Of a stretch of 64,000 nt of DNA, positions 1 to 64,000 are shown piece by piece (within the stretch, counting starts at the first letter, position 1; every line of letters starts with the position of its first letter). A model generated the notes under the pieces. That model saw nothing but the letters and a program-made list of their open reading frames with translations. It was not told where the DNA came from and searched no databases. Source of the stretch: Rheinheimera riviphila (GTDB lineage Bacteria; Pseudomonadota; Gammaproteobacteria; Enterobacterales; Alteromonadaceae). Made by a program: the position numbers and the translations under genes. The stretch spans positions 62,001 through 126,000 of the forward strand of contig NZ_SACS01000006.1 of the NCBI RefSeq assembly GCF_004005945.1. Direction: 5' to 3'.

Positions 1-490
1 GTTGACCTTGGCTGGAATTAATCAGGTTGGTATTGAATGACGTCACCGGCACCACCTGTGCCAGCTGACGGGCGATGATGTGGCGCAGTTGCTCGTTTTG
101 CCAGGGTTTGGCGACAAAATCGCGGGCGCCGAGCTGCATCGCCTGCACTGCAAGGCCAACGTCGGCATAGGCGGTCATCAACACCACTTTCAGATCCGGC
201 TGCAGCGCCAGCGCTTGTTTCAGGTAATACAATCCTTCAGCGCCGCTGGCCGCATCCCGGCTGAAATTCATATCCAGCAGTAACACTTCAATTCGCTGAC
301 TGCGCAAAATCGACAACAACTCGCCGGGTTCGCTACTGGTTAATAACCGACAACCCAAGGGTTTTAAACAGAGTTTGCAGGCCAGCAGCAGATCGGTGTT
401 GTCATCCAGCACCAACACCGCCGGCCGCTCCGGCACAGCAAAAGGCCCCGGCACAGTATAGGATCCTGACGCTGCAACAGGTGAAGACAT
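1..490 (-). CDS. NtrC-type response regulator, N-terminal part (cut by window start)
   Basis: Reading leftwards from the ATG at 490, 163 codons stay open to the window edge. They form a receiver domain: acidic pair D29-D30, phospho-acceptor D73 in LLLDMN, switch T106 in MTAYAD and K128 in VAKPW. About 20 residues of linker follow. The output domain lies outside the window. I infer a sigma-54 activator (AAA+ plus Fis-type HTH) because the intergenic region carries a sigma-54 promoter and two identical dyads of the kind such proteins bind. Divergently transcribed regulators of this class commonly control MacAB-like export operons. The receiver is certain; the output class is inferred. Confidence 0.85.
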   Translation of the reverse strand, partial: MSSPVAASGSYTVPGPFAVPERPAVLVLDDNTDLLLACKLCLKPLGCRLLTSSEPGELLSILRSQRIEVLLLDMNFSRDAASGAEGLYYLKQALALQPDLKVVLMTAYADVGLAVQAMQLGARDFVAKPWQNEQLRHIIARQLAQVVPVTSFNTNLINSSQGQ

Positions 491-647
491 GGCTAAAACT
501 CCGGCTGAAAGATGCACCACAGGCAACAACTGTGGATCGGATGTCGGGAGTATGTTGCCAAAACCAGCACCTTACCTGAAGGCTGGTTGCTCTGGCAAGC
601 CAGGCCAACTGCTTGAATCGCTACCAAATCACTACTGAACTGACGCA

Positions 648-667
648 ACTGTCCACTGCTGGACACT
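648..667. promoter_or_regulatory. Upstream activator site 1 (dyad)
   Basis: ACTGTCCA-CTGC-TGGACACT is an inverted repeat with one mismatch between the arms. Its half-sites match those of the second dyad, whose start lies exactly 32 bp downstream (about three helical turns). That is the arrangement expected for cooperative binding by an NtrC-type activator. Confidence 0.7.
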
Positions 668-679
668 TCGCTCGAACAG

Positions 680-699
680 ACTGTCCACGGATGGACAGT
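680..699. promoter_or_regulatory. Upstream activator site 2 (perfect dyad)
   Basis: ACTGTCCA-CGGA-TGGACAGT is a perfect 8+4+8 palindrome ending 49 bp before the -24 element. It is probably bound by the regulator encoded to the left. Confidence 0.75.
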
Positions 700-748
700 G
701 GTTTTGCCGGGCAAATTTTAAGTTGTTGTATTCATTGTGGTAATTAAC

Positions 749-763
749 TGGCACAGCGCTTGC
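749..763 (+). promoter_or_regulatory. Sigma-54 (RpoN) -24/-12 promoter
   Basis: TGGCAC-N5-TTGC matches the RpoN consensus, with the invariant GG and GC 12 bp apart. Transcription should begin near 775, leaving a leader of about 26 nt before the ATG at 801. Confidence 0.85.
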
Positions 764-800
764 GGACATCAAGGAAAGTGAAGTTTTCCAGGATTTAGCA

Positions 801-2093
801 ATGGACAAAATAATTGCGCAACAACCGATCTGGCGTCAGCCGAAATTCCGGCTGACTGCCTTGGCCATCGCCGCCGTGTTATTCGCGGGCGGCAGTTTAT
901 GGCAGTGGCGGGCGAACGCCAGCCCGCAGGCCGAGCTGCACATCAGTTCGCTGCAAACCGCGTTAGTACGCAGTGAAAATTTCAGCGAAAACCTGCAATT
1001 GCGCGGGGTGGTATTGCCACAGCAAACGGTGTTTCTGGATGCGATTGAAGGTGGCCGTGTCGAGCAGCGTCTGGCCGAGCCCGGTACTTATGTCGAAGCG
1101 GGTCAGCCGCTGGTGCAGCTCACCAATACTGCATTACAGCTGGATTTTATCAGCCGCGAAGCACAAATCAGCGAGCAGCTGAGTTTTTTACGTACCACTG
1201 AACTGGCGATGGCCACCACCGAGCTGGATTTAAAGCAGCAGGTGCTGGACGCCAGTCATGCAATTCGCCAGTTGGAGCGGCAGATTGGCTTTAGCAAACC
1301 GCTGGTGGATCGTGGTGTGCTGGCCAAAGAGCAACTTCGCACCATGGAAGAAGATTTAGCCTTTCAGCGCGAAAAACTGCAGCTTAGTAAACAGCGTCAG
1401 CAACAACAGCTCACGGTGCAGCAAGTGCAGAAAAAGCAGTTGCAGGACAGTGTGGCTATGCTGAGCAAAAATATCGAATTTGCCCGCCAGCAGCTGCAAA
1501 ATTTATTAGTGCGGGCGCCAGTCAGCGGTTATTTAAGTGAATTTCAGGTAGAACCCGGTGAATCAAAAGCACCGGGCACCAGGCTGGGTCAAATTGATAT
1601 TCCGGGCCGGTTTAAGTTACAGGCGCAGGTGGACGAGTTTTACTTAAGCCGCATTCAGCCGGGCATGAGTGCTACGTTGCAAAGCAGCGCTGCGCAAAGC
1701 CCTGCGACGCCAGCCAATCCGCAGGCCATTCACATCAGCCGCATCGATAGCCGGGTGGTGAATAACCAGTTTAGTGTCGAACTGTTACTGCCAGAGCAGT
1801 TTCAGGGTAAACGCGGCCAGACGCTGATTTTTGATTTGCTGCTAGATAAAAGCAGCAGTCAAAGCCTGGTATTGCCGAGGGGCGCTTATCTCACCGACGG
1901 CGGCGGCCAGTTTGTCTATGTGCTGGACGGCAGTGGCAAAGCGACCCGCCGTGCCGTCCAGCTTGGTCGCCAAAGCAGCCAGAGTGTGGAAATTCGCACT
2001 GGTCTACAAGCGGGCGAAAATGTCATCATCTCCAGCTATCGCGATTTTCGCCAGGCTGATCAACTCCAATTAAAAACAGGGAACGCATTATGA
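801..2093 (+). CDS. Periplasmic adaptor (HlyD/MacA-like) of tripartite efflux pump
   Basis: This 430-aa protein has a single N-terminal membrane anchor (about residues 16-36). A lipoyl/barrel-sandwich segment follows (VEQRLAEPGTYVEAGQPL), then a long Gln/Leu-rich coiled-coil hairpin (about 115-235), the second lipoyl half (VRAPVSGYLSEF) and a beta-barrel/membrane-proximal domain. Adaptors of this type link an inner-membrane ABC transporter to a TolC-like outer-membrane channel. It is the first gene of an operon; its stop overlaps the ATPase start as ATGA. Expression should depend on sigma-54 and the divergent regulator. The substrate is not evident. Confidence 0.9.
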   Translation: MDKIIAQQPIWRQPKFRLTALAIAAVLFAGGSLWQWRANASPQAELHISSLQTALVRSENFSENLQLRGVVLPQQTVFLDAIEGGRVEQRLAEPGTYVEAGQPLVQLTNTALQLDFISREAQISEQLSFLRTTELAMATTELDLKQQVLDASHAIRQLERQIGFSKPLVDRGVLAKEQLRTMEEDLAFQREKLQLSKQRQQQQLTVQQVQKKQLQDSVAMLSKNIEFARQQLQNLLVRAPVSGYLSEFQVEPGESKAPGTRLGQIDIPGRFKLQAQVDEFYLSRIQPGMSATLQSSAAQSPATPANPQAIHISRIDSRVVNNQFSVELLLPEQFQGKRGQTLIFDLLLDKSSSQSLVLPRGAYLTDGGGQFVYVLDGSGKATRRAVQLGRQSSQSVEIRTGLQAGENVIISSYRDFRQADQLQLKTGNAL

Positions 2094-2779
2094 TTGAACT
2101 GAAACAACTCAGCCGGGTATTTCGCACTGGTCAGCTGGAAACCACAGCGCTGAATAATATTCATCTGAGCATTCAAAGCGGCGAATTTGTAGCCATCATG
2201 GGGCCGTCTGGTTGTGGTAAATCAACCCTGCTCAGCATTCTCGGTATGCTGGATAGTCCAAGTCGCGGTCAATATCTGTTTAAAGACAAGGATGTGGCGC
2301 CACTGAAAGAACATCAGCTGGCCAACATCCGTAAACAACATCTGGGTTTTGTGTTTCAGAGCTTCAACCTGATTGACGAATTAAGCGTGGCCGAAAACGT
2401 CGAGTTGCCGCTGCAATATTTGGGTGTCGCCAAAGCAGAGCGAGAAGCGCGGGTAGCAGCGATGCTGAAACGGATGGCGATTGACCATCGTGCCGATCAT
2501 AAACCGCTGCAGTTATCCGGTGGTCAGCAGCAGCGGGTGGCGGTGGCGCGGGCGTTAGTGATCAATCCAAGCTTGATTTTAGCCGACGAACCGACCGGGA
2601 ATCTCGACTCGAAAAATTCCGAAGAAGTGATGCAGTTATTGTCTGAGCTGAACCGGCAAGGCACCACCATTGTGATGGTGACACACTCGGAACATGAAGC
2701 GCAGTATGCCAGCCGCATCGTGCGGATGCTGGATGGGCAGATTGTTTCCGAGCGGGTGCTGGAGGTGAAATATGGCTAG
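2090..2779 (+). CDS. ABC transporter ATPase, MacB/LolD class
   Basis: A 229-aa single nucleotide-binding domain. It has Walker A GPSGCGKST (38-46), Q-loop Q90, signature LSGGQ (142-146), Walker B LILADE (162-167) and switch His199. Length and motifs fit the stand-alone ATPases that partner FtsX-type permeases (LolD, FtsE, separate MacB ATPase). It starts inside the adaptor stop (4-nt overlap) and overlaps the permease by 8 nt, so the three products should be made together. It powers the pump from the cytoplasmic face. Confidence 0.93.
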   Translation: MIELKQLSRVFRTGQLETTALNNIHLSIQSGEFVAIMGPSGCGKSTLLSILGMLDSPSRGQYLFKDKDVAPLKEHQLANIRKQHLGFVFQSFNLIDELSVAENVELPLQYLGVAKAEREARVAAMLKRMAIDHRADHKPLQLSGGQQQRVAVARALVINPSLILADEPTGNLDSKNSEEVMQLLSELNRQGTTIVMVTHSEHEAQYASRIVRMLDGQIVSERVLEVKYG

Positions 2780-5189
2780 TCGGATCTCTACCTTAGGCCA
2801 GACACTTAATTTACGCACCGGCTGGCGGTCGTTATGGCGGCAGCAACTGCATATGCTGCTGAATTTGTCAGGCTTGGCACTGGGTTTAGCGGCGGCTTTA
2901 TTGATTTTATTGTTCGTGCGGTATGAGCTGGGTTTTGATCAAAATCAGCCAAATGCTGAACACAGTTATCGCATGGAGCAGCATTTTGAGTCCTTGGGGC
3001 AGCGTTTTCCGGTGGCCAGCCCGGCAATGCTAGGGCTGCTGCAAAATTATGATGCGAATATCAAAGTGACGCGAATGACTTCCGCGGCGCCAGATGTGGT
3101 GGTGCCAAGCCGCGGCACGCAGGGGCTGAAGCTGGTGCAGCCACTGGCTGTCGAAGCAAACTTCACTGATTTTTTTCAGGTTGACGTGCTGCAAGGCGAT
3201 TTGGCGGCTGTGCTGCAAAGCCCACAGCTGATTGCATTGTCAGAGCAAGAAGCCGAGCGGTTATTCGGTACTGTATCTGCCCTTGGCCAGCAATTGCAGC
3301 TCGGCGACAAACCTTATCAGGTTGGTGCCATTTTTGCGCCGCTGTCAAAGCAAAGTCACCTGCCCGCCGGTTCGTTGCGCCGGATCGACGATAAGGAAAT
3401 CGGTAATCCGCTGCGGGTCAACAATGTGTATTTATATCTGCATTTACCGGCGGAGCTTGACGCAGCGCCGATGTTACAACAGCTGACAACGCACTTGAAT
3501 CAGCAGGCTTATGAAGGTCGGCCGATGAGCGAACTGCACCTGCGTAAACTCACCGACATCCACTTACATTCAGCATTGTCCTATGAGTTTAAAGTCAACG
3601 GCTCTTTTGGCACGGTGCAGATTTGCCTGGGTCTGGCGGCTTTGCTATTGGTGATAGCTGGCATTAATTTCGTCAATATGAGTATTGCCAGAGCGGGTCA
3701 GCGCGCCAAAGAGGTGGGGGTTCGTAAGGCTTTGGGCGCCAGTCGCGGCCAGCTGATAACGCAGTTTTTAATGGAGTCTTTGTTATTGGTGGCGATGGCT
3801 GGCTTGTTGGCGGCGGTGCTGGTGGAGTTGTGTTTGCCCTGGTTTAGTCATTTGGTCGATCGGCAACTAAGCCTGGATTATCTTGGCAGTTTTGGCTTGA
3901 TGCTGAGTGCGGTGGTGCTGGTGATTGGCCTGCTGGCAGGGGCTTATCCGGCGTTTTTCCTGTCGGCCTTTGATGCGAAAAAAGTACTGAGTGGTGATTT
4001 TCAACGGGGGCAGACGGCGATTTGGCTGCGGAAAATGCTGTTAGTGTTACAAGGGGCGATCAGCGTCGGTTTGTTGGTCAGTACCTGGGTGCTGCAACAA
4101 CAACTGACCTTATTACAAAGTATGCCCACCGGTTATGAGCGGCAGGCGCGGTTGACCATCAACGAAGTTGAAAATCAGCAGATGTTCTGGGATAGCACAC
4201 ACAGCCTGACCCATTTATTGGCGCGGCAAAGCGGCGTGCAGGCGGTGACGCTGCTGGATATGGGGCTGACCGATACCATTTCCCAGGCGCAAACATTACA
4301 GGTGCCGGGTCAGCCCGATTTACCGCCGGTGCGCCAGTTAGGTGCTGGTTATCAGGTCGTTGCGGCGGCGGGATTTCGGTTATTGGCGGGTCGTGATTTT
4401 AGTGCCGATTATGCCGACTGGTATCAGGTTGACGAAAAGCAGGCGCAGGCGGCGGTGTTGATCACTGAATCGTTGTTACATAAAGCTGGTTTGCAAAGTC
4501 CTGAGCAAGCGATTGGTCAAGTCTGGACGATCCCGGGGGAGCAGGTGCCGCTGAAAGTTCAGGTCGTTGGGGTGATTGCCGATTTACAAATCGGTTCGGC
4601 CGTGGGAACGCCCGAACCACTGCTGGTGATTTGTGGTCGCTCACCGATGCGCATTGCTCAGCTCCTGATTAAAGTTGACCCGGCGCAAGCGCTGACGTTA
4701 CGCCCGCTGCTGGAGCAGCAAGTGCAACAGAAACTACAAAAAAGTGAGTTAAAAAGCAGTTGGATAGCCGATGATTTTTATAGCCTGTATCAGGGGCAAC
4801 GCCGGCAAAGTCAGGTCGTGACGCTGTTTGCTTTGCTGGCGGTTGGGCTAACTTTAGCGGGTTTGTTTGGTTTGTCGGCGTTCAGCACCGCGCAGCGCAG
4901 CCGGGAAGTCGCGATGCGTAAAGTGCTCGGCGCCAGCCGCCTGGCGCTGGTGCAACTATTAGCCAATGAATACCTGCGGTTAATGTTGGTTAGTATCGTG
5001 CTGGCCACACCACTGACTTACTGGTTATTGGAACAATGGCTGGCGCAGTTTTCGGCGCAGATCAGCCAGTCGCCTTTTGCTTACCTCGCTGCCGCGGCTT
5101 TAACTCTGGGCTTAAGCTGGCTCACCGTCGCCAGTCTGGCCTGGCAAGTGACCAATCGCTCTCCGGCGATGGTACTGCGGCAACTCTGA
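2772..5189 (+). CDS. FtsX/MacB-type ABC permease, duplicated 8-TM form
   Basis: An 805-aa integral membrane protein. It has an N-terminal membrane helix followed by a large periplasmic core, then three FtsX helices with the motif EVGVRKALGAS. A second half repeats the plan and ends with EVAMRKVLGAS and three helices. The duplicated motif shows that one polypeptide supplies both permease halves. GGAGG at 2761-2765 lies inside the ATPase gene and sets the ATG at 2772. Family members move peptides, antibiotics or lipoproteins mechanically through a TolC channel. No outer-membrane factor gene is nearby, so a shared TolC is likely. Confidence 0.9.
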   Translation: MASRISTLGQTLNLRTGWRSLWRQQLHMLLNLSGLALGLAAALLILLFVRYELGFDQNQPNAEHSYRMEQHFESLGQRFPVASPAMLGLLQNYDANIKVTRMTSAAPDVVVPSRGTQGLKLVQPLAVEANFTDFFQVDVLQGDLAAVLQSPQLIALSEQEAERLFGTVSALGQQLQLGDKPYQVGAIFAPLSKQSHLPAGSLRRIDDKEIGNPLRVNNVYLYLHLPAELDAAPMLQQLTTHLNQQAYEGRPMSELHLRKLTDIHLHSALSYEFKVNGSFGTVQICLGLAALLLVIAGINFVNMSIARAGQRAKEVGVRKALGASRGQLITQFLMESLLLVAMAGLLAAVLVELCLPWFSHLVDRQLSLDYLGSFGLMLSAVVLVIGLLAGAYPAFFLSAFDAKKVLSGDFQRGQTAIWLRKMLLVLQGAISVGLLVSTWVLQQQLTLLQSMPTGYERQARLTINEVENQQMFWDSTHSLTHLLARQSGVQAVTLLDMGLTDTISQAQTLQVPGQPDLPPVRQLGAGYQVVAAAGFRLLAGRDFSADYADWYQVDEKQAQAAVLITESLLHKAGLQSPEQAIGQVWTIPGEQVPLKVQVVGVIADLQIGSAVGTPEPLLVICGRSPMRIAQLLIKVDPAQALTLRPLLEQQVQQKLQKSELKSSWIADDFYSLYQGQRRQSQVVTLFALLAVGLTLAGLFGLSAFSTAQRSREVAMRKVLGASRLALVQLLANEYLRLMLVSIVLATPLTYWLLEQWLAQFSAQISQSPFAYLAAAALTLGLSWLTVASLAWQVTNRSPAMVLRQL

Positions 5190-5227
5190 GTGAGTTGTGG
5201 TGTTTGGTTGAAGGTCTTTGGGAATAT

Positions 5228-5258
5228 CAGGGGCGACAGGTTGTTGTCCCTGTTATTT
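5228..5258 (+). terminator. Terminator of the export operon
   Basis: An 11-bp stem (CAGGGGCGACA with TGTTGTCCCTG, two G-T pairs, 3-nt loop), followed by TTATTTT, lies 38 bp after the permease stop. Confidence 0.6.
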
Positions 5259-5297
5259 TGGCCGAAGGCTTTGAATGTCAGGCATTTGGAGCTCTAC

Positions 5298-5390
5298 ACA
5301 ACCAACAACCAACAACTACTGCGTTCGCCCGTTCGCGCCTCCCGCGCTCACTGTTGAATGCTCACTGCGCAGTTACAGGTTGTTGGTTTG
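5298..5390. repeat. CAACCA palindromic element, copy 1
   Basis: A 93-bp element with perfect 11-bp terminal inverted repeats: AACCAACAACC at 5300-5310 and GGTTGTTGGTT at 5378-5388. The interior contains GCGTTCGCCCGTTCGCGCC. A diverged copy in the opposite orientation lies at 42261-42347. It looks like a non-autonomous palindromic repeat; no transposase is in the window. Confidence 0.7.
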
Positions 5391-5404
5391 ATTAAAAAAA
5401 TTTA

Positions 5405-6055
5405 TTAAGAGCATACTTCAATGCTAATAAGATCTGAAATGTTGACTGCAACTTCATACTCTACAGATTGTTTTGAGTAGAATATTGAGTTTTTTGGAAT
5501 TTGCGCTTTAAGCACCACACGGTTACTTGCGTCAAACCACGGCTGCCCTTGGTAAAACGTAAAGGCGAAATCGTGGGCTACGGACTTTGACGTTGACCAC
5601 GACTGTCCGTAAGACTTTAATTCATGCTCCTTAGTACTACAGCCTCTATAAATCGTAACTATTTCATCCAAAGTATGAATATCATTCGGTTCCAGCTCTC
5701 TAACAAGCGTAATTTTTGGGTACCAAGCTTGGTTCTCTTGTCGAGTGAAGAGTTGATGTAGCCCTCCATATGCAATACCGTCAAATGCATATCGGAGAGT
5801 ATCTAACATACAGTAAACCGCTTTGTTGGTATGAAGATGCTTGTAGTTCCTAAAGATGTTTTCTATTTCTTTCTCTGCGTGCTCACATGAAAGAGCATCA
5901 AAAAGTGCTGCAATGTACAAACAAATTTCGCCGGTATGGGTCTTTACTGAGGGAGATGTTATCGCTAAGCAAAGATCTTCCGTGTCAACGCACATTTGAT
6001 ACTTGAGAAATTCAACAACATCATGTCTTAATTCCAAGGACACGCTCCAGAGCAA
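5405..6055 (-). CDS. Putative R-S-E ADP-ribosyltransferase-like protein
   Basis: A 216-aa soluble protein with no signal peptide. Its C-terminal half shows, in order and at plausible spacing, the hallmarks of arginine-type mono-ADP-ribosyltransferases: Arg137 in YRG, S-W-S-T-S at 152-156 followed by an alpha helix (SVAHDFAF), and an E-x-E pair (E199, E201) in VEYEV. The N-terminal 110 residues are helical and unrecognised. The start is a TTG at 6055 without a clear ribosome site; an in-frame ATG at 5995 is the alternative. Base composition is clearly more AT-rich than the neighbours and repeats border it on both sides, suggesting acquisition. No immunity or antitoxin gene is adjacent. The fold is inferred from motifs only, and target and role are unknown. 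Confidence 0.6.
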   Translation of the reverse strand: MLWSVSLELRHDVVEFLKYQMCVDTEDLCLAITSPSVKTHTGEICLYIAALFDALSCEHAEKEIENIFRNYKHLHTNKAVYCMLDTLRYAFDGIAYGGLHQLFTRQENQAWYPKITLVRELEPNDIHTLDEIVTIYRGCSTKEHELKSYGQSWSTSKSVAHDFAFTFYQGQPWFDASNRVVLKAQIPKNSIFYSKQSVEYEVAVNISDLISIEVCS

Positions 6056-6314
6056 TATTTATATAAGTGGGTTTTCAACAGTCGCAGAACCCGCGAGTTC
6101 TTAGACCTTTCATACCTATTGATGAATCAAGCTAACCGGTTTTTTCTGTCTGTTCAACAGCGGTTCAATATGAGTGGGATTACTTGGGACGTGATCATCT
6201 TGGACCTGAGAGCTGCAGAAAATACAAATGTTCTCGCAAAGGCTGTGTTAGGGCTACTTTGTGGTAGGTACAACCGAAGCGACTTATTGTTTAGATAAGG
6301 CCTTTTGTCGCAAT

Positions 6315-6344
6315 GGCCGATGACGCTTCGCTTATCGGCCCTAC
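6315..6344 (-). repeat. Single REP-like hairpin with GTAG head
   Basis: On the minus strand it reads GTAG followed by a GGCCGAT...ATCGGCC stem, the classic layout of GTAG-type REP sequences. Its head resembles the REPs at 51.6, 54.9 and 56.9 kb. Confidence 0.55.
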
Positions 6345-6426
6345 GTTTTTCCTTTGTAAACCATTTAATTAAATGACGATCCAATTCCGCTTAGCCCCGT
6401 AAAGTGAGCCGCTTTAAAATCGGTGG

Positions 6427-6499
6427 TTTGAGGTTTTAAGACGACAACTGTCTGAGCGGGTCGACGCTAGCGACCCGCGAGTTTTGTCGTCGCCTCAAA
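6427..6499. repeat. Nested 73-bp palindrome
   Basis: Three nested stems share one centre: TTTGAGG/CCTCAAA (6427-6433, 6493-6499), GACGACAA/TTGTCGTC (6440-6447, 6484-6491) and CGGGTCG/CGACCCG (6457-6463, 6471-6477). Such a structure can extrude as a cruciform or fold as RNA. Confidence 0.7.
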
Positions 6500-6552
6500 T
6501 CATTGATTTTATTGCGGGCTTTCGAGCGATCCGGGGTCGCCTTTTCTTTGGT

Positions 6553-6580
6553 TCTTTCTTTTGGCGAAGCAAAAGAAAGA
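6553..6580. repeat. 11-bp hairpin TCTTTCTTTTG / CAAAAGAAAGA
   Basis: A perfect 11-bp inverted repeat around a 6-nt GCGAAG centre. Similar CTTT...GGCGAAGC...AAAG palindromes recur between genes of many gammaproteobacteria (recalled, not searched). Confidence 0.6.
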
Positions 6581-6671
6581 TACTCGCCGTAGGCGAAACC
6601 CGCGCCAGGCCAGCATAGCCCAATAACCATTACGCAACGCAGTTTGCACTGCTCTGTGCAAATCAGCTTCC

Positions 6672-7835
6672 CTACAGCAAATCCAGCGCCTGGCTCAAGT
6701 CTGCAATTAAATCATCAGCATCTTCCACACCAATACTTAACCGCACCAATTTGTCGGTAACACCGGCTTTGGCGCGATCGGCGGCGGTCATGGCGGCGTG
6801 GGTGGTGGATGCCGGATGACAGGCCAGACTTTCTAAATCACCTAAGCTCACAGCTTGGGCAAATAATGTTAGGTTATCGAGCAGTGTTGCGGCAGCAGCA
6901 AAACCACCGGCCAGCTCCAGTGCGACCATGCCACCAAAACCGCCAGCGGTGTCTTTAATCACCTGATGGCCAGGATGTTCAGGCAAGCCTGGGAAAAACA
7001 CTTTTTCCACTTTGGGATGTGCCGCCAGAAATTCTGCGACTTTTTGCGCTGCAATTAAGTGCGCGTCCATCCTAAGTGGCAGGGTTTTGACACCACGTTG
7101 TAATAAATACGCTTCTTGCGGACCCATCGGTGCACCGATGTGTTTCAGCGCTATGGTGCGAATGCGCTGGATTAATGGGCCGTTGCCTGCAACTACACCA
7201 GCAATAATGTCGCCGTGACCACATAAATATTTGGTGCCGCTGTGCATCACGACGTCCACCCCCAGCTCTAACGGACGGAATAAATAGGGTGTTAAGAAGG
7301 TATTATCACAAACAGTAATAGCACCAATGTCGCGGGCGACGGCGACAATTTTGCGGCTGTCGATGACTTTTAACGTTGGGTTGGTGATCGGTTCCCACAG
7401 CACTAACCGGGTGTTGGCACTGTGATTGGCGACAAAATCATCATCGCTGCTGTAGCTGGTCACTTTGATACCAGCGCGCACTAAGGTGTTACGTAAAAAG
7501 GCATCGGTGCCACCGTAGACCGGGTCAATAAACGCCACTTCGTCGCCTTGTTGGGTCAGCGCATAGACAATACTGCTAATCGCCGCCATACCGCTCGCGA
7601 CGACGACCGCTTCATCAGCACCTTCCATCGCCGCCAGCTTTTGCTCCAGCGCGCTGGACGTTGGATTACCCATCCGGCTGTAAATATAACCCGGATTCTG
7701 CCCGGCAAAACGCGCCTGACCTTCAGCGGCGGTGCCGTAGCTGAAGGTGCTGGTCAGATAGACCGGGGTGTTTAAGGCGCCGGTGGACGGATCTGGCTGC
7801 TGACCAGCGTGGATAGCGAGGGTGCGAAATTTCAT
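6672..7835 (-). CDS. PLP trans-sulfuration enzyme, methionine gamma-lyase-like
   Basis: A 387-aa fold-type I PLP enzyme of the Cys/Met metabolism family. It shows YSRMGNPT (52-59), cofactor Asp177, the Schiff-base lysine K202 in SGTKYLCGHGD, and SLGDLESL near the C-terminus. Length and N-terminal HAGQQPDPSTGA resemble methionine gamma-lyase. However, the position where that enzyme carries its specific Cys is Gly109 (VYGGT), so cystathionine gamma-lyase or synthase activity is equally possible. It is transcribed after the 2-oxoglutarate oxygenase gene, with a 180-bp gap. Role: C-S bond chemistry on methionine, cysteine or homocysteine derivatives in the cytoplasm. Confidence 0.82.
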   Translation of the reverse strand: MKFRTLAIHAGQQPDPSTGALNTPVYLTSTFSYGTAAEGQARFAGQNPGYIYSRMGNPTSSALEQKLAAMEGADEAVVVASGMAAISSIVYALTQQGDEVAFIDPVYGGTDAFLRNTLVRAGIKVTSYSSDDDFVANHSANTRLVLWEPITNPTLKVIDSRKIVAVARDIGAITVCDNTFLTPYLFRPLELGVDVVMHSGTKYLCGHGDIIAGVVAGNGPLIQRIRTIALKHIGAPMGPQEAYLLQRGVKTLPLRMDAHLIAAQKVAEFLAAHPKVEKVFFPGLPEHPGHQVIKDTAGGFGGMVALELAGGFAAAATLLDNLTLFAQAVSLGDLESLACHPASTTHAAMTAADRAKAGVTDKLVRLSIGVEDADDLIADLSQALDLL

Positions 7836-8015
7836 TGAAGTACCTGTTTGAATAAATGACTGCTGCGCCCTTTCAACAAGGCTGCTTTGGCACGTGCAGA
7901 AGTTAAAAACCGTTAGATTAAGAGTAGCTGTTCGCGCCGGGAAAGCAGAGCCTTCCGGACGCGCAGCGTTATGGGTTGCTTGTTGCGGTGATTTGTAAAC
8001 AAGTGAGCAGCGTCA

Positions 8016-9035
8016 TTAGCTAGCGACATCCAAATCCGCATAATGGCTAGCGGCAACATCGCGATGCGAGCGCAAACGGCCTTTCAGTACGTTCTGTCCA
8101 ACCTGATAAAACAACGGATTACGTGGATCCGAGGCTGGGCCTTTGGCTTCAGCAGCTAAATGTGCTGGCAGCTGTAATAGCGGTACCGTGGCATCCAGCT
8201 GTGCTGCCATAAAAAAGGCACAGGAATAACGCTCGATTCCCGCCACCGGACTAGTGACTCGGTGTAAGGTGGCTTTTAAGTAGCCGTTGGACGCCAATTC
8301 CAGCAATTCGCCGATGTTCACCACAAATGCACCAGGTAATGGCGCTGCGCCAACCCAGCCATTGTCGGTCAATACTTCTAAACCGGACTGATCGCCTTGC
8401 AACACCAGCGTCAGATAACCCGGATCTTTGTGTGCGCCAACCCCTTGTTTACTGCTGCTGGCTTGTTGGCCCGGGTAGCGAATGAGTTTCATATGCTGGT
8501 AAGGTCCGGCGGCAATGGTGCTTTGCAGCGCATCGGCAGGCAGTTCCAGCGCCTGCATAAAAGCGCCTAACAAAGTTTCTGTTAAATCAGAGAGTTGCTG
8601 CTGCCAGCCCAGCATCTCGTCTTTAAAGCCTGGCATGGCTGCTGGCCACTGATTCGGGCCAATTAACCGCCGCCATGGTTCTGTTGATTCCGGCAAGCCG
8701 CTGACAATGTCTTCGCGCATGATATCGAATTGTTCGCGTTGATCAGGCTGGCCTAAGGTCAGCTCACCGGCAACCCCGGTATAACCCCGAAAATGTGGGG
8801 AGTGAATCATCTGCACCGCTTTTTTCTCGGCACTTGGCAGGGCGAAAAACTGCTTTGCCAGTTGCAAGGCCTGTTGCTGGCGCTGGTCGCTGATGCCATG
8901 TCCCACCAGATAAAAAAAGCCGACATCACGGGCGGCGTGGCGCAGCTGCTGTAAAAACAGCGCCTGTTCGGTTGCCGTTCCGCTCAGCTGACTTAAATCC
9001 AGCACTGGTAATTGTGGGCGCGTAACAATATGCAT
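8016..9035 (-). CDS. 2-oxoglutarate/Fe(II) oxygenase, isopenicillin-N-synthase family
   Basis: A 339-aa protein. In numbering from the upstream GTG codon, the double-stranded beta-helix ligands are H203 and D205 (AHKD) and H259 (LHRV), with the co-substrate-binding R-Y-S at 270-272. The N-terminal non-haem dioxygenase domain contains GFFYLVGHGI. The ATG at 9035 is preferred because GGAG lies 6 nt upstream; the GTG codon just before it is less likely. Related proteins hydroxylate or desaturate amino acids, or form ethylene. The substrate is unknown. Location upstream of a sulfur-amino-acid lyase suggests related amino-acid substrates. Confidence 0.88.
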   Translation of the reverse strand: MHIVTRPQLPVLDLSQLSGTATEQALFLQQLRHAARDVGFFYLVGHGISDQRQQQALQLAKQFFALPSAEKKAVQMIHSPHFRGYTGVAGELTLGQPDQREQFDIMREDIVSGLPESTEPWRRLIGPNQWPAAMPGFKDEMLGWQQQLSDLTETLLGAFMQALELPADALQSTIAAGPYQHMKLIRYPGQQASSSKQGVGAHKDPGYLTLVLQGDQSGLEVLTDNGWVGAAPLPGAFVVNIGELLELASNGYLKATLHRVTSPVAGIERYSCAFFMAAQLDATVPLLQLPAHLAAEAKGPASDPRNPLFYQVGQNVLKGRLRSHRDVAASHYADLDVAS

Positions 9036-9302
9036 CACAGACTCCGACTCTCAACATCGACCACAACAAGCTGCGATTACAGCCTTGCCGGTCATTTAAT
9101 GGGCGCATTTAAACAGGCAGCCGCGCGATAAAAAATGACCAAAACTCTCTGATTAAGTTTTTTTTGATATAAGCAGATGGCTGGATAGATAGGAGTTTTT
9201 ATAACTAAAGTGGTTTTATGCGATTTGGCGCTTTATTTGGCTGAACGCCTGACTGTGGGATCAGCAGCACAGGAAATGATTTTAGAGTAACACTATGAAA
9301 AA

Positions 9303-9402
9303 ATTACAGATTTTATGGTGAGTCAACATCAATACATGTAGGCCTAGGCTCTCTTGACGCCCAGCTGTGTAGCCGTCCGCTTACAACTAAAAAATCTGTA
9401 AT
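9303..9402. repeat. 100-bp element bounded by 12-bp inverted repeats
   Basis: ATTACAGATTTT at 9303-9314 is repeated perfectly in inverse as AAAATCTGTAAT at 9391-9402. An inner GTCAA/TTGAC pair is also present. It could be a structured RNA stem or a minimal mobile repeat. Confidence 0.55.
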
Positions 9403-9463
9403 AGTCCTAAAACAACGGTTCAAAAACTCAGTAATCCACAAGCAGACCCGCATAACTAACATA

Positions 9464-9499
9464 AAAAAAGCCCCACCAGAATCGTTGGCAGGGCTTTTT
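9464..9499 (-). terminator. Terminator of the 956-aa receptor gene
   Basis: GCCC-x2-CCA and TGG-x-GGGC arms around a short loop are flanked by an A tract on one side and a T tract on the other. It serves the leftward receptor transcript 20 bp after its stop. Confidence 0.8.
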
Positions 9500-9519
9500 C
9501 AGACGTTCAACAGGCCAAA

Positions 9520-12390
9520 CTACATCTTAAACGACACAGTGCTATAGAACAGCTGGCCGATATTGTCGTAGCTGGCTGAACCGGTGCCGGTGCCGGTGGT
9601 GACACCTGGCAGGTTGCGGTCAAACAGGTTGTCGATACCGACGGCCAGTTTTACGCCATTGCTAAATTCATAACCCAGGCTGATGTCACTGATAAAGTAA
9701 CTGCCGTAGTTCATGATATCCGACGGATCCGGGTTAATCGCCAGTGACTGATCAGTGTACAGGCTGATACCGCTTAAATGACGGGTCTTCCAGCTGGCGG
9801 TCCAGGCATCGCGGCTATAAGCCACGCTGAAGTTTTCCTGCCAGGTTGCTTCACCTTCAGTACCTGCGCGCTGTTCAAATTCAGCCGGGTTGTTCTGGAA
9901 CGAGTAGGTTTTACGTGAATCCAGATAAGTACCAACCACTTTGGTTTTGAAACGGCCACCGGCAGCATCAAAATCATAACCCAGTTCAAAGTCGACACCT
10001 TCAGCGGTTTGTGCCGCTACGTTCAACGTGCTGGACGTGATCAGTTTCAACTCTTTGCTGGCAGCATCACGGACGATTTGCTGACAGAACACATTGTTAA
10101 TGCCGTTGGCTGAATCAACACACTTGTTGACCACGTTTTGGGCAGAAACAGTGTCGATAGCGTCATCAATTTCAATCGACCAGTAGTCGACGGTCAGTGT
10201 CGCGTTTTCAAACCACTCTGGCTGATACACAAAACCGATGGTGTAGCTGTCTGACTCTTCTGCTTTCAGATTGCTGTTACCACCTGACAGGCCTTCAATG
10301 CTGCTGCCGGTTGCAGTGGACACAAACTGCGCCGGAACCCCTAAAGCGGCACAGTTAGTGACGCGGTTGGCGCTTTGCTTGTAACGGATATCACAAGGAT
10401 CGCTGACGCGGAAGAAGGTCTGGTTCAGCGGACGATACAGCTCGCCAATGTTTGGCGCGCGCAGAGCGACTGAATAGGTGCTGCGGATCCGCAATTCGTC
10501 GGTCATTGTCCAGTCCAGACCGGTTTTCCAGCTGGTGGCTTCACCAATGGTGCTGTAATCGGCATAACGGGCTGCGGCGTCAAAGGTCAGATCCTGGAAT
10601 GGACCCACATCACTCAGCAGTGGCACTGTCACTTCTGCGAACAGTTCTTTGACGTGGAACTTACCGTGGGTGGCTTGCAGTGCGTTCAGGAAGGTTGCAC
10701 CTGTGGCGGCAAAAGCATCCGGCACGTTATCGCTTTGTTCATGACGGTATTCCACACCACCGGCAAAACCGATGCCACCGGCTGGTAAGTCATACAGATT
10801 GCTGTTGGCAAAAGAGGTACCGATAACCCGTTGTTTAATCTTCGCTTCTGAAAAAGCTGTGGTGTTAAACCAGTTCGCTGCAGCCTGGTTCACTGCGCCG
10901 TTACCAAACACTGAAGTTGGCACACAACCGGCGGCACGAGCGGCCACATCACGGCAAACGATTTGGCCGTTAACGTTAATGGCATCAATCGATTGCGCCC
11001 AGTTTTTCCGGATCAGGTTGTTGAAGTTTTTCTGTTTCAGCGTGGTCTGGCCATGCGTGACAAAGCTATCAATCGACCAGTCGTCGTTTAACTGACCTTT
11101 CAGGCCCAGGTTAAACTGATCGGTGATCCGGGTATTTTCTTCCTTGCGACGACCCGCATCTTTGTTAAAGCGGTGCACGCTGATGGTTTTTTTGTTGCTG
11201 GCATCCATCAACGCGCCCAGGCTTGGGCTGACAAAAGCGTTGTCGCGTTGGATCACCAAAGCTGAACCATATTCAAAAAACGATGGCTGACGATCGGTGT
11301 ACCCTTCATTCACCACGTGTTTGGCTGAAGCGCTCAGCGTCATTTCCGGCGTTAGGTCGTAATCGCCTTTCAGGTTGAAGCTGTAACGATCAAAGTTTGG
11401 CTGTAAATCGTCGTAATCACGCAGGTTCAACAGTTCACAGTTCTGACAGGCTGTATCAGACGCAAACACAGTACCCATCTGCTGTGGACGCACAGAGCCG
11501 TCCGGGTTAAAGGTGTACCAAACTTTGTTCAGCAGGAAGTTACCGTTGACTGAACTGTCGTAATAACCAGCGTTTGGTAAGGTAATGCGATCAGGCACGC
11601 CATCATGAATGGTATTGCCAGCGGCATCTTTTTGCGTTTCTTTGTTGGCAGGGTTAGTCACAGCAAACCATGGCGTGCGGGTCAGGCTGCGATCGTTGGC
11701 ATTCATGCCATCCTGGGTAGCGAAATCAGCTGCAAAAGCTACGTTGCCATCGCCATTGGCGATATCCTGACCATAAGAGAAGGTCAGTTTTTGGTTGTGG
11801 TAAGGGTTGTCATTGGCCTTGCTGGCGGTGGCCGAAACGTCCAGACCCTGGATATTTTTCTTCAGTTTGAAGTTCACCACGCCTGTAACAGCGTCAGCAC
11901 CATAAATGGCCGAAGCGCCACCGGTGATAATTTCAACACTTTCCACCCAGGCGGTTGGAATGGTGTTGGTATCGACAGAAGCCGTACCGGCGCTGCTCGC
12001 GACATGGCGTTTGCCATCGACCAGCACCAGGGTACGGGAAGTACCCATGCCACGTAAATCCAACAGGCTTAAACCGGCTGTGCCAATTGAATTACCCGAG
12101 TTGGCCAACGAATAAGTGGATGCCAAAGCTGGCAGTTCGTTTAAGGCTTCACCGATATTCAGAGCACCGGTTTCAACCAGTTCAGCACCGCTGATTGATG
12201 TGACCGGAGAAGGAGAAATAGCGCCTTCGCGCATAATACGGGAGCCAGTCACCTGTACCCGCTCCACGGCGGCTTCAGTTTGTTGGGCAATAACGGCAGT
12301 GCTCAGCAGAGCGCTGGCAGCAGCTGCCGAATACAGACTCAGTCTGATGGCTTGGTTTAATTTTTGCTCTAATACTGGACGACGAAACAT
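9520..12390 (-). CDS. TonB-dependent outer-membrane receptor
   Basis: A 956-aa receptor. The signal peptide ends near AVIAQQ. The plug begins VERVQVTGSRI and contains DLRGMGTSRTLVLVDGKRH and AIYGADAVTGVVNFKLKK. A 22-strand barrel follows, ending in the aromatic-rich YSTVSFKM. The ATG at 12390 is preferred over an upstream GTG because GAGG sits 5 nt before it. The family imports siderophores, oligosaccharides or peptides with TonB energy. VTGSxI-type plugs are typical of the large peptide/sugar receptors of Alteromonadales and Xanthomonadales. No dedicated permease or regulator is adjacent, so the ligand is unknown. Confidence 0.92.
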   Translation of the reverse strand: MFRRPVLEQKLNQAIRLSLYSAAAASALLSTAVIAQQTEAAVERVQVTGSRIMREGAISPSPVTSISGAELVETGALNIGEALNELPALASTYSLANSGNSIGTAGLSLLDLRGMGTSRTLVLVDGKRHVASSAGTASVDTNTIPTAWVESVEIITGGASAIYGADAVTGVVNFKLKKNIQGLDVSATASKANDNPYHNQKLTFSYGQDIANGDGNVAFAADFATQDGMNANDRSLTRTPWFAVTNPANKETQKDAAGNTIHDGVPDRITLPNAGYYDSSVNGNFLLNKVWYTFNPDGSVRPQQMGTVFASDTACQNCELLNLRDYDDLQPNFDRYSFNLKGDYDLTPEMTLSASAKHVVNEGYTDRQPSFFEYGSALVIQRDNAFVSPSLGALMDASNKKTISVHRFNKDAGRRKEENTRITDQFNLGLKGQLNDDWSIDSFVTHGQTTLKQKNFNNLIRKNWAQSIDAINVNGQIVCRDVAARAAGCVPTSVFGNGAVNQAAANWFNTTAFSEAKIKQRVIGTSFANSNLYDLPAGGIGFAGGVEYRHEQSDNVPDAFAATGATFLNALQATHGKFHVKELFAEVTVPLLSDVGPFQDLTFDAAARYADYSTIGEATSWKTGLDWTMTDELRIRSTYSVALRAPNIGELYRPLNQTFFRVSDPCDIRYKQSANRVTNCAALGVPAQFVSTATGSSIEGLSGGNSNLKAEESDSYTIGFVYQPEWFENATLTVDYWSIEIDDAIDTVSAQNVVNKCVDSANGINNVFCQQIVRDAASKELKLITSSTLNVAAQTAEGVDFELGYDFDAAGGRFKTKVVGTYLDSRKTYSFQNNPAEFEQRAGTEGEATWQENFSVAYSRDAWTASWKTRHLSGISLYTDQSLAINPDPSDIMNYGSYFISDISLGYEFSNGVKLAVGIDNLFDRNLPGVTTGTGTGSASYDNIGQLFYSTVSFKM

Positions 12391-13053
12391 GTACACCTCA
12401 AATTGTCGAAATTAGTTGCGCTAGTGAAAGACCAATTTCAGCTTTTTAGTACCTGGAAATAACACAAAACGTGCCCCGGTTTTCGGGGCGGCGGATTCTA
12501 TAGAAAAAAACCGGCGCTGCCGCCACAAATGCGATGGAAATCCGGACTTCTGCAACCAACTGCTGATCAAAACAACAATCAGTACGAAAAATAAACAAAG
12601 ACTGATGCTTCTGTGAACAGCGTTTTCTGGCGAAAGGATGGCTCGGGAAGAGTTGATTTACATGGTTTTGCGGAGTTTCAACGCCGTAGTTAGCTGGAGA
12701 AACATTCGATGAATTGGAGCGGTATTTATTGAAACGGTGATGCGTTGCAACCACTTATTTTGTAATTTGGCTTGGCAAGCAAAGTGCTTTCAGCTATAAA
12801 TGTAAGTGCTTACATGCAGCCAGAAAGTGCACGCTGCACCGGCCTCTTTGGTTCCACGTGAAACTGTTATTGAGTGTGAGTTGACCCTGCTTGATCTGGC
12901 ATGGGCAACAAAATTGGCTGGTGTTTATCGTGCAGATTTTGTTTGTCAGATCAACTTTAAATTTCTGAGTGAAACCTGCTCTCCCACAGTCGCCCTGTTC
13001 CCGTTTGTCATCCTCGGCGAACAGGTGCGGCTGATTTTCAGCACATTTACCGC
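12391..13053. other. Long non-coding region upstream of receptor
   Basis: Open frames here have no recognisable homology or clear ribosome sites. It holds a GCCCCG/CGGGGC hairpin (about 12474-12490) in the receptor leader, a LacI-type palindrome at 12800-12815 and a sequence close to parS at 12850-12865. Confidence 0.55.
12800..12815. promoter_or_regulatory. Palindromic operator, LacI-family style
   Basis: ATGTAAG-TG-CTTACAT is a 7+2+7 palindrome resembling TGTAAGCGCTTACA operators of LacI-type sugar regulators. It lies about 410 bp before the receptor start. The regulator is not in the window. Confidence 0.4.
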
Positions 13054-13635
13054 TTAGCTTTGCACCGGAAACAGCAAAATCATCTCGGCTGCCGAACAAT
13101 GGCAATCAAAACCACAACGGACACAGGCATAACCAGCCAAACTTTCAGCACGCCATTTATCCGGATGCTCTTTGATCAGCACACCACCGTGTCGGCTGAA
13201 ATACTTTACCGCCGCATTGCCAGGGCTTTGTTGCCACAAGTGTGCCAGGCCAGCGATGGCGCCTTGTTGTTGTAAAGCCTGGATCGAAAGCTGTAATAAT
13301 TGCCCGCCAATACCACCCCCTTGTTGCGCTGGGGATACCGTATTGCATTTAAAATAAGCGACTTTTTCTGGCGGAACAGGCCATAACTGCGGGCTACACC
13401 ATTGATCTAACTGCCATTGCCCTGCTGCGAACGCCAATCGGAAACCAACCAGCTGTGCTTCAGCATATGCGACAAAACTGGCATTTTGCTGCTGTGCCAG
13501 GCCCCGTTCAAAATACTGTTGCAGTAATTCCGGCGTCAGATAACCCTCACCATGCACCAGATTGCCGAGTTGCAGCACGGCAGCAAAATCTTCGGGCTGC
13601 ATCGGTCGGTAGTGGATGTTGTTGATTGTATTCAT
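13054..13635 (-). CDS. GNAT-family N-acetyltransferase
   Basis: A 193-aa protein with the acetyl-CoA motif A (NTVSPAQQGGGIGGQLL, Q-x-x-G-x-G type), followed by the predicted helix SIQALQQQG. The tail is Cys-rich (CVRCGFDCHC), which could bind a metal. The ATG at 13635 is chosen over a TTG at 13659; neither has a strong ribosome site. GNAT enzymes acetylate small amines, antibiotics or protein N-termini; the substrate cannot be inferred. It is divergent from the FAD oxidase gene. Confidence 0.8.
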   Translation of the reverse strand: MNTINNIHYRPMQPEDFAAVLQLGNLVHGEGYLTPELLQQYFERGLAQQQNASFVAYAEAQLVGFRLAFAAGQWQLDQWCSPQLWPVPPEKVAYFKCNTVSPAQQGGGIGGQLLQLSIQALQQQGAIAGLAHLWQQSPGNAAVKYFSRHGGVLIKEHPDKWRAESLAGYACVRCGFDCHCSAAEMILLFPVQS

Positions 13636-13756
13636 GCAGTGGTCTGGAAGGCTTGGCAAGGTAAGTATATCTTGCCATGATTAGCCGCATAACTACAAAG
13701 GGCTCCGCCCTGAATTCCGACTGACCCTCACTCAGCAGAAACAAAGCAGACTTCTT

Positions 13757-15127
13757 ATGACAACAGCAAAAAATCCGGCCAGCGCCATGTATGACCCGAT
13801 GCACGATAGTTCCCCTGGCCAACATCAACCCTATCCTGATAGCTACTGGGCGGCACAATCTGGCGAGGCACCGGCCGACGACGGCATGTTAAGCGGCGAT
13901 GTCAGCGTGGATGTAGCGATTATTGGCGCCGGCTATACCGGGCTTTCCACGGCTTATCATCTGGCAACTGAGCATGGCGTGAAAGCCGTGGTACTGGAAG
14001 CGAACCAAACCGCCTGGGGCTGCAGCGGCCGCAATGCTGGTTTTGTGCTGAAATCCAGTGGCCGTAAACCTTATGCCCAAATGCAAAAACAATGGGGCGA
14101 CGCGGTGATGCACGGCATTTACCGCGAATTCTGCGAAGGTGTCGATACCGTCAAAGCGATGATTGCCAAGGGTATTGATTGTGATATGCAGCAACCCGGT
14201 TATCTGCGGATGGCGCATAAACCTTCAATGTGCAAAGTGTTACAGGCACAAGCGGAACTACAGCAAAAAATGTTTGGTTACCAGGTTGAAGTGTTAACGC
14301 AGCAACAAGTGCAGCAACAGTATGTCGGTGACCAACAAGCCTTTGGTGCTTTGCGTTACGCTGATGGTTTTGGCGTCAATCCGCTGAAACTGGCTTGGGG
14401 TTATCAACGACTGGCGCGAGACGCTGGTACCCGGATCCATAGCGGTTCACCGGTAATCGACTGGCAACAACAAGCCGGCCAGCAATTATTGATCACGCCG
14501 ACGGCGCGGGTGCAGGCGAAAAAAGTGGTGATTGCCACCAACGGTTACACACCAAAAAACTTTCATGCCGGGGTACAGGCGCGCACGTTACCAGTGTTGT
14601 CGCAGATTATCGTCACCGAGCCGCTAACTGCCGAGCAGCTGGCGGCCTGTAATTTTCTGACCAGCCATGTGGTGATGGATACCCGGGCGCTGAAATACTA
14701 TTACCGCAAACTGCCGGATAACCGGATTTTATTTGGCGGTCGTGGCGCCATTACCGGTAAAGACGCCGCCAATCCTTATTACGCTGACCGGTTGCTGCAG
14801 GTGTTGCAGCAAAGTTTTCCAGCGCTGCAAAAAATTCGCTACCAATACAAATGGTCGGGCTGGGTCTGTATGGCGCTGGATGATATTCCACATATTTATC
14901 AAGCAGATGAGCGTGGTGATGTGGTGTACAGCATGGGCTACTGTGGCAGTGGCTTGTCATTTTCAGTGCAAGCGGGCAAGCGCCTGGCCGAGCGGGTGAT
15001 GGGCATTGCACAGCCGATGCTACCCTTGTATCAAACGGCTTTACCAAAATTTCCGCTGCCGGCGCTACGCCGTTTGGGGCAATGGGGTTATTTTCACTAC
15101 GGCAAATACAAAGATTTGTGGTTTTAA
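13757..15127 (+). CDS. FAD-dependent amine/amino-acid oxidase (DAO family, PuuB-like)
   Basis: A 456-aa enzyme. The dinucleotide fold VAIIGAGYTGLSTAYHL sits at 53-69, followed by the second FAD strand (VVLEAN) and the GRNAGFVL segment typical of glycine-oxidase/PuuB-like proteins. The C-terminal YSMGYCGSGLSFS contacts FAD. Relatives oxidise gamma-glutamylputrescine, sarcosine or D-amino acids to imines with H2O2. No putrescine-pathway genes are adjacent. It could oxidise hydroxyproline-derived D-amino acids, but it lies 16 kb from that operon, so this is speculative. Confidence 0.82.
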   Translation: MTTAKNPASAMYDPMHDSSPGQHQPYPDSYWAAQSGEAPADDGMLSGDVSVDVAIIGAGYTGLSTAYHLATEHGVKAVVLEANQTAWGCSGRNAGFVLKSSGRKPYAQMQKQWGDAVMHGIYREFCEGVDTVKAMIAKGIDCDMQQPGYLRMAHKPSMCKVLQAQAELQQKMFGYQVEVLTQQQVQQQYVGDQQAFGALRYADGFGVNPLKLAWGYQRLARDAGTRIHSGSPVIDWQQQAGQQLLITPTARVQAKKVVIATNGYTPKNFHAGVQARTLPVLSQIIVTEPLTAEQLAACNFLTSHVVMDTRALKYYYRKLPDNRILFGGRGAITGKDAANPYYADRLLQVLQQSFPALQKIRYQYKWSGWVCMALDDIPHIYQADERGDVVYSMGYCGSGLSFSVQAGKRLAERVMGIAQPMLPLYQTALPKFPLPALRRLGQWGYFHYGKYKDLWF

Positions 15128-15205
15128 AACCGGTCACACCAGCTGCATCACTGAAACAAGTTTAATTCTAAGCCATTGATTTTGTTTGACATTTAAGTTC
15201 AGCCT

Positions 15206-15242
15206 GTCTTGCCATCAATTTTTTAACTGGCAGTGGCAAGAC
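15206..15242. repeat. Inverted repeat GTCTTGCCA / TGGCAAGAC
   Basis: A perfect 9-bp inverted repeat with a 19-nt AT-rich loop, 78 bp after the oxidase stop. It may be a transcript-end hairpin, but no T tract follows. Confidence 0.4.
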
Positions 15243-15383
15243 GCGCACTCGCTTTAAATCGGCTGATTTATGGTCGATTCAGGTAAATATGTATAATAAA
15301 TGTTTATTTTATTTTTAATTTTGTATTGAATTTTTAGAAGGATCCCCATACCATGCCGATTGTAGCTTTATGGAGCAAAGCGA

Positions 15384-15593
15384 ATGATTGTAATGGAACT
15401 GTTACCTAACTTTAATGAACTCTTTTTAGCCTTTGGCGTTTTGTACTTTTGGTACGCGCCTTTGATCCTGATTTTCAGCCGCCCCGGACTGAATTTCGCC
15501 CAGCGGCTGCGTTGGGGCATGGCTTGCCTGGCCTTGTCGTGGTTAAGTTACTTCTGGTTGAAACAACAACAACAACAACAACAAAAAAGTTAA
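15384..15593 (+). CDS. Small two-segment membrane protein with poly-Gln tail
   Basis: A 69-aa protein with two hydrophobic segments (about 11-31 and 44-58) separated by a basic loop (FSRPGLNFAQRLRW), ending in seven Gln, Lys, Ser. The Gln run comes from a CAA repeat in the DNA (about 15560-15582). GGAG lies 8 nt before the ATG. It is not recognised as a family. A possible 18-codon ORF (15353-15409) with its own AGAAGGA overlaps the start and could couple translation. It stands alone between transcription units. Confidence 0.6.
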   Translation: MIVMELLPNFNELFLAFGVLYFWYAPLILIFSRPGLNFAQRLRWGMACLALSWLSYFWLKQQQQQQQKS

Positions 15594-15597
15594 ATCG

Positions 15598-15623
15598 CGG
15601 CTATTTTTACCAAAAAATAGCCG
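15598..15623. terminator. Hairpin after small membrane protein
   Basis: CGGCTATTTTT and AAAAATAGCCG form a perfect 11-bp stem around a 4-nt centre, five bases after the stop. The stem itself is A/T-rich at its top rather than followed by a T tract. Confidence 0.5.
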
Positions 15624-15734
15624 ATTTGACGGCGTCAAATAATAAAAACATCTTATCCTATTGATTTACAATGAATATATTGTGGCTCAGCATTTGCTAT
15701 CCTCAATCAACTCATTGGTATCAGGATCTACATT

Positions 15735-16574
15735 ATGTCAGTCACTGCTTTTTCATTGCCGAAGTTTTGTCGTAATACCTGGTTAATTACCCGCTTTGAA
15801 TTATTTCGTTTGTTTGGCAGCCCCCGCGGTTGGTTTGCGTTAGCGGCATTTGCCGTGATCTGGTTTTTAATTCTGCGTTACCCCATTTTTGAAGCAAGCG
15901 CTGCGCTGCAGCAAGCCGACACCCAAGCCATGTTGAGCCGGGTGTTTGGCATGATCGGTATGTATAAACTGATGGCCTGGCCTTTACCCGAGCTGATTGT
16001 GTACTGGTTGATTAGTCTGGTGTTGCTGCCGTTGGCGGTTGTCATCACCAGTGCCGATCAGACTAGCAGCGACCGCTCGCGGGGCACCTTACGTTTTCTG
16101 ACCTTACGGACCAGCCGCGACTCTATTTTCTTTGGACGTTTTCTCGGGCAGTGGCTGGTACAAGGCTTGTTGATCATCATTTCTTTAGTGGCAACGCTTG
16201 GCATGGCGGCGTGGCGACAACACAGTTTGTCGCTGGCAGCACTGGAAGCGGCATTGATCATGGGTTTAAATTTGTTCATCGTACTGGCGCCTTTTACCGC
16301 ATTGATGGCGTTGTGTTCGGTGTTGGTACGCTCGTCGAAACTGGCGGTTTGTCTGGCCATTGTTGGTGGTGGTGTGCTGATTGGCTTGATTAGCTGGGCT
16401 GGCTGGTATTTTCCGGATGTATTGCGGCTGCTGCAATATATGCCTGGCGCGCAAGTGCCGGCATTACTCAGCAATCAGGGGTGGTCGACCTTTAAAGAAG
16501 TGACCTTGCCGCTGGTACAAACTGTGGTACTGCTGGCGGTGGGCCGGATCGCATTACAAGGAAAATCATTATGA
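15735..16574 (+). CDS. ABC-2 type transporter permease
   Basis: A 279-aa protein with six predicted membrane helices and the cytoplasmic motif DRSRGTLRFLTLRTSR, which is characteristic of ABC-2/NosY-like permeases. AGGA lies 8 nt before the ATG. Its TGA overlaps the start of the ATPase gene (ATGA), so the two form a two-gene operon. It probably exports a drug, lipid or peptide; nothing here identifies the substrate. Confidence 0.85.
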   Translation: MSVTAFSLPKFCRNTWLITRFELFRLFGSPRGWFALAAFAVIWFLILRYPIFEASAALQQADTQAMLSRVFGMIGMYKLMAWPLPELIVYWLISLVLLPLAVVITSADQTSSDRSRGTLRFLTLRTSRDSIFFGRFLGQWLVQGLLIIISLVATLGMAAWRQHSLSLAALEAALIMGLNLFIVLAPFTALMALCSVLVRSSKLAVCLAIVGGGVLIGLISWAGWYFPDVLRLLQYMPGAQVPALLSNQGWSTFKEVTLPLVQTVVLLAVGRIALQGKSL

Positions 16575-17482
16575 GTACGATTATTCAGGCGCAGCAATTA
16601 TCTAAATCGTTTGGCCGGCATCAGGTCCTGCATTCGCTGAACTTCAGCATCGAAGCCGGTGAGCCAATTGCGCTGATTGGTCCGAATGGCGCCGGCAAAA
16701 CCACCTTGTTCAGTATTTTGTGTGGGTTTCTGAAACAAGACCACGGCAATATCGAAATTTTTGGCCAAAAGCCCGGTAGTGAAGGCTTGTCTGGCCGGGT
16801 CAGCGCTTTACCGCAAGATGCGATGCTGGACCCAAATTTTTCGATTGGTACCCAACTGACATTTTATGGCCAGCTGCAAGGCATGAATAAAGCGACCGCT
16901 GTCGCTGAAACCCGTCGGGTGCTGGCGTTGGTGGACTTGGCCGATTACATCTCACAAAAAGCCACGGTGCTGAGCCATGGTATGCGCAAACGGGTTGCAA
17001 TTGCCCAGGCTCTGTTAGGACAACCAGAGTTGGTGCTGCTGGATGAACCAACGGCCGGTCTGGATCCGGTCAATGCGCTGCAAGTGCGTCAAATTATTGC
17101 AAATCTGACCTCTGAAGCGACTTTTATGATCAGCTCGCATAACATTTTTGAGCTGGAACGGCTGTGTGGCACTGTGCTTTATCTGGAGCACGGCAAGCTG
17201 GTGCAGCAACGTTCAGTGCAACAAGGCGCTATCGGTTATCTGAGTTTGCAATTAGAAAATGCTGACGCGGCGTTAGTGCTGAATGTACTTCGGCAGTTGC
17301 CTGGAGTGAACAGCGTTGAAAATGCGCAGAAAAATGAATTTGCGATCCACTATGACCGCGAACTGGCGCCGGACTTGGATATCAGTTTAATTGGCGTGCT
17401 GCGCGCGCAGGGCTGGCAATATCGCAGTCTGACGCAAGGCCGTACTTTAGAGCAGCAGCTCTTTGCGGTGGCAAACGGTTAG
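16571..17482 (+). CDS. ABC-2 transporter ATPase (CcmA/NatA class)
   Basis: A 303-aa protein with Walker [10 protein letters not shown] (37-45), an LSHGMRKR signature, Walker B LVLLDEP and switch ISSHN. About 90 C-terminal residues beyond the ATPase are typical of NatA/DrrA-like subunits. It is coupled to the permease upstream. The stop overlaps the convergent fdxA stop by 4 nt. Confidence 0.92.
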
Positions 17483-17802
17483 CTTTCCAGGAATTGCAGC
17501 TTATCCGGCACGCCGTTCCAGAGATCGGCATCTGCCGGAGCGGCTTTGACGGTGTTGATGTTGGGCCACACCAGCGCCAGTTCGGCATTCAGCTCAATGA
17601 ATGGCTGTTGTCCTTCTGGCAAAGCGTCGTGTTGGAAAATGGCATTGGCCGGACACTCTAGTTCGCATAAACCACAATCAATACAAATGATTGGGCTAAT
17701 GGCGAGAAAGTTGGGACCTTCAAAAAAGGCGTCGACCGGGCAAACGGCAACACAGTCAGTGTATTTACATTTGATGCAATTATCGGTGACGACAAACGCC
17801 AT
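17479..17802 (-). CDS. fdxA: 7Fe ferredoxin FdxA
   Basis: A 107-aa protein whose cysteines exactly match the Azotobacter ferredoxin I pattern: C9, C12, C17, C21 and C40, C43, C46, C50 within [10 protein letters not shown] and [12 protein letters not shown]. It therefore holds a 3Fe-4S and a 4Fe-4S cluster. A longer open frame to 17937 exists, but GGGAGG lies 6 nt before this ATG and family members start with MAFVV. It is a cytoplasmic low-potential electron carrier. Confidence 0.95.
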
Positions 17803-18032
17803 GTTGACCTCCCCAAACCACGGGTCTAATAAATCCGCCAATGTGCGGCCGGTTTTCGCGGCGAAATTGTACGGAACAAACGCAAAAATACAAGTCAGCA
17901 GCTTTTTTTCAGGCACTGACGCAAATTGTAACGGCAATTATGACGTCTGATCAGCCAATTTGACGTAAAATAGCCGCAATTACCATCTTGTGAGCTGGCG
18001 ACATGCTGGCTAAGACACCGATAGGACTTTGC

Positions 18033-19649
18033 ATGATCCGTTTAACTGAAATTAAATTACCCCTCAATCACGACGAAGCTGCGCTGCCAGCGGCCATTCT
18101 AAGCAAACTCAAAATCAAACCGGAACAACTGAAAAGTTTCAGTATGTTCAAACGTGGTTATGACGCGCGCAAAAAATCCGACATTCAGCTGATTTACACT
18201 TTGGATGTTGAAGTCGAACAAGAAGCTTTGCTGCTTAAAAAGTTCGAAAAAGATCAACACGTTAAACCCTCCCCTGACACCAGCTATAAGTACGTTGCAC
18301 AGGCTCCACAGCAGTTAAGCGACAGGCCGGTGGTGGTTGGTCTTGGCCCTTGTGGGTTATTTGCTGGTTTATTGCTGGCTCAAATGGGGTTTAAACCGAT
18401 TATTCTCGAGCGCGGCAAAGAAGTGCGGGAACGGACTAAAGATACGTTCGGCTTCTGGCGCAAAAAGCCGTTAAATACCGAATCAAACGTGCAGTTTGGT
18501 GAAGGTGGCGCTGGCACTTTTTCTGACGGCAAATTGTACAGCCAAGTGAAAGATCCAAAACATTATGGCCGCAAAGTGATGAGCGAATTTGTCGCCGCCG
18601 GTGCGCCTGATGAAATTATGTATGTCAGCAAACCCCATATCGGCACCTTTAAGTTGGTGAATATGGTGGAAAAAATGCGCGCCAATATTATTGAACTTGG
18701 TGGTGAAATTCGATTTAGTACCCGCGTCGACGATTTGTTGCTGACCGATGGCGAAGTTACAGGCTTGCAATTGTCGACCGGTGAAACCTTGCCATGTCGT
18801 CACGTGGTGCTGGCCGTCGGTCATAGTGCCCGCGATACCTTTGAAATGTTGTATCAGCGTGGTGTGTACATCGAAGCCAAACCGTTTTCGATTGGCTTTC
18901 GGATTGAACACCGCCAGTCAATGATTGATGAATGCCGCTTTGGCAGCAACGCCGGTAACCCGTTGCTGGGCGCTGCCGATTACAAACTGGTCCATCATTG
19001 TGACAATGGCCGCACCGTCTACAGCTTTTGTATGTGCCCGGGCGGCACTGTGGTCGCGGCGGCATCAGAAGCCGGCCGCGTCGTCACCAACGGTATGAGT
19101 CAATATTCACGCAACGAGCGTAATGCCAATAGCGCCATCGTTGTTGGTATTGACCCGGAGCGCGATTATCCAGGCCATCCGCTGGCGGGCATTGAATTAC
19201 AACGAGTGTTAGAAGCTCAGGCCTTTGTACTGGGTGGTGAAAATTATGACGCGCCAGCCCAGCTGATTGGTGATTTCCTGTCCGGTACACCGTCCACTGA
19301 ATTTGGTGAAGTACAGCCTTCGTACACGCCAGGGGTGAAACTGACCGATTTATCTAAAGTATTGCCAGACTTTGCCATTGCCGCGATTCGGGAAGCTATT
19401 CCGGCTTTTGATCAGCAAATCAAAGGTTTTGCCCGGCCGGAAGGTTTACTCACCGGCGTCGAAACCCGTACTTCGTCACCAATTTGCATCAAGCGCGGTG
19501 CCGATTTACAAAGTCTGAATGTGAAAGGTTTGTACCCGGCTGGCGAAGGCGCTGGTTATGCTGGCGGAATTTTGTCGGCGGGTATTGATGGCATTAAAGT
19601 CGCTGAAGCTTTGGCATTGGCGATGCTGGCGCAGAATCAGTCTGCGTAA
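18033..19649 (+). CDS. FAD-dependent dehydrogenase of the COG2509 type
   Basis: A 538-aa flavoprotein. The N-terminal about 90 residues form a separate domain (MIRLTEIKLPLNH... FKRGYDARKK). The FAD fold VVVGLGPCGLFAGLL follows, then GEGGAGTFSDGKL and the C-terminal GLYPAGEGAGYAGGI. Start at 18033 fits the family N-terminus and has AGGA 7 nt upstream; an earlier ATG at 18003 is less likely. The family is widespread but its substrate is undefined. It forms a single-gene unit. Confidence 0.85.
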   Translation: MIRLTEIKLPLNHDEAALPAAILSKLKIKPEQLKSFSMFKRGYDARKKSDIQLIYTLDVEVEQEALLLKKFEKDQHVKPSPDTSYKYVAQAPQQLSDRPVVVGLGPCGLFAGLLLAQMGFKPIILERGKEVRERTKDTFGFWRKKPLNTESNVQFGEGGAGTFSDGKLYSQVKDPKHYGRKVMSEFVAAGAPDEIMYVSKPHIGTFKLVNMVEKMRANIIELGGEIRFSTRVDDLLLTDGEVTGLQLSTGETLPCRHVVLAVGHSARDTFEMLYQRGVYIEAKPFSIGFRIEHRQSMIDECRFGSNAGNPLLGAADYKLVHHCDNGRTVYSFCMCPGGTVVAAASEAGRVVTNGMSQYSRNERNANSAIVVGIDPERDYPGHPLAGIELQRVLEAQAFVLGGENYDAPAQLIGDFLSGTPSTEFGEVQPSYTPGVKLTDLSKVLPDFAIAAIREAIPAFDQQIKGFARPEGLLTGVETRTSSPICIKRGADLQSLNVKGLYPAGEGAGYAGGILSAGIDGIKVAEALALAMLAQNQSA

Positions 19650-19760
19650 TTCATGTTGTTGTGATATAAAGACGTTTTGTCAAACTAACGTAAAAAAAGT
19701 ATGGTGTAACCCGGCATTTACCTGTCGCCAGGCATAAGCGGCGCAGTCAAAAATGACGTG

Positions 19761-19792
19761 TATACCCCGAATCTTCAAGGGTGACGGGTATA
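19761..19792. repeat. Short palindrome TATACCC...GGGTATA, repeated core
   Basis: TATACCC and GGGTATA bracket the core CCCGAATCTTCAAGGGTGACGGG. Nearly the same core (CCCGAATCATCAAGGATGACGGG) recurs at 60959-60981, so this is a small dispersed repeat. Confidence 0.5.
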
Positions 19793-19827
19793 GGTCTTAC
19801 CATCGGATCAATGAAAAGGAGTGCATA

Positions 19828-21555
19828 ATGCGTAAGACCTTGATAGCTGTCGCTGTAATTGCCGCCGGAGCGCTGGCTTATTATAAATTTGGCCCGGGCA
19901 TGGCCTCGGCACCAGAACTGGCTGGCCTGGAATACGTTCCAGCCGACACCGCGTTGTTTTCAGCGCAGGTAACGCCAATTGATTTAGGTAGTTATTTATC
20001 CAGCCTTGGCATGGGCCCGCAGTACTACGACGCCAATATGCAAAAAGCTTTTGCCGATATGGCAGTAGAAGCCACTGAACCTCAACACAAATTCGGTTTG
20101 GCACTGCTGCAGACTTATATGAAAGCATTGGCAGATCCGGCTGCATTAAGTGCCAATACCGGCATTAAAGCGCAAATGCGCAGCCTGGCCTACATGGTTG
20201 GTTTGTCACCGGTGCTGCGGATGGAACTGGGTGATGAAGCTGCATTCTGGCGTCTGTTTGATGATGCTGAAAAAAGCAGTGGTTTTAGCCATGTCGCGCA
20301 GCAAATTAACACCGTTAAATATCGGCAGTACCGTTTTGCTCACGAAGAACTGAGCATGGATTTTCTGGTGTCGGTGCAAAACGGCTGGGCGACTATCGCC
20401 TTTACTTCAGAGAAATTTGAGAAGCAGCATCTGGCCATCATGATGCTGGCAGAGAAACCAGAACAAAATCTGGCGAATACTTCAACTATCAAAGATTTAC
20501 AGAAAAAGTATCAGCTGGAAAAAGGTGCTTATGGTTATCTGAGCACCGCACAGTTCAGCAAGTTCCTGACCAGTAAAGACGGTAACCGTCTGGCGAAAGA
20601 CGTTGAAGCTGTGTTTGGTGCAGAAACCACCGTCGCTTTGGCCGCTTGGCGCAACCCGGCTTGTGAAGCTGACGTCGCTGCGATTAGCGCCAGCTGGCCG
20701 GGCATGTTTATCGACAATAAGTTTGACCTGTCCAATTCAGCGTTGCTGAAAGTGACGGGCCGGATGTTGATCCCAACTGAAAATCAGGAAACAGTGAAGT
20801 TGTTGGCTGCATTACGTGGTTTCCTGCCGGCGCATACCATGTCCGTTCAGAATTCAGGCATGTTCTCTACGGCAGTTGGTTTGGATGTGGCGCAACTGGC
20901 GCCAACGCTGGGCAAACTCTGGACCGGTTTAACTGAACCGGCTTATAGCTGTCAGCCGTTGGCCGAGATGCAAGCGCAGATGAAACAATCAAATCCATTA
21001 GCGGCAGTGGCGATGGCCGGTATGGCCAGTGGCTTGCAAGGTCTGTCGGTGACAATTAACGACGCCGAGCTTGACCTCACCACCAGCAACCTGAAAAGTG
21101 CTGACGCGCTGGTAACGGTGTCTGCTGATAACGCCCGCACCTTCTTTGAAGGGATCAAAGCGTTTTACCCACCGCTGGCAACGGTTGCATTACCTGCGGC
21201 CGGTGCAGAGCTGGATTTAGCGACCATTATCCCGGAAATGGCGGTGCTGGGTATTCAGCCAAAATTAGCCTTGTCTGATTCGCACCTGCTGATCTACGTT
21301 GGGCCTACAGCAACCACCCAATCTGCTGCCGTTGCTAAAGAAAGCCTGACTAAAAATGGCTTGCTGAGCTTTAGCATGGACTATGGCCGTTTCTTTAAAG
21401 CGCTGGAAGTTGCCATGAAGGCCAGCGGTACTGAAGTTCCGCCAGACTTTCAGCAATTCTCTGGCAGCACCATGAAAATGGCGCTGAAGATGGATGTGAA
21501 TCAGCAAGGTATTGTGATGAATTCCGAACTGGAAATGGCGCTGGCGACTAAATAA
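19828..21555 (+). CDS. Large exported or membrane-anchored protein of unknown function
   Basis: A 575-aa protein starting with a short basic stretch and a hydrophobic helix (MRKTLIAVAVIAAGALAYY), so it is anchored or secreted. The rest is soluble and Ala/Leu-rich, opening with YVPADTALFSAQVTP, which recalls DUF3352-like proteins (weak impression). AAGGAG 8 nt before the ATG fixes the start; an upstream frame to 19753 is spurious. Single gene with its own strong terminator. Function not recognised. Confidence 0.7.
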   Translation: MRKTLIAVAVIAAGALAYYKFGPGMASAPELAGLEYVPADTALFSAQVTPIDLGSYLSSLGMGPQYYDANMQKAFADMAVEATEPQHKFGLALLQTYMKALADPAALSANTGIKAQMRSLAYMVGLSPVLRMELGDEAAFWRLFDDAEKSSGFSHVAQQINTVKYRQYRFAHEELSMDFLVSVQNGWATIAFTSEKFEKQHLAIMMLAEKPEQNLANTSTIKDLQKKYQLEKGAYGYLSTAQFSKFLTSKDGNRLAKDVEAVFGAETTVALAAWRNPACEADVAAISASWPGMFIDNKFDLSNSALLKVTGRMLIPTENQETVKLLAALRGFLPAHTMSVQNSGMFSTAVGLDVAQLAPTLGKLWTGLTEPAYSCQPLAEMQAQMKQSNPLAAVAMAGMASGLQGLSVTINDAELDLTTSNLKSADALVTVSADNARTFFEGIKAFYPPLATVALPAAGAELDLATIIPEMAVLGIQPKLALSDSHLLIYVGPTATTQSAAVAKESLTKNGLLSFSMDYGRFFKALEVAMKASGTEVPPDFQQFSGSTMKMALKMDVNQQGIVMNSELEMALATK

Positions 21556-21586
21556 CGTCACAGCTCTATAAAATCAGTTTTACCTG

Positions 21587-21623
21587 ATAACCGCAGCTGT
21601 TGCATCGGCTGCGGTTATTTTTT
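21587..21623 (+). terminator. Strong terminator of the 575-aa gene
   Basis: ATAACCGCAGC/GCTGCGGTTAT makes an 11-bp stem followed by a T6 tract, 31 bp after the stop. Confidence 0.92.
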
Positions 21624-21637
21624 GGGTGCGATGAAGT

Positions 21638-22900
21638 TCACACGGTTTTAGCACGCAACCACTGTTGTTGCCACCACAGGAGCGGCGCAGTGATCAAAAT
21701 CAGCAACAGCGCATAACTCATGGCTGGGCCCAGCATCCAAACCAGCAATAAACAAATGCCGATACTGATGCACACCACCAGCCGGTGTTTCGAAGGGAGG
21801 AGCCGCAGTGCTGCCGACATACTGCCCAGATATATCAGCACAAACACGCCATTGACCCAGCCGATGAGATCCGGTAATCCGGCATCCAGCCATTCGGCAC
21901 CACACAATACCATCGCCATTAGTGACAAAATACTGCCCAGCGCCCGTTCCGGTACCTGATGTCGGTTCAGTGGTTGCAGTGCTTTGGGCAAGACGCCATT
22001 GTTGCTGAAACTCCAGCACAGTCGCGCCACGCTGGCGGTGTAGACATTCACCGTGGCCAGGCCACTACAAAGTCCAAGCACACCAATCAGCAGATAACCA
22101 CCGCCGCCAAATAAGCGGTTAAAACCATCGGCCATGCTTAAGTCTTCGCCGGGCTTGGCTAAAATCTGCAGCAAATGGCTGCAACCTAAATAAATACAAC
22201 CGACCACCAGCAAGCCGAGCAACAGCGCCGGTACTAAATCACGTTTGGGGTCGCGAAAATCCTGGGCTAAATGGGTCATGGCTTCGACGCCAAGGAAACT
22301 CCAGAAACCCAGTGCCAGCGCTGCGGTAAAACCGACGGTATTGAATTCAAGTGTGGTTTTGTCTGGTAAAGGTACGTTGTCTGCCTGATACGCAAAAGCG
22401 CCAAACATTAACAGCACCACCGCGACGATCAAAAGTGTGAGTCCGAGCTGCAATTTGGCAGATAACTGCACTCCCCGCCGGTTTAATAGCCACAACAGCA
22501 TTAAAAACATTAGCTCGACCGGCAACTGCCAATACCGTAAATCGCCAAGCCAAGGGCTCAAGAGCGGCGCGACAAAAGAATAAGTCATCATCATCGCGGC
22601 CGAAGCGCCGAGTGGCACCACCAGCACAAACATCAATCCGGTGACCCGACCGGCCAACGGCCCGAACGCTTCCCCGACAAAATGCGCTGGCCCTGCCGCA
22701 TGGGGCAACACTCGTGCCAGTGCCGCAAACACAAAAGTGACCGGAATCGCCAACACCGTCAGTAGCAACCAGGCCCAGCTGGCATAAGGTCCGGCCTGGG
22801 CGATGGTCAGTTGTGGCAAAATAAACACGCCGGTGCCCAATAAAGTGGTTGCCAGTAACGCCGCACCTTGCCAGAGGTTGAGTTTGTGGTTCGAATTCAT
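21638..22900 (-). CDS. yjeH: Amino-acid exporter YjeH (methionine/branched-chain)
   Basis: A 420-aa APC-superfamily permease with 12 hydrophobic segments. It has the substrate-site motif STTLLGTGVF-like LLATTLLGTGVFILP at the N-terminus and AGPAHFVGEAFG, matching E. coli YjeH, which exports L-methionine and branched-chain amino acids. It is divergent from an Lrp-type regulator across 162 bp, a common arrangement for amino-acid exporters. It should protect against amino-acid excess, for example during growth on peptides. Confidence 0.85.
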   Translation of the reverse strand: MNSNHKLNLWQGAALLATTLLGTGVFILPQLTIAQAGPYASWAWLLLTVLAIPVTFVFAALARVLPHAAGPAHFVGEAFGPLAGRVTGLMFVLVVPLGASAAMMMTYSFVAPLLSPWLGDLRYWQLPVELMFLMLLWLLNRRGVQLSAKLQLGLTLLIVAVVLLMFGAFAYQADNVPLPDKTTLEFNTVGFTAALALGFWSFLGVEAMTHLAQDFRDPKRDLVPALLLGLLVVGCIYLGCSHLLQILAKPGEDLSMADGFNRLFGGGGYLLIGVLGLCSGLATVNVYTASVARLCWSFSNNGVLPKALQPLNRHQVPERALGSILSLMAMVLCGAEWLDAGLPDLIGWVNGVFVLIYLGSMSAALRLLPSKHRLVVCISIGICLLLVWMLGPAMSYALLLILITAPLLWWQQQWLRAKTV

Positions 22901-23062
22901 GGTGGAAAGTGCCTTTATCTGAATGATCGACAGCTGCGTTTAGTTCTGGCGCTATGCTACCTTGTTTTTGCAGTGCAAAATGGCGGAAAATCGCTCTGCA
23001 GTGCCGACGTTTTGTCGCGCCAACCGGCGTTATGCCGGTGTTTTTTCAAAATGGAGACTTTG

Positions 23063-23494
23063 GTGTCAGATAAATTTGATCAGTTGATTATCAAAGCATT
23101 ACAGGAAGATGCCCGCCAATCGGTGTCAGCGATTGCCGAGCAGGTTCATTTATCGCGCAGCGCAGTGTCGGAACGGCTAAAGCGGCTGGAGCAAAGCGGC
23201 GAAATTCGTGGTTATCAGGTGTTGCTCGGCCATAAAAGCATGTCAGGAGTTGCCGCATACTTTGACATTCAACACAACAGCGCGCGTTGTGCTGATGTGA
23301 TCCCTTTGCTGACCGCCATTCCGGAAGTGCGGCGGTGTCATGGTATCAGTGGTGAAATTGATTTAATGGTGTTTGTACAGGCCGATTCAGTGACAAGGTT
23401 ACATCAAATTCGCGAGGAGCTGGATGCGCATCCGGCGATAGTGCGGATCAAAACTCATATTGTTTTAAGTGATTGGATTAACAAGGCTGATTGA
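23063..23494 (+). CDS. Lrp/AsnC-family regulator
   Basis: A 143-aa protein with an N-terminal winged HTH (about 4-60; SVSAIAEQVHLSRSAVSERLKRLEQSG) and a C-terminal RAM ligand domain (GEIDLMVFVQADS). The GTG at 23063 is chosen because GGAG lies 6 nt upstream and it gives the family length; the frame extends uselessly to 22868. It probably senses an amino acid and controls the divergent yjeH gene. Confidence 0.85.
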   Translation: MSDKFDQLIIKALQEDARQSVSAIAEQVHLSRSAVSERLKRLEQSGEIRGYQVLLGHKSMSGVAAYFDIQHNSARCADVIPLLTAIPEVRRCHGISGEIDLMVFVQADSVTRLHQIREELDAHPAIVRIKTHIVLSDWINKAD

Positions 23495-23529
23495 CGTAAT
23501 GAACCCATTGGCAAAGGTTGTTTCCTACC

Positions 23530-23562
23530 AAAAAAATGTGGCCGGTATCATACCGGCCACAT
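23530..23562 (-). terminator. Terminator of the 866-aa receptor gene
   Basis: ATGTGGCCGGTAT/ATACCGGCCACAT is a perfect 13-bp stem with a 1-nt centre. Seven A residues at 23530-23536 give a U tract on the leftward transcript. Confidence 0.85.
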
Positions 23563-23581
23563 AATTTAGCGATTGTGGTTT

Positions 23582-26182
23582 TTAGAATTTATAGCTGACT
23601 TTGGCGTAAACATAACGGCCACGCGGGCTGTACATGCTGCTGACGTAGCCATATAAATCGCCATCACCATCCCCTGCTGCAAATGGTGGATCCTCATTCA
23701 GCAGGTTGCTGACACCAAGTAATAGTTTGGTTTGCGAATTCAGATTGTAATAAACCTGTGTATCAACGGTGATTTGTGAATCAACCATTTCTGATGTTTC
23801 AGTATCAAAATCCAGCGAACCATCAAAATCAATATCCGGGGTATCTTCAAACTCGCCGATGTAAGACAAAGATGCTGCTACACCCCAGTCGTTGCGGCTC
23901 CAATCTGCAGAAGTGACCCAGCGATATTGCGGATAACGGTATTCACCAGCGTAGGATCGGTTATCTTTTTCAAATTCATCCAGATAGGTCCATTCCAGAT
24001 TAAATTTCAGCAGACCATTGCTTCCAAGATCCATTTTATAGTTGCCCGATAAATCAAGGCCCTGAGCTTCCTGCGAACTGACGTTAAAGTAGCCATTATT
24101 GATGCGATCTAATGTACCCAGAGTTTGGCCCGGTTGTGGTGCAAAACGGATACAAATAATGCTGTTCTGATTGCCGCATTCAGCCTGGTATACATCACCA
24201 AAAGGCACTTCATCAATTTTGTTATCCTGGGTGATGCTCCACAGATCCAAGCTGAAATCCAGATCCGGTGTTGCTTGCCACACTAAACCAACGTTCCAGC
24301 TTTCCGATTCTTCCGCTTTCAGATTCGGGTTGCCGGCAAAAATAATGGTGTAGTCGGTCGAAGCACAAGCTGGATTATTGGTATTTGGTGTTGGGCAAAG
24401 GAAGGTATCGATAAAAAATTGTGATTCCTGCGATGGACCAAGACCAATTTGAGCCAGTGATGGCGCCCTGAAGCCTTGGCTCCAGGATGCGCGCAGGGAC
24501 ACCGTCTCGGTTGGAGTGAAATGCAGGGCAATTTTAGGATTCGCCGTACCGCCAAAATCGCTGTAATGGTCGTAACGTTCGGCCAGTTGCAGCTCAAGGT
24601 TTTCCATGACCGGTACTGACAGTTCGACATATGCCGCTTTTTGCGAACGGGATGCCGCAGCTGATACCGATTCAGTACCAAAAATCAGCCCGCGGGTAAA
24701 TTGGTCATCCGGTGTATCGCGTGCATCTTCTTTACGGTATTCCACACCAGCAGCCAGGCCTACTGCGCCGGTTTCAAGCTGGAACAACTCACCGCCAATA
24801 TGTGCATCGACTGAGGTCAAATGCGATTTACCGCGACGCACCAGGCTGGTGGTAATGGCATCAATCACCGATTGTGGGTTTTGCACACCACCAAAGGGGT
24901 TATAGCGACCGGCATTAATTTCGGTTTGTAAAAAGTCGGTTCTGACCCAGCCCTGATCCCGTTCACCGGTCTGAGTCGCTGCGCTACGACCTTTTTGCGC
25001 TGCGGCTTCCCATTCCCAGTTATTAAAAGTGCCGCGAATACCAGCTAACAACCGTAAGGTGTCTGAGGTAATGTCCCAACGGCGGTTACCGGCATCAACA
25101 GTACGATATCGACCTATTTTGATGTCTTTTTTCCATGGGTTATTCGGGTGCGAACCTGGCACCGTCAGGCCTGCACCTTCATCCAGTGGCGTGGCGGCTC
25201 CGCCAGCGGTTGAGGTATTGTGCTGAACCGCGATTTCAGAAAATATCTCAATATCACCATCCAGTTTGCGGCTTAAGTTTAAGATAGCACCAAGCCGTTC
25301 TGCTGCTGGGATGGCGATAGAGGACGGGCCATAATCATACAAACAAGTTTGACCGGCTATGCTGCCTGCCGGGCAACCAGGGTCACGCAAGGTTACGCCA
25401 TCGACGATAAATCGGCCGGGATAGCCCCGTGACGAACGCAGATCCTGACCACCGTATGCGGATTGGTTGGCACTGCCAAATCGCCCCAGTTCCGAGTTGT
25501 CAATTTGGCCGTTATTAAAATAATCCAGAATTAAGGTGGCGTTACTTTTATCATCGCCAGTGCCCCAAACGGTGCTAAAAGTGGTTTCGTCATATCCTGG
25601 ACCTGTGGTCTGGCCGTAACCCAGCGACACATCAGTGCCGGTATAGTCTTTGCGAAGAACCACGTTAACCACGCCTGCCACAGCGTCTGAGCCATAAATA
25701 GCCGATGCGCCGTCTTTGAGAATATCAACCCGTTCTATGGCGGCGACCGGAATGCTATTGATATCGACAAACGAATTGACGATGCCTTCGGCAAAAGCGC
25801 TGGTTGCCACCCGACGGCCGTTGATCAATACCAGTGTCGCATCGGCGCCAAAGCCACGTAAGCTGATAGCCGCCGCACCATTGGCGGTCGAATCCTGGCT
25901 GTTGCCCCGAGTGGAAAAAGTACCGGAGCCGGTGGTCGGCAACCGTTCCAGTAATTGTTGTAAGTTATCAAAACCAGATTTATCAATCATTTCGCGGTCG
26001 ATGATGGTGACCGGAGATGGTCCTTCCAAATCTGTGCGTTTAATGTGGGAGCCGGTGACTTGCATCCGTTCAACGGCTTTTTCTTCGGTCGGTGGGGTAG
26101 CTTGTGCCAATGCTGTATTGCTGCAAAGAATGGTACTGACGGCAAAAGCGCAACGATGTAGTTTCGATCTAATGTGTTTCAT
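23582..26182 (-). CDS. TonB-dependent receptor beside prolyl peptidase
   Basis: An 866-aa receptor with a signal peptide (to about residue 27, NTALAQA), plug VERMQVTGSHIKRTDLEGPSP, SLRGFGADATLVLINGRR and AIYGSDAVAGVVNVVLRKDY, and a barrel ending in RGRYVYAKVSYKF. AAGGA precedes the ATG by 6 nt. It is divergent from a lipoprotein S9 prolyl oligopeptidase, a pairing that suggests uptake of proline-containing peptides (inference). A GCGGTTT/AAACCGC inverted repeat lies in its leader (26239-26264). Confidence 0.92.
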   Translation of the reverse strand: MKHIRSKLHRCAFAVSTILCSNTALAQATPPTEEKAVERMQVTGSHIKRTDLEGPSPVTIIDREMIDKSGFDNLQQLLERLPTTGSGTFSTRGNSQDSTANGAAAISLRGFGADATLVLINGRRVATSAFAEGIVNSFVDINSIPVAAIERVDILKDGASAIYGSDAVAGVVNVVLRKDYTGTDVSLGYGQTTGPGYDETTFSTVWGTGDDKSNATLILDYFNNGQIDNSELGRFGSANQSAYGGQDLRSSRGYPGRFIVDGVTLRDPGCPAGSIAGQTCLYDYGPSSIAIPAAERLGAILNLSRKLDGDIEIFSEIAVQHNTSTAGGAATPLDEGAGLTVPGSHPNNPWKKDIKIGRYRTVDAGNRRWDITSDTLRLLAGIRGTFNNWEWEAAAQKGRSAATQTGERDQGWVRTDFLQTEINAGRYNPFGGVQNPQSVIDAITTSLVRRGKSHLTSVDAHIGGELFQLETGAVGLAAGVEYRKEDARDTPDDQFTRGLIFGTESVSAAASRSQKAAYVELSVPVMENLELQLAERYDHYSDFGGTANPKIALHFTPTETVSLRASWSQGFRAPSLAQIGLGPSQESQFFIDTFLCPTPNTNNPACASTDYTIIFAGNPNLKAEESESWNVGLVWQATPDLDFSLDLWSITQDNKIDEVPFGDVYQAECGNQNSIICIRFAPQPGQTLGTLDRINNGYFNVSSQEAQGLDLSGNYKMDLGSNGLLKFNLEWTYLDEFEKDNRSYAGEYRYPQYRWVTSADWSRNDWGVAASLSYIGEFEDTPDIDFDGSLDFDTETSEMVDSQITVDTQVYYNLNSQTKLLLGVSNLLNEDPPFAAGDGDGDLYGYVSSMYSPRGRYVYAKVSYKF

Positions 26183-26519
26183 AGCAATCCTTTTGTAACC
26201 TGGGTCATTGTTTTTCTAGTTTTACTTACCGTTATCCGGCGGTTTACCTATAGTACAAAACCGCTGCTTTTGTCGGATTACAGCCTAAACTTTGCATAAT
26301 TTTTTTTCATGTGTCGTCCGAAGTGGCTATTTCAGGCAGCACCGAAATATATTTTTACAAATCAATGGTTTTCGGGAACATGATTAGTGGTTAACTACTG
26401 AAGTGCTTGAGTTTTAACCAGCGGCGTTTTACTTTCGTTATAGATCTGGCGGTGCCGTAAACAGAGCAGCCAGCGTTGCAGTGAACAATTTCGTTTACAT
26501 CAAAGCAGAAGGAATTCGA
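26183..26519. promoter_or_regulatory. Divergent control region, receptor / peptidase
   Basis: 337 bp without a gene. It carries the GCGGTTT-N12-AAACCGC inverted repeat (26239-26264) in the receptor leader and an imperfect palindrome AGTGGTTAACTACT at 26386-26399. No promoter could be assigned with confidence. Confidence 0.5.
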
Positions 26520-28484
26520 ATGAAAGTTTATCCGGAACATAAAACCAGAACGTCTGTGCTCGTCGTCAGTTTACTGGCCGTGTCGATTTTAGCGGGTTGC
26601 GAGAAGGCGACCGCTCCAGCCACTGAACCCGCTGCCGCAGTCGTTGCTGCCGATCAAGCGACAGATAAAGCTGCTGCGCCTGCATTTGCCAACTACAGTG
26701 CCGAGCAGTTTTATGCCACTAAGTCCTATCAGGGTAGCGCGATAAACCATAATGGTCAGTCGTTGCTGGTGGCTTCGGATGAAACCGGGGTCTTTAATTT
26801 GTACCGGGTCAGTCTGGATGGAAAAACCTGGCAACCGCTGACGACCTCAACCACTGACGCGGTGACGCCAGTTGATTGGTTCCCGAAGGATGATCGGGTG
26901 TTGTATACCGCCGATCAGGGCGGCAACGAACTGCACCACCTGTATGTATTGGAAGCTGACGGCAAAGTGGTGGATTTAACGCCGGGTGACAAACTCAAAG
27001 CGATGTTTGGCGGCTGGCTGGGTGATACGGCGTTTTTTGTGATGAGTAACGAGCGCGACCCAAAATTTTTCGATTTGTATCAGTACGATGCTAAAACCTA
27101 CGCTCGCACGCTGGTGTATCAAAACAACGAAGGTTTTGAAGTGGCGGCGATCAGTGACGACGGTCGTTATCTGGCGCTGAGCAAAGAGCGCACCAACGCT
27201 GACAACAACCTGTATTTACTCGATTTACAAGACCCAGCCAAAACCCCACTGCATATCACACCACACGATGGCAAGGTCACTTTTGCCGCGCATGGATTTA
27301 GTCGCGATGGTAAACAGCTGATTTTTGGCTCGGATCAAAGTTCGGAATTCAGTCAGGCATTTAGTTATGACCTTGCCAGCAAGCAAAGTGCGGTCTATCA
27401 GCAAGCGGACTGGGATATCAGCTACATCGGCTTTAGCAAAGACAACAAATACAAAGTGACCGCCATTAACGCAGATGCTTCCACCAAAATTCAAATCACC
27501 GACCAAAATACCGGCCAGCCGCTGCAGCTGCCAAAACTACCGGATGGCGATTTACGTGGCATCAGCTTTTCAGCAGATAGCCAGTATCTGAGCTTTTACG
27601 TCAACGCCGACAACAGTCCATCCAATTTATACGTCTGGAAAATTGGTGATGCCACCGCCAACCGCTTAACCCAGGCGCTCGACAGCACCATCAACGAAAA
27701 CAACTTGGTGATGAGCGAAGTGGTGCGGTTTGCCAGTTTTGATGGGGTGCAAATTCCGGCCTTGTTATATCAGCCAAAACAAGCCAGCGCCAATAGTCGG
27801 GTGCCGGCCGTTATTTGGATCCACGGTGGCCCGGGCGGACAATCCCGCACTGGTTACAGCCCGGTGATCCAACATCTGGTCAATCAGGGTTATGCGGTGT
27901 TGTCAGTGAATAACCGGGGTTCCAGTGGTTATGGCAAAACCTTTTTCCATCTGGATGATTTAAAACACGGTGAAGACGATTTGCAGGACATTGTTTACGG
28001 TAAAAAATATCTGCAGTCGCTGAACTGGGTCGCCACCGACCGCATTGGCGTCATGGGCGGCAGCTATGGCGGTTATCTGACGATGGCGGCGATGGCCTTT
28101 ACCGATGAATTTAAACTGGGCATCAATATTTTTGGCGTGACCAACTGGGTACGGACGCTGGAAAGTATTCCACCATGGTGGGAATCGTTCCGGGAATCTT
28201 TGTACGCCGAGCTTGGCGATCCGACCAAAGACGGTGAACGCCTGCGTCGCATTTCACCGTTATTTCATGGCGATAAAGTGAAAAAACCGGTGCTGGTGGT
28301 ACAAGGTGCCAATGATCCACGTGTATTGCAGGTGGAAAGTGACGAAATGGTCGCTGCCATCAAGAAAAACGGGGTGCCGGTGGAATATGTTTTATTCCCG
28401 GATGAAGGTCACGGTTTTGTCAAAAAAGCCAACCGCATCACCGCGCAAAATGCTTATTTAGCCTTTTTGCAGAAGTATTTATAA
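26520..28484 (+). CDS. Lipoprotein prolyl-oligopeptidase-family peptidase (S9)
   Basis: A 654-aa protein. A lipoprotein signal ends in LAGC, so it is anchored in an envelope membrane. A beta-propeller (about 50-400) is followed by an alpha/beta-hydrolase domain with Ser515 in GGSYGGY, Asp599 in GANDPR and His631 in DEGHGF, the S9 catalytic triad in order. AAGGA precedes the ATG at 26520; the frame upstream is spurious. The family cleaves short peptides, often after Pro or as acylaminoacyl/dipeptidyl peptidases. With the divergent receptor it likely processes imported peptides in the periplasm. Confidence 0.92.
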   Translation: MKVYPEHKTRTSVLVVSLLAVSILAGCEKATAPATEPAAAVVAADQATDKAAAPAFANYSAEQFYATKSYQGSAINHNGQSLLVASDETGVFNLYRVSLDGKTWQPLTTSTTDAVTPVDWFPKDDRVLYTADQGGNELHHLYVLEADGKVVDLTPGDKLKAMFGGWLGDTAFFVMSNERDPKFFDLYQYDAKTYARTLVYQNNEGFEVAAISDDGRYLALSKERTNADNNLYLLDLQDPAKTPLHITPHDGKVTFAAHGFSRDGKQLIFGSDQSSEFSQAFSYDLASKQSAVYQQADWDISYIGFSKDNKYKVTAINADASTKIQITDQNTGQPLQLPKLPDGDLRGISFSADSQYLSFYVNADNSPSNLYVWKIGDATANRLTQALDSTINENNLVMSEVVRFASFDGVQIPALLYQPKQASANSRVPAVIWIHGGPGGQSRTGYSPVIQHLVNQGYAVLSVNNRGSSGYGKTFFHLDDLKHGEDDLQDIVYGKKYLQSLNWVATDRIGVMGGSYGGYLTMAAMAFTDEFKLGINIFGVTNWVRTLESIPPWWESFRESLYAELGDPTKDGERLRRISPLFHGDKVKKPVLVVQGANDPRVLQVESDEMVAAIKKNGVPVEYVLFPDEGHGFVKKANRITAQNAYLAFLQKYL

Positions 28485-28493
28485 CAGCAAAAG

Positions 28494-28530
28494 CCCGTTG
28501 TCCCTGAAGTTTCAGGTACAACGGGTGTTT
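28494..28530 (+). terminator. Hairpin after S9 peptidase
   Basis: CCCGTTGT/ACAACGGG plus inner CCTGAA/TTCAGG form a 14-bp stem with symmetric bulges, followed by TGTTT, 10 bp after the stop. Confidence 0.75.
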
Positions 28531-28623
28531 AGCCTGCAACTTCAATGATGAAGGCCAGAAGTTATTGATCTTCTGGCCTGCTCTGTTTACCCTTGCGCTA
28601 TTGATGCTGCTTCGGATGTCACC

Positions 28624-29124
28624 ATGCCTGCCAAAACGCCAACCACTACTTTGCCGCTGACGACTGCCACTGAGCCGTTATCAGCCGACCGTTTGCAAGC
28701 TTTACATCTGGATCAGCAGCTGTGTTTTGCGATGTATTCCACTTCCTTGTTGATGACCAAAATTTATAAACCAATGTTGGATCAGCTTGGGCTTACATAT
28801 CCGCAATATCTTGTGATGCTGATTTTGTGGGAAAAGGACGGCCTGGCGCTGAAAGATATCGGCGAGCAGTTGCATATAGATTCCGGCGCCTTAACCCCGG
28901 TGATTAAACGGATGGAAGCGCAGGGCTTGTTAACCCGTCGCCGCCAGCCGGATAACGAGCGGACGTTAGAAATTTGCCTGACGCCAGCGGGCTTAGCGCT
29001 TCGGCCAGCCGCCAGTGAAATCAACCGCAATCTCGGGATGAAATGTGGCATGGCCGAGCCAGATATTATTGCGCTGCGTCAACAACTTATCGCGCTGCGC
29101 AGTAGTTTGCAGCGCGCTTTATAA
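28624..29124 (+). CDS. MarR-family regulator, OhrR-like
   Basis: A 166-aa protein. After a 27-residue Thr/Pro-rich extension comes LDQQLCFAMYSTSLLMTKIYKP...LGLTYPQYLVML, the OhrR signature with its peroxide-sensing Cys and the conserved Tyr pair. A winged helix (DIGEQLHIDSGALTPVIKRM) follows. OhrR proteins sense organic hydroperoxides and repress ohr; no ohr gene is in the window. It ends 4 bp from the convergent collagenase stop. Confidence 0.88.
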   Translation: MPAKTPTTTLPLTTATEPLSADRLQALHLDQQLCFAMYSTSLLMTKIYKPMLDQLGLTYPQYLVMLILWEKDGLALKDIGEQLHIDSGALTPVIKRMEAQGLLTRRRQPDNERTLEICLTPAGLALRPAASEINRNLGMKCGMAEPDIIALRQQLIALRSSLQRAL

Positions 29125-29128
29125 CCGT

Positions 29129-30097
29129 TTAATTGGCGCTATTTTTGCCGCTGCTCACAACCGGAGTTACGGCTATTCCGGTAACTGCTTGCTGCTTCAG
29201 CCACAGACTAAACTCCTGATCCATCGAAGTTCCCCAGCTGCGAACCAATGCCTGATATCTGGGATAATCACCGTTTCGAAGTAAATTCAGCATCCTGTCC
29301 ACTTGCGGCCTTTGTTGTTCCAGTAAAAAACGGGCCGCCAGATAACCCCAGCGATAAATCCGATCGCTGCCGTGATTGCGCTCATAACCGGTGTGAAACA
29401 ACTCGCTGAGTTTAAATTGCTGGGTTGTCGCCAGTTTCAAGGCTTCCGGATTGTCTGCGCCATGCGCCACATATTCGGCCATGCCCTCGGTCCACCAGAT
29501 TAAATAAGGCGTGTCGGGCGCTGGCGTCGGGCAGTTTTCTGGCGGTGCATGCGAGTCGTGCAACGTGGCACAAAAATCACCATATAAGTTAAAACGCCCA
29601 TCCAGATAATGCACAAACTCATGGCTTAAATTCCATACCTGGCCTTGCTCGCGCTGATAAGCAACAAACTCGGCCTGATTTCCCGGCAGATCCGGAAAAC
29701 CCTCCAGATACATCCCACCGTTGTCGGTAGGCATCTGAAAATGCTGACCAGCGAATTCGACATACTGCTGTTTTGACTGATAAATATTGGCGCGTAGCAT
29801 GGTGTTGTGATCGTGCTTCACCGGCTTGCCCGCAGTTTGAAACAACTGATGAAACCGCTGTTCGATGGCGGCAAGTTGGGCACAGGCCGCTTGTTGTTGC
29901 GGCTGAGTTAGGGCCGCCGAGCGCAAAGTCAGGCTGGTGCTGCATTGGTGCTGCTGACTGAGGATTTGATCCACGCTGGCGGTTTTTCGGGTGGCGGCCG
30001 GATTGGCATTGGCGATGCCACTCACAATCAAACTGCTTATCAGCAAACAGCTGTTGAGCAAGCCCTGGCACCTGAATAAAAACATCATCTTCGTCAT
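29129..30097 (-). CDS. Miniature M9-type collagenase
   Basis: A 322-aa exported protease with a signal peptide (about 1-31, GIANA). Zinc ligands are H159-E-F-V-H163 and a downstream Glu (E204 or E208) in WWTEGMAEYV. The preceding STDNGGMYLEG-like segment (MPTDNGGMYLEG, 122-133) and HYLDGRFNLYGDF are specific to Vibrio-type M9A collagenases. Typical enzymes are 600-900 aa with an N-terminal activator domain and C-terminal PKD/binding domains; here only the catalytic part exists. It is divergent from the 3-hydroxyproline operon, sharing a 135-bp control region. It should attack collagen or gelatin outside the cell, unless the missing activator domain makes it a peptidase for small fragments. 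Confidence 0.85.
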   Translation of the reverse strand: MTKMMFLFRCQGLLNSCLLISSLIVSGIANANPAATRKTASVDQILSQQHQCSTSLTLRSAALTQPQQQAACAQLAAIEQRFHQLFQTAGKPVKHDHNTMLRANIYQSKQQYVEFAGQHFQMPTDNGGMYLEGFPDLPGNQAEFVAYQREQGQVWNLSHEFVHYLDGRFNLYGDFCATLHDSHAPPENCPTPAPDTPYLIWWTEGMAEYVAHGADNPEALKLATTQQFKLSELFHTGYERNHGSDRIYRWGYLAARFLLEQQRPQVDRMLNLLRNGDYPRYQALVRSWGTSMDQEFSLWLKQQAVTGIAVTPVVSSGKNSAN

Positions 30098-30232
30098 AAA
30101 TTCTCCGGAAACTGTTTACTTTCAATTCAAATATATTGTATACAATATTCTATATCAAGGGTTTTCACTTGTACGCAGTGCACGAAGCAGTGCCGGTACC
30201 AGAACTAATACCAGGCCGGAGCAGAAGTTTAT
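30098..30232. promoter_or_regulatory. Divergent control region, collagenase / hydroxyproline operon
   Basis: 135 bp rich in A/T, with a perfect 16-bp palindrome at its centre (30133-30148) placed to control both directions. Confidence 0.7.
30133..30148. promoter_or_regulatory. Perfect palindrome, GntR-type operator candidate
   Basis: ATATTGTATACAATAT is a perfect 16-bp palindrome with the TTGTATACAA core seen at operators of several FadR-like (FCD) GntR regulators. No GntR gene lies in the window; the OhrR-type gene nearby is not expected to bind such a site. Confidence 0.6.
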
Positions 30233-31351
30233 ATGCAAAGCTTTCAGCGATTTGCAAAGTGGCAACCGCCACTCGATCACAAGGCATCTTCAGCAGCACC
30301 TGCGGTTGAAATCAGCACGCTCGATTGTCACACCGGTGGCGAACCGCTAAGGATCATCACTGCAGGTTTTCCTGAGCTACAAGGCGATTCAGTGCTGGCG
30401 AGGCGCCGTGATTGTCAGCAGCGTTTTGATGGTTTACGCCGGGCGCTGATGTGGGAGCCGCGTGGTCATGCCGATATGTACGGCTGCATTATCGTCTCAC
30501 CAGAGCGCGCCGACAGTGAGTTTGGGGTGATTTTCCTGCATAACGAAGGCTATAGCACCATGTGTGGTCATGCGATGATTGCGCTGGCCAAAGTGGCAGT
30601 GGAAGCCGGCGTGGTGCCAATGACGGAGCCTGTTACTTCCTTTGCAGTCGATGCGCCTTGTGGCCAGATCCGGTTATTTGCTGAGGTCAAGCAAGGGCGG
30701 GTGCAGCATTGTTGGTTTCATAATGTGCCATCTTTTGTGGTGGCGAGCGACCAGCCGCTGCATTTGCCGGGCATTGGCGATTTACGCTACACCCTCGCCT
30801 ATGGCGGTGCTTTTTATGCGTATGTCGACGCGGCCAGTATTGGGTTGTCGCTGGCGGCGAGCAATCACCGGCAAATTATTGACCTGGGTCAGCGCATTAA
30901 GCTGGCGCTGGCGGCACAAATTGAGCTTCAGCATCCGTTTGAGCCGGATTTAAATTTTTTATATGGGACTATCTTCTACGGCGCGCCGCTGTCCTCCGGC
31001 GCACCGCTCAATTTTAAAGAAGCAAACCATCCAGCCAACACCACCAGCCCAGCCAACATGCGCAACGTCTGTGTGTTTGCCGATGGCGAGCTTGACCGTA
31101 GCCCAACCGGCAGCGGCGTTTCCGGTCTTGCCGCCATTTTGCAGCAACAAGGCCAGCTGGCGGTCGGTGAATCCCTGGTGATCGAAAGCATTCTCGGCTC
31201 GCAGTTTCAGTTATCCATAGTTGATTTGGTGCAATACGGCCGCTATCCGGCGGTGATCCCGCGGGTGCAAGGTCAGGCTTATGTCACCGGTCGCCAACAG
31301 TTTTATCTTGATCCTCAGGACCCCTTTGCAGAAGGATTTATCTTCCGATGA
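30233..31351 (+). CDS. trans-3-hydroxy-L-proline dehydratase (proline racemase family)
   Basis: A 372-aa protein of the proline racemase fold. The first catalytic position is Cys111 (STMCGHAMIAL), but the second is Thr292 (DRSPTGSG) instead of Cys. This Cys/Thr pair marks trans-3-hydroxy-L-proline dehydratase (as in human L3HYPDH) rather than racemase or 4-hydroxyproline epimerase, which have Cys/Cys. The segments EPRGHADMYG, LHNEGYSTMCGHA and AYGGAFYAYV also match L3HYPDH. The product is delta-1-pyrroline-2-carboxylate, the substrate expected for the reductase two genes on. Its TGA overlaps the next ATG. Confidence 0.9.
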   Translation: MQSFQRFAKWQPPLDHKASSAAPAVEISTLDCHTGGEPLRIITAGFPELQGDSVLARRRDCQQRFDGLRRALMWEPRGHADMYGCIIVSPERADSEFGVIFLHNEGYSTMCGHAMIALAKVAVEAGVVPMTEPVTSFAVDAPCGQIRLFAEVKQGRVQHCWFHNVPSFVVASDQPLHLPGIGDLRYTLAYGGAFYAYVDAASIGLSLAASNHRQIIDLGQRIKLALAAQIELQHPFEPDLNFLYGTIFYGAPLSSGAPLNFKEANHPANTTSPANMRNVCVFADGELDRSPTGSGVSGLAAILQQQGQLAVGESLVIESILGSQFQLSIVDLVQYGRYPAVIPRVQGQAYVTGRQQFYLDPQDPFAEGFIFR

Positions 31352-32481
31352 ATACAGGAATTCCAATGCTGGCGCCGTTGCAGCCACAGTTTGCCAATCG
31401 TCTGGCGGCGTTTCGCCAAGCGATGCAACAAGCCAATCAACAGGCGGCGCTGATTTTTGGCGCTGAGAATTTACGTTATCTGGTGAACTACGCCGGTGAA
31501 GCGGCTTGTGTGGTGTTGACCCAGCACAGCGTGGCTTTGATCACCGATTACCGTTTTGAAGCACAGGCGCGGCAGGAATGCGCAGTGGCGCAAAATGGCT
31601 GCCGGGTGATTTGTCGTGATCGTGATCAGCAGCGTCTTGGCGAAGCACTGGCGCTGGAGTTTGCGGCGCAGCAAGTGAGCCGTGTCTGGTATGAAGCTGA
31701 GTCGGTGAGTGTGCAGCAATGGCAACTGCTGCAACAGGATTTGTCGGCTTTTCACTTCAGCCCTTGCTTACCGGTGCTGACCAGCTTGCGGATGGTGAAA
31801 GACGACTGGGAAGTGGTGCAAATTCAGCGGGCGGCGCAAATTGCCGATGCTGCTTTAGCCCAAACCTTGCCACTGTTGCAACCGGGCATCACCGAAATCG
31901 ATTTTGCCACCGAACTTGAATATCGGTTGAAAAAGCTTGGCGCTGAAGCCTTGTCGTTCGCGACTATTGTTGGTTTTGGCGCACGTTCCGCCTTGCCACA
32001 TGCTTTGCCTGGCACGCAGCGGCTGAAAAAAGGCGACTTAATTCTGGTGGATTTTGGCGCTGTGGTGAACGGGTATCGCAGTGATATGACCCGCAGTTAT
32101 GTCGCAGGCAAAGCCGATTTATTGCAGTTGCAGCTGTTTCAGGCGGTGCAACAAGCGCAGCAAGCCGCGTTAAAAGCCGTGAAAGCCGGGGTTTCGGCCA
32201 GTGCGTTATTTGCCATTTCCGATCAGGTGTTACAGCGCTCCGAATTTGGGCGTTATGCCGGGCCAGGGCTTGGTCATGGCGTCGGGTTGCAGTTGCACGA
32301 ACAACCTTTTTTAAGCCCCGGCAACGAGCTGAAATTACCAGCCGGCGCTGTGGTGACCATCGAGCCAGGGGTTTATCTGCCCAATTATGGCGGGCTGCGA
32401 CTGGAAGATGATGTGCTGGTAACGGCACATGGTTATCTGCAGCTGACCAAAGCGCCCCAGCAGTTTGCGCTGGAATGCTAA
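31348..32481 (+). CDS. M24 Xaa-Pro peptidase (prolidase/aminopeptidase P type)
   Basis: A 377-aa protein with a creatinase-like N-domain and a pita-bread catalytic domain. The metal ligands are in order: two Asp in VDFGAVVNGYRSDMTRSY, His in GLGHGVGLQLHE, Glu in TIEPGVYLP and Glu in LRLEDDVLV. It removes residues next to proline or hydroxyproline from imported peptides, the last step before free imino acids. ATGA overlap with the dehydratase gene supports 31348; an ATG at 31366 with AGGA upstream is an alternative. Confidence 0.9.
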   Translation: MNTGIPMLAPLQPQFANRLAAFRQAMQQANQQAALIFGAENLRYLVNYAGEAACVVLTQHSVALITDYRFEAQARQECAVAQNGCRVICRDRDQQRLGEALALEFAAQQVSRVWYEAESVSVQQWQLLQQDLSAFHFSPCLPVLTSLRMVKDDWEVVQIQRAAQIADAALAQTLPLLQPGITEIDFATELEYRLKKLGAEALSFATIVGFGARSALPHALPGTQRLKKGDLILVDFGAVVNGYRSDMTRSYVAGKADLLQLQLFQAVQQAQQAALKAVKAGVSASALFAISDQVLQRSEFGRYAGPGLGHGVGLQLHEQPFLSPGNELKLPAGAVVTIEPGVYLPNYGGLRLEDDVLVTAHGYLQLTKAPQQFALEC

Positions 32482-32517
32482 GCCAAAACTGCCCTTTTAT
32501 TTTTAGAGAAGTACGCA

Positions 32518-33459
32518 ATGCAAATTATTAGTGCACAACAAGTGGATCAAGTGCTGGATTTTCCGCTTTTGATCAATGCTTTACAGCAAGGTTTTGCCAA
32601 AGAGTTCACGATGCCGCCACGAAAGGTGTGGCCGCTGACACCGGGTTTTCCGGAAGCTTTTGCCTTATTACCGGCCTGGAATGAACAGGTGATTGCGGTG
32701 AAAGCCTTTAGTTATTTCCCGAATAATGCCCAGCAACAATTACCTGCGTTACACGCCAGCATTTTGTTGTACCGGCGCGATAACGGCGTGCCACTGGCCT
32801 GGGTCGAGGGCAGCAGCGTGACTTGCTGGCGCACCGCCGCAATATCGGCGTTGGCGTCCCGTTATCTGGCGCGGCCGGATTCCCGCACCCTGTTATTACT
32901 TGGCAGTGGCCGATTGGCGTTGCCGCTGCTGCAAGCGCATCTGGCGGAACATGATTTACACACTGTGCTGTTGTGGAGCCGTAATCAGGCGGCGGTGCGT
33001 CAGCTTAGTCACAAAGTGCAGCAGCTCTATCCACGGCTGCAAGTGCAAGTGGTGCAAGACATCAATGAAGCCTGTCAGCAATCCGACATCATCGTTGCCG
33101 CCACCGGTTCAGCGACGCCTTTGCTATTTGGTAAGCATATTCCGCTGGGCTGTCACGTCGACTTGCTTGGGAATCACAGCCCGCAGCAACGCGAATGTGA
33201 CACTGAGTTAGTCCGGCGCGCTTCGGTCTATGTCGATGATTGCAACAATGTGCTGAATGAAGCGGGCGAGCTGTTGATCCCAATTGCCGAGCAGCAATTT
33301 TCCGCGAGCGACATTCGCGCTGAATTGGCTGAACTATGCCGCCGCAATCTGCCAGCGCGGCAACATCGTGATGAAATCACGCTGTTTAAATCCGTAGGTA
33401 CTGCGCTCAGTGATTTGCTTTGTGCCGAACTCGTATTGCAGCGCCCCTACTTCAACTAG
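32518..33459 (+). CDS. Ornithine cyclodeaminase/mu-crystallin family, probable pyrroline-2-carboxylate reductase
   Basis: A 313-aa protein with a Rossmann segment (LLLLGSGRLALPLLQAHL) preceded by the family Arg/Lys residues (KAFSYFPNN, SSVTCWRTAAISALASRYLARPD). The family includes ornithine cyclodeaminase and NAD(P)H-dependent delta-1-pyrroline-2-carboxylate reductase (LhpI). Placement after a trans-3-hydroxyproline dehydratase strongly favours the reductase, yielding L-proline. It lies 36 bp after the peptidase gene, 24 bp before the transporter, same strand. Confidence 0.85.
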   Translation: MQIISAQQVDQVLDFPLLINALQQGFAKEFTMPPRKVWPLTPGFPEAFALLPAWNEQVIAVKAFSYFPNNAQQQLPALHASILLYRRDNGVPLAWVEGSSVTCWRTAAISALASRYLARPDSRTLLLLGSGRLALPLLQAHLAEHDLHTVLLWSRNQAAVRQLSHKVQQLYPRLQVQVVQDINEACQQSDIIVAATGSATPLLFGKHIPLGCHVDLLGNHSPQQRECDTELVRRASVYVDDCNNVLNEAGELLIPIAEQQFSASDIRAELAELCRRNLPARQHRDEITLFKSVGTALSDLLCAELVLQRPYFN

Positions 33460-33483
33460 TTAAAAAAACTCAGAGACAAACCG

Positions 33484-35013
33484 ATGAGCACAGTCCGACG
33501 TAGCCCTTTTCCGGCGACTTTTTATGTCGCCAATACCATGGAAATTTTCGAACGACTGGCCTGGTACGGCTTTTTCAGTTTGTCTTCTTTGTATATGACG
33601 AGCCCAACCAGCCACGGTGGCCTGGGGTTTAGCGATCAGGAGCGGGGTTTATTGCAGGGCATGATCCCGTTTTTGCTGTATTTACTGCCGGTGTTAACTG
33701 GCGCGCTGGCCGATCGATACGGCTATCGGCGCATGTTTTTATGCTCTTTTGCGCTGATGGCACCGTCTTATTACCTGCTGGGGCAAGTCGAAACTTTTTG
33801 GGCATTTTTTCTGGCTTTTACCGCAGTCGCAGTTGGCGCGGCCTGTTTTAAACCAGTCGTGGTGGGCACCGTCGGCCGTTGTAGTGATGACAGTAATCGC
33901 GGCTTGGCCTTTGGCGTTTTTTACACCATGGTCAATATCGGCGGTTTTGTGGGGCCGCTGATCGCGGGTTATTTACGGGCGATCAGTTGGGACTGGGTGT
34001 TTGTGATGTCCTCAATCTGGATTTTAATCAACTTTATTCCGGCGCTGTTTTGGTATCGCGATCCGGTGGTCAATACCGCAGATCAGCGCACAGTGCGCCA
34101 GGTGTTGCAGGAAATGCTGCAGGTGCTGGGTAATGGCCCTGTAGTGTGTTTTCTGTTGCTGCTGACCGGTTTTTTTACCGCGTACAATCAGCTGTTTATC
34201 ACCTTGCCGGTGTATTTACGCGATTACGTCGACACCCGCGATTTGGTGCACATGCTGGCGGCCTGGTCACCGGCGCTGCTGGATTATTTTGCCGCGGTGA
34301 ATATTCCGCAGCTGGCGGCGGCTTTACCTGCGCTGGCGACGAAATTCGCCTCGCTGCCAGCCGCCGAGTGGCAAAGTTTGGTGCTGGAACTGGCGCACCA
34401 CAAAATTCTATTGCCGCCAGCCGAGATGGCGGCGGGCTTGCAGGCGTTGTCGCAGCAACAACTGAACGCTGAACAGTTGGCCAGCCAGTGGGCTGCTGAA
34501 TACCGGCAGATCAACCCGGAATATATTGTGAATTTGGGTTTTGCCACCATCGTGCTGGCGCAAATTGCCATCAGTACCTTTATTCAGCGCTGGCCAGCCA
34601 TGCCGGTGCTGGTGGTTGGTACTTTGGTGATGGCCGCTGGTTTGCTGGGTTGTGGCCTGTCCGGCATGTTGCTGGTTGGCGGTGTGACGGTCGTGGGCGC
34701 TGTGGTGGTATTTTCCTGTGGCGAGATGATTGCGTCGCCCAAAAGTCAGGAATATGTCGCCGCCATCGCACCACGCCATCAAACCGCGATGTATATGGGC
34801 TACTACTTTGTGGCGATGGCGCTGGGTAATTTATTTGCCGGTTTGTTGTCGGGTTTTGCTTATACCGTCATTGCCAAGCAGCTAAATCAACCCATGCTGA
34901 TGTGGGTTTTGTTTGCTGGTATTGCAGTGCTGACTGCCGCTGGCATGTTGATATTTCACTTCTGGGTGCAACGACTACACTTAGCTTCACCTGTTCCTTA
35001 CACTCAGAGTTAG
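33484..35013 (+). CDS. POT/PTR-family proton-coupled oligopeptide transporter
   Basis: A 509-aa major-facilitator protein with about 12-14 membrane segments. The POT signature E-x-x-E-R appears in EIFERLAWYGFF and FYTMVNIGGFVGPLIAGYL matches the second PTR motif. A soluble insertion of about 110 residues (about 255-350) between helices is unusual in length. It should carry di/tripeptides across the inner membrane. In this operon it likely imports proline- and hydroxyproline-containing peptides. Confidence 0.88.
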   Translation: MSTVRRSPFPATFYVANTMEIFERLAWYGFFSLSSLYMTSPTSHGGLGFSDQERGLLQGMIPFLLYLLPVLTGALADRYGYRRMFLCSFALMAPSYYLLGQVETFWAFFLAFTAVAVGAACFKPVVVGTVGRCSDDSNRGLAFGVFYTMVNIGGFVGPLIAGYLRAISWDWVFVMSSIWILINFIPALFWYRDPVVNTADQRTVRQVLQEMLQVLGNGPVVCFLLLLTGFFTAYNQLFITLPVYLRDYVDTRDLVHMLAAWSPALLDYFAAVNIPQLAAALPALATKFASLPAAEWQSLVLELAHHKILLPPAEMAAGLQALSQQQLNAEQLASQWAAEYRQINPEYIVNLGFATIVLAQIAISTFIQRWPAMPVLVVGTLVMAAGLLGCGLSGMLLVGGVTVVGAVVVFSCGEMIASPKSQEYVAAIAPRHQTAMYMGYYFVAMALGNLFAGLLSGFAYTVIAKQLNQPMLMWVLFAGIAVLTAAGMLIFHFWVQRLHLASPVPYTQS

Positions 35014-35016
35014 TGG

Positions 35017-36000
35017 ATGGCCGACGCCCCTCTTTGTTGTTATCAGGAAGACGATCCAAAACATTGTTGCCACGAACCGGCCGCTGCGTCCGGCCTTTGT
35101 TATTGGCACGATCCGACGATTTGTAAAGACCAGCCCGGCGACAAAGCTGCGTTAGAACTGTACGCCAAAAGTGGTGGTCAGCTGCGTGGTTTAGCGCTTA
35201 AACGTGCGCAGCTTACGGGGTTAAATCTGGCTGCCGCACCGGGGCAACCTGGTTACGATTTAAGTTTCACCGATTTATATCGCGCCAATTTACATGGCGC
35301 GCATTTGTATAAAGCCAATCTGACCGAAGTGAATCTGATGAAAGCCGACCTGCGTGAGGCCAATGTGCATTGGACCTGCATGCAGCAGGCGAATTTGCTC
35401 GGGGTGAAATGGGCTGGCGCGCGGCTTGAAAATATGCAGCTCGGTAAACAATTACGGCAGGAAAAAATCGCCCATCAGGCCGACAAAATTCGCGACCGGG
35501 CGCTCGCCAATGATTATTTTGAACAATCAGAAGAAATTTACCGCGACCTTAGAAAAGCCGCTGAGCATGAAGGTTTGTTTGTATTATCAGGCCGTTATAT
35601 TCAACAGGAACTGCGGATGCGCCGGTTTCAGTATCCGCGTTGGAGTAAACCGAGGTTGCTGTCAAAACTGATTGATGTGTTTTGCGGTTATGGCGAAGAG
35701 CCGGTGCGGGTAGTGCTGTTTTCGCTATTGCTGATTTTCCTTTGCGCCATTTGTTATTTTTTCCTTGGCGTGGTCAGCGGCGGCGAGTTGTTGCAGTTTA
35801 ATCCGGCCGATAGTTTTTGGCAGCAGCTGAAGTTATTCGGCACCTGTTTGTACTATTCAGTGGTGACATTTACCACCCTGGGTTACGGTGACATCACGCC
35901 GATTGGCTGGTCGCGGTTATTTGCCGCTTTTGAGGCATTTACCGGCAGTTTTACCATCGCCTTGTTCGTGGTGGTGTTTGTGAAAAAAATGACCCGCTGA
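35017..36000 (+). CDS. Pentapeptide-repeat protein fused to two-TM K+ channel
   Basis: A 327-aa protein in three parts. A Cys/His-rich head (Cys 7, 8, 17, 18, 28; His 19, 31; ends CYWHD) looks like a small zinc knuckle. Pentapeptide repeats (about 55-145, e.g. ANLHG, AHLYK, ANLTE, ADLRE) form a quadrilateral helix. A pore module has TM1 (230-252), a pore loop with filter TTLGYGD (286-292) and TM2 (302-323). It starts 3 bp after the transporter stop, so it is probably co-translated. The repeat tower would hang in the cytoplasm and may gate the pore. Why it travels with peptide-use genes is unknown. Confidence 0.85.
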   Translation: MADAPLCCYQEDDPKHCCHEPAAASGLCYWHDPTICKDQPGDKAALELYAKSGGQLRGLALKRAQLTGLNLAAAPGQPGYDLSFTDLYRANLHGAHLYKANLTEVNLMKADLREANVHWTCMQQANLLGVKWAGARLENMQLGKQLRQEKIAHQADKIRDRALANDYFEQSEEIYRDLRKAAEHEGLFVLSGRYIQQELRMRRFQYPRWSKPRLLSKLIDVFCGYGEEPVRVVLFSLLLIFLCAICYFFLGVVSGGELLQFNPADSFWQQLKLFGTCLYYSVVTFTTLGYGDITPIGWSRLFAAFEAFTGSFTIALFVVVFVKKMTR

Positions 36001-36137
36001 CAGGCGCAGACATTCGTCTTTTCCGGATTTATCAGCCCAGACGGATTGATTAACGCCCAGCGCTCCCCCATTTCCTGATCAGCTGTATTTCTGCGGCGCC
36101 CCCTTTGGGTCGTCGCTTCTATTGACCAAACCGGGGA

Positions 36138-36656
36138 ATGACCATGCTTTATGACTTAACCGTAGTGCAATTTAGCAAAATGCTGAATAACCTGAACGCC
36201 ATTCTGGCCAAAGCTGAACTTGCCGCGACAGCGAAAAAATACGATGTGTCGGTGCTGTTAAATTCAAGATTGGCACCGGACCAGTTTAACCTGATCCGTC
36301 AGGTACAAATTGCCTGCGATACCGCCAAAATTGGTGTGGCCCGCTTAGCCGGTGTCGTCGACAGCGCGCCAAAACATGACGACAGCGAAACCACGTTGGC
36401 CGAGCTGCAAACCCGTATTGCGCAAACGCTGGACTATATCAACAGCTTTAAAGCCGAAGATTTGGCCGAAGCAGCTGAGCGTCATATCAGCCAGCCACGC
36501 TGGGAAGGTAAATACCTGACTGGCTTAGAGTTTGCGATCCAGCACGCTATCCCGAACCTCTATTTTCACGTGACCACCGCCTACGCTATTTTGCGTCACA
36601 ACGGTGTTGATGTTGGTAAAAAAGACTATTTGGGTGCAATGCCGTACAAGGTGTAA
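36138..36656 (+). CDS. DUF1993-family protein
   Basis: A 172-aa soluble protein starting MLYDLTVVQFSKMLNNLNAIL (second ATG at 36144 is equally plausible) and containing HAIPNLYFHVTTAYAILRHNGVDVGKKDYLG, the C-terminal signature of DUF1993. The predicted fold is a DinB-like four-helix bundle. Function unknown. It is separated from the channel gene by 137 bp and followed by a hairpin. Confidence 0.85.
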   Translation: MTMLYDLTVVQFSKMLNNLNAILAKAELAATAKKYDVSVLLNSRLAPDQFNLIRQVQIACDTAKIGVARLAGVVDSAPKHDDSETTLAELQTRIAQTLDYINSFKAEDLAEAAERHISQPRWEGKYLTGLEFAIQHAIPNLYFHVTTAYAILRHNGVDVGKKDYLGAMPYKV

Positions 36657-36671
36657 GTCCCTGAGTTTATT

Positions 36672-36700
36672 GAGGTCAGCAGCTGATGCTGGCCTCGTCT
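36672..36700 (+). terminator. Terminator after DUF1993 gene
   Basis: GAGGTCAGCA/TGCTGGCCTC pair over 10 bp (one G-T) around a 5-nt loop, followed by GTCTTGTT, 15 bp after the stop. Confidence 0.65.
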
Positions 36701-36938
36701 TGTTCATTCTGTGATCCCCGCTCTACCTACCACATCCTGCTCAAACTTCCAGCTCATTGATCTTTAACCACTTTATTACATAAATGACGATTAACTGGTC
36801 GTATTCCGTTTTTAATAAATTTCACCACACACTAAGGCATTGAATCATATGCTTATTTTTATTGGCATCTAACTTGCCATTTGTATCGGCCTGCAAGGCA
36901 AATAGCCGAACTATGATTCAAAAAAACGGAAATCCTTT

Positions 36939-37838
36939 ATGAATAAAATATTCTTTAATGCGCAGCAGCAACTGAGAAATGGTTGGTGGGTATTGGTGTT
37001 TATCGCCATTCTTGCCCTGTCACGTCAACTTTATAAACCGACCAGAGATTGGCTGGCTGGTCTTGGCGCCAGCACCATGCAGCTCGAACCGCTGGCACTG
37101 GTGTTTTTATTGTTAGTCAGTTGGAGTTGTGTGTTGTTACGAAGACAACGACTGGCCGATCTGGGGCTGGCTTTGAATTCACGCTGGTGGCAACAGTTAC
37201 TGTTTGGGACTGCTGCTGGTATGTCGATGATGGCTGTGATTGCGTTGCTGATGTGGTCTTTTTCAGCAGCAACTTTTGGTATCAATCCTAAGTTTCAAGC
37301 CGCAGATTTAGTCTTAGGCGCATATTTGCTGTTGTTAGGCGCGGCGCTGGAAGAGTTACTGTTTCGGGGTTTTGTCTTTCAGCGATTGATCGATGGGCTG
37401 GGCGTCTGGCCAACCCAGCTATTATTTGCCGCTGTTTTTGCCGCCGGACACTGGGAAAATCCTGGCCTTGAAGGCAGTGCCAAAGTGGTGGCAATGCTGG
37501 ATCTGGCTTTAGCTTCATTGTTGCTTGGTCTGGCTTATCTAAAAACCCGCAGCCTGGCGTTGCCGCTGGGTCTGCATTTTGGCTGGAATTGGGCACAAGG
37601 GTATCTGCTGGGGTTTCAGGTCAGTGGCTATGAGCATAACGGCTGGTTGTTACCACAGCTGCAAGCAAAACCAGACTGGCTGACCGGCGGCAGTTTTGGG
37701 GCCGAAGCCTCGATATTTGCAGTCTTTGTTGATTGTCTGGCGATCTGGTTGTTATGGCGCTGGCGTGGGGTGGCACAAACGTCAACTGCCGCTGAATTTA
37801 AGCCGGACTCAACAAAAGCTCTAGCTTTACCAACCTAA
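36939..37838 (+). CDS. CPBP-family intramembrane metalloprotease
   Basis: A 299-aa protein with about eight membrane helices. Motif 1 is E-E-x-x-x-R (LEELLFRGFVFQRL), motif 2 is FAAGHWENPG and motif 3 is LGLHFGWNWAQG, giving the Glu/Glu/His/His active site of CAAX/bacteriocin-processing proteases. Members process peptides or take part in bacteriocin self-immunity. No bacteriocin gene is recognised nearby. The stop is 2 bp from the convergent argP stop. Confidence 0.88.
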   Translation: MNKIFFNAQQQLRNGWWVLVFIAILALSRQLYKPTRDWLAGLGASTMQLEPLALVFLLLVSWSCVLLRRQRLADLGLALNSRWWQQLLFGTAAGMSMMAVIALLMWSFSAATFGINPKFQAADLVLGAYLLLLGAALEELLFRGFVFQRLIDGLGVWPTQLLFAAVFAAGHWENPGLEGSAKVVAMLDLALASLLLGLAYLKTRSLALPLGLHFGWNWAQGYLLGFQVSGYEHNGWLLPQLQAKPDWLTGGSFGAEASIFAVFVDCLAIWLLWRWRGVAQTSTAAEFKPDSTKALALPT

Positions 37839-37840
37839 TA

Positions 37841-38713
37841 TTAGACCTGAACTAAATTCGCGCGGGCTGTCAGCTCCACCCGCTGTCGCAATAACTGCAG
37901 CAGCGGGCTTTCGCTTTGCCAATAATGCCAGTACAGCGGTGTATCCAGAAAATAACCGGGGGATAAATCAATAAGTTGGCCAGAATCCAGCAAGTGCTGA
38001 CTTTGCAATTCCGGGAGCAAACCAAAACCGAGTCCGGCCAGCACTGAGCGGACAAAACCTTCGGAAGATGGGCACAAATGTACCCGCTGCGGTGTGGCTC
38101 CGGCGATGTCCTGCAAATACTGATGTTGCAGTTGGTCGTCCTGACTGAACACCATACAAGGTAAAGCGGTAATTTTTTCTGCCAGGTTTTCAGTGAGTTG
38201 ATGCCGTTTTACAAAATCGCGACTTGCTACTGCACGATAACGTAGCGCTCCCAGGTACAACACTGCACCGCCATTCACTGGCTGCGCCGCGTCACAAACA
38301 CAGGCCATGACGTCACCTTGTTTCATCCGTTTTAAGCCAACCGACTGATCTTCAACCACTAAATCAAACTGCACGCCTGGATGTTCCGGTAGCACCAAAG
38401 CTTGTGGCAACCAGGTTGCCAGCGAGTCGGCGTTAGTGGCAAGACGCACCACCAAATGTTCAGGATCATCAGTCAGCCCCAGCGCCGCTTCCATTTGCCG
38501 TACTTGTTGCAAGTGATTTAGCAGCCGCTGGCCGGTAGCGGTGGCGACCGGCGGCGTGGTTCGCAGCAACACCGGCTGGCCGAGCAACGCTTCCAGCTGT
38601 TTGATGCGGCGGCTGATGGCCGATTGGGTTAAACACAGCTGCTGCGCGGCTTTTTCAAACCCTTGTTGTGCAATGACCGCGGCTAAAGCTTGCAGGAGTC
38701 GGTAGTCAATCAT
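37841..38713 (-). CDS. argP: LysR-type regulator ArgP
   Basis: A 290-aa protein with the N-terminal HTH FEKAAQQLCLTQSAISRRIKQLEALLGQPVLLR and an effector domain, close in length and sequence to E. coli ArgP (297 aa). It activates the arginine exporter gene in response to arginine/lysine. It is divergent from argO across 121 bp, the classical arrangement. Confidence 0.9.
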   Translation of the reverse strand: MIDYRLLQALAAVIAQQGFEKAAQQLCLTQSAISRRIKQLEALLGQPVLLRTTPPVATATGQRLLNHLQQVRQMEAALGLTDDPEHLVVRLATNADSLATWLPQALVLPEHPGVQFDLVVEDQSVGLKRMKQGDVMACVCDAAQPVNGGAVLYLGALRYRAVASRDFVKRHQLTENLAEKITALPCMVFSQDDQLQHQYLQDIAGATPQRVHLCPSSEGFVRSVLAGLGFGLLPELQSQHLLDSGQLIDLSPGYFLDTPLYWHYWQSESPLLQLLRQRVELTARANLVQV

Positions 38714-38834
38714 GATTAAAACTCATGGCATCTGAAAATTATTCGTTGGATTCATTGTAGTGTGGATCTTTAGACTGTCGCCAGTGTTGTTGTGAGTGTC
38801 CTACGGCAGATCTGCATTTTTGAGGAAAGAACCT

Positions 38835-39434
38835 ATGTTGTCATTTTTTACCGGCTTTACTGTCGGACTCAGTCTGATTGTCGCCATCGGCGCGCAGAAT
38901 ATCTGGGTGCTGAGCCAAAGTATGGCCGGTGCGAATCGGCTGGTGATAGCGCTGGTCTGCATCAGCTGCGATGCGCTACTGATTATCACCGGCGTATACA
39001 GCGTGCAGTGGCTACAACAAATTATTCCACCGCTGGTGCCGGTGCTGACCTGGTGTGGCGTGCTGATGTTGTTATGGCTGGCTTATGGCGCAGCACGTCG
39101 CGCCTGGCAAGGCAGTGCCGGGCTGCTGGCAACGCAACAAGTACAGGTCAAACCCTGGCAACAAACTGCTTTAACCGCACTTGCGATTACCTTGCTGAAT
39201 CCGCATGTGTATCTGGATACCGTAGTATTGATCGGCGGCGTCGGCACCTTGCAACCACAACCGGGTTGGTTCACCATCGGTGCTTGTCTGGCGTCCCTGC
39301 TATGGTTTAGTAGTCTGACTGCTTTGGCACCCAAGCTAAAAACCGTGTTAAGTTCACCCAAACGCTGGCGGATGTTTGATGCGCTGGTGGCGATGACGTT
39401 AACCGGGATAGCGCTGAAATTGGCAGTGGCTTGA
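38835..39434 (+). CDS. argO: LysE-family arginine exporter ArgO
   Basis: A 199-aa protein with six hydrophobic segments and LIVAIGAQNIWVLSQSM, the conserved first-helix motif of LysE/ArgO. The ATG at 38835 has AGGA 9 nt upstream; the longer frame to 38796 is spurious. It exports arginine (and canavanine) and should be controlled by the divergent argP product. Confidence 0.9.
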   Translation: MLSFFTGFTVGLSLIVAIGAQNIWVLSQSMAGANRLVIALVCISCDALLIITGVYSVQWLQQIIPPLVPVLTWCGVLMLLWLAYGAARRAWQGSAGLLATQQVQVKPWQQTALTALAITLLNPHVYLDTVVLIGGVGTLQPQPGWFTIGACLASLLWFSSLTALAPKLKTVLSSPKRWRMFDALVAMTLTGIALKLAVA

Positions 39435-39468
39435 TGATTTATTGCATATAAGGAAGGGAGTTTTACTG

Positions 39469-39768
39469 ATGCACTTTTTATTGATTTACGATATCGCTGC
39501 CGATTATCTGCAACGCCGCGGCGAGTTCCGGATGGCGCACTTGGCGTTGGCCTGGCAGGCCGCTGAGCGCGGAGAATTGTTGCTTGGTGGTGCGGTCGGC
39601 GATCCGGCAGATGGCGCCATGTTGCTATTTCGCTGTGACAGTGCCGATATTCCGGCCGCTTTTGCCAAAGCTGATCCCTATGTGCTGAACGGATTGGTTG
39701 CACGCTGGCAGGTGAAACCCTGGAATACTGTGGTTGGGGATGGTGCGACGATGCCGGTTAGACCTTAA
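39469..39768 (+). CDS. YciI-like small protein
   Basis: A 99-aa protein with the ferredoxin-like YciI plan: MHFLLIYD, the R-x-x-H-L motif (FRMAHLALAWQAAERGELLLGG), DPAD-GAMLLF and DPYVLNGL. AGGGAG lies 9 nt before this ATG. YciI relatives are possible hydrolase or dehydrochlorinase-like enzymes with His-Asp dyads, mostly unassigned. Just downstream of argO, possibly co-transcribed. Confidence 0.85.
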   Translation: MHFLLIYDIAADYLQRRGEFRMAHLALAWQAAERGELLLGGAVGDPADGAMLLFRCDSADIPAAFAKADPYVLNGLVARWQVKPWNTVVGDGATMPVRP

Positions 39769-39834
39769 TTATTGTATGGGTTAAGGTTATCGCAGTAGTT
39801 TTTTTCAGGTAACTCACACCGCCCTCATTACAAG

Positions 39835-40164
39835 TTAGTGAGTTTCCACCTCACTTTTTTCAGGATAGATTTGCTGGCCTATTCTGGCGATATGCTCAAG
39901 CAGTGCTTTGCTTTGGATGTCGTGCAGCGCTTTCAAATCGACCTGCCATGGCAGATCTGTTTCGTCGAAAGCCAGTGCAATTTGGGCCAGTTGATGCCGG
40001 TCCAACAAGTTCCCTGTGACGGCTAAGTCGATATCACTGCGAGTATTCATCGTGCCTTTTGCACGGGAACCAAACAATACTGCTTTTTCGATGGCCGGAA
40101 ATTGTGCTAGTACCTGCCGGATCATCTGCAATTGGGCGGGAGTGAAACCATAAACATCGTTCAT
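39835..40164 (-). CDS. MNT nucleotidyltransferase (antitoxin of HEPN-MNT pair)
   Basis: A 109-aa minimal nucleotidyltransferase with G-S-x7-9-D-x-D: FGSRAKGTMNTRSDIDLA. Its ATG at 40164 follows the HEPN gene stop with a single base between (TGAGATG), so translation is coupled. A longer frame to 40260 overlaps the HEPN gene and is spurious. In related systems MntA adds AMP to the HEPN toxin and silences it. Confidence 0.85.
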   Translation of the reverse strand: MNDVYGFTPAQLQMIRQVLAQFPAIEKAVLFGSRAKGTMNTRSDIDLAVTGNLLDRHQLAQIALAFDETDLPWQVDLKALHDIQSKALLEHIARIGQQIYPEKSEVETH

Positions 40165-40165
40165 C

Positions 40166-40582
40166 TCAGCTCGGATCCAGAATTTCTTGTAATAAACTGA
40201 GGCGCCACTCTGATAACATCGGCAGATACTCAGCACCGATGGACTGCAATACCACTTCAAATTTCGCGCTATCGTAAGTGTGGCTCATTAAATTTCTGTC
40301 GCCAATCATCCGTAACCATACTTCCGCGTCTTCAATGTATTTCGACTGGTAGGCTAACCGCACCACGGCTCGGGGTGATATTTGGTCGATAATCAGCCCA
40401 TCATGTTCCATTTTGTCTTTCAGCACTTTCCAAGCGAGTTCAAAAGTGAATTCAAATCGTTGGATCACGCCTTCTTTTTCAAGCTGGTTAAATTGCTGAA
40501 AATCTTGTTCCATCGCTTCACGCAACAAACTAAAGGCGCGTTGAAAATTCTCGAATCTTTGTTGCCAGCGGATATCTTGCAT
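40166..40582 (-). CDS. HEPN-family partner (HI0074-like), probable toxin
   Basis: A 138-aa all-helical protein of the nucleotidyltransferase substrate-binding family (HI0074/DUF86-like), with FEFTFELAWKVLKDKM and the R-x4-H HEPN motif RNLMSH. HEPN proteins with this motif are often ribonucleases. First gene of the pair, MNT second, as usual in HEPN-MNT toxin-antitoxin modules. Confidence 0.82.
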   Translation of the reverse strand: MQDIRWQQRFENFQRAFSLLREAMEQDFQQFNQLEKEGVIQRFEFTFELAWKVLKDKMEHDGLIIDQISPRAVVRLAYQSKYIEDAEVWLRMIGDRNLMSHTYDSAKFEVVLQSIGAEYLPMLSEWRLSLLQEILDPS

Positions 40583-40684
40583 AGGTGGTTATTCTTTCGT
40601 CAGTTGTTTGCCAGAGTATACTGCGAAATAGGAGGGAGGAGCTATTTCAGCCAACAGGTATGTCGCCCCCAATTTCTGTTGCCA

Positions 40685-40954
40685 TTAAAAGAGCTCGCTG
40701 TGAGAAGCTATTCTGGCTAATTGCAGGGTGTCAGCGGTAATGCGGTAGATCAGCACGAGATCAGGCTTAATGTGGCAATCGCGAAAGCCATACCAGTTGC
40801 CGTGTAGTGGGTGATCCACATTCTTGGCGGCTAGTGATTCGCCGCGTTGGAGCTGAGAAATAATATCGCCAACTTCCAAAATGTCTGGAATTGGCATTTT
40901 AGTAATTTTTTTGAAGTCTTTTTTGAATTGTGTCGAAAATTCAAGGCTGAGCAT
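40685..40954 (-). CDS. YafQ-type mRNA interferase toxin
   Basis: An 89-aa basic RelE-superfamily protein. FSTQFKKDFKKI at the start, DHPLHGNWYGFRDCHIKPDLVLIYRI and the C-terminal ARIASHSELF match YafQ, including the conserved C-terminal His-x-x-L-F. YafQ cleaves mRNA on the ribosome. It overlaps the antitoxin gene by 14 nt. Confidence 0.92.
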   Translation of the reverse strand: MLSLEFSTQFKKDFKKITKMPIPDILEVGDIISQLQRGESLAAKNVDHPLHGNWYGFRDCHIKPDLVLIYRITADTLQLARIASHSELF

Positions 40955-41225
40955 TTAGCACTTTGCCGACAGTCAGTTCATTTAACATGGCATCCACAGA
41001 ATCGCTGCGCTGACCTTTACCTTCCACCAGTTCCTTCATCGCTGCTGCGGTTACAGCATTTGGTTGCGGTGCTTTGAGCTCAAAAGGAATGCCGCCATAA
41101 TTAATCACGGCGCGGGCGAATAGCTTTAACGCTTGGGACGGGCTTAAGCCAACTTCATCACAAATAGTGGTAAATGCGACTTTGGTTTCATGATCGATGC
41201 GCGTGCTGAGCATATCATTTTTCAT
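40941..41225 (-). CDS. RelB/DinJ-family antitoxin
   Basis: A 94-aa protein with an N-terminal ribbon-helix-helix (LSTRIDHETKVAFTTICDEVGLSPSQALKLFARAV) and a C-terminal toxin-binding tail. GGAGT lies 8 nt before the ATG at 41225; the frame to 41261 would run through the operator. It should repress its own promoter together with the toxin. Confidence 0.92.
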   Translation of the reverse strand: MKNDMLSTRIDHETKVAFTTICDEVGLSPSQALKLFARAVINYGGIPFELKAPQPNAVTAAAMKELVEGKGQRSDSVDAMLNELTVGKVLNAQP

Positions 41226-41241
41226 CAGAATTACTCCGGTT

Positions 41242-41270
41242 TGTGTTGCAATGTAATACATCGTAGCACA
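41242..41270. promoter_or_regulatory. 29-bp operator-like palindrome of the RelB/YafQ pair
   Basis: TGTGTTGCAATGTA-A-TACATCGTAGCACA is an imperfect palindrome with 11 of 14 positions paired, starting 17 bp before the antitoxin ATG. That is the expected position for DinJ/RelB autoregulation. Confidence 0.65.
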
Positions 41271-41370
41271 TTGACGAGCTTAGTTGCCGGTGGATGGTTC
41301 AACTCAGTTCTTTTTAGCTCGCCCTTCGCACAAAGCAACTCCGGGGTAAGCCAGAGTTAAATTGAAAAGG

Positions 41371-42123
41371 TTACTTTTCGCTGGTTAGTCGGAACACAAC
41401 GTTGATACCTTGTTGAATTTCTATCGTTTTTGGAATAAACATCGTAAGATTCTTCTCATTGTCTCCGACGTTGAATGCTTTAGCTTGATATGTTTCTTCC
41501 CGAGCGCCAAAGGCTGCAAAAAAATTACCGAAACCCGAAGCTTGTGACATCGCATACACCGAATGTATTTTATTGCCCAAACTTTGTGCCATGCGTTCTG
41601 CTTGTTTTGCTGCGTCTTTGGCGGCAGCGATGACTAATTCCGCCTCCAGTTGTTCTCTTAAACTACTGTCAAATCGAGTATAAAGGCCGGAAATATGATT
41701 GAGTTTTAACAGCTCGTCGGCCAGTTCGGGATAATGCTCAAGTTGTGTCAGTTGTAGTGTAAAGGTCCGACTCATTTCGTAGCCGAACACTTGTAAATCG
41801 TCATAACTTTCACCACGTTGCCTTTTCACCTCTTTTTCTAAATCTGAAGCTTCCAAAGCGTTCAGCGGAATTTTAAGTTGCCGTAAGAGAGAAGTGAGTT
41901 TGCTTGAAGTTTCAGCTACTTGTTGCAAAGCGACTGCTGAATCTTTATGGAATACCAAGACTAGGATGCGAATGGTCGCAATGTCCGGTTTCACCGATCG
42001 CTCGGCACTGCCGGTAGTGACGACAAAAGGAAAGTCAGGCAGGCTTTTAGCAAAAGTTGGCTGACTGATGCAAAGCAGCAAACTCAGCATTACCAAGGGA
42101 AATTTTAGTATTTGTTCCTTCAT
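41371..42123 (-). CDS. SIMPL-domain (DUF541) periplasmic protein
   Basis: A 250-aa protein with a signal peptide (about 1-22, QPTFA), then FPFVVTTGSAERSVKPDIATIRILV, the typical SIMPL-domain opening, and a C-terminal strand set ending GINVVFRLT. AAGGAG lies 9 nt before the ATG; the frame beyond is spurious. Members (e.g. E. coli YggE) are periplasmic, linked to oxidative stress resistance, and lack a known activity. Confidence 0.88.
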   Translation of the reverse strand: MKEQILKFPLVMLSLLLCISQPTFAKSLPDFPFVVTTGSAERSVKPDIATIRILVLVFHKDSAVALQQVAETSSKLTSLLRQLKIPLNALEASDLEKEVKRQRGESYDDLQVFGYEMSRTFTLQLTQLEHYPELADELLKLNHISGLYTRFDSSLREQLEAELVIAAAKDAAKQAERMAQSLGNKIHSVYAMSQASGFGNFFAAFGAREETYQAKAFNVGDNEKNLTMFIPKTIEIQQGINVVFRLTSEK

Positions 42124-42260
42124 TCGATGATGCTCCTTAGTTAAATGGATCCCAAATTTGTGACTTACTTTAACAAAGTTGAAAAAAGTGAACATGCGTT
42201 TTTTAAAGTCGTATCAGCTCCATTTGTCCGCTATTCACTTAAAAGTTCAGATACTAAAAC

Positions 42261-42347
42261 CAACCACCGGCAACTGCGCAGTGAGCAGTCAAGAGTGAGT
42301 GCCGGAGGCGCGAACGGGCGAACGGAGTAGTTGCCGATGGGTGGTTG
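42261..42347. repeat. CAACCA palindromic element, copy 2 (inverted)
   Basis: Ends CAACCACC/GGTGGTTG plus inner GGCAACT/AGTTGCC are inverted repeats. The interior GGAGGCGCGAACGGGCGAAC matches the reverse complement of the 5298-5390 element. Confidence 0.7.
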
Positions 42348-42360
42348 CAACGATGTGCGT

Positions 42361-42412
42361 GGCGTACTGCCGCTTTGCGGCGAGTAACGCCCTACTGACT
42401 CGCCCTACTATA
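42361..42412. repeat. Half-REPIN repeat
   Basis: GGCGTACTGCCGC...GCGGCGAGTAACGCC followed by CTAC corresponds to one arm of the REPIN-type repeats at 54861 and 56902 (GTAG head on the minus strand). Confidence 0.55.
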
Positions 42413-42448
42413 CGTTGAAGGTTTTCAGGACGGGTCAAAACCAATAAA

Positions 42449-42477
42449 AAAAGGGCTGATTATCAATCAGCCCTTTT
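42449..42477 (-). terminator. fadBA terminator
   Basis: AAAAGGGCTGAT/ATCAGCCCTTTT is a perfect 12-bp stem with a 5-nt loop and A/T tracts on both sides, 33 bp past the fadA stop. Confidence 0.9.
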
Positions 42478-42509
42478 CAGATTCTTCGTCAATCGACAAA
42501 AGGTACTAG

Positions 42510-43694
<1,185 letters not shown>

Positions 43695-45848
43695 TTAAAC
43701 CGGGTAAAACACTTGGCCGTTGGCAGCCATAGCGCGGGTTTTGTCAGTCACCTGGTAGATTTCACCCAGGTGTGCGTATTGGTCAGCTAAAGCGACAAAG
43801 TTGGCCAGGCCAATGGTGTCGGCATAACGCAGCGGACCACCGCGAAACGGAGGGAAACCTAAACCGTAAATCAAGCCCATATCAGCTTCAGCTGCTGATG
43901 CCACAATGCCTTCTTCTAAACAACGGATCGCTTCGTTGATCATTGGCACCATAGTGCGGGCAATAATTTCATCGGCAGAGAAATCTTTGGCTAGTGCTGC
44001 GATGCCTGCTAACAAAGCGGCACTGGCAGCATCTAAGTCTTTTTTCGGTTTGCCTTTGGCGTCTTTACTGTACGCGTAAAAACCAACACCGTTTTTCTGA
44101 CCAAAACGCTGCGCATGATACATAGCGCTGACCGGATCGTTATCGACTTTGGCCATCCTTGTGGGGAAACCCGCGGCCATTACGTCGGTACAATGATGGG
44201 CGGTGTCTAAACCAACCACGTCCAGCAAATAGGCCGGGCCCATTGGCCAGCCGAATTGTTTTTCCATCACTTTATCGACTTTTGCAAAGTCAGCGCCATC
44301 CAGCACCAATTTGCTAAAACCAGCAAAATACGGGAACAACACGCGATTGACGTAAAAACCAGGGCAGTCGTTGACCACAATCGGCGATTTACCCATTTTG
44401 GCCGCATAAGCCACTACCGCAGCGATGGTTTCATCCGAGGTATCTTTACCACGGATAATTTCCACCAACGGCATTTGATGTACCGGGTTAAAGAAGTGCA
44501 TACCGCAGAAGCGGCTTGGATTTTCTAAATTCGCCGCTAAGGTATTGATAGAAATTGTTGAAGTGTTGGAAGTGATAATCGCATCCGGGCCCACCACCGA
44601 TTCGATTTCTTTTAGCACAGCGCCTTTGATTTTCGGGTTTTCGACTACGGCTTCGACCACGATGTCGACACCTTTGACGGTGTCGTTCGACAGTGTTGGC
44701 GTAATAGACGCAACCACTTTGGCCATACCGGCCGCGTCTAATCGTTTGCGCTCAACCAGTTTGCCTAACAGCTTAATGGCTTCGCCCATGCCCAATTGCA
44801 GTGCTTTGTCGTTGATGTCTTTCATCACCACCGGCACGCCTTTTGAGGCTGACTGGTACGCAATGCCACCACCCATAATGCCAGCGCCTAACACGGCGGC
44901 TTTGTTGATGGCTTTTTTCGCCAGTTTGCCGGCTTGTTTGGCTTTGCCTTTGATCAGCTGGTCGTTTAAAAACAAACCAATTTGCGCCGTGGCAGCATCG
45001 GTTTTGGCCAGTTTGGCAAAACCGGCGTTTTCCAGCGCCACAGCACCGGCACGGTCTAACCGCGCCGCTTTTTCAATGGTTTCAACCGCTAGCATCGGCG
45101 CCGGGTAATGTTTACCGGCGGTGGCGAACACCATGCCTTTGGCGGTGCTGAAGCTCATGGTGGCTTCGGTTTTATTTAGTTTCAGTGGCGATAACTTGGC
45201 TGCGCGCTTTTTGCGCCAGTCCAGCTTGCCGGCAATGGCGTCTTGCACCATCGATAAGGCTGCGGCCATCAGTTTATCCGGAGCAACCACGGCATCGACT
45301 GCGCCTTCTTTTAACGCTTGTTCAGCGCCACGCTCTTTACCGGTGGTGATCCATTCCATCGCGGTGTCTGCACCAACGATGCGTGGTAAACGAGCGGTAC
45401 CGCCAAAACCTGGCATCAGGCCCAGTTTCACTTCAGGTAAACCGATTTTGGTGCTGGTGTCAGCCACGCGGTAATCCGCGGTCAATGACCATTCACAACC
45501 GCCGCCTAAGGCAAAACCTTTTAATGCAACGACGGTTGGAACTGGTAAGTCTTCGGCAAGGTCGAAGATGTCTGACGCTTGTTTAATCCACGGGATTAAA
45601 TCGGCTTCTGGTTTTTGGAAAGTGGCAAGGAATTCAGTAATATCAGCACCAACGATAAAGGTTTCTTTGCTGCTGTTGTAAATCAGGCCTTTGAGTTTTT
45701 CATCTTTATGCAGGATTTCCAGCGCTGCGCGGCAATCAGCCAGCGTTTGCTGGTCAAATTTATTTACCGAGCCGGCTGCGTTAAAGGTAAACTCGGCAAT
45801 ACCGTCGGCAATGTATTGCACGGTAATGCTGGAACTCTGGTAGATCAT
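43695..45848 (-). CDS. fadB: Multifunctional beta-oxidation protein FadB
   Basis: A 717-aa alpha subunit. An N-terminal crotonase domain ([19 protein letters not shown]) provides enoyl-CoA hydratase/isomerase. From about residue 310 lies the 3-hydroxyacyl-CoA dehydrogenase Rossmann fold ([17 protein letters not shown]), with the catalytic His in GMHFFNPV. E. coli FadB is 729 aa. First gene of the fadBA operon; a PsrA-like box lies about 110 bp upstream. Confidence 0.97.
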
Positions 45849-45958
45849 GGATGTTCTCCTTCGTCGCGTAGGTGACAGATGCTTTTATTTTCGCAACAGG
45901 TCAGATGAGTCTTGTGCGGGTCCAGTGTGTCGCGGTTCAGAAAAAAATTCAACCGTTA

Positions 45959-45976
45959 ATTAAACGCTTGTTTGAA
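45959..45976. promoter_or_regulatory. PsrA-like operator upstream of fadB
   Basis: ATTAAAC-GCTT-GTTTGAA resembles the TTCAAAC-N4-GTTTGAA box of PsrA, the TetR-type fatty-acid regulator of many Alteromonadales. The right half is exact and the left differs at two positions. It lies between fadB and slt. Confidence 0.5.
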
Positions 45977-46019
45977 TTTGCCGTCGACGCCTGTGTAACT
46001 ATAGGTGGTATTTATACAG

Positions 46020-47969
46020 ATGTGGCAAGCTAACTTCGGGTTTTCCGGAACAACCGCGCTTAGGCAATCGGCAGCTTTGCTGGCAACTGCTTTGGTATTT
46101 TTGTGCAGTATCAGTGCCTTAGCTGCACCTTCTGATCAGGTGCTGCGCGAGCGTTTCCTCAAAGCCGAAAAGACCATTCATAAAGTCACACCAGAGCAAG
46201 CCGGCAAGATGCTGCGCGATTTACATCAGTATCCGCTCAAGCCCTATATCGAACTGGAAGTGCTAAGCCGCTCGCTGAAAGACACCGTTAAAGTCAAAGA
46301 GTTCATTAAACGCCACCAAGGCACGCCGCTGGAGTGGACCTTAAAAAAACGCTGGTTGATGTATCTGGCCGGTGTTGGTTTAACTCAACCTTATTTAAAA
46401 AACTATGCGATGGGCACCGATGTGGTGCTGGATTGTTACGCATTGCAATTGCGCCTGATCAATCAGCCGCCGGCCGACGTGTGGCCGGAAGTGACGCAGC
46501 TGTGGACCGTCGGTAAATCGTTGCCAAAAGAATGTGATGCGCTGTTTAGTAAATGGCAAAAAGCCGGTCAGCGCACGCCGGAAGTGATTTGGGCACGCTT
46601 GAGTAAAGTGGCCGATGGTGGTGATACCCGGATTATTCCGTACCTGCGTACCTTGCTGCCGAAAAACCTGCAGTACCTTGGTGATAAATGGAAACATGCC
46701 ATTGAAAACCCAGGGTTAGTACAACGGCAAAAATTCCTGCCGCTGAAACATCGTTGGGAGCGGGAAATTCTGGCTTATGCGCTGAAAAAGATGGTCTGGA
46801 AACAACCAGAGCAAGCGCTGCGCGTCTGGCAACGGTTTGAATCCGATCCGCAATTTACCAAGTCGCAGCGGATTGATGTGGCGCGGCAATTTGCCATTGC
46901 GCTGGCCAGTAAAGACGACCCGCGCGCCGCCAAATTTATGCCGATGGTGCCGGTTGAGCTCAAAGACGACTTATTTATTCAGTGGCAACTGACCTGGTTA
47001 CTGCGACAAAACCAATGGCAACAAGTGCAGGATTTGATTCTGGAATTGCCGGCGGAAAGTCAAAGTGACGATAGCCTGCAGTACTGGCTGGCGCGGGCGT
47101 ACCAGCAAACCGGCTTGCTGGAAAAAGGCGATCAACTGCTGGCTAATGTTGCGGTGCAACGCAGTTATTATGGCTTTATGGCGGCAGCAAAACTGGGGCT
47201 GAAACCGAGTCTGGCGCACCGGCCGGTGCCGATTAGCGCTGAGCAATATCAGGCGTTTAAAAAGAGTGATTCGATTGTCCGGATGTATGAATGGCAGGCG
47301 ATTGGCCGGCCGAATGCCGCCAAACGTGAGCTGAGTTTCCTGCAAAAGTACGGCTCCGAGACGCAAAAGTTTGGCGCTGCCAAATACGCCTACGATAAAG
47401 GCTGGTACGACAGAGCGATTTTTGCGCTGGCCGATGCCGGTTATTGGGATGATGTTGATATGCGCTTCCCAATGGTGTTTAACAACGAAATTCAAAAGCA
47501 TGCCAAAGCCGCCCGGGTTGATCCGGCCTGGGCAATGGCGATTACCCGCCGCGAAAGTACCTTTATTCCAACGGCGAAGTCGCCGGTCGGCGCCCATGGT
47601 TTAATGCAAATTATGCCGCAAACCGCCAAGCATATTACTGGTCGACGAGTGCCGGTGCAGAACCTGTACAACCCCAATACCAATATCGATATGGGTACCG
47701 ATTATCTCAACTACTTAATGCGCCAGAACAATAACAATCTGGTATTCGCGACTGCTTCTTATAATGCCGGTTACAGCAGAGTGAAAACCTGGCTGCCGAA
47801 AAACCGCCAGATGCCACTGGATATCTGGATTGAAACGATTCCGTTTAAAGAAACCCGCGAGTACGTTAAAGCGGTACTGGCCTATTATCAGATTTACAAT
47901 ATCCGGATGAATCAGCCACGGGATGTGTTTGTGCCTTTGAGTACGATGCAGGTAGGCGAGACGACCTGA
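46020..47969 (+). CDS. slt: Soluble lytic murein transglycosylase Slt70
   Basis: A 649-aa periplasmic enzyme. An N-terminal signal (about 1-40, SISALA) precedes a long alpha-superhelical U/L domain (about 45-480). The C-terminal SLT domain has catalytic Glu512 (TRRESTFIP), SPVGAHGLMQIMP, and ATASYNAGYSRVKTWL. It cleaves peptidoglycan to 1,6-anhydromuropeptides. AGGTGG lies upstream of the ATG at 46020; a GTG at 46005 is also possible. Confidence 0.92.
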   Translation: MWQANFGFSGTTALRQSAALLATALVFLCSISALAAPSDQVLRERFLKAEKTIHKVTPEQAGKMLRDLHQYPLKPYIELEVLSRSLKDTVKVKEFIKRHQGTPLEWTLKKRWLMYLAGVGLTQPYLKNYAMGTDVVLDCYALQLRLINQPPADVWPEVTQLWTVGKSLPKECDALFSKWQKAGQRTPEVIWARLSKVADGGDTRIIPYLRTLLPKNLQYLGDKWKHAIENPGLVQRQKFLPLKHRWEREILAYALKKMVWKQPEQALRVWQRFESDPQFTKSQRIDVARQFAIALASKDDPRAAKFMPMVPVELKDDLFIQWQLTWLLRQNQWQQVQDLILELPAESQSDDSLQYWLARAYQQTGLLEKGDQLLANVAVQRSYYGFMAAAKLGLKPSLAHRPVPISAEQYQAFKKSDSIVRMYEWQAIGRPNAAKRELSFLQKYGSETQKFGAAKYAYDKGWYDRAIFALADAGYWDDVDMRFPMVFNNEIQKHAKAARVDPAWAMAITRRESTFIPTAKSPVGAHGLMQIMPQTAKHITGRRVPVQNLYNPNTNIDMGTDYLNYLMRQNNNNLVFATASYNAGYSRVKTWLPKNRQMPLDIWIETIPFKETREYVKAVLAYYQIYNIRMNQPRDVFVPLSTMQVGETT

Positions 47970-48067
47970 TTGCTGCTGGCGCAGTGATTGCAGTATTCTT
48001 GATGCCGGATAAGATGAATATGTACATGCCGTTTTGCTGCTCGCGAACACGGCATTGCCAATAATAA

Positions 48068-49408
<1,341 letters not shown>

Positions 49409-49415
49409 GGAAGCG

Positions 49416-50417
49416 TTAACGGCAACTGGTCGTTTGCATGCGCCACTGTGTTGGCGTAATGCCCTGCCATTTATGGAATGCGCGCTGGAATGAGTTCACC
49501 TCCTCAAAGCCTAAGTAAAATGCAATTTCACCCGGTTCCATTTTGGTGTGGCTCAGTAGCTGGCAGGCGGTATCGCAGCGCACAGTATCCAAAATACTTT
49601 GGTAGCTGGTGTGAGCCTCAGTTAAACGCCGTTGTAAAGTTCGCGGACTCAGACATAACTGGCGCGCCACAGCTTCAATACTGGGACGTTCACCGCGCAT
49701 CATCCGGATCAGCAGGTTTTTGACTTGCTCGTCGAACGAGGGGGGCGACGCGCTGGCAAGCTGCAGATCAAGTCCCGGCACTAAAGCCGCGACGAGGTCT
49801 TGATTGCCGGTGACAAAGCGCTCCTCGAGCCTTTCATTGGTGTACACGAGCGCATCATGTTCCATGTCTATGAGCACTTCACAGCCAAAATACTCAGCAA
49901 AACGCACCATGTCGCTTCTTGCATGTTTAAGTTCAACACGCAGCGGCGTCATGTTTTTACCTGTTCCGCAGCGCAACAATAGCTGGATATTGGCAAAGGC
50001 GGCGTCTGTCAAAGCGCATGGCGCCGGATCGTTTGCCCACAACCAGTGAAAGCTGATTCGGGTCGAATCATCGTCTGATTTCACCACAATGGTCTCAGGG
50101 CAGGTCAGCCGTTTGTATCTTGCCAGCCTTGTTAATGCATCTTTGAAAGTGTCGGAGTGCAGCGCGGCGAATGACGCTGGGTCAAACTGATCCGGACGCG
50201 CTTCACCACCCAGCCGCAAACCAATCAGTTTGTCGTTACTCACTTTTCCAATCGCAGCCCACAAAGCAAAATACTGGCTTGTCGTGAGTGTCATTTTCAC
50301 AGGCTGGTGCAGCAACAGTGAGATCCCTGCCTGGTGTAATATTTGTGCAACGTCCAGCCCCAAATGAGCGAGCCGATGAAGTCCGGGGGCGAAGAGCGGT
50401 ATCCGATCTGCGATCAT
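49416..50417 (-). CDS. AraC-family regulator (arabinose-binding-like N-domain)
   Basis: A 333-aa protein. An N-terminal OruR/ArgR-like sensing domain (about 1-220) is followed by a C-terminal AraC DNA-binding region: SIEAVARQLCLSPRTLQRRLTEAHTSYQSIL and GEIAFYLGFEEVNSFQRAFHKWQGITPTQWR. AAGGA precedes the ATG at 50417; the frame further up overlaps other sequence and is spurious. It lies 70 bp downstream of the SDR gene on the same strand and may regulate it. Confidence 0.88.
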   Translation of the reverse strand: MIADRIPLFAPGLHRLAHLGLDVAQILHQAGISLLLHQPVKMTLTTSQYFALWAAIGKVSNDKLIGLRLGGEARPDQFDPASFAALHSDTFKDALTRLARYKRLTCPETIVVKSDDDSTRISFHWLWANDPAPCALTDAAFANIQLLLRCGTGKNMTPLRVELKHARSDMVRFAEYFGCEVLIDMEHDALVYTNERLEERFVTGNQDLVAALVPGLDLQLASASPPSFDEQVKNLLIRMMRGERPSIEAVARQLCLSPRTLQRRLTEAHTSYQSILDTVRCDTACQLLSHTKMEPGEIAFYLGFEEVNSFQRAFHKWQGITPTQWRMQTTSCR

Positions 50418-50487
50418 GGCGGTCCTTGGTGATTGCTGGTTGTTTGGTTGCGAAAGCAGAAAAGTCGCTACCGTCTTTGCCGCGCTT

Positions 50488-51396
50488 TTAAGGCTTTGGT
50501 TTACCAACCTCGAGTTTGGCCAGATTGCTGCCAAATAGCCATTTAGCGAATGAAATTTCCACCGGAGACAACGGGTGTAGCAGCGCACGAAGTTGCATTT
50601 TTTGAAACATCCGCTCTGGCAAGATAGCTTTTAGAAATGAATATAGCTTGGCATCACCACCTGAAATAATATGGAGCCTGCCTTTGGTTCTGGTCGCGGC
50701 TTGAAAAATTTCGTTGGCAATATTATCAGGAGCCGTCACGCTTGAAATCGAACTCTGGGCTGATAAAAATGTTGTGAAATACTTGGCATAAGGTGCAAAT
50801 CCAGGGTTTTTCACATCAGCACCATCATCCAATTTGGTAAATATTCCGGTGGCATGCAAGCCAGGATAAATTGCCTTGACTTCGATGTTGTAAGGCGCAA
50901 GTTCAATCCCAAGACTTTCCGTCATGCCGCGCACTGCCCATTTGCTGCTGCCATAACCGGCAATGTATGGGTAGTTAAACTGAGCGCTGGCCGACGCTAG
51001 ATTGATAAATATCCCGGAAGATTTGCTGCGAAAATGCGGAATAAATGCCTTAATGACCGCAAATACACCAAATACGTTGGTGTCAAACTGTCGCTTGATT
51101 TGCTCCATGCTGGATGTTTCAGTCGGCCCCATCAGGCAGTAACCTGCATTATTCACGACAACATCAACACTGCCAAACTTGGCTATAACGGCCTCGGCGA
51201 CAGCCTCTACCTGCAGAGTGTCAGTCACGTCTAAGGCATACAGTGTGACATTTGGGTATTCCTGAAACAGCTCGCGATGCGTAGCCAAGTTGCGCACTGT
51301 TGCGGCCACCTGCCAACCAGCTTTGGCAAATCGTTCGACGGTTGCTTTGCCAAAGCCCGAGTTAGTTCCGGTAATGAAAATGGTTTTGCGTGACAT
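50488..51396 (-). CDS. Short-chain dehydrogenase/reductase
   Basis: A 302-aa SDR with T-G-x3-G-x-G (ITGTNSGFGKATVERF), NNAG (VVNNAGYCLMGPTE), a Ser in LASASAQFNYP and Y-x3-K in YGSSKWAVRG. AGGAA lies 7 nt before the ATG. Substrate unknown; oxidoreductases of this kind act on alcohols, ketones or steroid-like molecules. Pairs with the AraC regulator. Confidence 0.88.
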   Translation of the reverse strand: MSRKTIFITGTNSGFGKATVERFAKAGWQVAATVRNLATHRELFQEYPNVTLYALDVTDTLQVEAVAEAVIAKFGSVDVVVNNAGYCLMGPTETSSMEQIKRQFDTNVFGVFAVIKAFIPHFRSKSSGIFINLASASAQFNYPYIAGYGSSKWAVRGMTESLGIELAPYNIEVKAIYPGLHATGIFTKLDDGADVKNPGFAPYAKYFTTFLSAQSSISSVTAPDNIANEIFQAATRTKGRLHIISGGDAKLYSFLKAILPERMFQKMQLRALLHPLSPVEISFAKWLFGSNLAKLEVGKPKP

Positions 51397-51728
51397 CGTG
51401 ATTCCTGTGCAAGCTGCGTGGTGCATTCAATAACGCTATCTTCCAGCATCAGATATATTTTCAGAAATCACATCGCGCCATTTTTATATCCGATTGCGCC
51501 AATCTTCAAGGCAGCAAAGCGATCTATACAACCATTTTATTTTATTGGCTAACTCGCCGGATCCGCTGAAAAATCGCAAGGTGTTTGATTAGCATTTGGT
51601 GAACTTTACTTCGGCGTACTACCACTGACGTGGTGAGTGCGCCCTACACAAGCATATGATTTTACTTTAAAAAGTAGGGCCGACTCACCGAGTCCGCCGT
51701 TTCGTCACTCGCGGCGTACTATTCCCGG
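51397..51728. other. Intergenic region with REPIN-like repeat
   Basis: About 332 bp with no gene. The left third is the SDR upstream region; 51613-51720 is a diverged REPIN-type repeat just past the receptor stop. Confidence 0.65.
51613..51720. repeat. REPIN-type repeat, diverged copy
   Basis: GGCGTACTACCAC...GTGGTGAGTGCGCCCTAC, an AT-rich spacer, then GTAGGGCCGACTCACCGAGTCCGCC and a further GCGGCGTACTA. It is the same two-arm plan as 54861-54953, with changes that mostly keep the stems. Confidence 0.65.
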
Positions 51729-54353
51729 CTAAAACTGATAATTCACCGACAAATTCACCACCCGGCCGCGTAGGTTGTACAGGCTGGTGTCGAAATAGTC
51801 GCCGCCTGCTGCAACGTCAAATGGTGGATCGCGATCCAGCAGATTGTTGACGGACAAGGTCAGTACCGTATCGGTAAAACCCAGGTAATTGACTTGGCTA
51901 TTCCACTGGGTATAACTGGCAACCTGCAGTTTTAACCCCAGATTGCTGCTGGCGGTGACCACTTTTTGGCGATAACCGCTGGTGAAATCGGCACTCAGAT
52001 TTGCTTGCCAATCGCCGTGCTGCCAGTTCACGCTGCTATTGCCGCGCCAATCCGGCAAAGCGCCAAACTGATTATTGCCCGCGCCATCAATTTCCGGTTG
52101 ACCGGCGACCAGTGCCTGTTTGTAATCCAAAAGCCGCGACCAGACGGTTTTAAACTTCAGCTGATGGCCGCCCGCCAACTGCAGTTGGTAATTGGCGTCG
52201 ATATCAAAACCCGAAGTGGTGCGGGTGCCCTGATTTTTGTATTGATTGGTGATGAGCTGCAAGCGGCCCTGGGCGTCACGGCGGATACGATCGGCAAACA
52301 AACTTTCGTTATTGATAATGTACTGGGCATTGTCCGGACCAATGATTTGATCCTGCTCAATCCGGAACACATCCACCCCAATACTGGCGTGTTGCTGAAA
52401 CGACCAAATGACACCGGCATTGAGGTTGTTCGAACGCTCAGCCTGCAACTCATTATTGCCACTGCGGATACTGGTGAAACCACGGCGGGAACCGGGTTCC
52501 AACGGATCTTTCGGGTCAATCACAGTGCCATAACTGATGGTGTTGCTGTCGGCAATTTCCGGCAACGACGGTGCCCGGAAGCCGCGGGACCAGGAACCGC
52601 GCAGCAGCCAATCGTCACTCAGCACATAATGCAGCCCCAGTTTTGGTGAAACTGCACTGCCGGAATCGTCATAGTGATCGGCGCGACCGGCAACACTGGC
52701 GGTTAGATCGGTATAAAGCGGCACACTGAATTCAGCAAAACCGGCCAGTAATTCCCGCTCACCCTTCACCAGATTAATAGCCGGGCGTAATTCGGTGCCT
52801 GACAACACTTCCGGTGACGTACCGGCGTCCATTGTTTCGCGGCGTAAATCGACACCGCTGGCAAAGCCAAGTGGACCGTAAGGCAGTTCCAGCAAAATGG
52901 TGCTGGCGGTCAGGTTAAGTGAAGACAGCTGATACTGGCCCGGACGCCGGGTTTGCAAACGCAGTTTATCCAGCACTTCGGCCGAATTCTGGCGACCATC
53001 AAAACGATAGCTGCCGTTGGCCAGTGCTTTTTCGAACTCGTAACGATTGACGAAGTTGCCTGCATATTCCCGCTGTAAGCTCGAAGATTGCAGCGCATTA
53101 ATGTTGATGTCCCAGTCTTCACCCTGATATTTCAGGCCGGCCAGCACCCGGTTAAAAATCTGGTTGTTTGATTTCAGCCGTGGCCCTAAATCAAACAAAG
53201 TGTATTCAAATGGCAGTGCTTTATTGCTGGGGTTATCGGGGTGGCCGACCGGTAATGCCGTTGCAATATCGACCAGACTACCGCTCGATTGCTGATAAGC
53301 ACGCAGGCCTGGGCCGACCGTCAGCGGCGCGCCAAAAGTCATCGCTGAATCGTTGTAGCTGTACAACACTTCCGCCGTTGCCTGCCATTGGTCGTTCAAC
53401 TGAAAAGTGCCGTTGATGGAGGCCTGGCGCCGGGTGACTTCAGGTTGCAAACTGTTAAATGGCTGGGTATTAAAGGCACAGACCGAACCGGTTTGGCCAC
53501 TTCCTGGGGTAGCAAAATCACTGCGTGGCCGAAGGATCGAACCTTGCGGGCAGTTAGTCACCGGCACAGGCAGCGCCGGATTGGCTAAAAACGCGCCACC
53601 AGCGGTGCTCCAGCCCGCTAACCGGCCACCCGGTAAATGGCGGAAATCACCCGATTTTAATAAGTCGCGTTGATCAGCGGTTAAGTGCTCGCGGCTGAAC
53701 CAATCCAGACTCAGGCTTAGGTTATAACCATCGCTATCGACATCACCAATACCGGTCACCAGACCCGCCGAATATTGCGCCAGTCCGCCCGCCGTGGCGT
53801 TACCGGCCGCTGCACTGAGGCTGGTTTGCTGATAATCTTTTTTCAGAATAATGTTCACCACCCCGGCAATGGCGTCTGAACCATAAACCGCCGAAGCGCC
53901 GTCTTTTAATACTTCGACCCGCTCGACTGAACTTAATGGCAAAGCATTCAGATCAACAAAATTGTCCTGGGTATTGAGGGCAAAACCATAACTGGAAACT
54001 CGCTGGCCGTTCACCAGCACCAGGGTGTTTTTCGGACTTAAGCCGCGTAAACCGATCGAAGCCGAACCTGCGGAAAAACTGCCGGTGTATTGCTCGTCAA
54101 AGCTGTTGCCCGAGTTGATGGTCAGGTCGCGCAGCACATCGGTCAGTGTGACTTTGCCGCTCTGGCGGATTTCGTCGCCGGTGAGCAGCAATAACGGCGT
54201 GGCGTTTTCCTGATCCACGCGTTTGATATGCGAGCCGGTAATAGCAATTCGCTCGGGCAGAACTTCGGCGCTGCTGATGTCTTCAGCAAATACAGGCTGT
54301 AACAATACCGGACCGCTCAGCGCAAATGCGACAGCAGAAAACTTAAACTTCAT
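51729..54353 (-). CDS. TonB-dependent receptor with upstream Cys-rich leader ORF
   Basis: An 874-aa receptor. The signal peptide ends at about residue 24 (QPVFA); the plug is RIAITGSHIKRVDQENATP, GLRGLSPKNTLVLVNGQR and AVYGSDAIAGVVNIILKKDY; the barrel ends RGRVVNLSVNYQF. GAGG lies 7 nt before the ATG at 54353. It is closely similar in plan to the 866-aa receptor at 23.6 kb. A 46-codon ORF ending in four Cys codons sits 121 bp upstream on the same strand, so expression may be attenuated by translation of that leader. Confidence 0.92.
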   Translation of the reverse strand: MKFKFSAVAFALSGPVLLQPVFAEDISSAEVLPERIAITGSHIKRVDQENATPLLLLTGDEIRQSGKVTLTDVLRDLTINSGNSFDEQYTGSFSAGSASIGLRGLSPKNTLVLVNGQRVSSYGFALNTQDNFVDLNALPLSSVERVEVLKDGASAVYGSDAIAGVVNIILKKDYQQTSLSAAAGNATAGGLAQYSAGLVTGIGDVDSDGYNLSLSLDWFSREHLTADQRDLLKSGDFRHLPGGRLAGWSTAGGAFLANPALPVPVTNCPQGSILRPRSDFATPGSGQTGSVCAFNTQPFNSLQPEVTRRQASINGTFQLNDQWQATAEVLYSYNDSAMTFGAPLTVGPGLRAYQQSSGSLVDIATALPVGHPDNPSNKALPFEYTLFDLGPRLKSNNQIFNRVLAGLKYQGEDWDININALQSSSLQREYAGNFVNRYEFEKALANGSYRFDGRQNSAEVLDKLRLQTRRPGQYQLSSLNLTASTILLELPYGPLGFASGVDLRRETMDAGTSPEVLSGTELRPAINLVKGERELLAGFAEFSVPLYTDLTASVAGRADHYDDSGSAVSPKLGLHYVLSDDWLLRGSWSRGFRAPSLPEIADSNTISYGTVIDPKDPLEPGSRRGFTSIRSGNNELQAERSNNLNAGVIWSFQQHASIGVDVFRIEQDQIIGPDNAQYIINNESLFADRIRRDAQGRLQLITNQYKNQGTRTTSGFDIDANYQLQLAGGHQLKFKTVWSRLLDYKQALVAGQPEIDGAGNNQFGALPDWRGNSSVNWQHGDWQANLSADFTSGYRQKVVTASSNLGLKLQVASYTQWNSQVNYLGFTDTVLTLSVNNLLDRDPPFDVAAGGDYFDTSLYNLRGRVVNLSVNYQF

Positions 54354-54474
54354 GATCAACCTCAAAAAAATCAACGTGCCGCTGGCGAAAAGCCGTGCAG
54401 CATCACAGGCAAAACCTGTCGGATAAAAAAATACGTGGGGGTGTCAGCTTATCGTGCTGACCAATAACGCAGGA
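54354..54474 (-). promoter_or_regulatory. Leader between Cys-rich ORF and receptor gene
   Basis: On the leftward strand it contains a GTCAGC/GCTGAC hairpin (about 54443-54461), a T7 tract about 10 nt later, and an ACAGG/CCTGT hairpin just before the receptor ribosome site. These are candidate attenuation elements; no textbook terminator is formed. Confidence 0.45.
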
Positions 54475-54615
54475 TCAGCAGCAACAACAACTGCCGGCGA
54501 CCACTGACAGGCGCTGGTGGCACATTCGTGGCTGACAACAATCGACCGTCAGTTGGCTGACGTATGGGTCTTGTGGGTATGCGCGTTGAAAAGGCGCCTT
54601 GGTAAAAATATTCAT
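54475..54615 (-). CDS. 46-aa Cys-rich leader peptide ending in four Cys
   Basis: ATG at 54615 with AGGA 8-9 nt upstream; stop TGA at 54475-54477. The peptide starts MNIFTKAPFQRAYP, has a CC pair at 26-27, C at 32, and ends GSCCCC-stop, seven Cys of 46 residues, encoded by both TGT and TGC. Poly-Cys short ORFs act as cysteine-responsive attenuators in mycobacteria, and Cys-rich upstream ORFs control copper- or sulfur-linked genes in other bacteria (established elsewhere). Here it precedes a TonB receptor gene. An alternative is a free Cys-rich or metal-binding peptide. Read directly from the sequence; function inferred. Confidence 0.6.
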   Translation of the reverse strand: MNIFTKAPFQRAYPQDPYVSQLTVDCCQPRMCHQRLSVVAGSCCCC

Positions 54616-54824
54616 GTACGGAATCCTATCATAACTGCTTCAGGCTTCCGGAGGTCCGGTGAGCAACAAGGTCTGGTGGCGCTAACACAGTGTGATGTTG
54701 TTGTGTAAAATAACATCCATTTAGCCGTCCAGATGTCGGCGGCATTCTACTGAGGATTTCTAATAAACCAAAGTGTTTTTTGCGCGGCTTGTTATTCTAT
54801 TTGGTTATATGTATTTTCCAGAAT

Positions 54825-54858
54825 GGCGTACTACCGCGGGCGTGGCGAGTGACACCAT
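54825..54858. repeat. Partial REP arm
   Basis: GGCGTACTACCGC...GTGGCGAGTG repeats the left arm of the adjacent REPIN (54861-54953), giving a tandem of arms. Confidence 0.5.
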
Positions 54859-54860
54859 GC

Positions 54861-54953
54861 GGCGTACTACCGCTGACGCGGTGAGTAGCGCCCTACGCAA
54901 GTATTTGATTTGAATTCTAAAAAGTAGGGCGGACTCACCGGAGGTAGTCCGCC
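54861..54953. repeat. REPIN-type repeat (two inverted GTAG REPs)
   Basis: A 93-bp element. Right arm: GTAG then GGCGGACT...AGTCCGCC hairpin. Left arm: inverse GTAG then GGCGCTACTCACCGC...GCGGTAGTACGCC hairpin. A 26-bp AT-rich spacer separates them. An identical copy is at 56902-56994. Confidence 0.8.
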
Positions 54954-55133
54954 GTTAAGCCATTACGCGTCATATCAAAACAGCGATTGTGTTTAAAGCC
55001 CTGCTGCAACCATCTGCTTGATCTTGCAAGCTTTTTCAAAATGGTCCAGCTGATGGGTTTGGATCCACCAGGTTGCCGCTTCCATCAGTAGTTCCGGATC
55101 GTCATTCTTATTGGCAAAAAATGCGTAAAAAGA
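54861..55133 (+). repeat. 273-bp perfect direct repeat, left copy
   Basis: Identical base for base to 56902-57174 (offset 2,041 bp). It contains the REPIN and the 3' end of the small gene annotated at 57034-57261. Similarity fades gradually beyond the right edge. Confidence 0.95.
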
Positions 55134-55145
55134 TAAGCCGACCGA
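54993..55145 (-). pseudogene. 5'-truncated copy of the 75-aa gene
   Basis: Fifty codons from SVGLSFYAFF to the stop match the gene at 57034-57261. Upstream of SVGLS an in-frame TAA (55146-55148) interrupts. The first codons of the remnant differ only by synonymous changes, so it derives from a diverged allele rather than a simple recent duplication. Confidence 0.85.
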
Positions 55146-55313
55146 TTAGCGTCTTAGCTCTGACGAAAAGCACGAATGAAAGCAATGCGCACATCCATCC
55201 CCTTTGTTATTTATCAAGTATTTATCCATCTAAAATTGTCATTAATAGGTAAAAATAGAGCCTGTTTGAAGTTTGGGTAAGTAAGTTAAATGTATTTTTT
55301 TAAAGGATTAAAT

Positions 55314-55907
55314 ATGAAAAAGATTATTTTAGGCTCTCTTATACTAGCGTCAATTGCAGTAATCGGCGGTTGTGCTATGGATGCTCGCGCAACAATCGAA
55401 GTAGATATATCAAGAGAACCCGCCCCACCAGAGGCCGGAGCGCATTCGGACAACGTCATTAAAAGCCATGCTAAAATTAAACTCGAGGCGTGTTATCCTA
55501 AGTGCTCCAAGTCCGATTTCAACAATACATTCAGCAATTTTAACGTCGACCTTGAACAATCGGATACCTATTCAGTGCCGCTCGATGGCAAAATACATAT
55601 GCAATTAAACTCGGGATCTGGACAGGTTGTTGCCCAAAAAGCATTTGATATTATCACCGTCGGAAATCAAAGCCGATTGGTCAATCCTGCAGCTGTTGCT
55701 GACTGGGCATATCCAAATTTCCAGAATGGCGCAACAATATTCGCTGAAATTTACTGGCAAACTTCAGGATTTACCGGAAGTGAATATATCAATATGCGTG
55801 TCAGAGACCAGCAAGCAGTTCTGGCTGCAAATGGTATCTATGTTGAAATTGATTGTGGGCCAGAAATTCCGTCTGGGTCTCCAGAACAAGCTTGCGAATT
55901 ACGGTAA
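55314..55907 (+). CDS. AT-rich lipoprotein of unknown function
   Basis: A 197-aa protein with a lipoprotein signal ending IGGC (Cys about residue 20). The mature part has four to five Cys residues, including CYPKC and IDCGPEIP...QAC, and beta-strand-like segments. AGGA lies 8 nt before the ATG; the ATG at 55290 lacks such a site. Base composition is more AT-rich than the chromosome around it. It forms a pair with the HExxH protein downstream, inside the segment bounded by direct repeats. No family recognised. Confidence 0.72.
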   Translation: MKKIILGSLILASIAVIGGCAMDARATIEVDISREPAPPEAGAHSDNVIKSHAKIKLEACYPKCSKSDFNNTFSNFNVDLEQSDTYSVPLDGKIHMQLNSGSGQVVAQKAFDIITVGNQSRLVNPAAVADWAYPNFQNGATIFAEIYWQTSGFTGSEYINMRVRDQQAVLAANGIYVEIDCGPEIPSGSPEQACELR

Positions 55908-55916
55908 CCATTAATA

Positions 55917-55938
55917 CGGTGCGGCGAAAGCCGCACCG
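55917..55938 (+). other. GNRA-capped hairpin between the two lipoprotein genes
   Basis: CGGTGCGGC-GAAA-GCCGCACCG: a perfect 9-bp stem with a GAAA tetraloop and no T tract. It may stabilise or process the mRNA, or tune expression of the second gene. Confidence 0.6.
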
Positions 55939-55952
55939 AGTAGAGAGTGCCT

Positions 55953-56878
55953 TCTTGATAACAAAATGTACGCTTACCAAATGTGTGATTATGTTGTTGA
56001 TATTCAGCCAGCTATCCTGTGTTTCATTGTCAAAGCAACAAGATAGTTATGGTGTCAATGTTGTGGCGTTTGATGAACACCATATAAAAGTCCGGTCATA
56101 CGCTAATGTAGATCGCTGGCCAGAGTTACCGACACACGAACATCCGATTGAAATTCTGGTTCATGTTGCCGGGAATATGACATTTCGCATACTGGCCGAG
56201 CAGCAACTACCTTGTTTCGACGAACTTAAAGCGATTGGATTTAATCAAGGATGGCCGGCATATAATTTACCGGTGCGCTGGTATCCTTATTTAAGTACGA
56301 CCTATCAAACGACCTTGTATTTATTACCGTTAGCTAATTTTAAGCGAGAATTTACAACGGTTTTAGATAAGCCCCAGCTTAATATATATCTTCCATTCGA
56401 TTGCGGTGTCGATGACACTGTCAATTATTTTTTTACTGACGTAATGACCGTGGTTTACCATGAAATTGGCCATATTGAAGCAATACGTAATTGGCCTGGT
56501 GGCTGGCGGCAACCACGAAGTAAAACTCAGTTCCAGGTTGATAAGTTCAGCCAAGAGGTTATTGCTGGTCAGGCAGAAGTATGCGTTCTGTTACTAACAG
56601 AACGATTGAAATTTGGCCAAATTGAGTTGCCAGAACTCTGGCAATCTGGCAAACAGGTTGGATTTGCCACACTTCGACAAACTCTACGAAATCAAATTGG
56701 TCACCATTCCAAAGTTGGCAGAGAATACGGCATGTATTTGATGCATCAATTTCTACAATCAAACAAGCAGCAAAATTTTGCAGATGTTGTTGCTTATTGT
56801 GGGGGGATTTGGAGTCCGTCTGCCATTACAAAAATGCAACAAGATATCGCGGAGCAATTATCAGCCGAAGTAAATTAG
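55953..56878 (+). CDS. Envelope-targeted HExxH metalloprotein, function unknown
   Basis: About 308 aa. A signal-like start (MITKCTLTKCVIMLLIFSQ) ends in LSC, possibly a lipobox. The core has a zinc-binding HEIGH motif (VVYHEIGHIEAIRNW) and a downstream EVIAGQAEVCVLL helix whose Glu could be the third ligand, so a gluzincin-like peptidase is likely. Start is uncertain: TTG 55953 (basic n-region, AGAGAG upstream) or ATG 55991; the frame is open from 55853. AT-rich like its partner upstream. Confidence 0.65.
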
Positions 56879-56901
56879 ATTTAATTTAGGGTGTTTTATC
56901 C

Positions 56902-56994
56902 GGCGTACTACCGCTGACGCGGTGAGTAGCGCCCTACGCAAGTATTTGATTTGAATTCTAAAAAGTAGGGCGGACTCACCGGAGGTAGTCCGCC
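56902..56994. repeat. REPIN-type repeat, second copy
   Basis: Identical to 54861-54953; part of the 273-bp direct repeat. Confidence 0.8.
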
Positions 56995-57174
56995 GTTAAG
57001 CCATTACGCGTCATATCAAAACAGCGATTGTGTTTAAAGCCCTGCTGCAACCATCTGCTTGATCTTGCAAGCTTTTTCAAAATGGTCCAGCTGATGGGTT
57101 TGGATCCACCAGGTTGCCGCTTCCATCAGTAGTTCCGGATCGTCATTCTTATTGGCAAAAAATGCGTAAAAAGA
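56902..57174 (+). repeat. 273-bp perfect direct repeat, right copy
   Basis: Matches 54861-55133 without a mismatch. Recombination between the copies would remove a 2,041-bp circle carrying both lipoprotein-like genes and would leave the 75-aa gene intact. Confidence 0.95.
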
Positions 57175-57261
57175 CAGGCCAACTGACTCGCCTTTGGCCT
57201 GGATTTTTTTGTTGCAGACCACCATGATTTTTTCTCTTAAGGTCTCTCGCATCAGTTTCAT
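57034..57261 (-). CDS. 75-aa conserved small protein (DUF6500-like)
   Basis: A soluble, mostly helical protein with SVGLSFYAFFANKNDDPELLMEAATWWI and KACKIKQMV. I recall a DUF6500 family of this form, but cannot verify it. ATG 57261 or 57252; neither has a clear ribosome site. It lies 13 bp after the cupin gene on the same strand, so the two are likely co-transcribed. Its 3' two-thirds are duplicated at 54993-55145. Confidence 0.75.
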   Translation of the reverse strand: MKLMRETLREKIMVVCNKKIQAKGESVGLSFYAFFANKNDDPELLMEAATWWIQTHQLDHFEKACKIKQMVAAGL

Positions 57262-57274
57262 CCACGAAGATCGA

Positions 57275-57655
57275 TTAAAACGAAGCCAACGGTGTCAATT
57301 GCTCCGCCAGGCTACGGGTTTTTTCGGTTTTTTCGTCACCGGTATGCAAGGTGCTTTTGCGTTCAATCAGCATAATGTGACACTCCTCGGCGGCGATAGG
57401 GTTGTGCCGCACGCCTTTAGGCACCACAAAACTATCACCTTGTTGCAGCACCACTGTGCGATCTTCCATTTCGATCGTCAGCGAACCTTTGAGAATATAA
57501 AAAAGTTCGTCCTCAAATTCATGGTGATGCCAGACCAGCGTGCCCAGCACTTTGGCGACTTTGACATACGAATCATCAAGTTCAGCTACAACTTTAGGTG
57601 ACCAGTATTCAGTTAAGCTTGCGGCGATTTGTGCCGGTGAAACGACTTCTGTCAT
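57275..57655 (-). CDS. Cupin-fold protein
   Basis: A 126-aa single cupin. Motif 1 (WHHHEFEDELFYILKG) gives the His/His/Glu ligands and motif 2 (DSFVVPKGVRHNP) the last His, so a metal is probably bound. AGAGGAAA precedes the ATG at 57655; the frame upstream is spurious. Stand-alone cupins act as isomerases, dioxygenases or sensors; substrate unknown. Confidence 0.88.
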   Translation of the reverse strand: MTEVVSPAQIAASLTEYWSPKVVAELDDSYVKVAKVLGTLVWHHHEFEDELFYILKGSLTIEMEDRTVVLQQGDSFVVPKGVRHNPIAAEECHIMLIERKSTLHTGDEKTEKTRSLAEQLTPLASF

Positions 57656-57766
57656 TATCGTTATTTCCTCTGGGTTGCTATGCGCAAGGGTTAGCGCTGC
57701 CACTTCGTGATTAATCCGCTCTATTTACTTTTTCTAAACAGAGCTATTGGATTCTGGTTAACGTGA

Positions 57767-58017
57767 TTAAAGATATCTTTTAACTGCGAATAACCCACCA
57801 AAAATCAGCAGCTGCAACCCGAAAAACATCGCATGCATCGGAAACAAACGTTGGCCAGCGTTCAGCCTATGCGTAGCAAAAATACGTGACACTGTGTGAG
57901 CAACAATGACAAAGCCAAAACAAGGATGAAGTTCCACGGTTCGGCGACAGACGAAGTAATGGCCCATAGAAACAGGTAGGTTGGGAACCAGGTCAGGATA
58001 AAAAACAACCAGAACAT
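57767..58017 (-). pseudogene. Frameshifted small membrane protein
   Basis: A frame starting at ATG 58017 (AAGGA upstream) encodes MFWLFFILTWFPTYLFLWAI and a second hydrophobic segment but stops at 57862. The frame continuing to 57767 supplies RLNAGQRLFPMHAMFF and a third hydrophobic segment. Adding one base to the A5 run at 57878-57882 joins them into one roughly 83-aa, three-helix protein. Either a true frameshift or a base-calling error. A longer open frame from 58066 gives an implausible N-terminus. Confidence 0.55.
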
Positions 58018-58084
58018 GATGCGTCATTCCTTTGAAATCAATATTCTTATTGGCAAATTGAGACAAATTCAGACGAAGAAAACA

Positions 58085-58468
58085 TCAACTCGCAGGTTTG
58101 TTATCATTCAGCAGTTTTTCGATTAACGTATCAGCACCGATCAAAGGCAGCAAACGCAGCAACACTTCATCCAGCACACCCGCGTCTGCTTTGGCGATAA
58201 ATTGCGCTTTGCGGTCCTTCCATGACAAGGTTTGGATCAGACTTGCAGCGACAACTGATGGCTCGGCCAGATTGGTCACTGGGACTTCCGTTCGGATCCC
58301 CCGAATGCTGGTGCTGATTGGACTGCAAATTAACAGTCCGGTTTGCTGGTTGTAAGCATGGCTACTGAGCACCAATGCTGGCCGGTATTTGCCGATTTCT
58401 TTGCCTTTAGTAGGTTCAAAATCGAGCCAGATGATATCGCTTCGCGCCGGGATGAATGTTGCAGGCAT
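58085..58468 (-). CDS. MazF/PemK-family toxin
   Basis: A 127-aa protein with the MazF opening DIIWLDFEPTKGKEIGKYRPALVLS and ICSPIST, and SLIQTLSWKDR, where the catalytic Thr/Ser sits. MazF enzymes cut mRNA at short sequences. Its ATG shares one base with the antitoxin stop (TAATG), so the pair is translationally coupled. Confidence 0.92.
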   Translation of the reverse strand: MPATFIPARSDIIWLDFEPTKGKEIGKYRPALVLSSHAYNQQTGLLICSPISTSIRGIRTEVPVTNLAEPSVVAASLIQTLSWKDRKAQFIAKADAGVLDEVLLRLLPLIGADTLIEKLLNDNKPAS

Positions 58469-58734
58469 TAATTATCCACCTCCACGGCAGACAATGGAGC
58501 CAGCAGCTCAGCCTGAACAGTCTCAGACGTCAGTCCTTCCAGCAGTTCAGTTTCTGAAAACGGTAATTTGCGTGGCGCCTGCTTTGTTCTTCTGACCGTA
58601 AAACCATCCGCAAAAACTTCGACTTCAACAGCAGTGTCTGGCGTGAAATGTGGAATATCTCTGATCAGACCGGCCACCCGCAGCCCTAGTCCGTTGCCCC
58701 AGCGCTGGATTTTTGCATGAACTACCTGAGCCAT
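58468..58734 (-). CDS. MazE/AbrB-type antitoxin
   Basis: An 88-aa protein with the swapped-hairpin AbrB motif VHAKIQRWGNGLGLRV and VEVEVFADGFTVRR, plus an acidic C-terminal tail for toxin binding. GAGG lies 6 nt before the ATG. First gene of the mazEF-like pair and likely autorepressor. Confidence 0.92.
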   Translation of the reverse strand: MAQVVHAKIQRWGNGLGLRVAGLIRDIPHFTPDTAVEVEVFADGFTVRRTKQAPRKLPFSETELLEGLTSETVQAELLAPLSAVEVDN

Positions 58735-58905
58735 TTCGCACCTCGTGATAAGTATCGCCAACACTAGCAAGTGTACACTCTGTATAAACAACGTCAATCC
58801 TTGGGAAAATTGATTGCCGCCTCAAATAAATAAACAAAAAAGCATATTTAATTATTCTGCACCATTATACTCAGCACCATTGTCACGCTAGGCCAAGAGC
58901 AACGC

Positions 58906-60258
58906 ATGTCGAATTCTAAGGTGGAAGCCGGATTGAACGCTACCGTTCAAGGTGCAGTTTCATATCCTGCAACGCTTCAAGAGCAGTCTCAACAACTGAC
59001 CCACACCCAACCTCAGTACCAACACCCGCAGTTAGTCCTGATCACCATTTGCCTCATCGCGCTCTTTTCCGTGGCCGGATTAGCCTTGCCGTACCCTATT
59101 CTGGCGCCAATTTTTGCATCAACCGAATTAACGCCGTTTAATCATTGGCTGGAGCTGGATCCAACCTTGTTGTTTGGGGTTGCGTTGGCCGCCAGTCCGC
59201 TCGGAATTTTAATTGGCAGTGCGGTGCTGGGGGCGATGTCGGATATTTATGGGCGGCGGCCGGTGCTACTGGGGTCGTTGCTGCTGGCCTTGGTCGGTTA
59301 TGCCTTGTCGGCGCTGGCGATCGCGGCGGAGCAATATCTGTGGTTTGTGCTGGCGCGTTTTTTGACTGGTATTTGTGAAGGCGCCATCAGTATAGCGCGG
59401 GCGATTGCAGCCGATTTACACCCACAAATTCAGCGCAATAAAGCCATCGCCTGGGTCAATAGTGCCTTGCATGGTGGTTGGTTGGTCGGGCCGTTAATCG
59501 GTGGTTTTACCGTGGTGTATGGCACCGATGTACCCTTCTGGGTGGCGGCTGCGGCAATGTTACCCTGTATGGTGTTGGTGTATTTTCTGCTTCCAGCGAC
59601 CACATTGCAGCCAAACCCCTTATCACTGTGGCAAAACCTGGCGGCGAATAATTCGCTGCAATTGCTGCGGGAGCCGCTGCTGAAATGGGTGGTGTTGATC
59701 CAACTGAGTTACACCATTGGCCTGAATGCGTTTTACGAGTTCTACCCTTTGTGGCTGGTCGAAGCCGAGCAATTTAACAGCACGGACATTGGTTTAATCA
59801 CCGCCGCTTTGTGCTTGCTGATGGTAACTGTGAGCGCCGGGCCGATGTCGATTTGGAGTCATAAAGTGTCGGCTTTAACCGGCAGTTTAATCGCAACTTT
59901 ATGGTTGGGTCTCTTGGTGTTGCTACTGCCACAACTGAGCCACTGGCCAGCATGGACGGTATTGGTGCTGTGCGGCGTGCCGATTGGCATGATGAGTACC
60001 TGGTTTAATGTCTATTGCGCCAACAAATATGCGGCTTTGGGTCAGGGCCGGCTGATGGGTTTGCTGACGCTGTTGATGTGCGCCGGCAATATCATCATTG
60101 CGCTTGGCGGCAGTGTGATTGCATTATGGGGTTCGGGCTGGACTTTGATCGTCGGCGCTTTGTGGATTTGGCTGGCCGGTTGGTTTATCTGGCAAGAGCG
60201 GCGCGGTGATCTTCGTAGCTCAGGCAAAAATACAGAAGGGGTTCCCTGTGGCCAATAA
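58906..60258 (+). CDS. MFS transporter (DHA1-type efflux)
   Basis: A 450-aa protein with a 40-residue hydrophilic N-terminus, twelve hydrophobic helices and the MFS motif A GAMSDIYGRRPVLLGS between helices 2 and 3. SALHGGWLVGPLIGG resembles antiporter motif C. It probably exports a drug or metabolite. The last 11 bp overlap the GTG start of a SufR-like regulator, so the two are coupled. Confidence 0.88.
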   Translation: MSNSKVEAGLNATVQGAVSYPATLQEQSQQLTHTQPQYQHPQLVLITICLIALFSVAGLALPYPILAPIFASTELTPFNHWLELDPTLLFGVALAASPLGILIGSAVLGAMSDIYGRRPVLLGSLLLALVGYALSALAIAAEQYLWFVLARFLTGICEGAISIARAIAADLHPQIQRNKAIAWVNSALHGGWLVGPLIGGFTVVYGTDVPFWVAAAAMLPCMVLVYFLLPATTLQPNPLSLWQNLAANNSLQLLREPLLKWVVLIQLSYTIGLNAFYEFYPLWLVEAEQFNSTDIGLITAALCLLMVTVSAGPMSIWSHKVSALTGSLIATLWLGLLVLLLPQLSHWPAWTVLVLCGVPIGMMSTWFNVYCANKYAALGQGRLMGLLTLLMCAGNIIIALGGSVIALWGSGWTLIVGALWIWLAGWFIWQERRGDLRSSGKNTEGVPCGQ

Positions 60259-60940
60259 CGAAAAAATCCTGCAGCTGCTAAAAACCAAAGGCCAGCAAAC
60301 CAGTCAGCAGCTGGCGGATGTGTTAGAGCTCACGATGATGGGCGCGCGCAAACATTTACTGAATCTGGCGGAACAAGGGTTGGTGGTGTCAGGCACCGAT
60401 CATCCAGAAGCTGCTATCGCCAATAGCCGAGGTCGGCCGCAACAATATTGGCGGTTGACCAAAGCCGGTCATCAATATTTTCCGGATCGCCATGCCGATG
60501 TCAGTCTGCAGTTAATTGACGGGGTGCGGCAGTTGTTTGGCGCTGCTGGGTTGGAGCAGCTGATTGTGCAGCGGGAGCAACAGCAACAGTTGCACTATCG
60601 GCAGAAGTTAAGTAATTTCGGCGATCTGGCGGCGAAAGTGCAGCAATTGGCGGAAATTCGTCAGCAAGAAGGTTATCTGGCCGAAGCGTACTTATTGGAT
60701 AACGGCTTAGGTGATAACAGTTTACCGGAAATCGGCGCACCGGACGGCAGTTGGGTGTTAGTCGAACATCATTGTCCAATCTGCGCCGCAGCGACTTTGT
60801 GTCAGAATTTCTGCCGCTCTGAGCTACAGCTATTTCGCGCTTGTGTCGAAGGGTTGGCGACAGTGGAGCGAACTGAACATTTGCTCAGTGCTGGTAGTCG
60901 TTGTGCTTATCTGTTTTCGCCGGTGAGTTTGGGTAACTAA
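60248..60940 (+). CDS. Winged-helix regulator with C-terminal Cys cluster (SufR-like)
   Basis: A 231-aa protein. The N-terminal HTH (ILQLLKTKGQQTSQQLADVLELTMMGARKHL) belongs to the ArsR/DeoR-like group containing SufR. The C-terminus has C-P-I-C-x5-C-x3-C and a later Cys (SRCAYLF), placed as in iron-sulfur or metal-sensing SufR relatives. The GTG at 60248 has GAAGGGG 6 nt upstream; starting at 60206 would run deep into the transporter gene. It likely controls the transporter in response to iron-sulfur status, metal or redox. Confidence 0.8.
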   Translation: MANNEKILQLLKTKGQQTSQQLADVLELTMMGARKHLLNLAEQGLVVSGTDHPEAAIANSRGRPQQYWRLTKAGHQYFPDRHADVSLQLIDGVRQLFGAAGLEQLIVQREQQQQLHYRQKLSNFGDLAAKVQQLAEIRQQEGYLAEAYLLDNGLGDNSLPEIGAPDGSWVLVEHHCPICAAATLCQNFCRSELQLFRACVEGLATVERTEHLLSAGSRCAYLFSPVSLGN

Positions 60941-60958
60941 TATTTTTTTATGCAACAA

Positions 60959-60981
60959 CCCGAATCATCAAGGATGACGGG
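60959..60981. repeat. Second copy of the CCCGAATC short repeat
   Basis: CCCGAATCATCAAGGATGACGGG differs at two positions from the core at 19766-19788. Found just before the deaminase gene. Confidence 0.45.
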
Positions 60982-61000
60982 GAAAACCGGAGTGTGACAA

Positions 61001-61609
61001 ATGGCGAAATATTCTTTGTTTAAACAAGATCCTGGCCAACCGGTCACCATTACCCTGCCGGACTGGGTGGACGCTTTAGTGCAGTGGGATCAGCCTTATC
61101 CCGATGACAACGCCAAAATGACACTGGCGATTGAGCTGTCGAAACAGAACGTGTTACGCGGCACCGGTGGACCTTTTGGTACCGCGATTTTTGACCGCGC
61201 GACCAACATGTTAGTCGGCGTTGGCGTCAATCGGGTGGTGCCGCACAACAATTCTACCTTGCACGGCGAAACTGTGGCCATCATGCAGGCCGAGCAGGCG
61301 CTGGGGCATTTCAGCCTGGCGTCAGCGACTGGCCGAGAATTGTTTACCTCCTGTGAGCCGTGCGCCATGTGTTTAGGCGCGGTGCTATGGAGTGGCGTCA
61401 ACCGGTTGGTGTGCGCTGGTGTTGCAGCCGACGCACGGGCCATTGGTTTTGACGAAGGCCCGGTGTTTGCGCAGTCGTATCAGTATCTGCAAAATGCCGG
61501 TATCGAAGTAGTACGCGGTTTTATGCAGCCGGAAGCGAAAGCGGTGCTGGATTATTACGCAAGTTCGGGTGGACGTATTTACAACGGCGCGGATACTGCG
61601 GCCGGATAG
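61001..61609 (+). CDS. Nucleoside/guanine deaminase-like protein (CDA fold)
   Basis: A 202-aa zinc enzyme. H88-G-E90 and P-C121-x2-C124 (SCEPCAMCLGAVLWSGV) form the cytidine-deaminase-superfamily site. The arrangement and RxxGFDE segment are close to bacterial guanine deaminase (GuaD) and TadA-like proteins; the 200-aa length and N-terminal extension argue against tRNA deaminase TadA. It probably deaminates a purine or a pterin in the cytoplasm. Confidence 0.82.
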   Translation: MAKYSLFKQDPGQPVTITLPDWVDALVQWDQPYPDDNAKMTLAIELSKQNVLRGTGGPFGTAIFDRATNMLVGVGVNRVVPHNNSTLHGETVAIMQAEQALGHFSLASATGRELFTSCEPCAMCLGAVLWSGVNRLVCAGVAADARAIGFDEGPVFAQSYQYLQNAGIEVVRGFMQPEAKAVLDYYASSGGRIYNGADTAAG

Positions 61610-61731
61610 GGACTATGTAGCTGAGTGGTAAAGGTTTCGCTGTTCCTGTATTTGCTTTATCATGCGCGCCGCCTGAATGGGGATACGCCCCGGCAGGCGG
61701 TCAATTGATGAACAAAGGAAAGGAAAACCTC

Positions 61732-62142
61732 ATGAAATTTAAATTCGCAGTCATCGCATCTTTGGTATTGGCAAGCACTGCAGTGCAGGCTGACTGGTTA
61801 AAAGCCGCTACCGATTCAGTCAAAGGCAGCGTGACCGACAGCGTGAAACAAACGGCTGATGGTGCCAAAGAAGCCGCTTATGACAGCGCCGTGAATTCTG
61901 CTTTAGGCCTGGTCGCCGGTAAAACCGACAAGGCTTATGTCACGAAAAAACTGGGCCAAGCCAGCCAGGTATTGAGCGAAGAAGGCGCCGAAGTATGGAG
62001 CTACGACTTATCGAAGCTGCAACAAACCTATCCAATGCTGACTGAAGCGTTAAAACAATATCCAAAAGTGCCGGAAGCGATCAAATTAAGCTTCAAAGGC
62101 GACACCATCAGCACCATCAAAATGGTAAAACCAGCCGCTTAA
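61732..62142 (+). CDS. Small periplasmic protein, amphipathic helix repeats
   Basis: A 136-aa protein with signal peptide cleaved after VQA. It continues with an Ala/Ser/Asp/Lys-rich helical stretch (DSVKGSVTDSVKQTADGAKEAAYDSAVNSAL) that recalls LEA/YtxH-like helices. The C-terminal half (KLGQASQVLSEEGAEVWSYDLSKL) resembles a SmpA/BamE-like fold opening. AAAGGA precedes the ATG at 61732. Function unknown; single gene with a terminator. Confidence 0.75.
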   Translation: MKFKFAVIASLVLASTAVQADWLKAATDSVKGSVTDSVKQTADGAKEAAYDSAVNSALGLVAGKTDKAYVTKKLGQASQVLSEEGAEVWSYDLSKLQQTYPMLTEALKQYPKVPEAIKLSFKGDTISTIKMVKPAA

Positions 62143-62186
62143 TGCCTGGTATTTGCTGACACTAGTTGCTGAGACTATTTGCGAAT

Positions 62187-62218
62187 GCCGACGCCACCAC
62201 CATGGCGTCGGCTTTTTT
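62187..62218 (+). terminator. Strong intrinsic terminator
   Basis: GCCGACGCCA/TGGCGTCGGC 10-bp stem, 6-nt loop and T6, 44 bp after the stop of the small periplasmic protein gene. Confidence 0.95.
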
Positions 62219-62302
62219 CCCCTACACATTTCACCTGCTTTTGACAAACTTTGCCTTATGCTAGTGTCTGACCAGACTTGATGCACGAGGACACACCACG
62301 TT

Positions 62303-62986
62303 TTGCATATTCTGCTGATTGAAGATCAAACCGCGCTGGCGGCCAATGTGATGGACTACCTGACGGCGCAGGGTCATTCGCTGGATTATGCCGACAATGG
62401 CATTCGTGGGCTGCAATTGGCGCTGGCGAATTATTATGATCTGCTTATTCTCGATTTATCCCTTCCGGGCCTGGATGGTCTGCAGCTGTGCCAGCAACTG
62501 CGTGAGCGAGCCAGTCGGTATATTCCAGTGTTGATGCTGACCGCACGCGATACGCTTGACGACAAACTGCTGGGCTTTGGCTGTGGCGCGGATGACTATC
62601 TGACCAAACCTTTTGCACTGGCTGAGCTTGCGGTGCGGGTGCAAGCGTTATCACGGCGGCATTTAGTGGCGACTGATCATCGGTTAGCAATTGGCGAGCT
62701 GACATTCGATCGGCAACGTCAGCAGGCCAGTCGCGCCGGGCAGCTGCTGGAGTTACATCCTATCGGCATGAAAATACTGCAATTATTAGCTGAAGCTTAC
62801 CCAGCGGTACTCAGCCGCTCCGAACTCACCGCCAAACTTTGGGGTGATGACCCACCGGATTCCGATGCACTACGGGCACATATTTATTTGCTGCGCCAGC
62901 AACTGGATAAACCTTTTACTTTTAGCATGTTACATACGGTGCATGGGGTTGGTTTTAAATTGATGAGCGGAGCAGATGATGACTGA
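62303..62986 (+). CDS. OmpR-family response regulator
   Basis: A 227-aa protein. Receiver domain: acidic E7-D8, phospho-acceptor D51 (LLILDLSLPGLDG), MLTARD and K in LTKPF. A C-terminal winged helix (LSRSELTAKLWGDDPPDSDALRAHIYLLRQQLDKP) binds DNA. The start is a TTG at 62303, with GAGG about 12 nt upstream. It overlaps the kinase start by 11 nt, so the pair is coupled. Closest in plan to QseB/PmrA/PhoP-like regulators; stimulus unknown. Confidence 0.92.
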   Translation: MHILLIEDQTALAANVMDYLTAQGHSLDYADNGIRGLQLALANYYDLLILDLSLPGLDGLQLCQQLRERASRYIPVLMLTARDTLDDKLLGFGCGADDYLTKPFALAELAVRVQALSRRHLVATDHRLAIGELTFDRQRQQASRAGQLLELHPIGMKILQLLAEAYPAVLSRSELTAKLWGDDPPDSDALRAHIYLLRQQLDKPFTFSMLHTVHGVGFKLMSGADDD

Positions 62987-64000
62987 AGCAGTAACAAAAT
63001 CAGCGCCAATACCCGCTGCAAATACTGCTGCTTTCAATCAAGCCAGCCCGGCGATCAGCCTGTCGCAGCGCATTGTGCGCTCTTTTGTGCTGTTGGCGCT
63101 GTGTTGTGGCCTGTTATTCAGTCTGGTGAATCTGATTTTTGTGTACACCGTCGAAGACCAGTTTTTTTACCATCAACTGAAACAGGAACAACGACGGCAG
63201 CTGCAACATGCCACGACCGTGACGCCGGTGTCACCGCTGATGCAGCTTTACTTCAAACCTACTGATTTTCCAAAGGATATAGTCGAAAAATTTCAGCAAA
63301 ATACCAGAGCCCGCGAAATTCCGGGCGAAGCGGGCAGGCATTATCATCTGCTGAAATTTGACCATCCGGCCCATCAAGTGCCGGTATGGTTGGTGATGGA
63401 AGTCAGCCAGCAATTAGTGGTGCGACCCATTCGCACCGAAATGTTGCTGTTTTATGGCTTTACCACCTTACTGATGCTGGCTGCTGCTGCGGTTATTGGC
63501 ATCGTGCTGAGTCGGCGCGCCACCCGGCCATTGCTCGAATTGGTACAGCTGGTGCAACAATCTCAGCACACGCAATCTCAGCAAACCCAGTCACTGCCGA
63601 AAGGCTTTGCCGCTAACTTTCGCGACAATGAAATTGGTTTGCTAGCCCGCACCCTGGAGCAAGCGTTTGACCGGTTGCAGCAGTTTGTTGAGCGCGAACG
63701 GGCCTTTAGCCGCGACGCCAGTCACGAGCTGCGCACACCGCTAAGCCTGATCCAAAGCAGCGCGGAGTTGCTGTTGCTACAGCCCGATTTACCCACGGCC
63801 GCACAGCAAAAACTACAGCAAATTACCGCCGCTTGTTTGCAAATGACCCAGCTCATCAATACATTGCTGACCTTGTCGCGCGAACAAGCGTTGCCGGAGA
63901 GCGTTGATTCAGACAAGCACTCAGCAGCGGTGCCATTGTTGCCATTGCTGGAACAGCTGGTGATCCAACACAGTGACTTGTTGCTTCGTCAGCACTTAAC
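62976..64000 (+). CDS. Sensor histidine kinase, N-terminal part (cut by window end)
   Basis: Reading from ATG 62976 (or 62979) the frame is open to the window edge, 341 codons. After a 30-residue Ala-rich start come TM1 (SFVLLALCCGLLFSLVNLIFV), a periplasmic loop of about 100 residues, TM2 (LLFYGFTTLLMLAAAAVIGIV), a HAMP-like linker (SRRATRPLLELVQLVQQ) and the phospho-acceptor H box SRDASHELRTPLSLI. The ATPase domain lies beyond the window. It partners the OmpR-type regulator overlapping its start. Confidence 0.9.
   Translation, partial: MMTEAVTKSAPIPAANTAAFNQASPAISLSQRIVRSFVLLALCCGLLFSLVNLIFVYTVEDQFFYHQLKQEQRRQLQHATTVTPVSPLMQLYFKPTDFPKDIVEKFQQNTRAREIPGEAGRHYHLLKFDHPAHQVPVWLVMEVSQQLVVRPIRTEMLLFYGFTTLLMLAAAAVIGIVLSRRATRPLLELVQLVQQSQHTQSQQTQSLPKGFAANFRDNEIGLLARTLEQAFDRLQQFVERERAFSRDASHELRTPLSLIQSSAELLLLQPDLPTAAQQKLQQITAACLQMTQLINTLLTLSREQALPESVDSDKHSAAVPLLPLLEQLVIQHSDLLLRQHL

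Follow-up and report, generated by a model that had tools for sequence, protein, structure and literature searches.

The 64,000-nucleotide stretch of Rheinheimera riviphila DNA analysed here (the window) contains a gene for an 874-residue TonB-dependent receptor (TBDT; 51729..54353, minus strand) with the Pfam domains Plug and TonB_dep_Rec_b-barrel (PF07715 and PF00593), which we presume to be the regulated gene. Upstream on the same strand, to which all leader and promoter features given below belong, lies a Cys-rich leader ORF (uORF; 54615-54475, translation MNIFTKAPFQRAYPQDPYVSQLTVDCCQPRMCHQRLSVVAGSCCCC) of 46 codons. It contains seven Cys and ends in four consecutive Cys codons (TGT TGT TGC TGC, 54478..54489) directly before its UGA stop, and a Shine-Dalgarno-like (SD-like) TAGGAT is found ahead of its ATG (54623..54628). 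The receptor ATG at 54353 follows 121 nt past the uORF stop. Three short inverted repeats occupy this gap: hairpin 1 (GTCAGC/GCTGAC, 54443..54461) and hairpin 2 (ACAGG/CCTGT, 54405..54419), both also found in Rheinheimera sp. SA_1, and hairpin 3 (GCTGC/GCGGC, 54378..54401), where SA_1 has a CTGCA/TGCAG-type stem. A preliminary description of this DNA had reported a 46-residue ORF with a ribosome site, seven Cys and a four-Cys end, followed by a hairpin-bearing leader of about 120 nt before the receptor; the reading frame and the gap bear this out. The unit described here extends from this leader (54354-54615, uORF start to receptor) up to position 54809.

Such an ORF is rare in the window. A CCCC ending occurs in one of its 1137 ORFs of 15-80 codons, and the pattern TGYTGYTGYTGYTRA, which admits only TAA and TGA as stops, has a single match in the 64 kb, the uORF itself, and none in 100 shuffles.

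Transcription is predicted to begin well upstream of the uORF. A sigma-70-like promoter, consisting of a -10-like hexamer TAGAAT (54744..54749) and, 16 nt before it, a -35-like hexamer TTGGTT (54766..54771) that was picked by eye and is absent from the promoter-scan output, would place the start near 54737 and give a 122-nt 5′ leader before the uORF start. The preliminary description had named a transcript starting downstream of 54475 as a refutation of its proposal; the predicted start lies instead upstream of the ORF. At this position we find a MetJ-box-like operator, CGACATCTGGACGGCT (54723..54738), composed of two tandem 8-mers that match at 12 of 16 positions. Further upstream, at roughly -72 to -55 relative to the predicted start, is the site TATAACCAAATAGAATAA (54792..54809), which we infer to be a candidate CysB-like (LysR-type) operator. 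No other 16-mer in the window scores as well as the MetJ-like site, and among 50 TBDT upstreams of the genome only that of the window receptor scores at least 12.

Close orthologues of the receptor (67-100 % identity) are present in 10 of 22 genomes of the genus, and each of the ten is preceded by a Cys-rich uORF of 29-46 codons with 3-7 Cys. These uORFs are of three types. Type A comprises the window and SA_1, whose receptor is 96 % identical to that of the window, with seven and five Cys and a CCCC or CCC end. Type B (five loci, 3-6 Cys) has ends ranging from LWMCC to LMC, and type C (three loci, 3-4 Cys) ends in ARMCC; eight Rheinheimera uORFs thus finish on one or two Cys without a long run. 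The promoter region is retained as well: in all ten orthologues a TAnnAT hexamer is aligned directly before the MetJ-like site, whose best score is 12-13 of 16. An inverted repeat, CCGG-ACCT-CCGG, lies 5′ of the window uORF (54648..54659), and here the block CTCACCGG....CCGGAAGCC is retained in groups A and C. A protein homology search with the uORF returned matches in 48 of 98 genomes at E values up to 1; besides the window itself SA_1 alone was convincing (E 1.5e-12), and the remaining matches, at E 0.015 or weaker, were discounted. The SA_1 leader (L032, about 3561-3690) holds roughly 127 nt of extra, palindromic-looking sequence (by eye) between its MetJ-like box and its uORF, which the window does not have.

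The arrangement extends beyond the genus. A receptor scan of named genomes returned 13 loci: five of Lysobacter, four of Dyella, that of SA_1 and three further ones. Among 233 genomes of the Dyella sp. OK004 family, which we take to be the Rhodanobacteraceae, 20 carry a receptor orthologue at a cut-off of E up to 1e-180, and all 20 have a short ORF upstream that finishes in a Cys cluster. The ends of this ORF (uORF1) are variable: AMCCCC, AMCCCCC, AMCCGC, AMCCCCCCC, AMRCCC, ACGCCC, CCRCCR, AMCCCR and CCCCRC. At 13 of the 20 loci a second Cys-rich uORF (uORF2) with an RMC core lies nearer the receptor, and a strict DNA pattern for CRMCxIG is found in 6 of the 233 genomes, one copy each. Overall, every one of the 30 close orthologues found has a Cys-rich uORF ahead of it, these uORFs being of four sequence types; the conservation of the frame that the preliminary description had proposed to check is thereby established. 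Lysobacter orthologues have a comparable ORF, picked by eye, with 1-3 Cys and a pN/pS of 0.97; none was seen in the upstreams of L037 and L043. In five Lysobacter loci (L033-L036 and L038) a GGYRGG-TGATGCCC...GGGCTGA-CCTGCC-like hairpin recurs at the end of the comparable ORF, some 300-350 nt ahead of the receptor match; by eye, its UGAUG/CUGA loop is kink-turn-like.

Controls show how seldom such Cys ends arise elsewhere. A strict test requiring at least three Cys among the last six residues is passed at 22 of 30 loci, whereas only one of 49 further TBDTs in the genome passes it, as do 7 of 600 shuffles; the script count of 23 of 30 includes L085 via another frame, the uORF itself passing in 22. 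The eight loci that fail are those of Rheinheimera groups B and C. Cys-cluster-ended ORFs were absent ahead of all 15 distant paralogues from the genus (32-35 % identity). The second TBDT paralogue within the window (L106, 23585-26164, corresponding to G000:C81:85585-88164; 33 % identity) has no Cys-cluster-ended uORF, only a 12-codon ORF ending in CCLK; the distant paralogue L100 (G006), the nearest case, is preceded at about 101 nt from the receptor match by an ORF of 24 codons whose last residues, CCLTFCCSP, include four Cys. We take both to be chance ORFs. A Cys-rich ORF before another TBDT of the genome (L166) was also discarded, the DNA there reading by eye like a GGDEF protein.

Within the uORFs, length differences between relatives are whole codons. 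The pN/pS ratio is 0.47 in group B, 0.62 in group C, and 0.75 and 0.70 in D1 and D2 (the D groups covering six loci); for the single A pair, window and SA_1, it is 1.9, from 3 synonymous and 21 nonsynonymous changes. Dyella-family Cys clusters favour the rare TGT over TGC, with 53 TGT to 24 TGC compared with 17 to 56 in 34 long ORFs (Fisher p 2e-8, the rows being related). This preference is absent from the Rheinheimera uORFs, at 27:20 versus 56:40 in the long ORFs of the window.

Candidate sites of the sulfur type also accompany Dyella-family receptors. At 15 of the 20 loci the promoter follows a common pattern of TTGACA, 16-18 nt, an AAAT-ended hexamer and a AGACGTCYATACCGCC-like sequence, in which box 1 matches at 5-8 of 8 positions and box 2 at 4-6 of 8; at the other five, this TTGACA/AAAT pattern revealed no promoter. 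The MetJ-like site is weaker here, at 9-12 of 16. All four Rheinheimera-genus genomes tested have a MetJ gene, that of the window (G000) included; the one Lysobacter genome tested lacks it. With tandem AGACGTCT-like boxes at the predicted promoter and a MetJ gene in the genome, the locus has both marks by which a putative MetJ regulon member is recognised. MetJ targets named in the available portions of the literature are btuB and, in Alteromonadales, btuFCD. In the Dyella family MetJ is near-universal, exceeding the cut-off in 226 of 233 genomes, and its presence is therefore useless as a discriminator there. This near-universality (G565 included) contrasts with a 2014 survey which, in the part of it that is accessible, lists SamR but not MetJ in the four Xanthomonadales genomes it covers.

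The CysB-like motif, a pattern derived from these same receptor leaders, matches the window once when up to three mismatches are allowed, with 0.15 expected and 15 of 100 shuffles having one. A one-mismatch match in genome G003 (L208) adjoins a gene for a NifS-type cysteine desulfurase. At two mismatches, three genomes (G000, G003 and G015) contain 14 sites compared with 9 for the reversed control, so that the motif by itself is hardly enriched. These 14 sites comprise, among others, three receptor leaders, three positions ahead of cysG (one per genome) and one ahead of cysJ (G003). Given the MetJ-box-like operator and a site related to those of cysG and cysJ, the receptor looks like a member of the sulfur regulon.

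The uORF is a short ORF with clustered codons of a single amino acid, as is expected of a leader-peptide attenuator. We propose, with a probability of roughly 0.6 judged from sequence, that it is a cysteine-responsive attenuator controlling a sulfur-regulated TBDT. Transcription would start near 54737, with activation via the CysB-like site and repression by MetJ when SAM is plentiful, and a ribosome would follow RNA polymerase, translating the uORF. With ample Cys-tRNA, this ribosome would finish and leave, and receptor transcription or translation would be attenuated within the 121 nt that follow. When Cys-tRNA is short, the ribosome would stall on the Cys codons beside the stop, the start of the gap would be covered and the receptor would be made. 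The tie to sulfur or cysteine supply suggested in the preliminary description thus holds in part: the uORFs at every close orthologue found, the MetJ-like operator and the cysG/cysJ-related site speak for it, but folding does not reveal how stalling would alter receptor expression. Counting against the proposal are the short Cys ends of eight Rheinheimera uORFs, the lack of a TGT preference in that genus, the high pN/pS of the A pair, the few Cys in the Lysobacter ORFs, the slight enrichment of the CysB-like motif and the weaker MetJ-like site of Dyella.

How a stalled ribosome would be read out is less apparent. Gap lengths range from 121 to 172 nt in Rheinheimera and from 142 to 147 nt in six Dyella-type loci. 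A terminator scan of the leader revealed no convincing intrinsic terminator; the lone terminator-like match, an alternative 5-pair stem followed by T7 (54384-54372, minus strand), is weak and compares with 1.0 expected by chance. In simple folding, a ribosome positioned at the uORF stop did not alter SD accessibility in any consistent way. SD sequestration and intrinsic termination are thus unsupported by simple folding and scanning, and the readout is invisible in the sequence. Our preferred guess, made by analogy, is that the stalled ribosome would exclude Rho, as in CruR-bfrG of Bordetella pertussis, where ribosome position is described as controlling Rho termination between a uORF and a TBDT gene (PMC9426467, accessible part). 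The C-rich gap of the six Dyella-type loci (39-46 % C versus 20-25 % G) would suit Rho. In the window gap, C barely exceeds G (25 % versus 24 %), which makes the Rho argument weak there.

A simple tRNA-Cys sensor leaves one feature without a role. The uORF contains a CGA-AUG codon pair (Arg30-Met31, 54523..54528, minus strand), which such a sensor does not need and which therefore counts against it. When Cys-rich ORFs were searched, without regard to codon choice, for RM with C or P as the next residue, this core turned up in 10 of 10 Rheinheimera uORFs and as 13 of 13 Dyella-family uORF2 cores, that is, at 23 of 30 loci compared with one of 49 control TBDTs, the control using CGG. The Arg codon is CGA in 23 of 23 cores, which come from related rows and are not 23 independent events, although CGA accounts for only 5.5-6.7 % of Arg codons. 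Other RM pairs of these leaders use CGC, one in L139 and a further RMC in uORF1 of L219. Six Dyella-type uORF2 have the C-terminus RMCRIG or RMCHIG. The pair could act as a slowly translated codon, as an arrest motif or through an RNA contact. A class-wide scan of coding DNA for C-x-C-R-M-C (TGYNNNTGYCGAATGTGY, 369 genomes) gave 27 places in 24 genomes versus 2 control matches and was dropped as evidence, since by eye no TBDT was recognised among the downstream ORFs of the 27 loci. Two of these, L121 and L122, have accB-like genes (by eye) downstream, and their matches presumably represent the conserved HMSNVH stretch of AroQ in another frame.

The constancy of this core raises the alternative of an arrest peptide, in which Arg(CGA)-Met-Cys/Pro together with Cys side chains would stall the ribosome and sense a ligand such as cysteine, another thiol, copper or zinc. 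Its recurrence, its fixed and otherwise infrequent Arg codon and the RMCRIG/RMCHIG termini are in keeping with this, and the accessible part of PMC9426467 provides a precedent for a uORF before a TBDT. Yet the core is missing from 7 of the 20 Dyella-family loci, and the varied uORF1 ends (MCCCC, MCCGC, MCCCCCCC, GCCC, CCRCCR) fit the counting of codons. The N-terminal parts differ widely and the Dyella family prefers the rare TGT, which again argues against a sensing peptide; we consider this alternative unlikely. Equally tentative is a broader proposal, in which the uORFs would form a new class of ligand-sensing arrest peptides. With Arg(CGA)-Met-Cys as their core and frequently paired in tandem with a poly-Cys uORF, they would read cysteine as codon, side chain or free ligand and gate a dedicated outer-membrane uptake of organic sulfur under CysB-/MetJ-type control.

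CGAATG is fixed at the nucleotide level, and a hairpin (CATCGC/GCGATG) adjoins the Cys codons of the Dyella-type uORF1, as might be expected if the leader were a structured RNA, either a riboswitch or a protein-bound leader, whose UGY-rich and CGAAUG segments are read as codons by accident. We regard this as improbable: the third positions of Cys codons vary, relatives differ in length by whole codons, and each group keeps its start and SD-like sequence. Folding the four groups separately gave different structures. The Rfam search of seven loci returned seven sub-threshold matches with none in the leaders, and that of the window leader one sub-threshold miRNA match alone. The retained start codon and SD-like sequence would also accommodate a small Cys-rich protein with a function in trans, or a constitutive uORF that does no more than adjust receptor levels. 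Conservation between groups is, however, poor outside the Cys-rich part, the uORF lies in cis before the same receptor at every locus found, and it belongs to no Pfam or NCBIfam family, all of which makes this reading very unlikely. That the uORF is a chance ORF is hardly credible, since frequent as short ORFs are in the window, its recurrence at all close orthologues and the shuffle and control-TBDT comparisons contradict it.

Canestrari et al. reportedly identified mycobacterial polycysteine ORFs in 2020, for example the one upstream of cysA2, as cysteine-responsive attenuators. In mycobacteria, short ORFs with Cys clusters at operon heads have been proposed as cysteine-directed attenuators (PMC4633059), a precedent cited elsewhere as translation attenuation (PMC13236596); in the accessible parts of these sources, cysteine attenuators are described from mycobacteria and mostly ahead of cysteine-metabolism genes. 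The uORF resembles them in being a short ORF with a C-terminal Cys cluster. The mycobacterial ORFs are leaderless, whereas a 122-nt 5′ leader and an SD-like sequence are predicted here, and they mostly precede cysteine-metabolism genes rather than an outer-membrane receptor of Gammaproteobacteria. Also unlike them, the present system includes uORF2 at 13 of 20 Dyella-family loci, the CGA-AUG core, and MetJ- and CysB-like sites.

CruR-bfrG shares with our locus a Cys-containing uORF ahead of a TonB-dependent receptor gene. In the accessible text CruR is a copper sensor of 145 residues that belongs to DUF2946 and carries CXXC and RAPP, whereas the uORFs here have 23-56 codons, no Pfam match, a Cys run at the very end and candidate operators of the sulfur type. 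The preliminary description had offered copper or zinc sensing by the nascent Cys cluster as an alternative; nothing specific favours it, the RAPP motif being absent from the uORF sequence and the uORF having no Pfam or NCBIfam match. The leader of btuB is similar in that metboxes lie at the transcription start, about 300 bp before the receptor gene and ahead of a long leader with a second regulator (PMC3228920, in part). That regulator is a cobalamin riboswitch, in place of which we find a Cys-rich uORF. In CutF-CutO of Rhodobacter capsulatus the next gene is likewise controlled by an upstream ORF whose product detects a signal (PMC9973294, accessible part); CutF is described there as a copper sensor that is exported and has a Pro-rich end, and the uORF matches no such family. 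A literature search, which left most subscription journals outside its reach, found no Cys-rich uORF before a MetJ- or CysB-linked TBDT. If our reading is correct, sulfur status would be read three ways before one import gene in Gammaproteobacteria, an orphan TBDT family would emerge as candidate organic-sulfur importers, and CGA-AUG would become an arrest-motif candidate open to test.

More distant relatives of the receptor bear on its possible cargo. Plasmid-borne homologues are 37-38 % identical to the Dyella receptor in the 8 of 16 matches listed; two upstreams were inspected and contained no Cys-ended uORF, the L237 ORF having an internal SCSCC. Of five neighbourhoods of such homologues, three adjoin ExbB/ExbD and two have neither ExbB/ExbD nor dipeptide ABC genes. 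The three are the Burkholderia-group loci L237, L238 and L241, and in L237 and L238 dipeptide ABC transporter genes lie directly 3′ of the receptor homologue. At most, these neighbours hint at peptides as the cargo of the receptor. In Dyella, locus L147 (8725-14141) carries a second TBDT-like ORF, recognised by eye, about 50 bp after the receptor on the same strand, perhaps in one operon with it.
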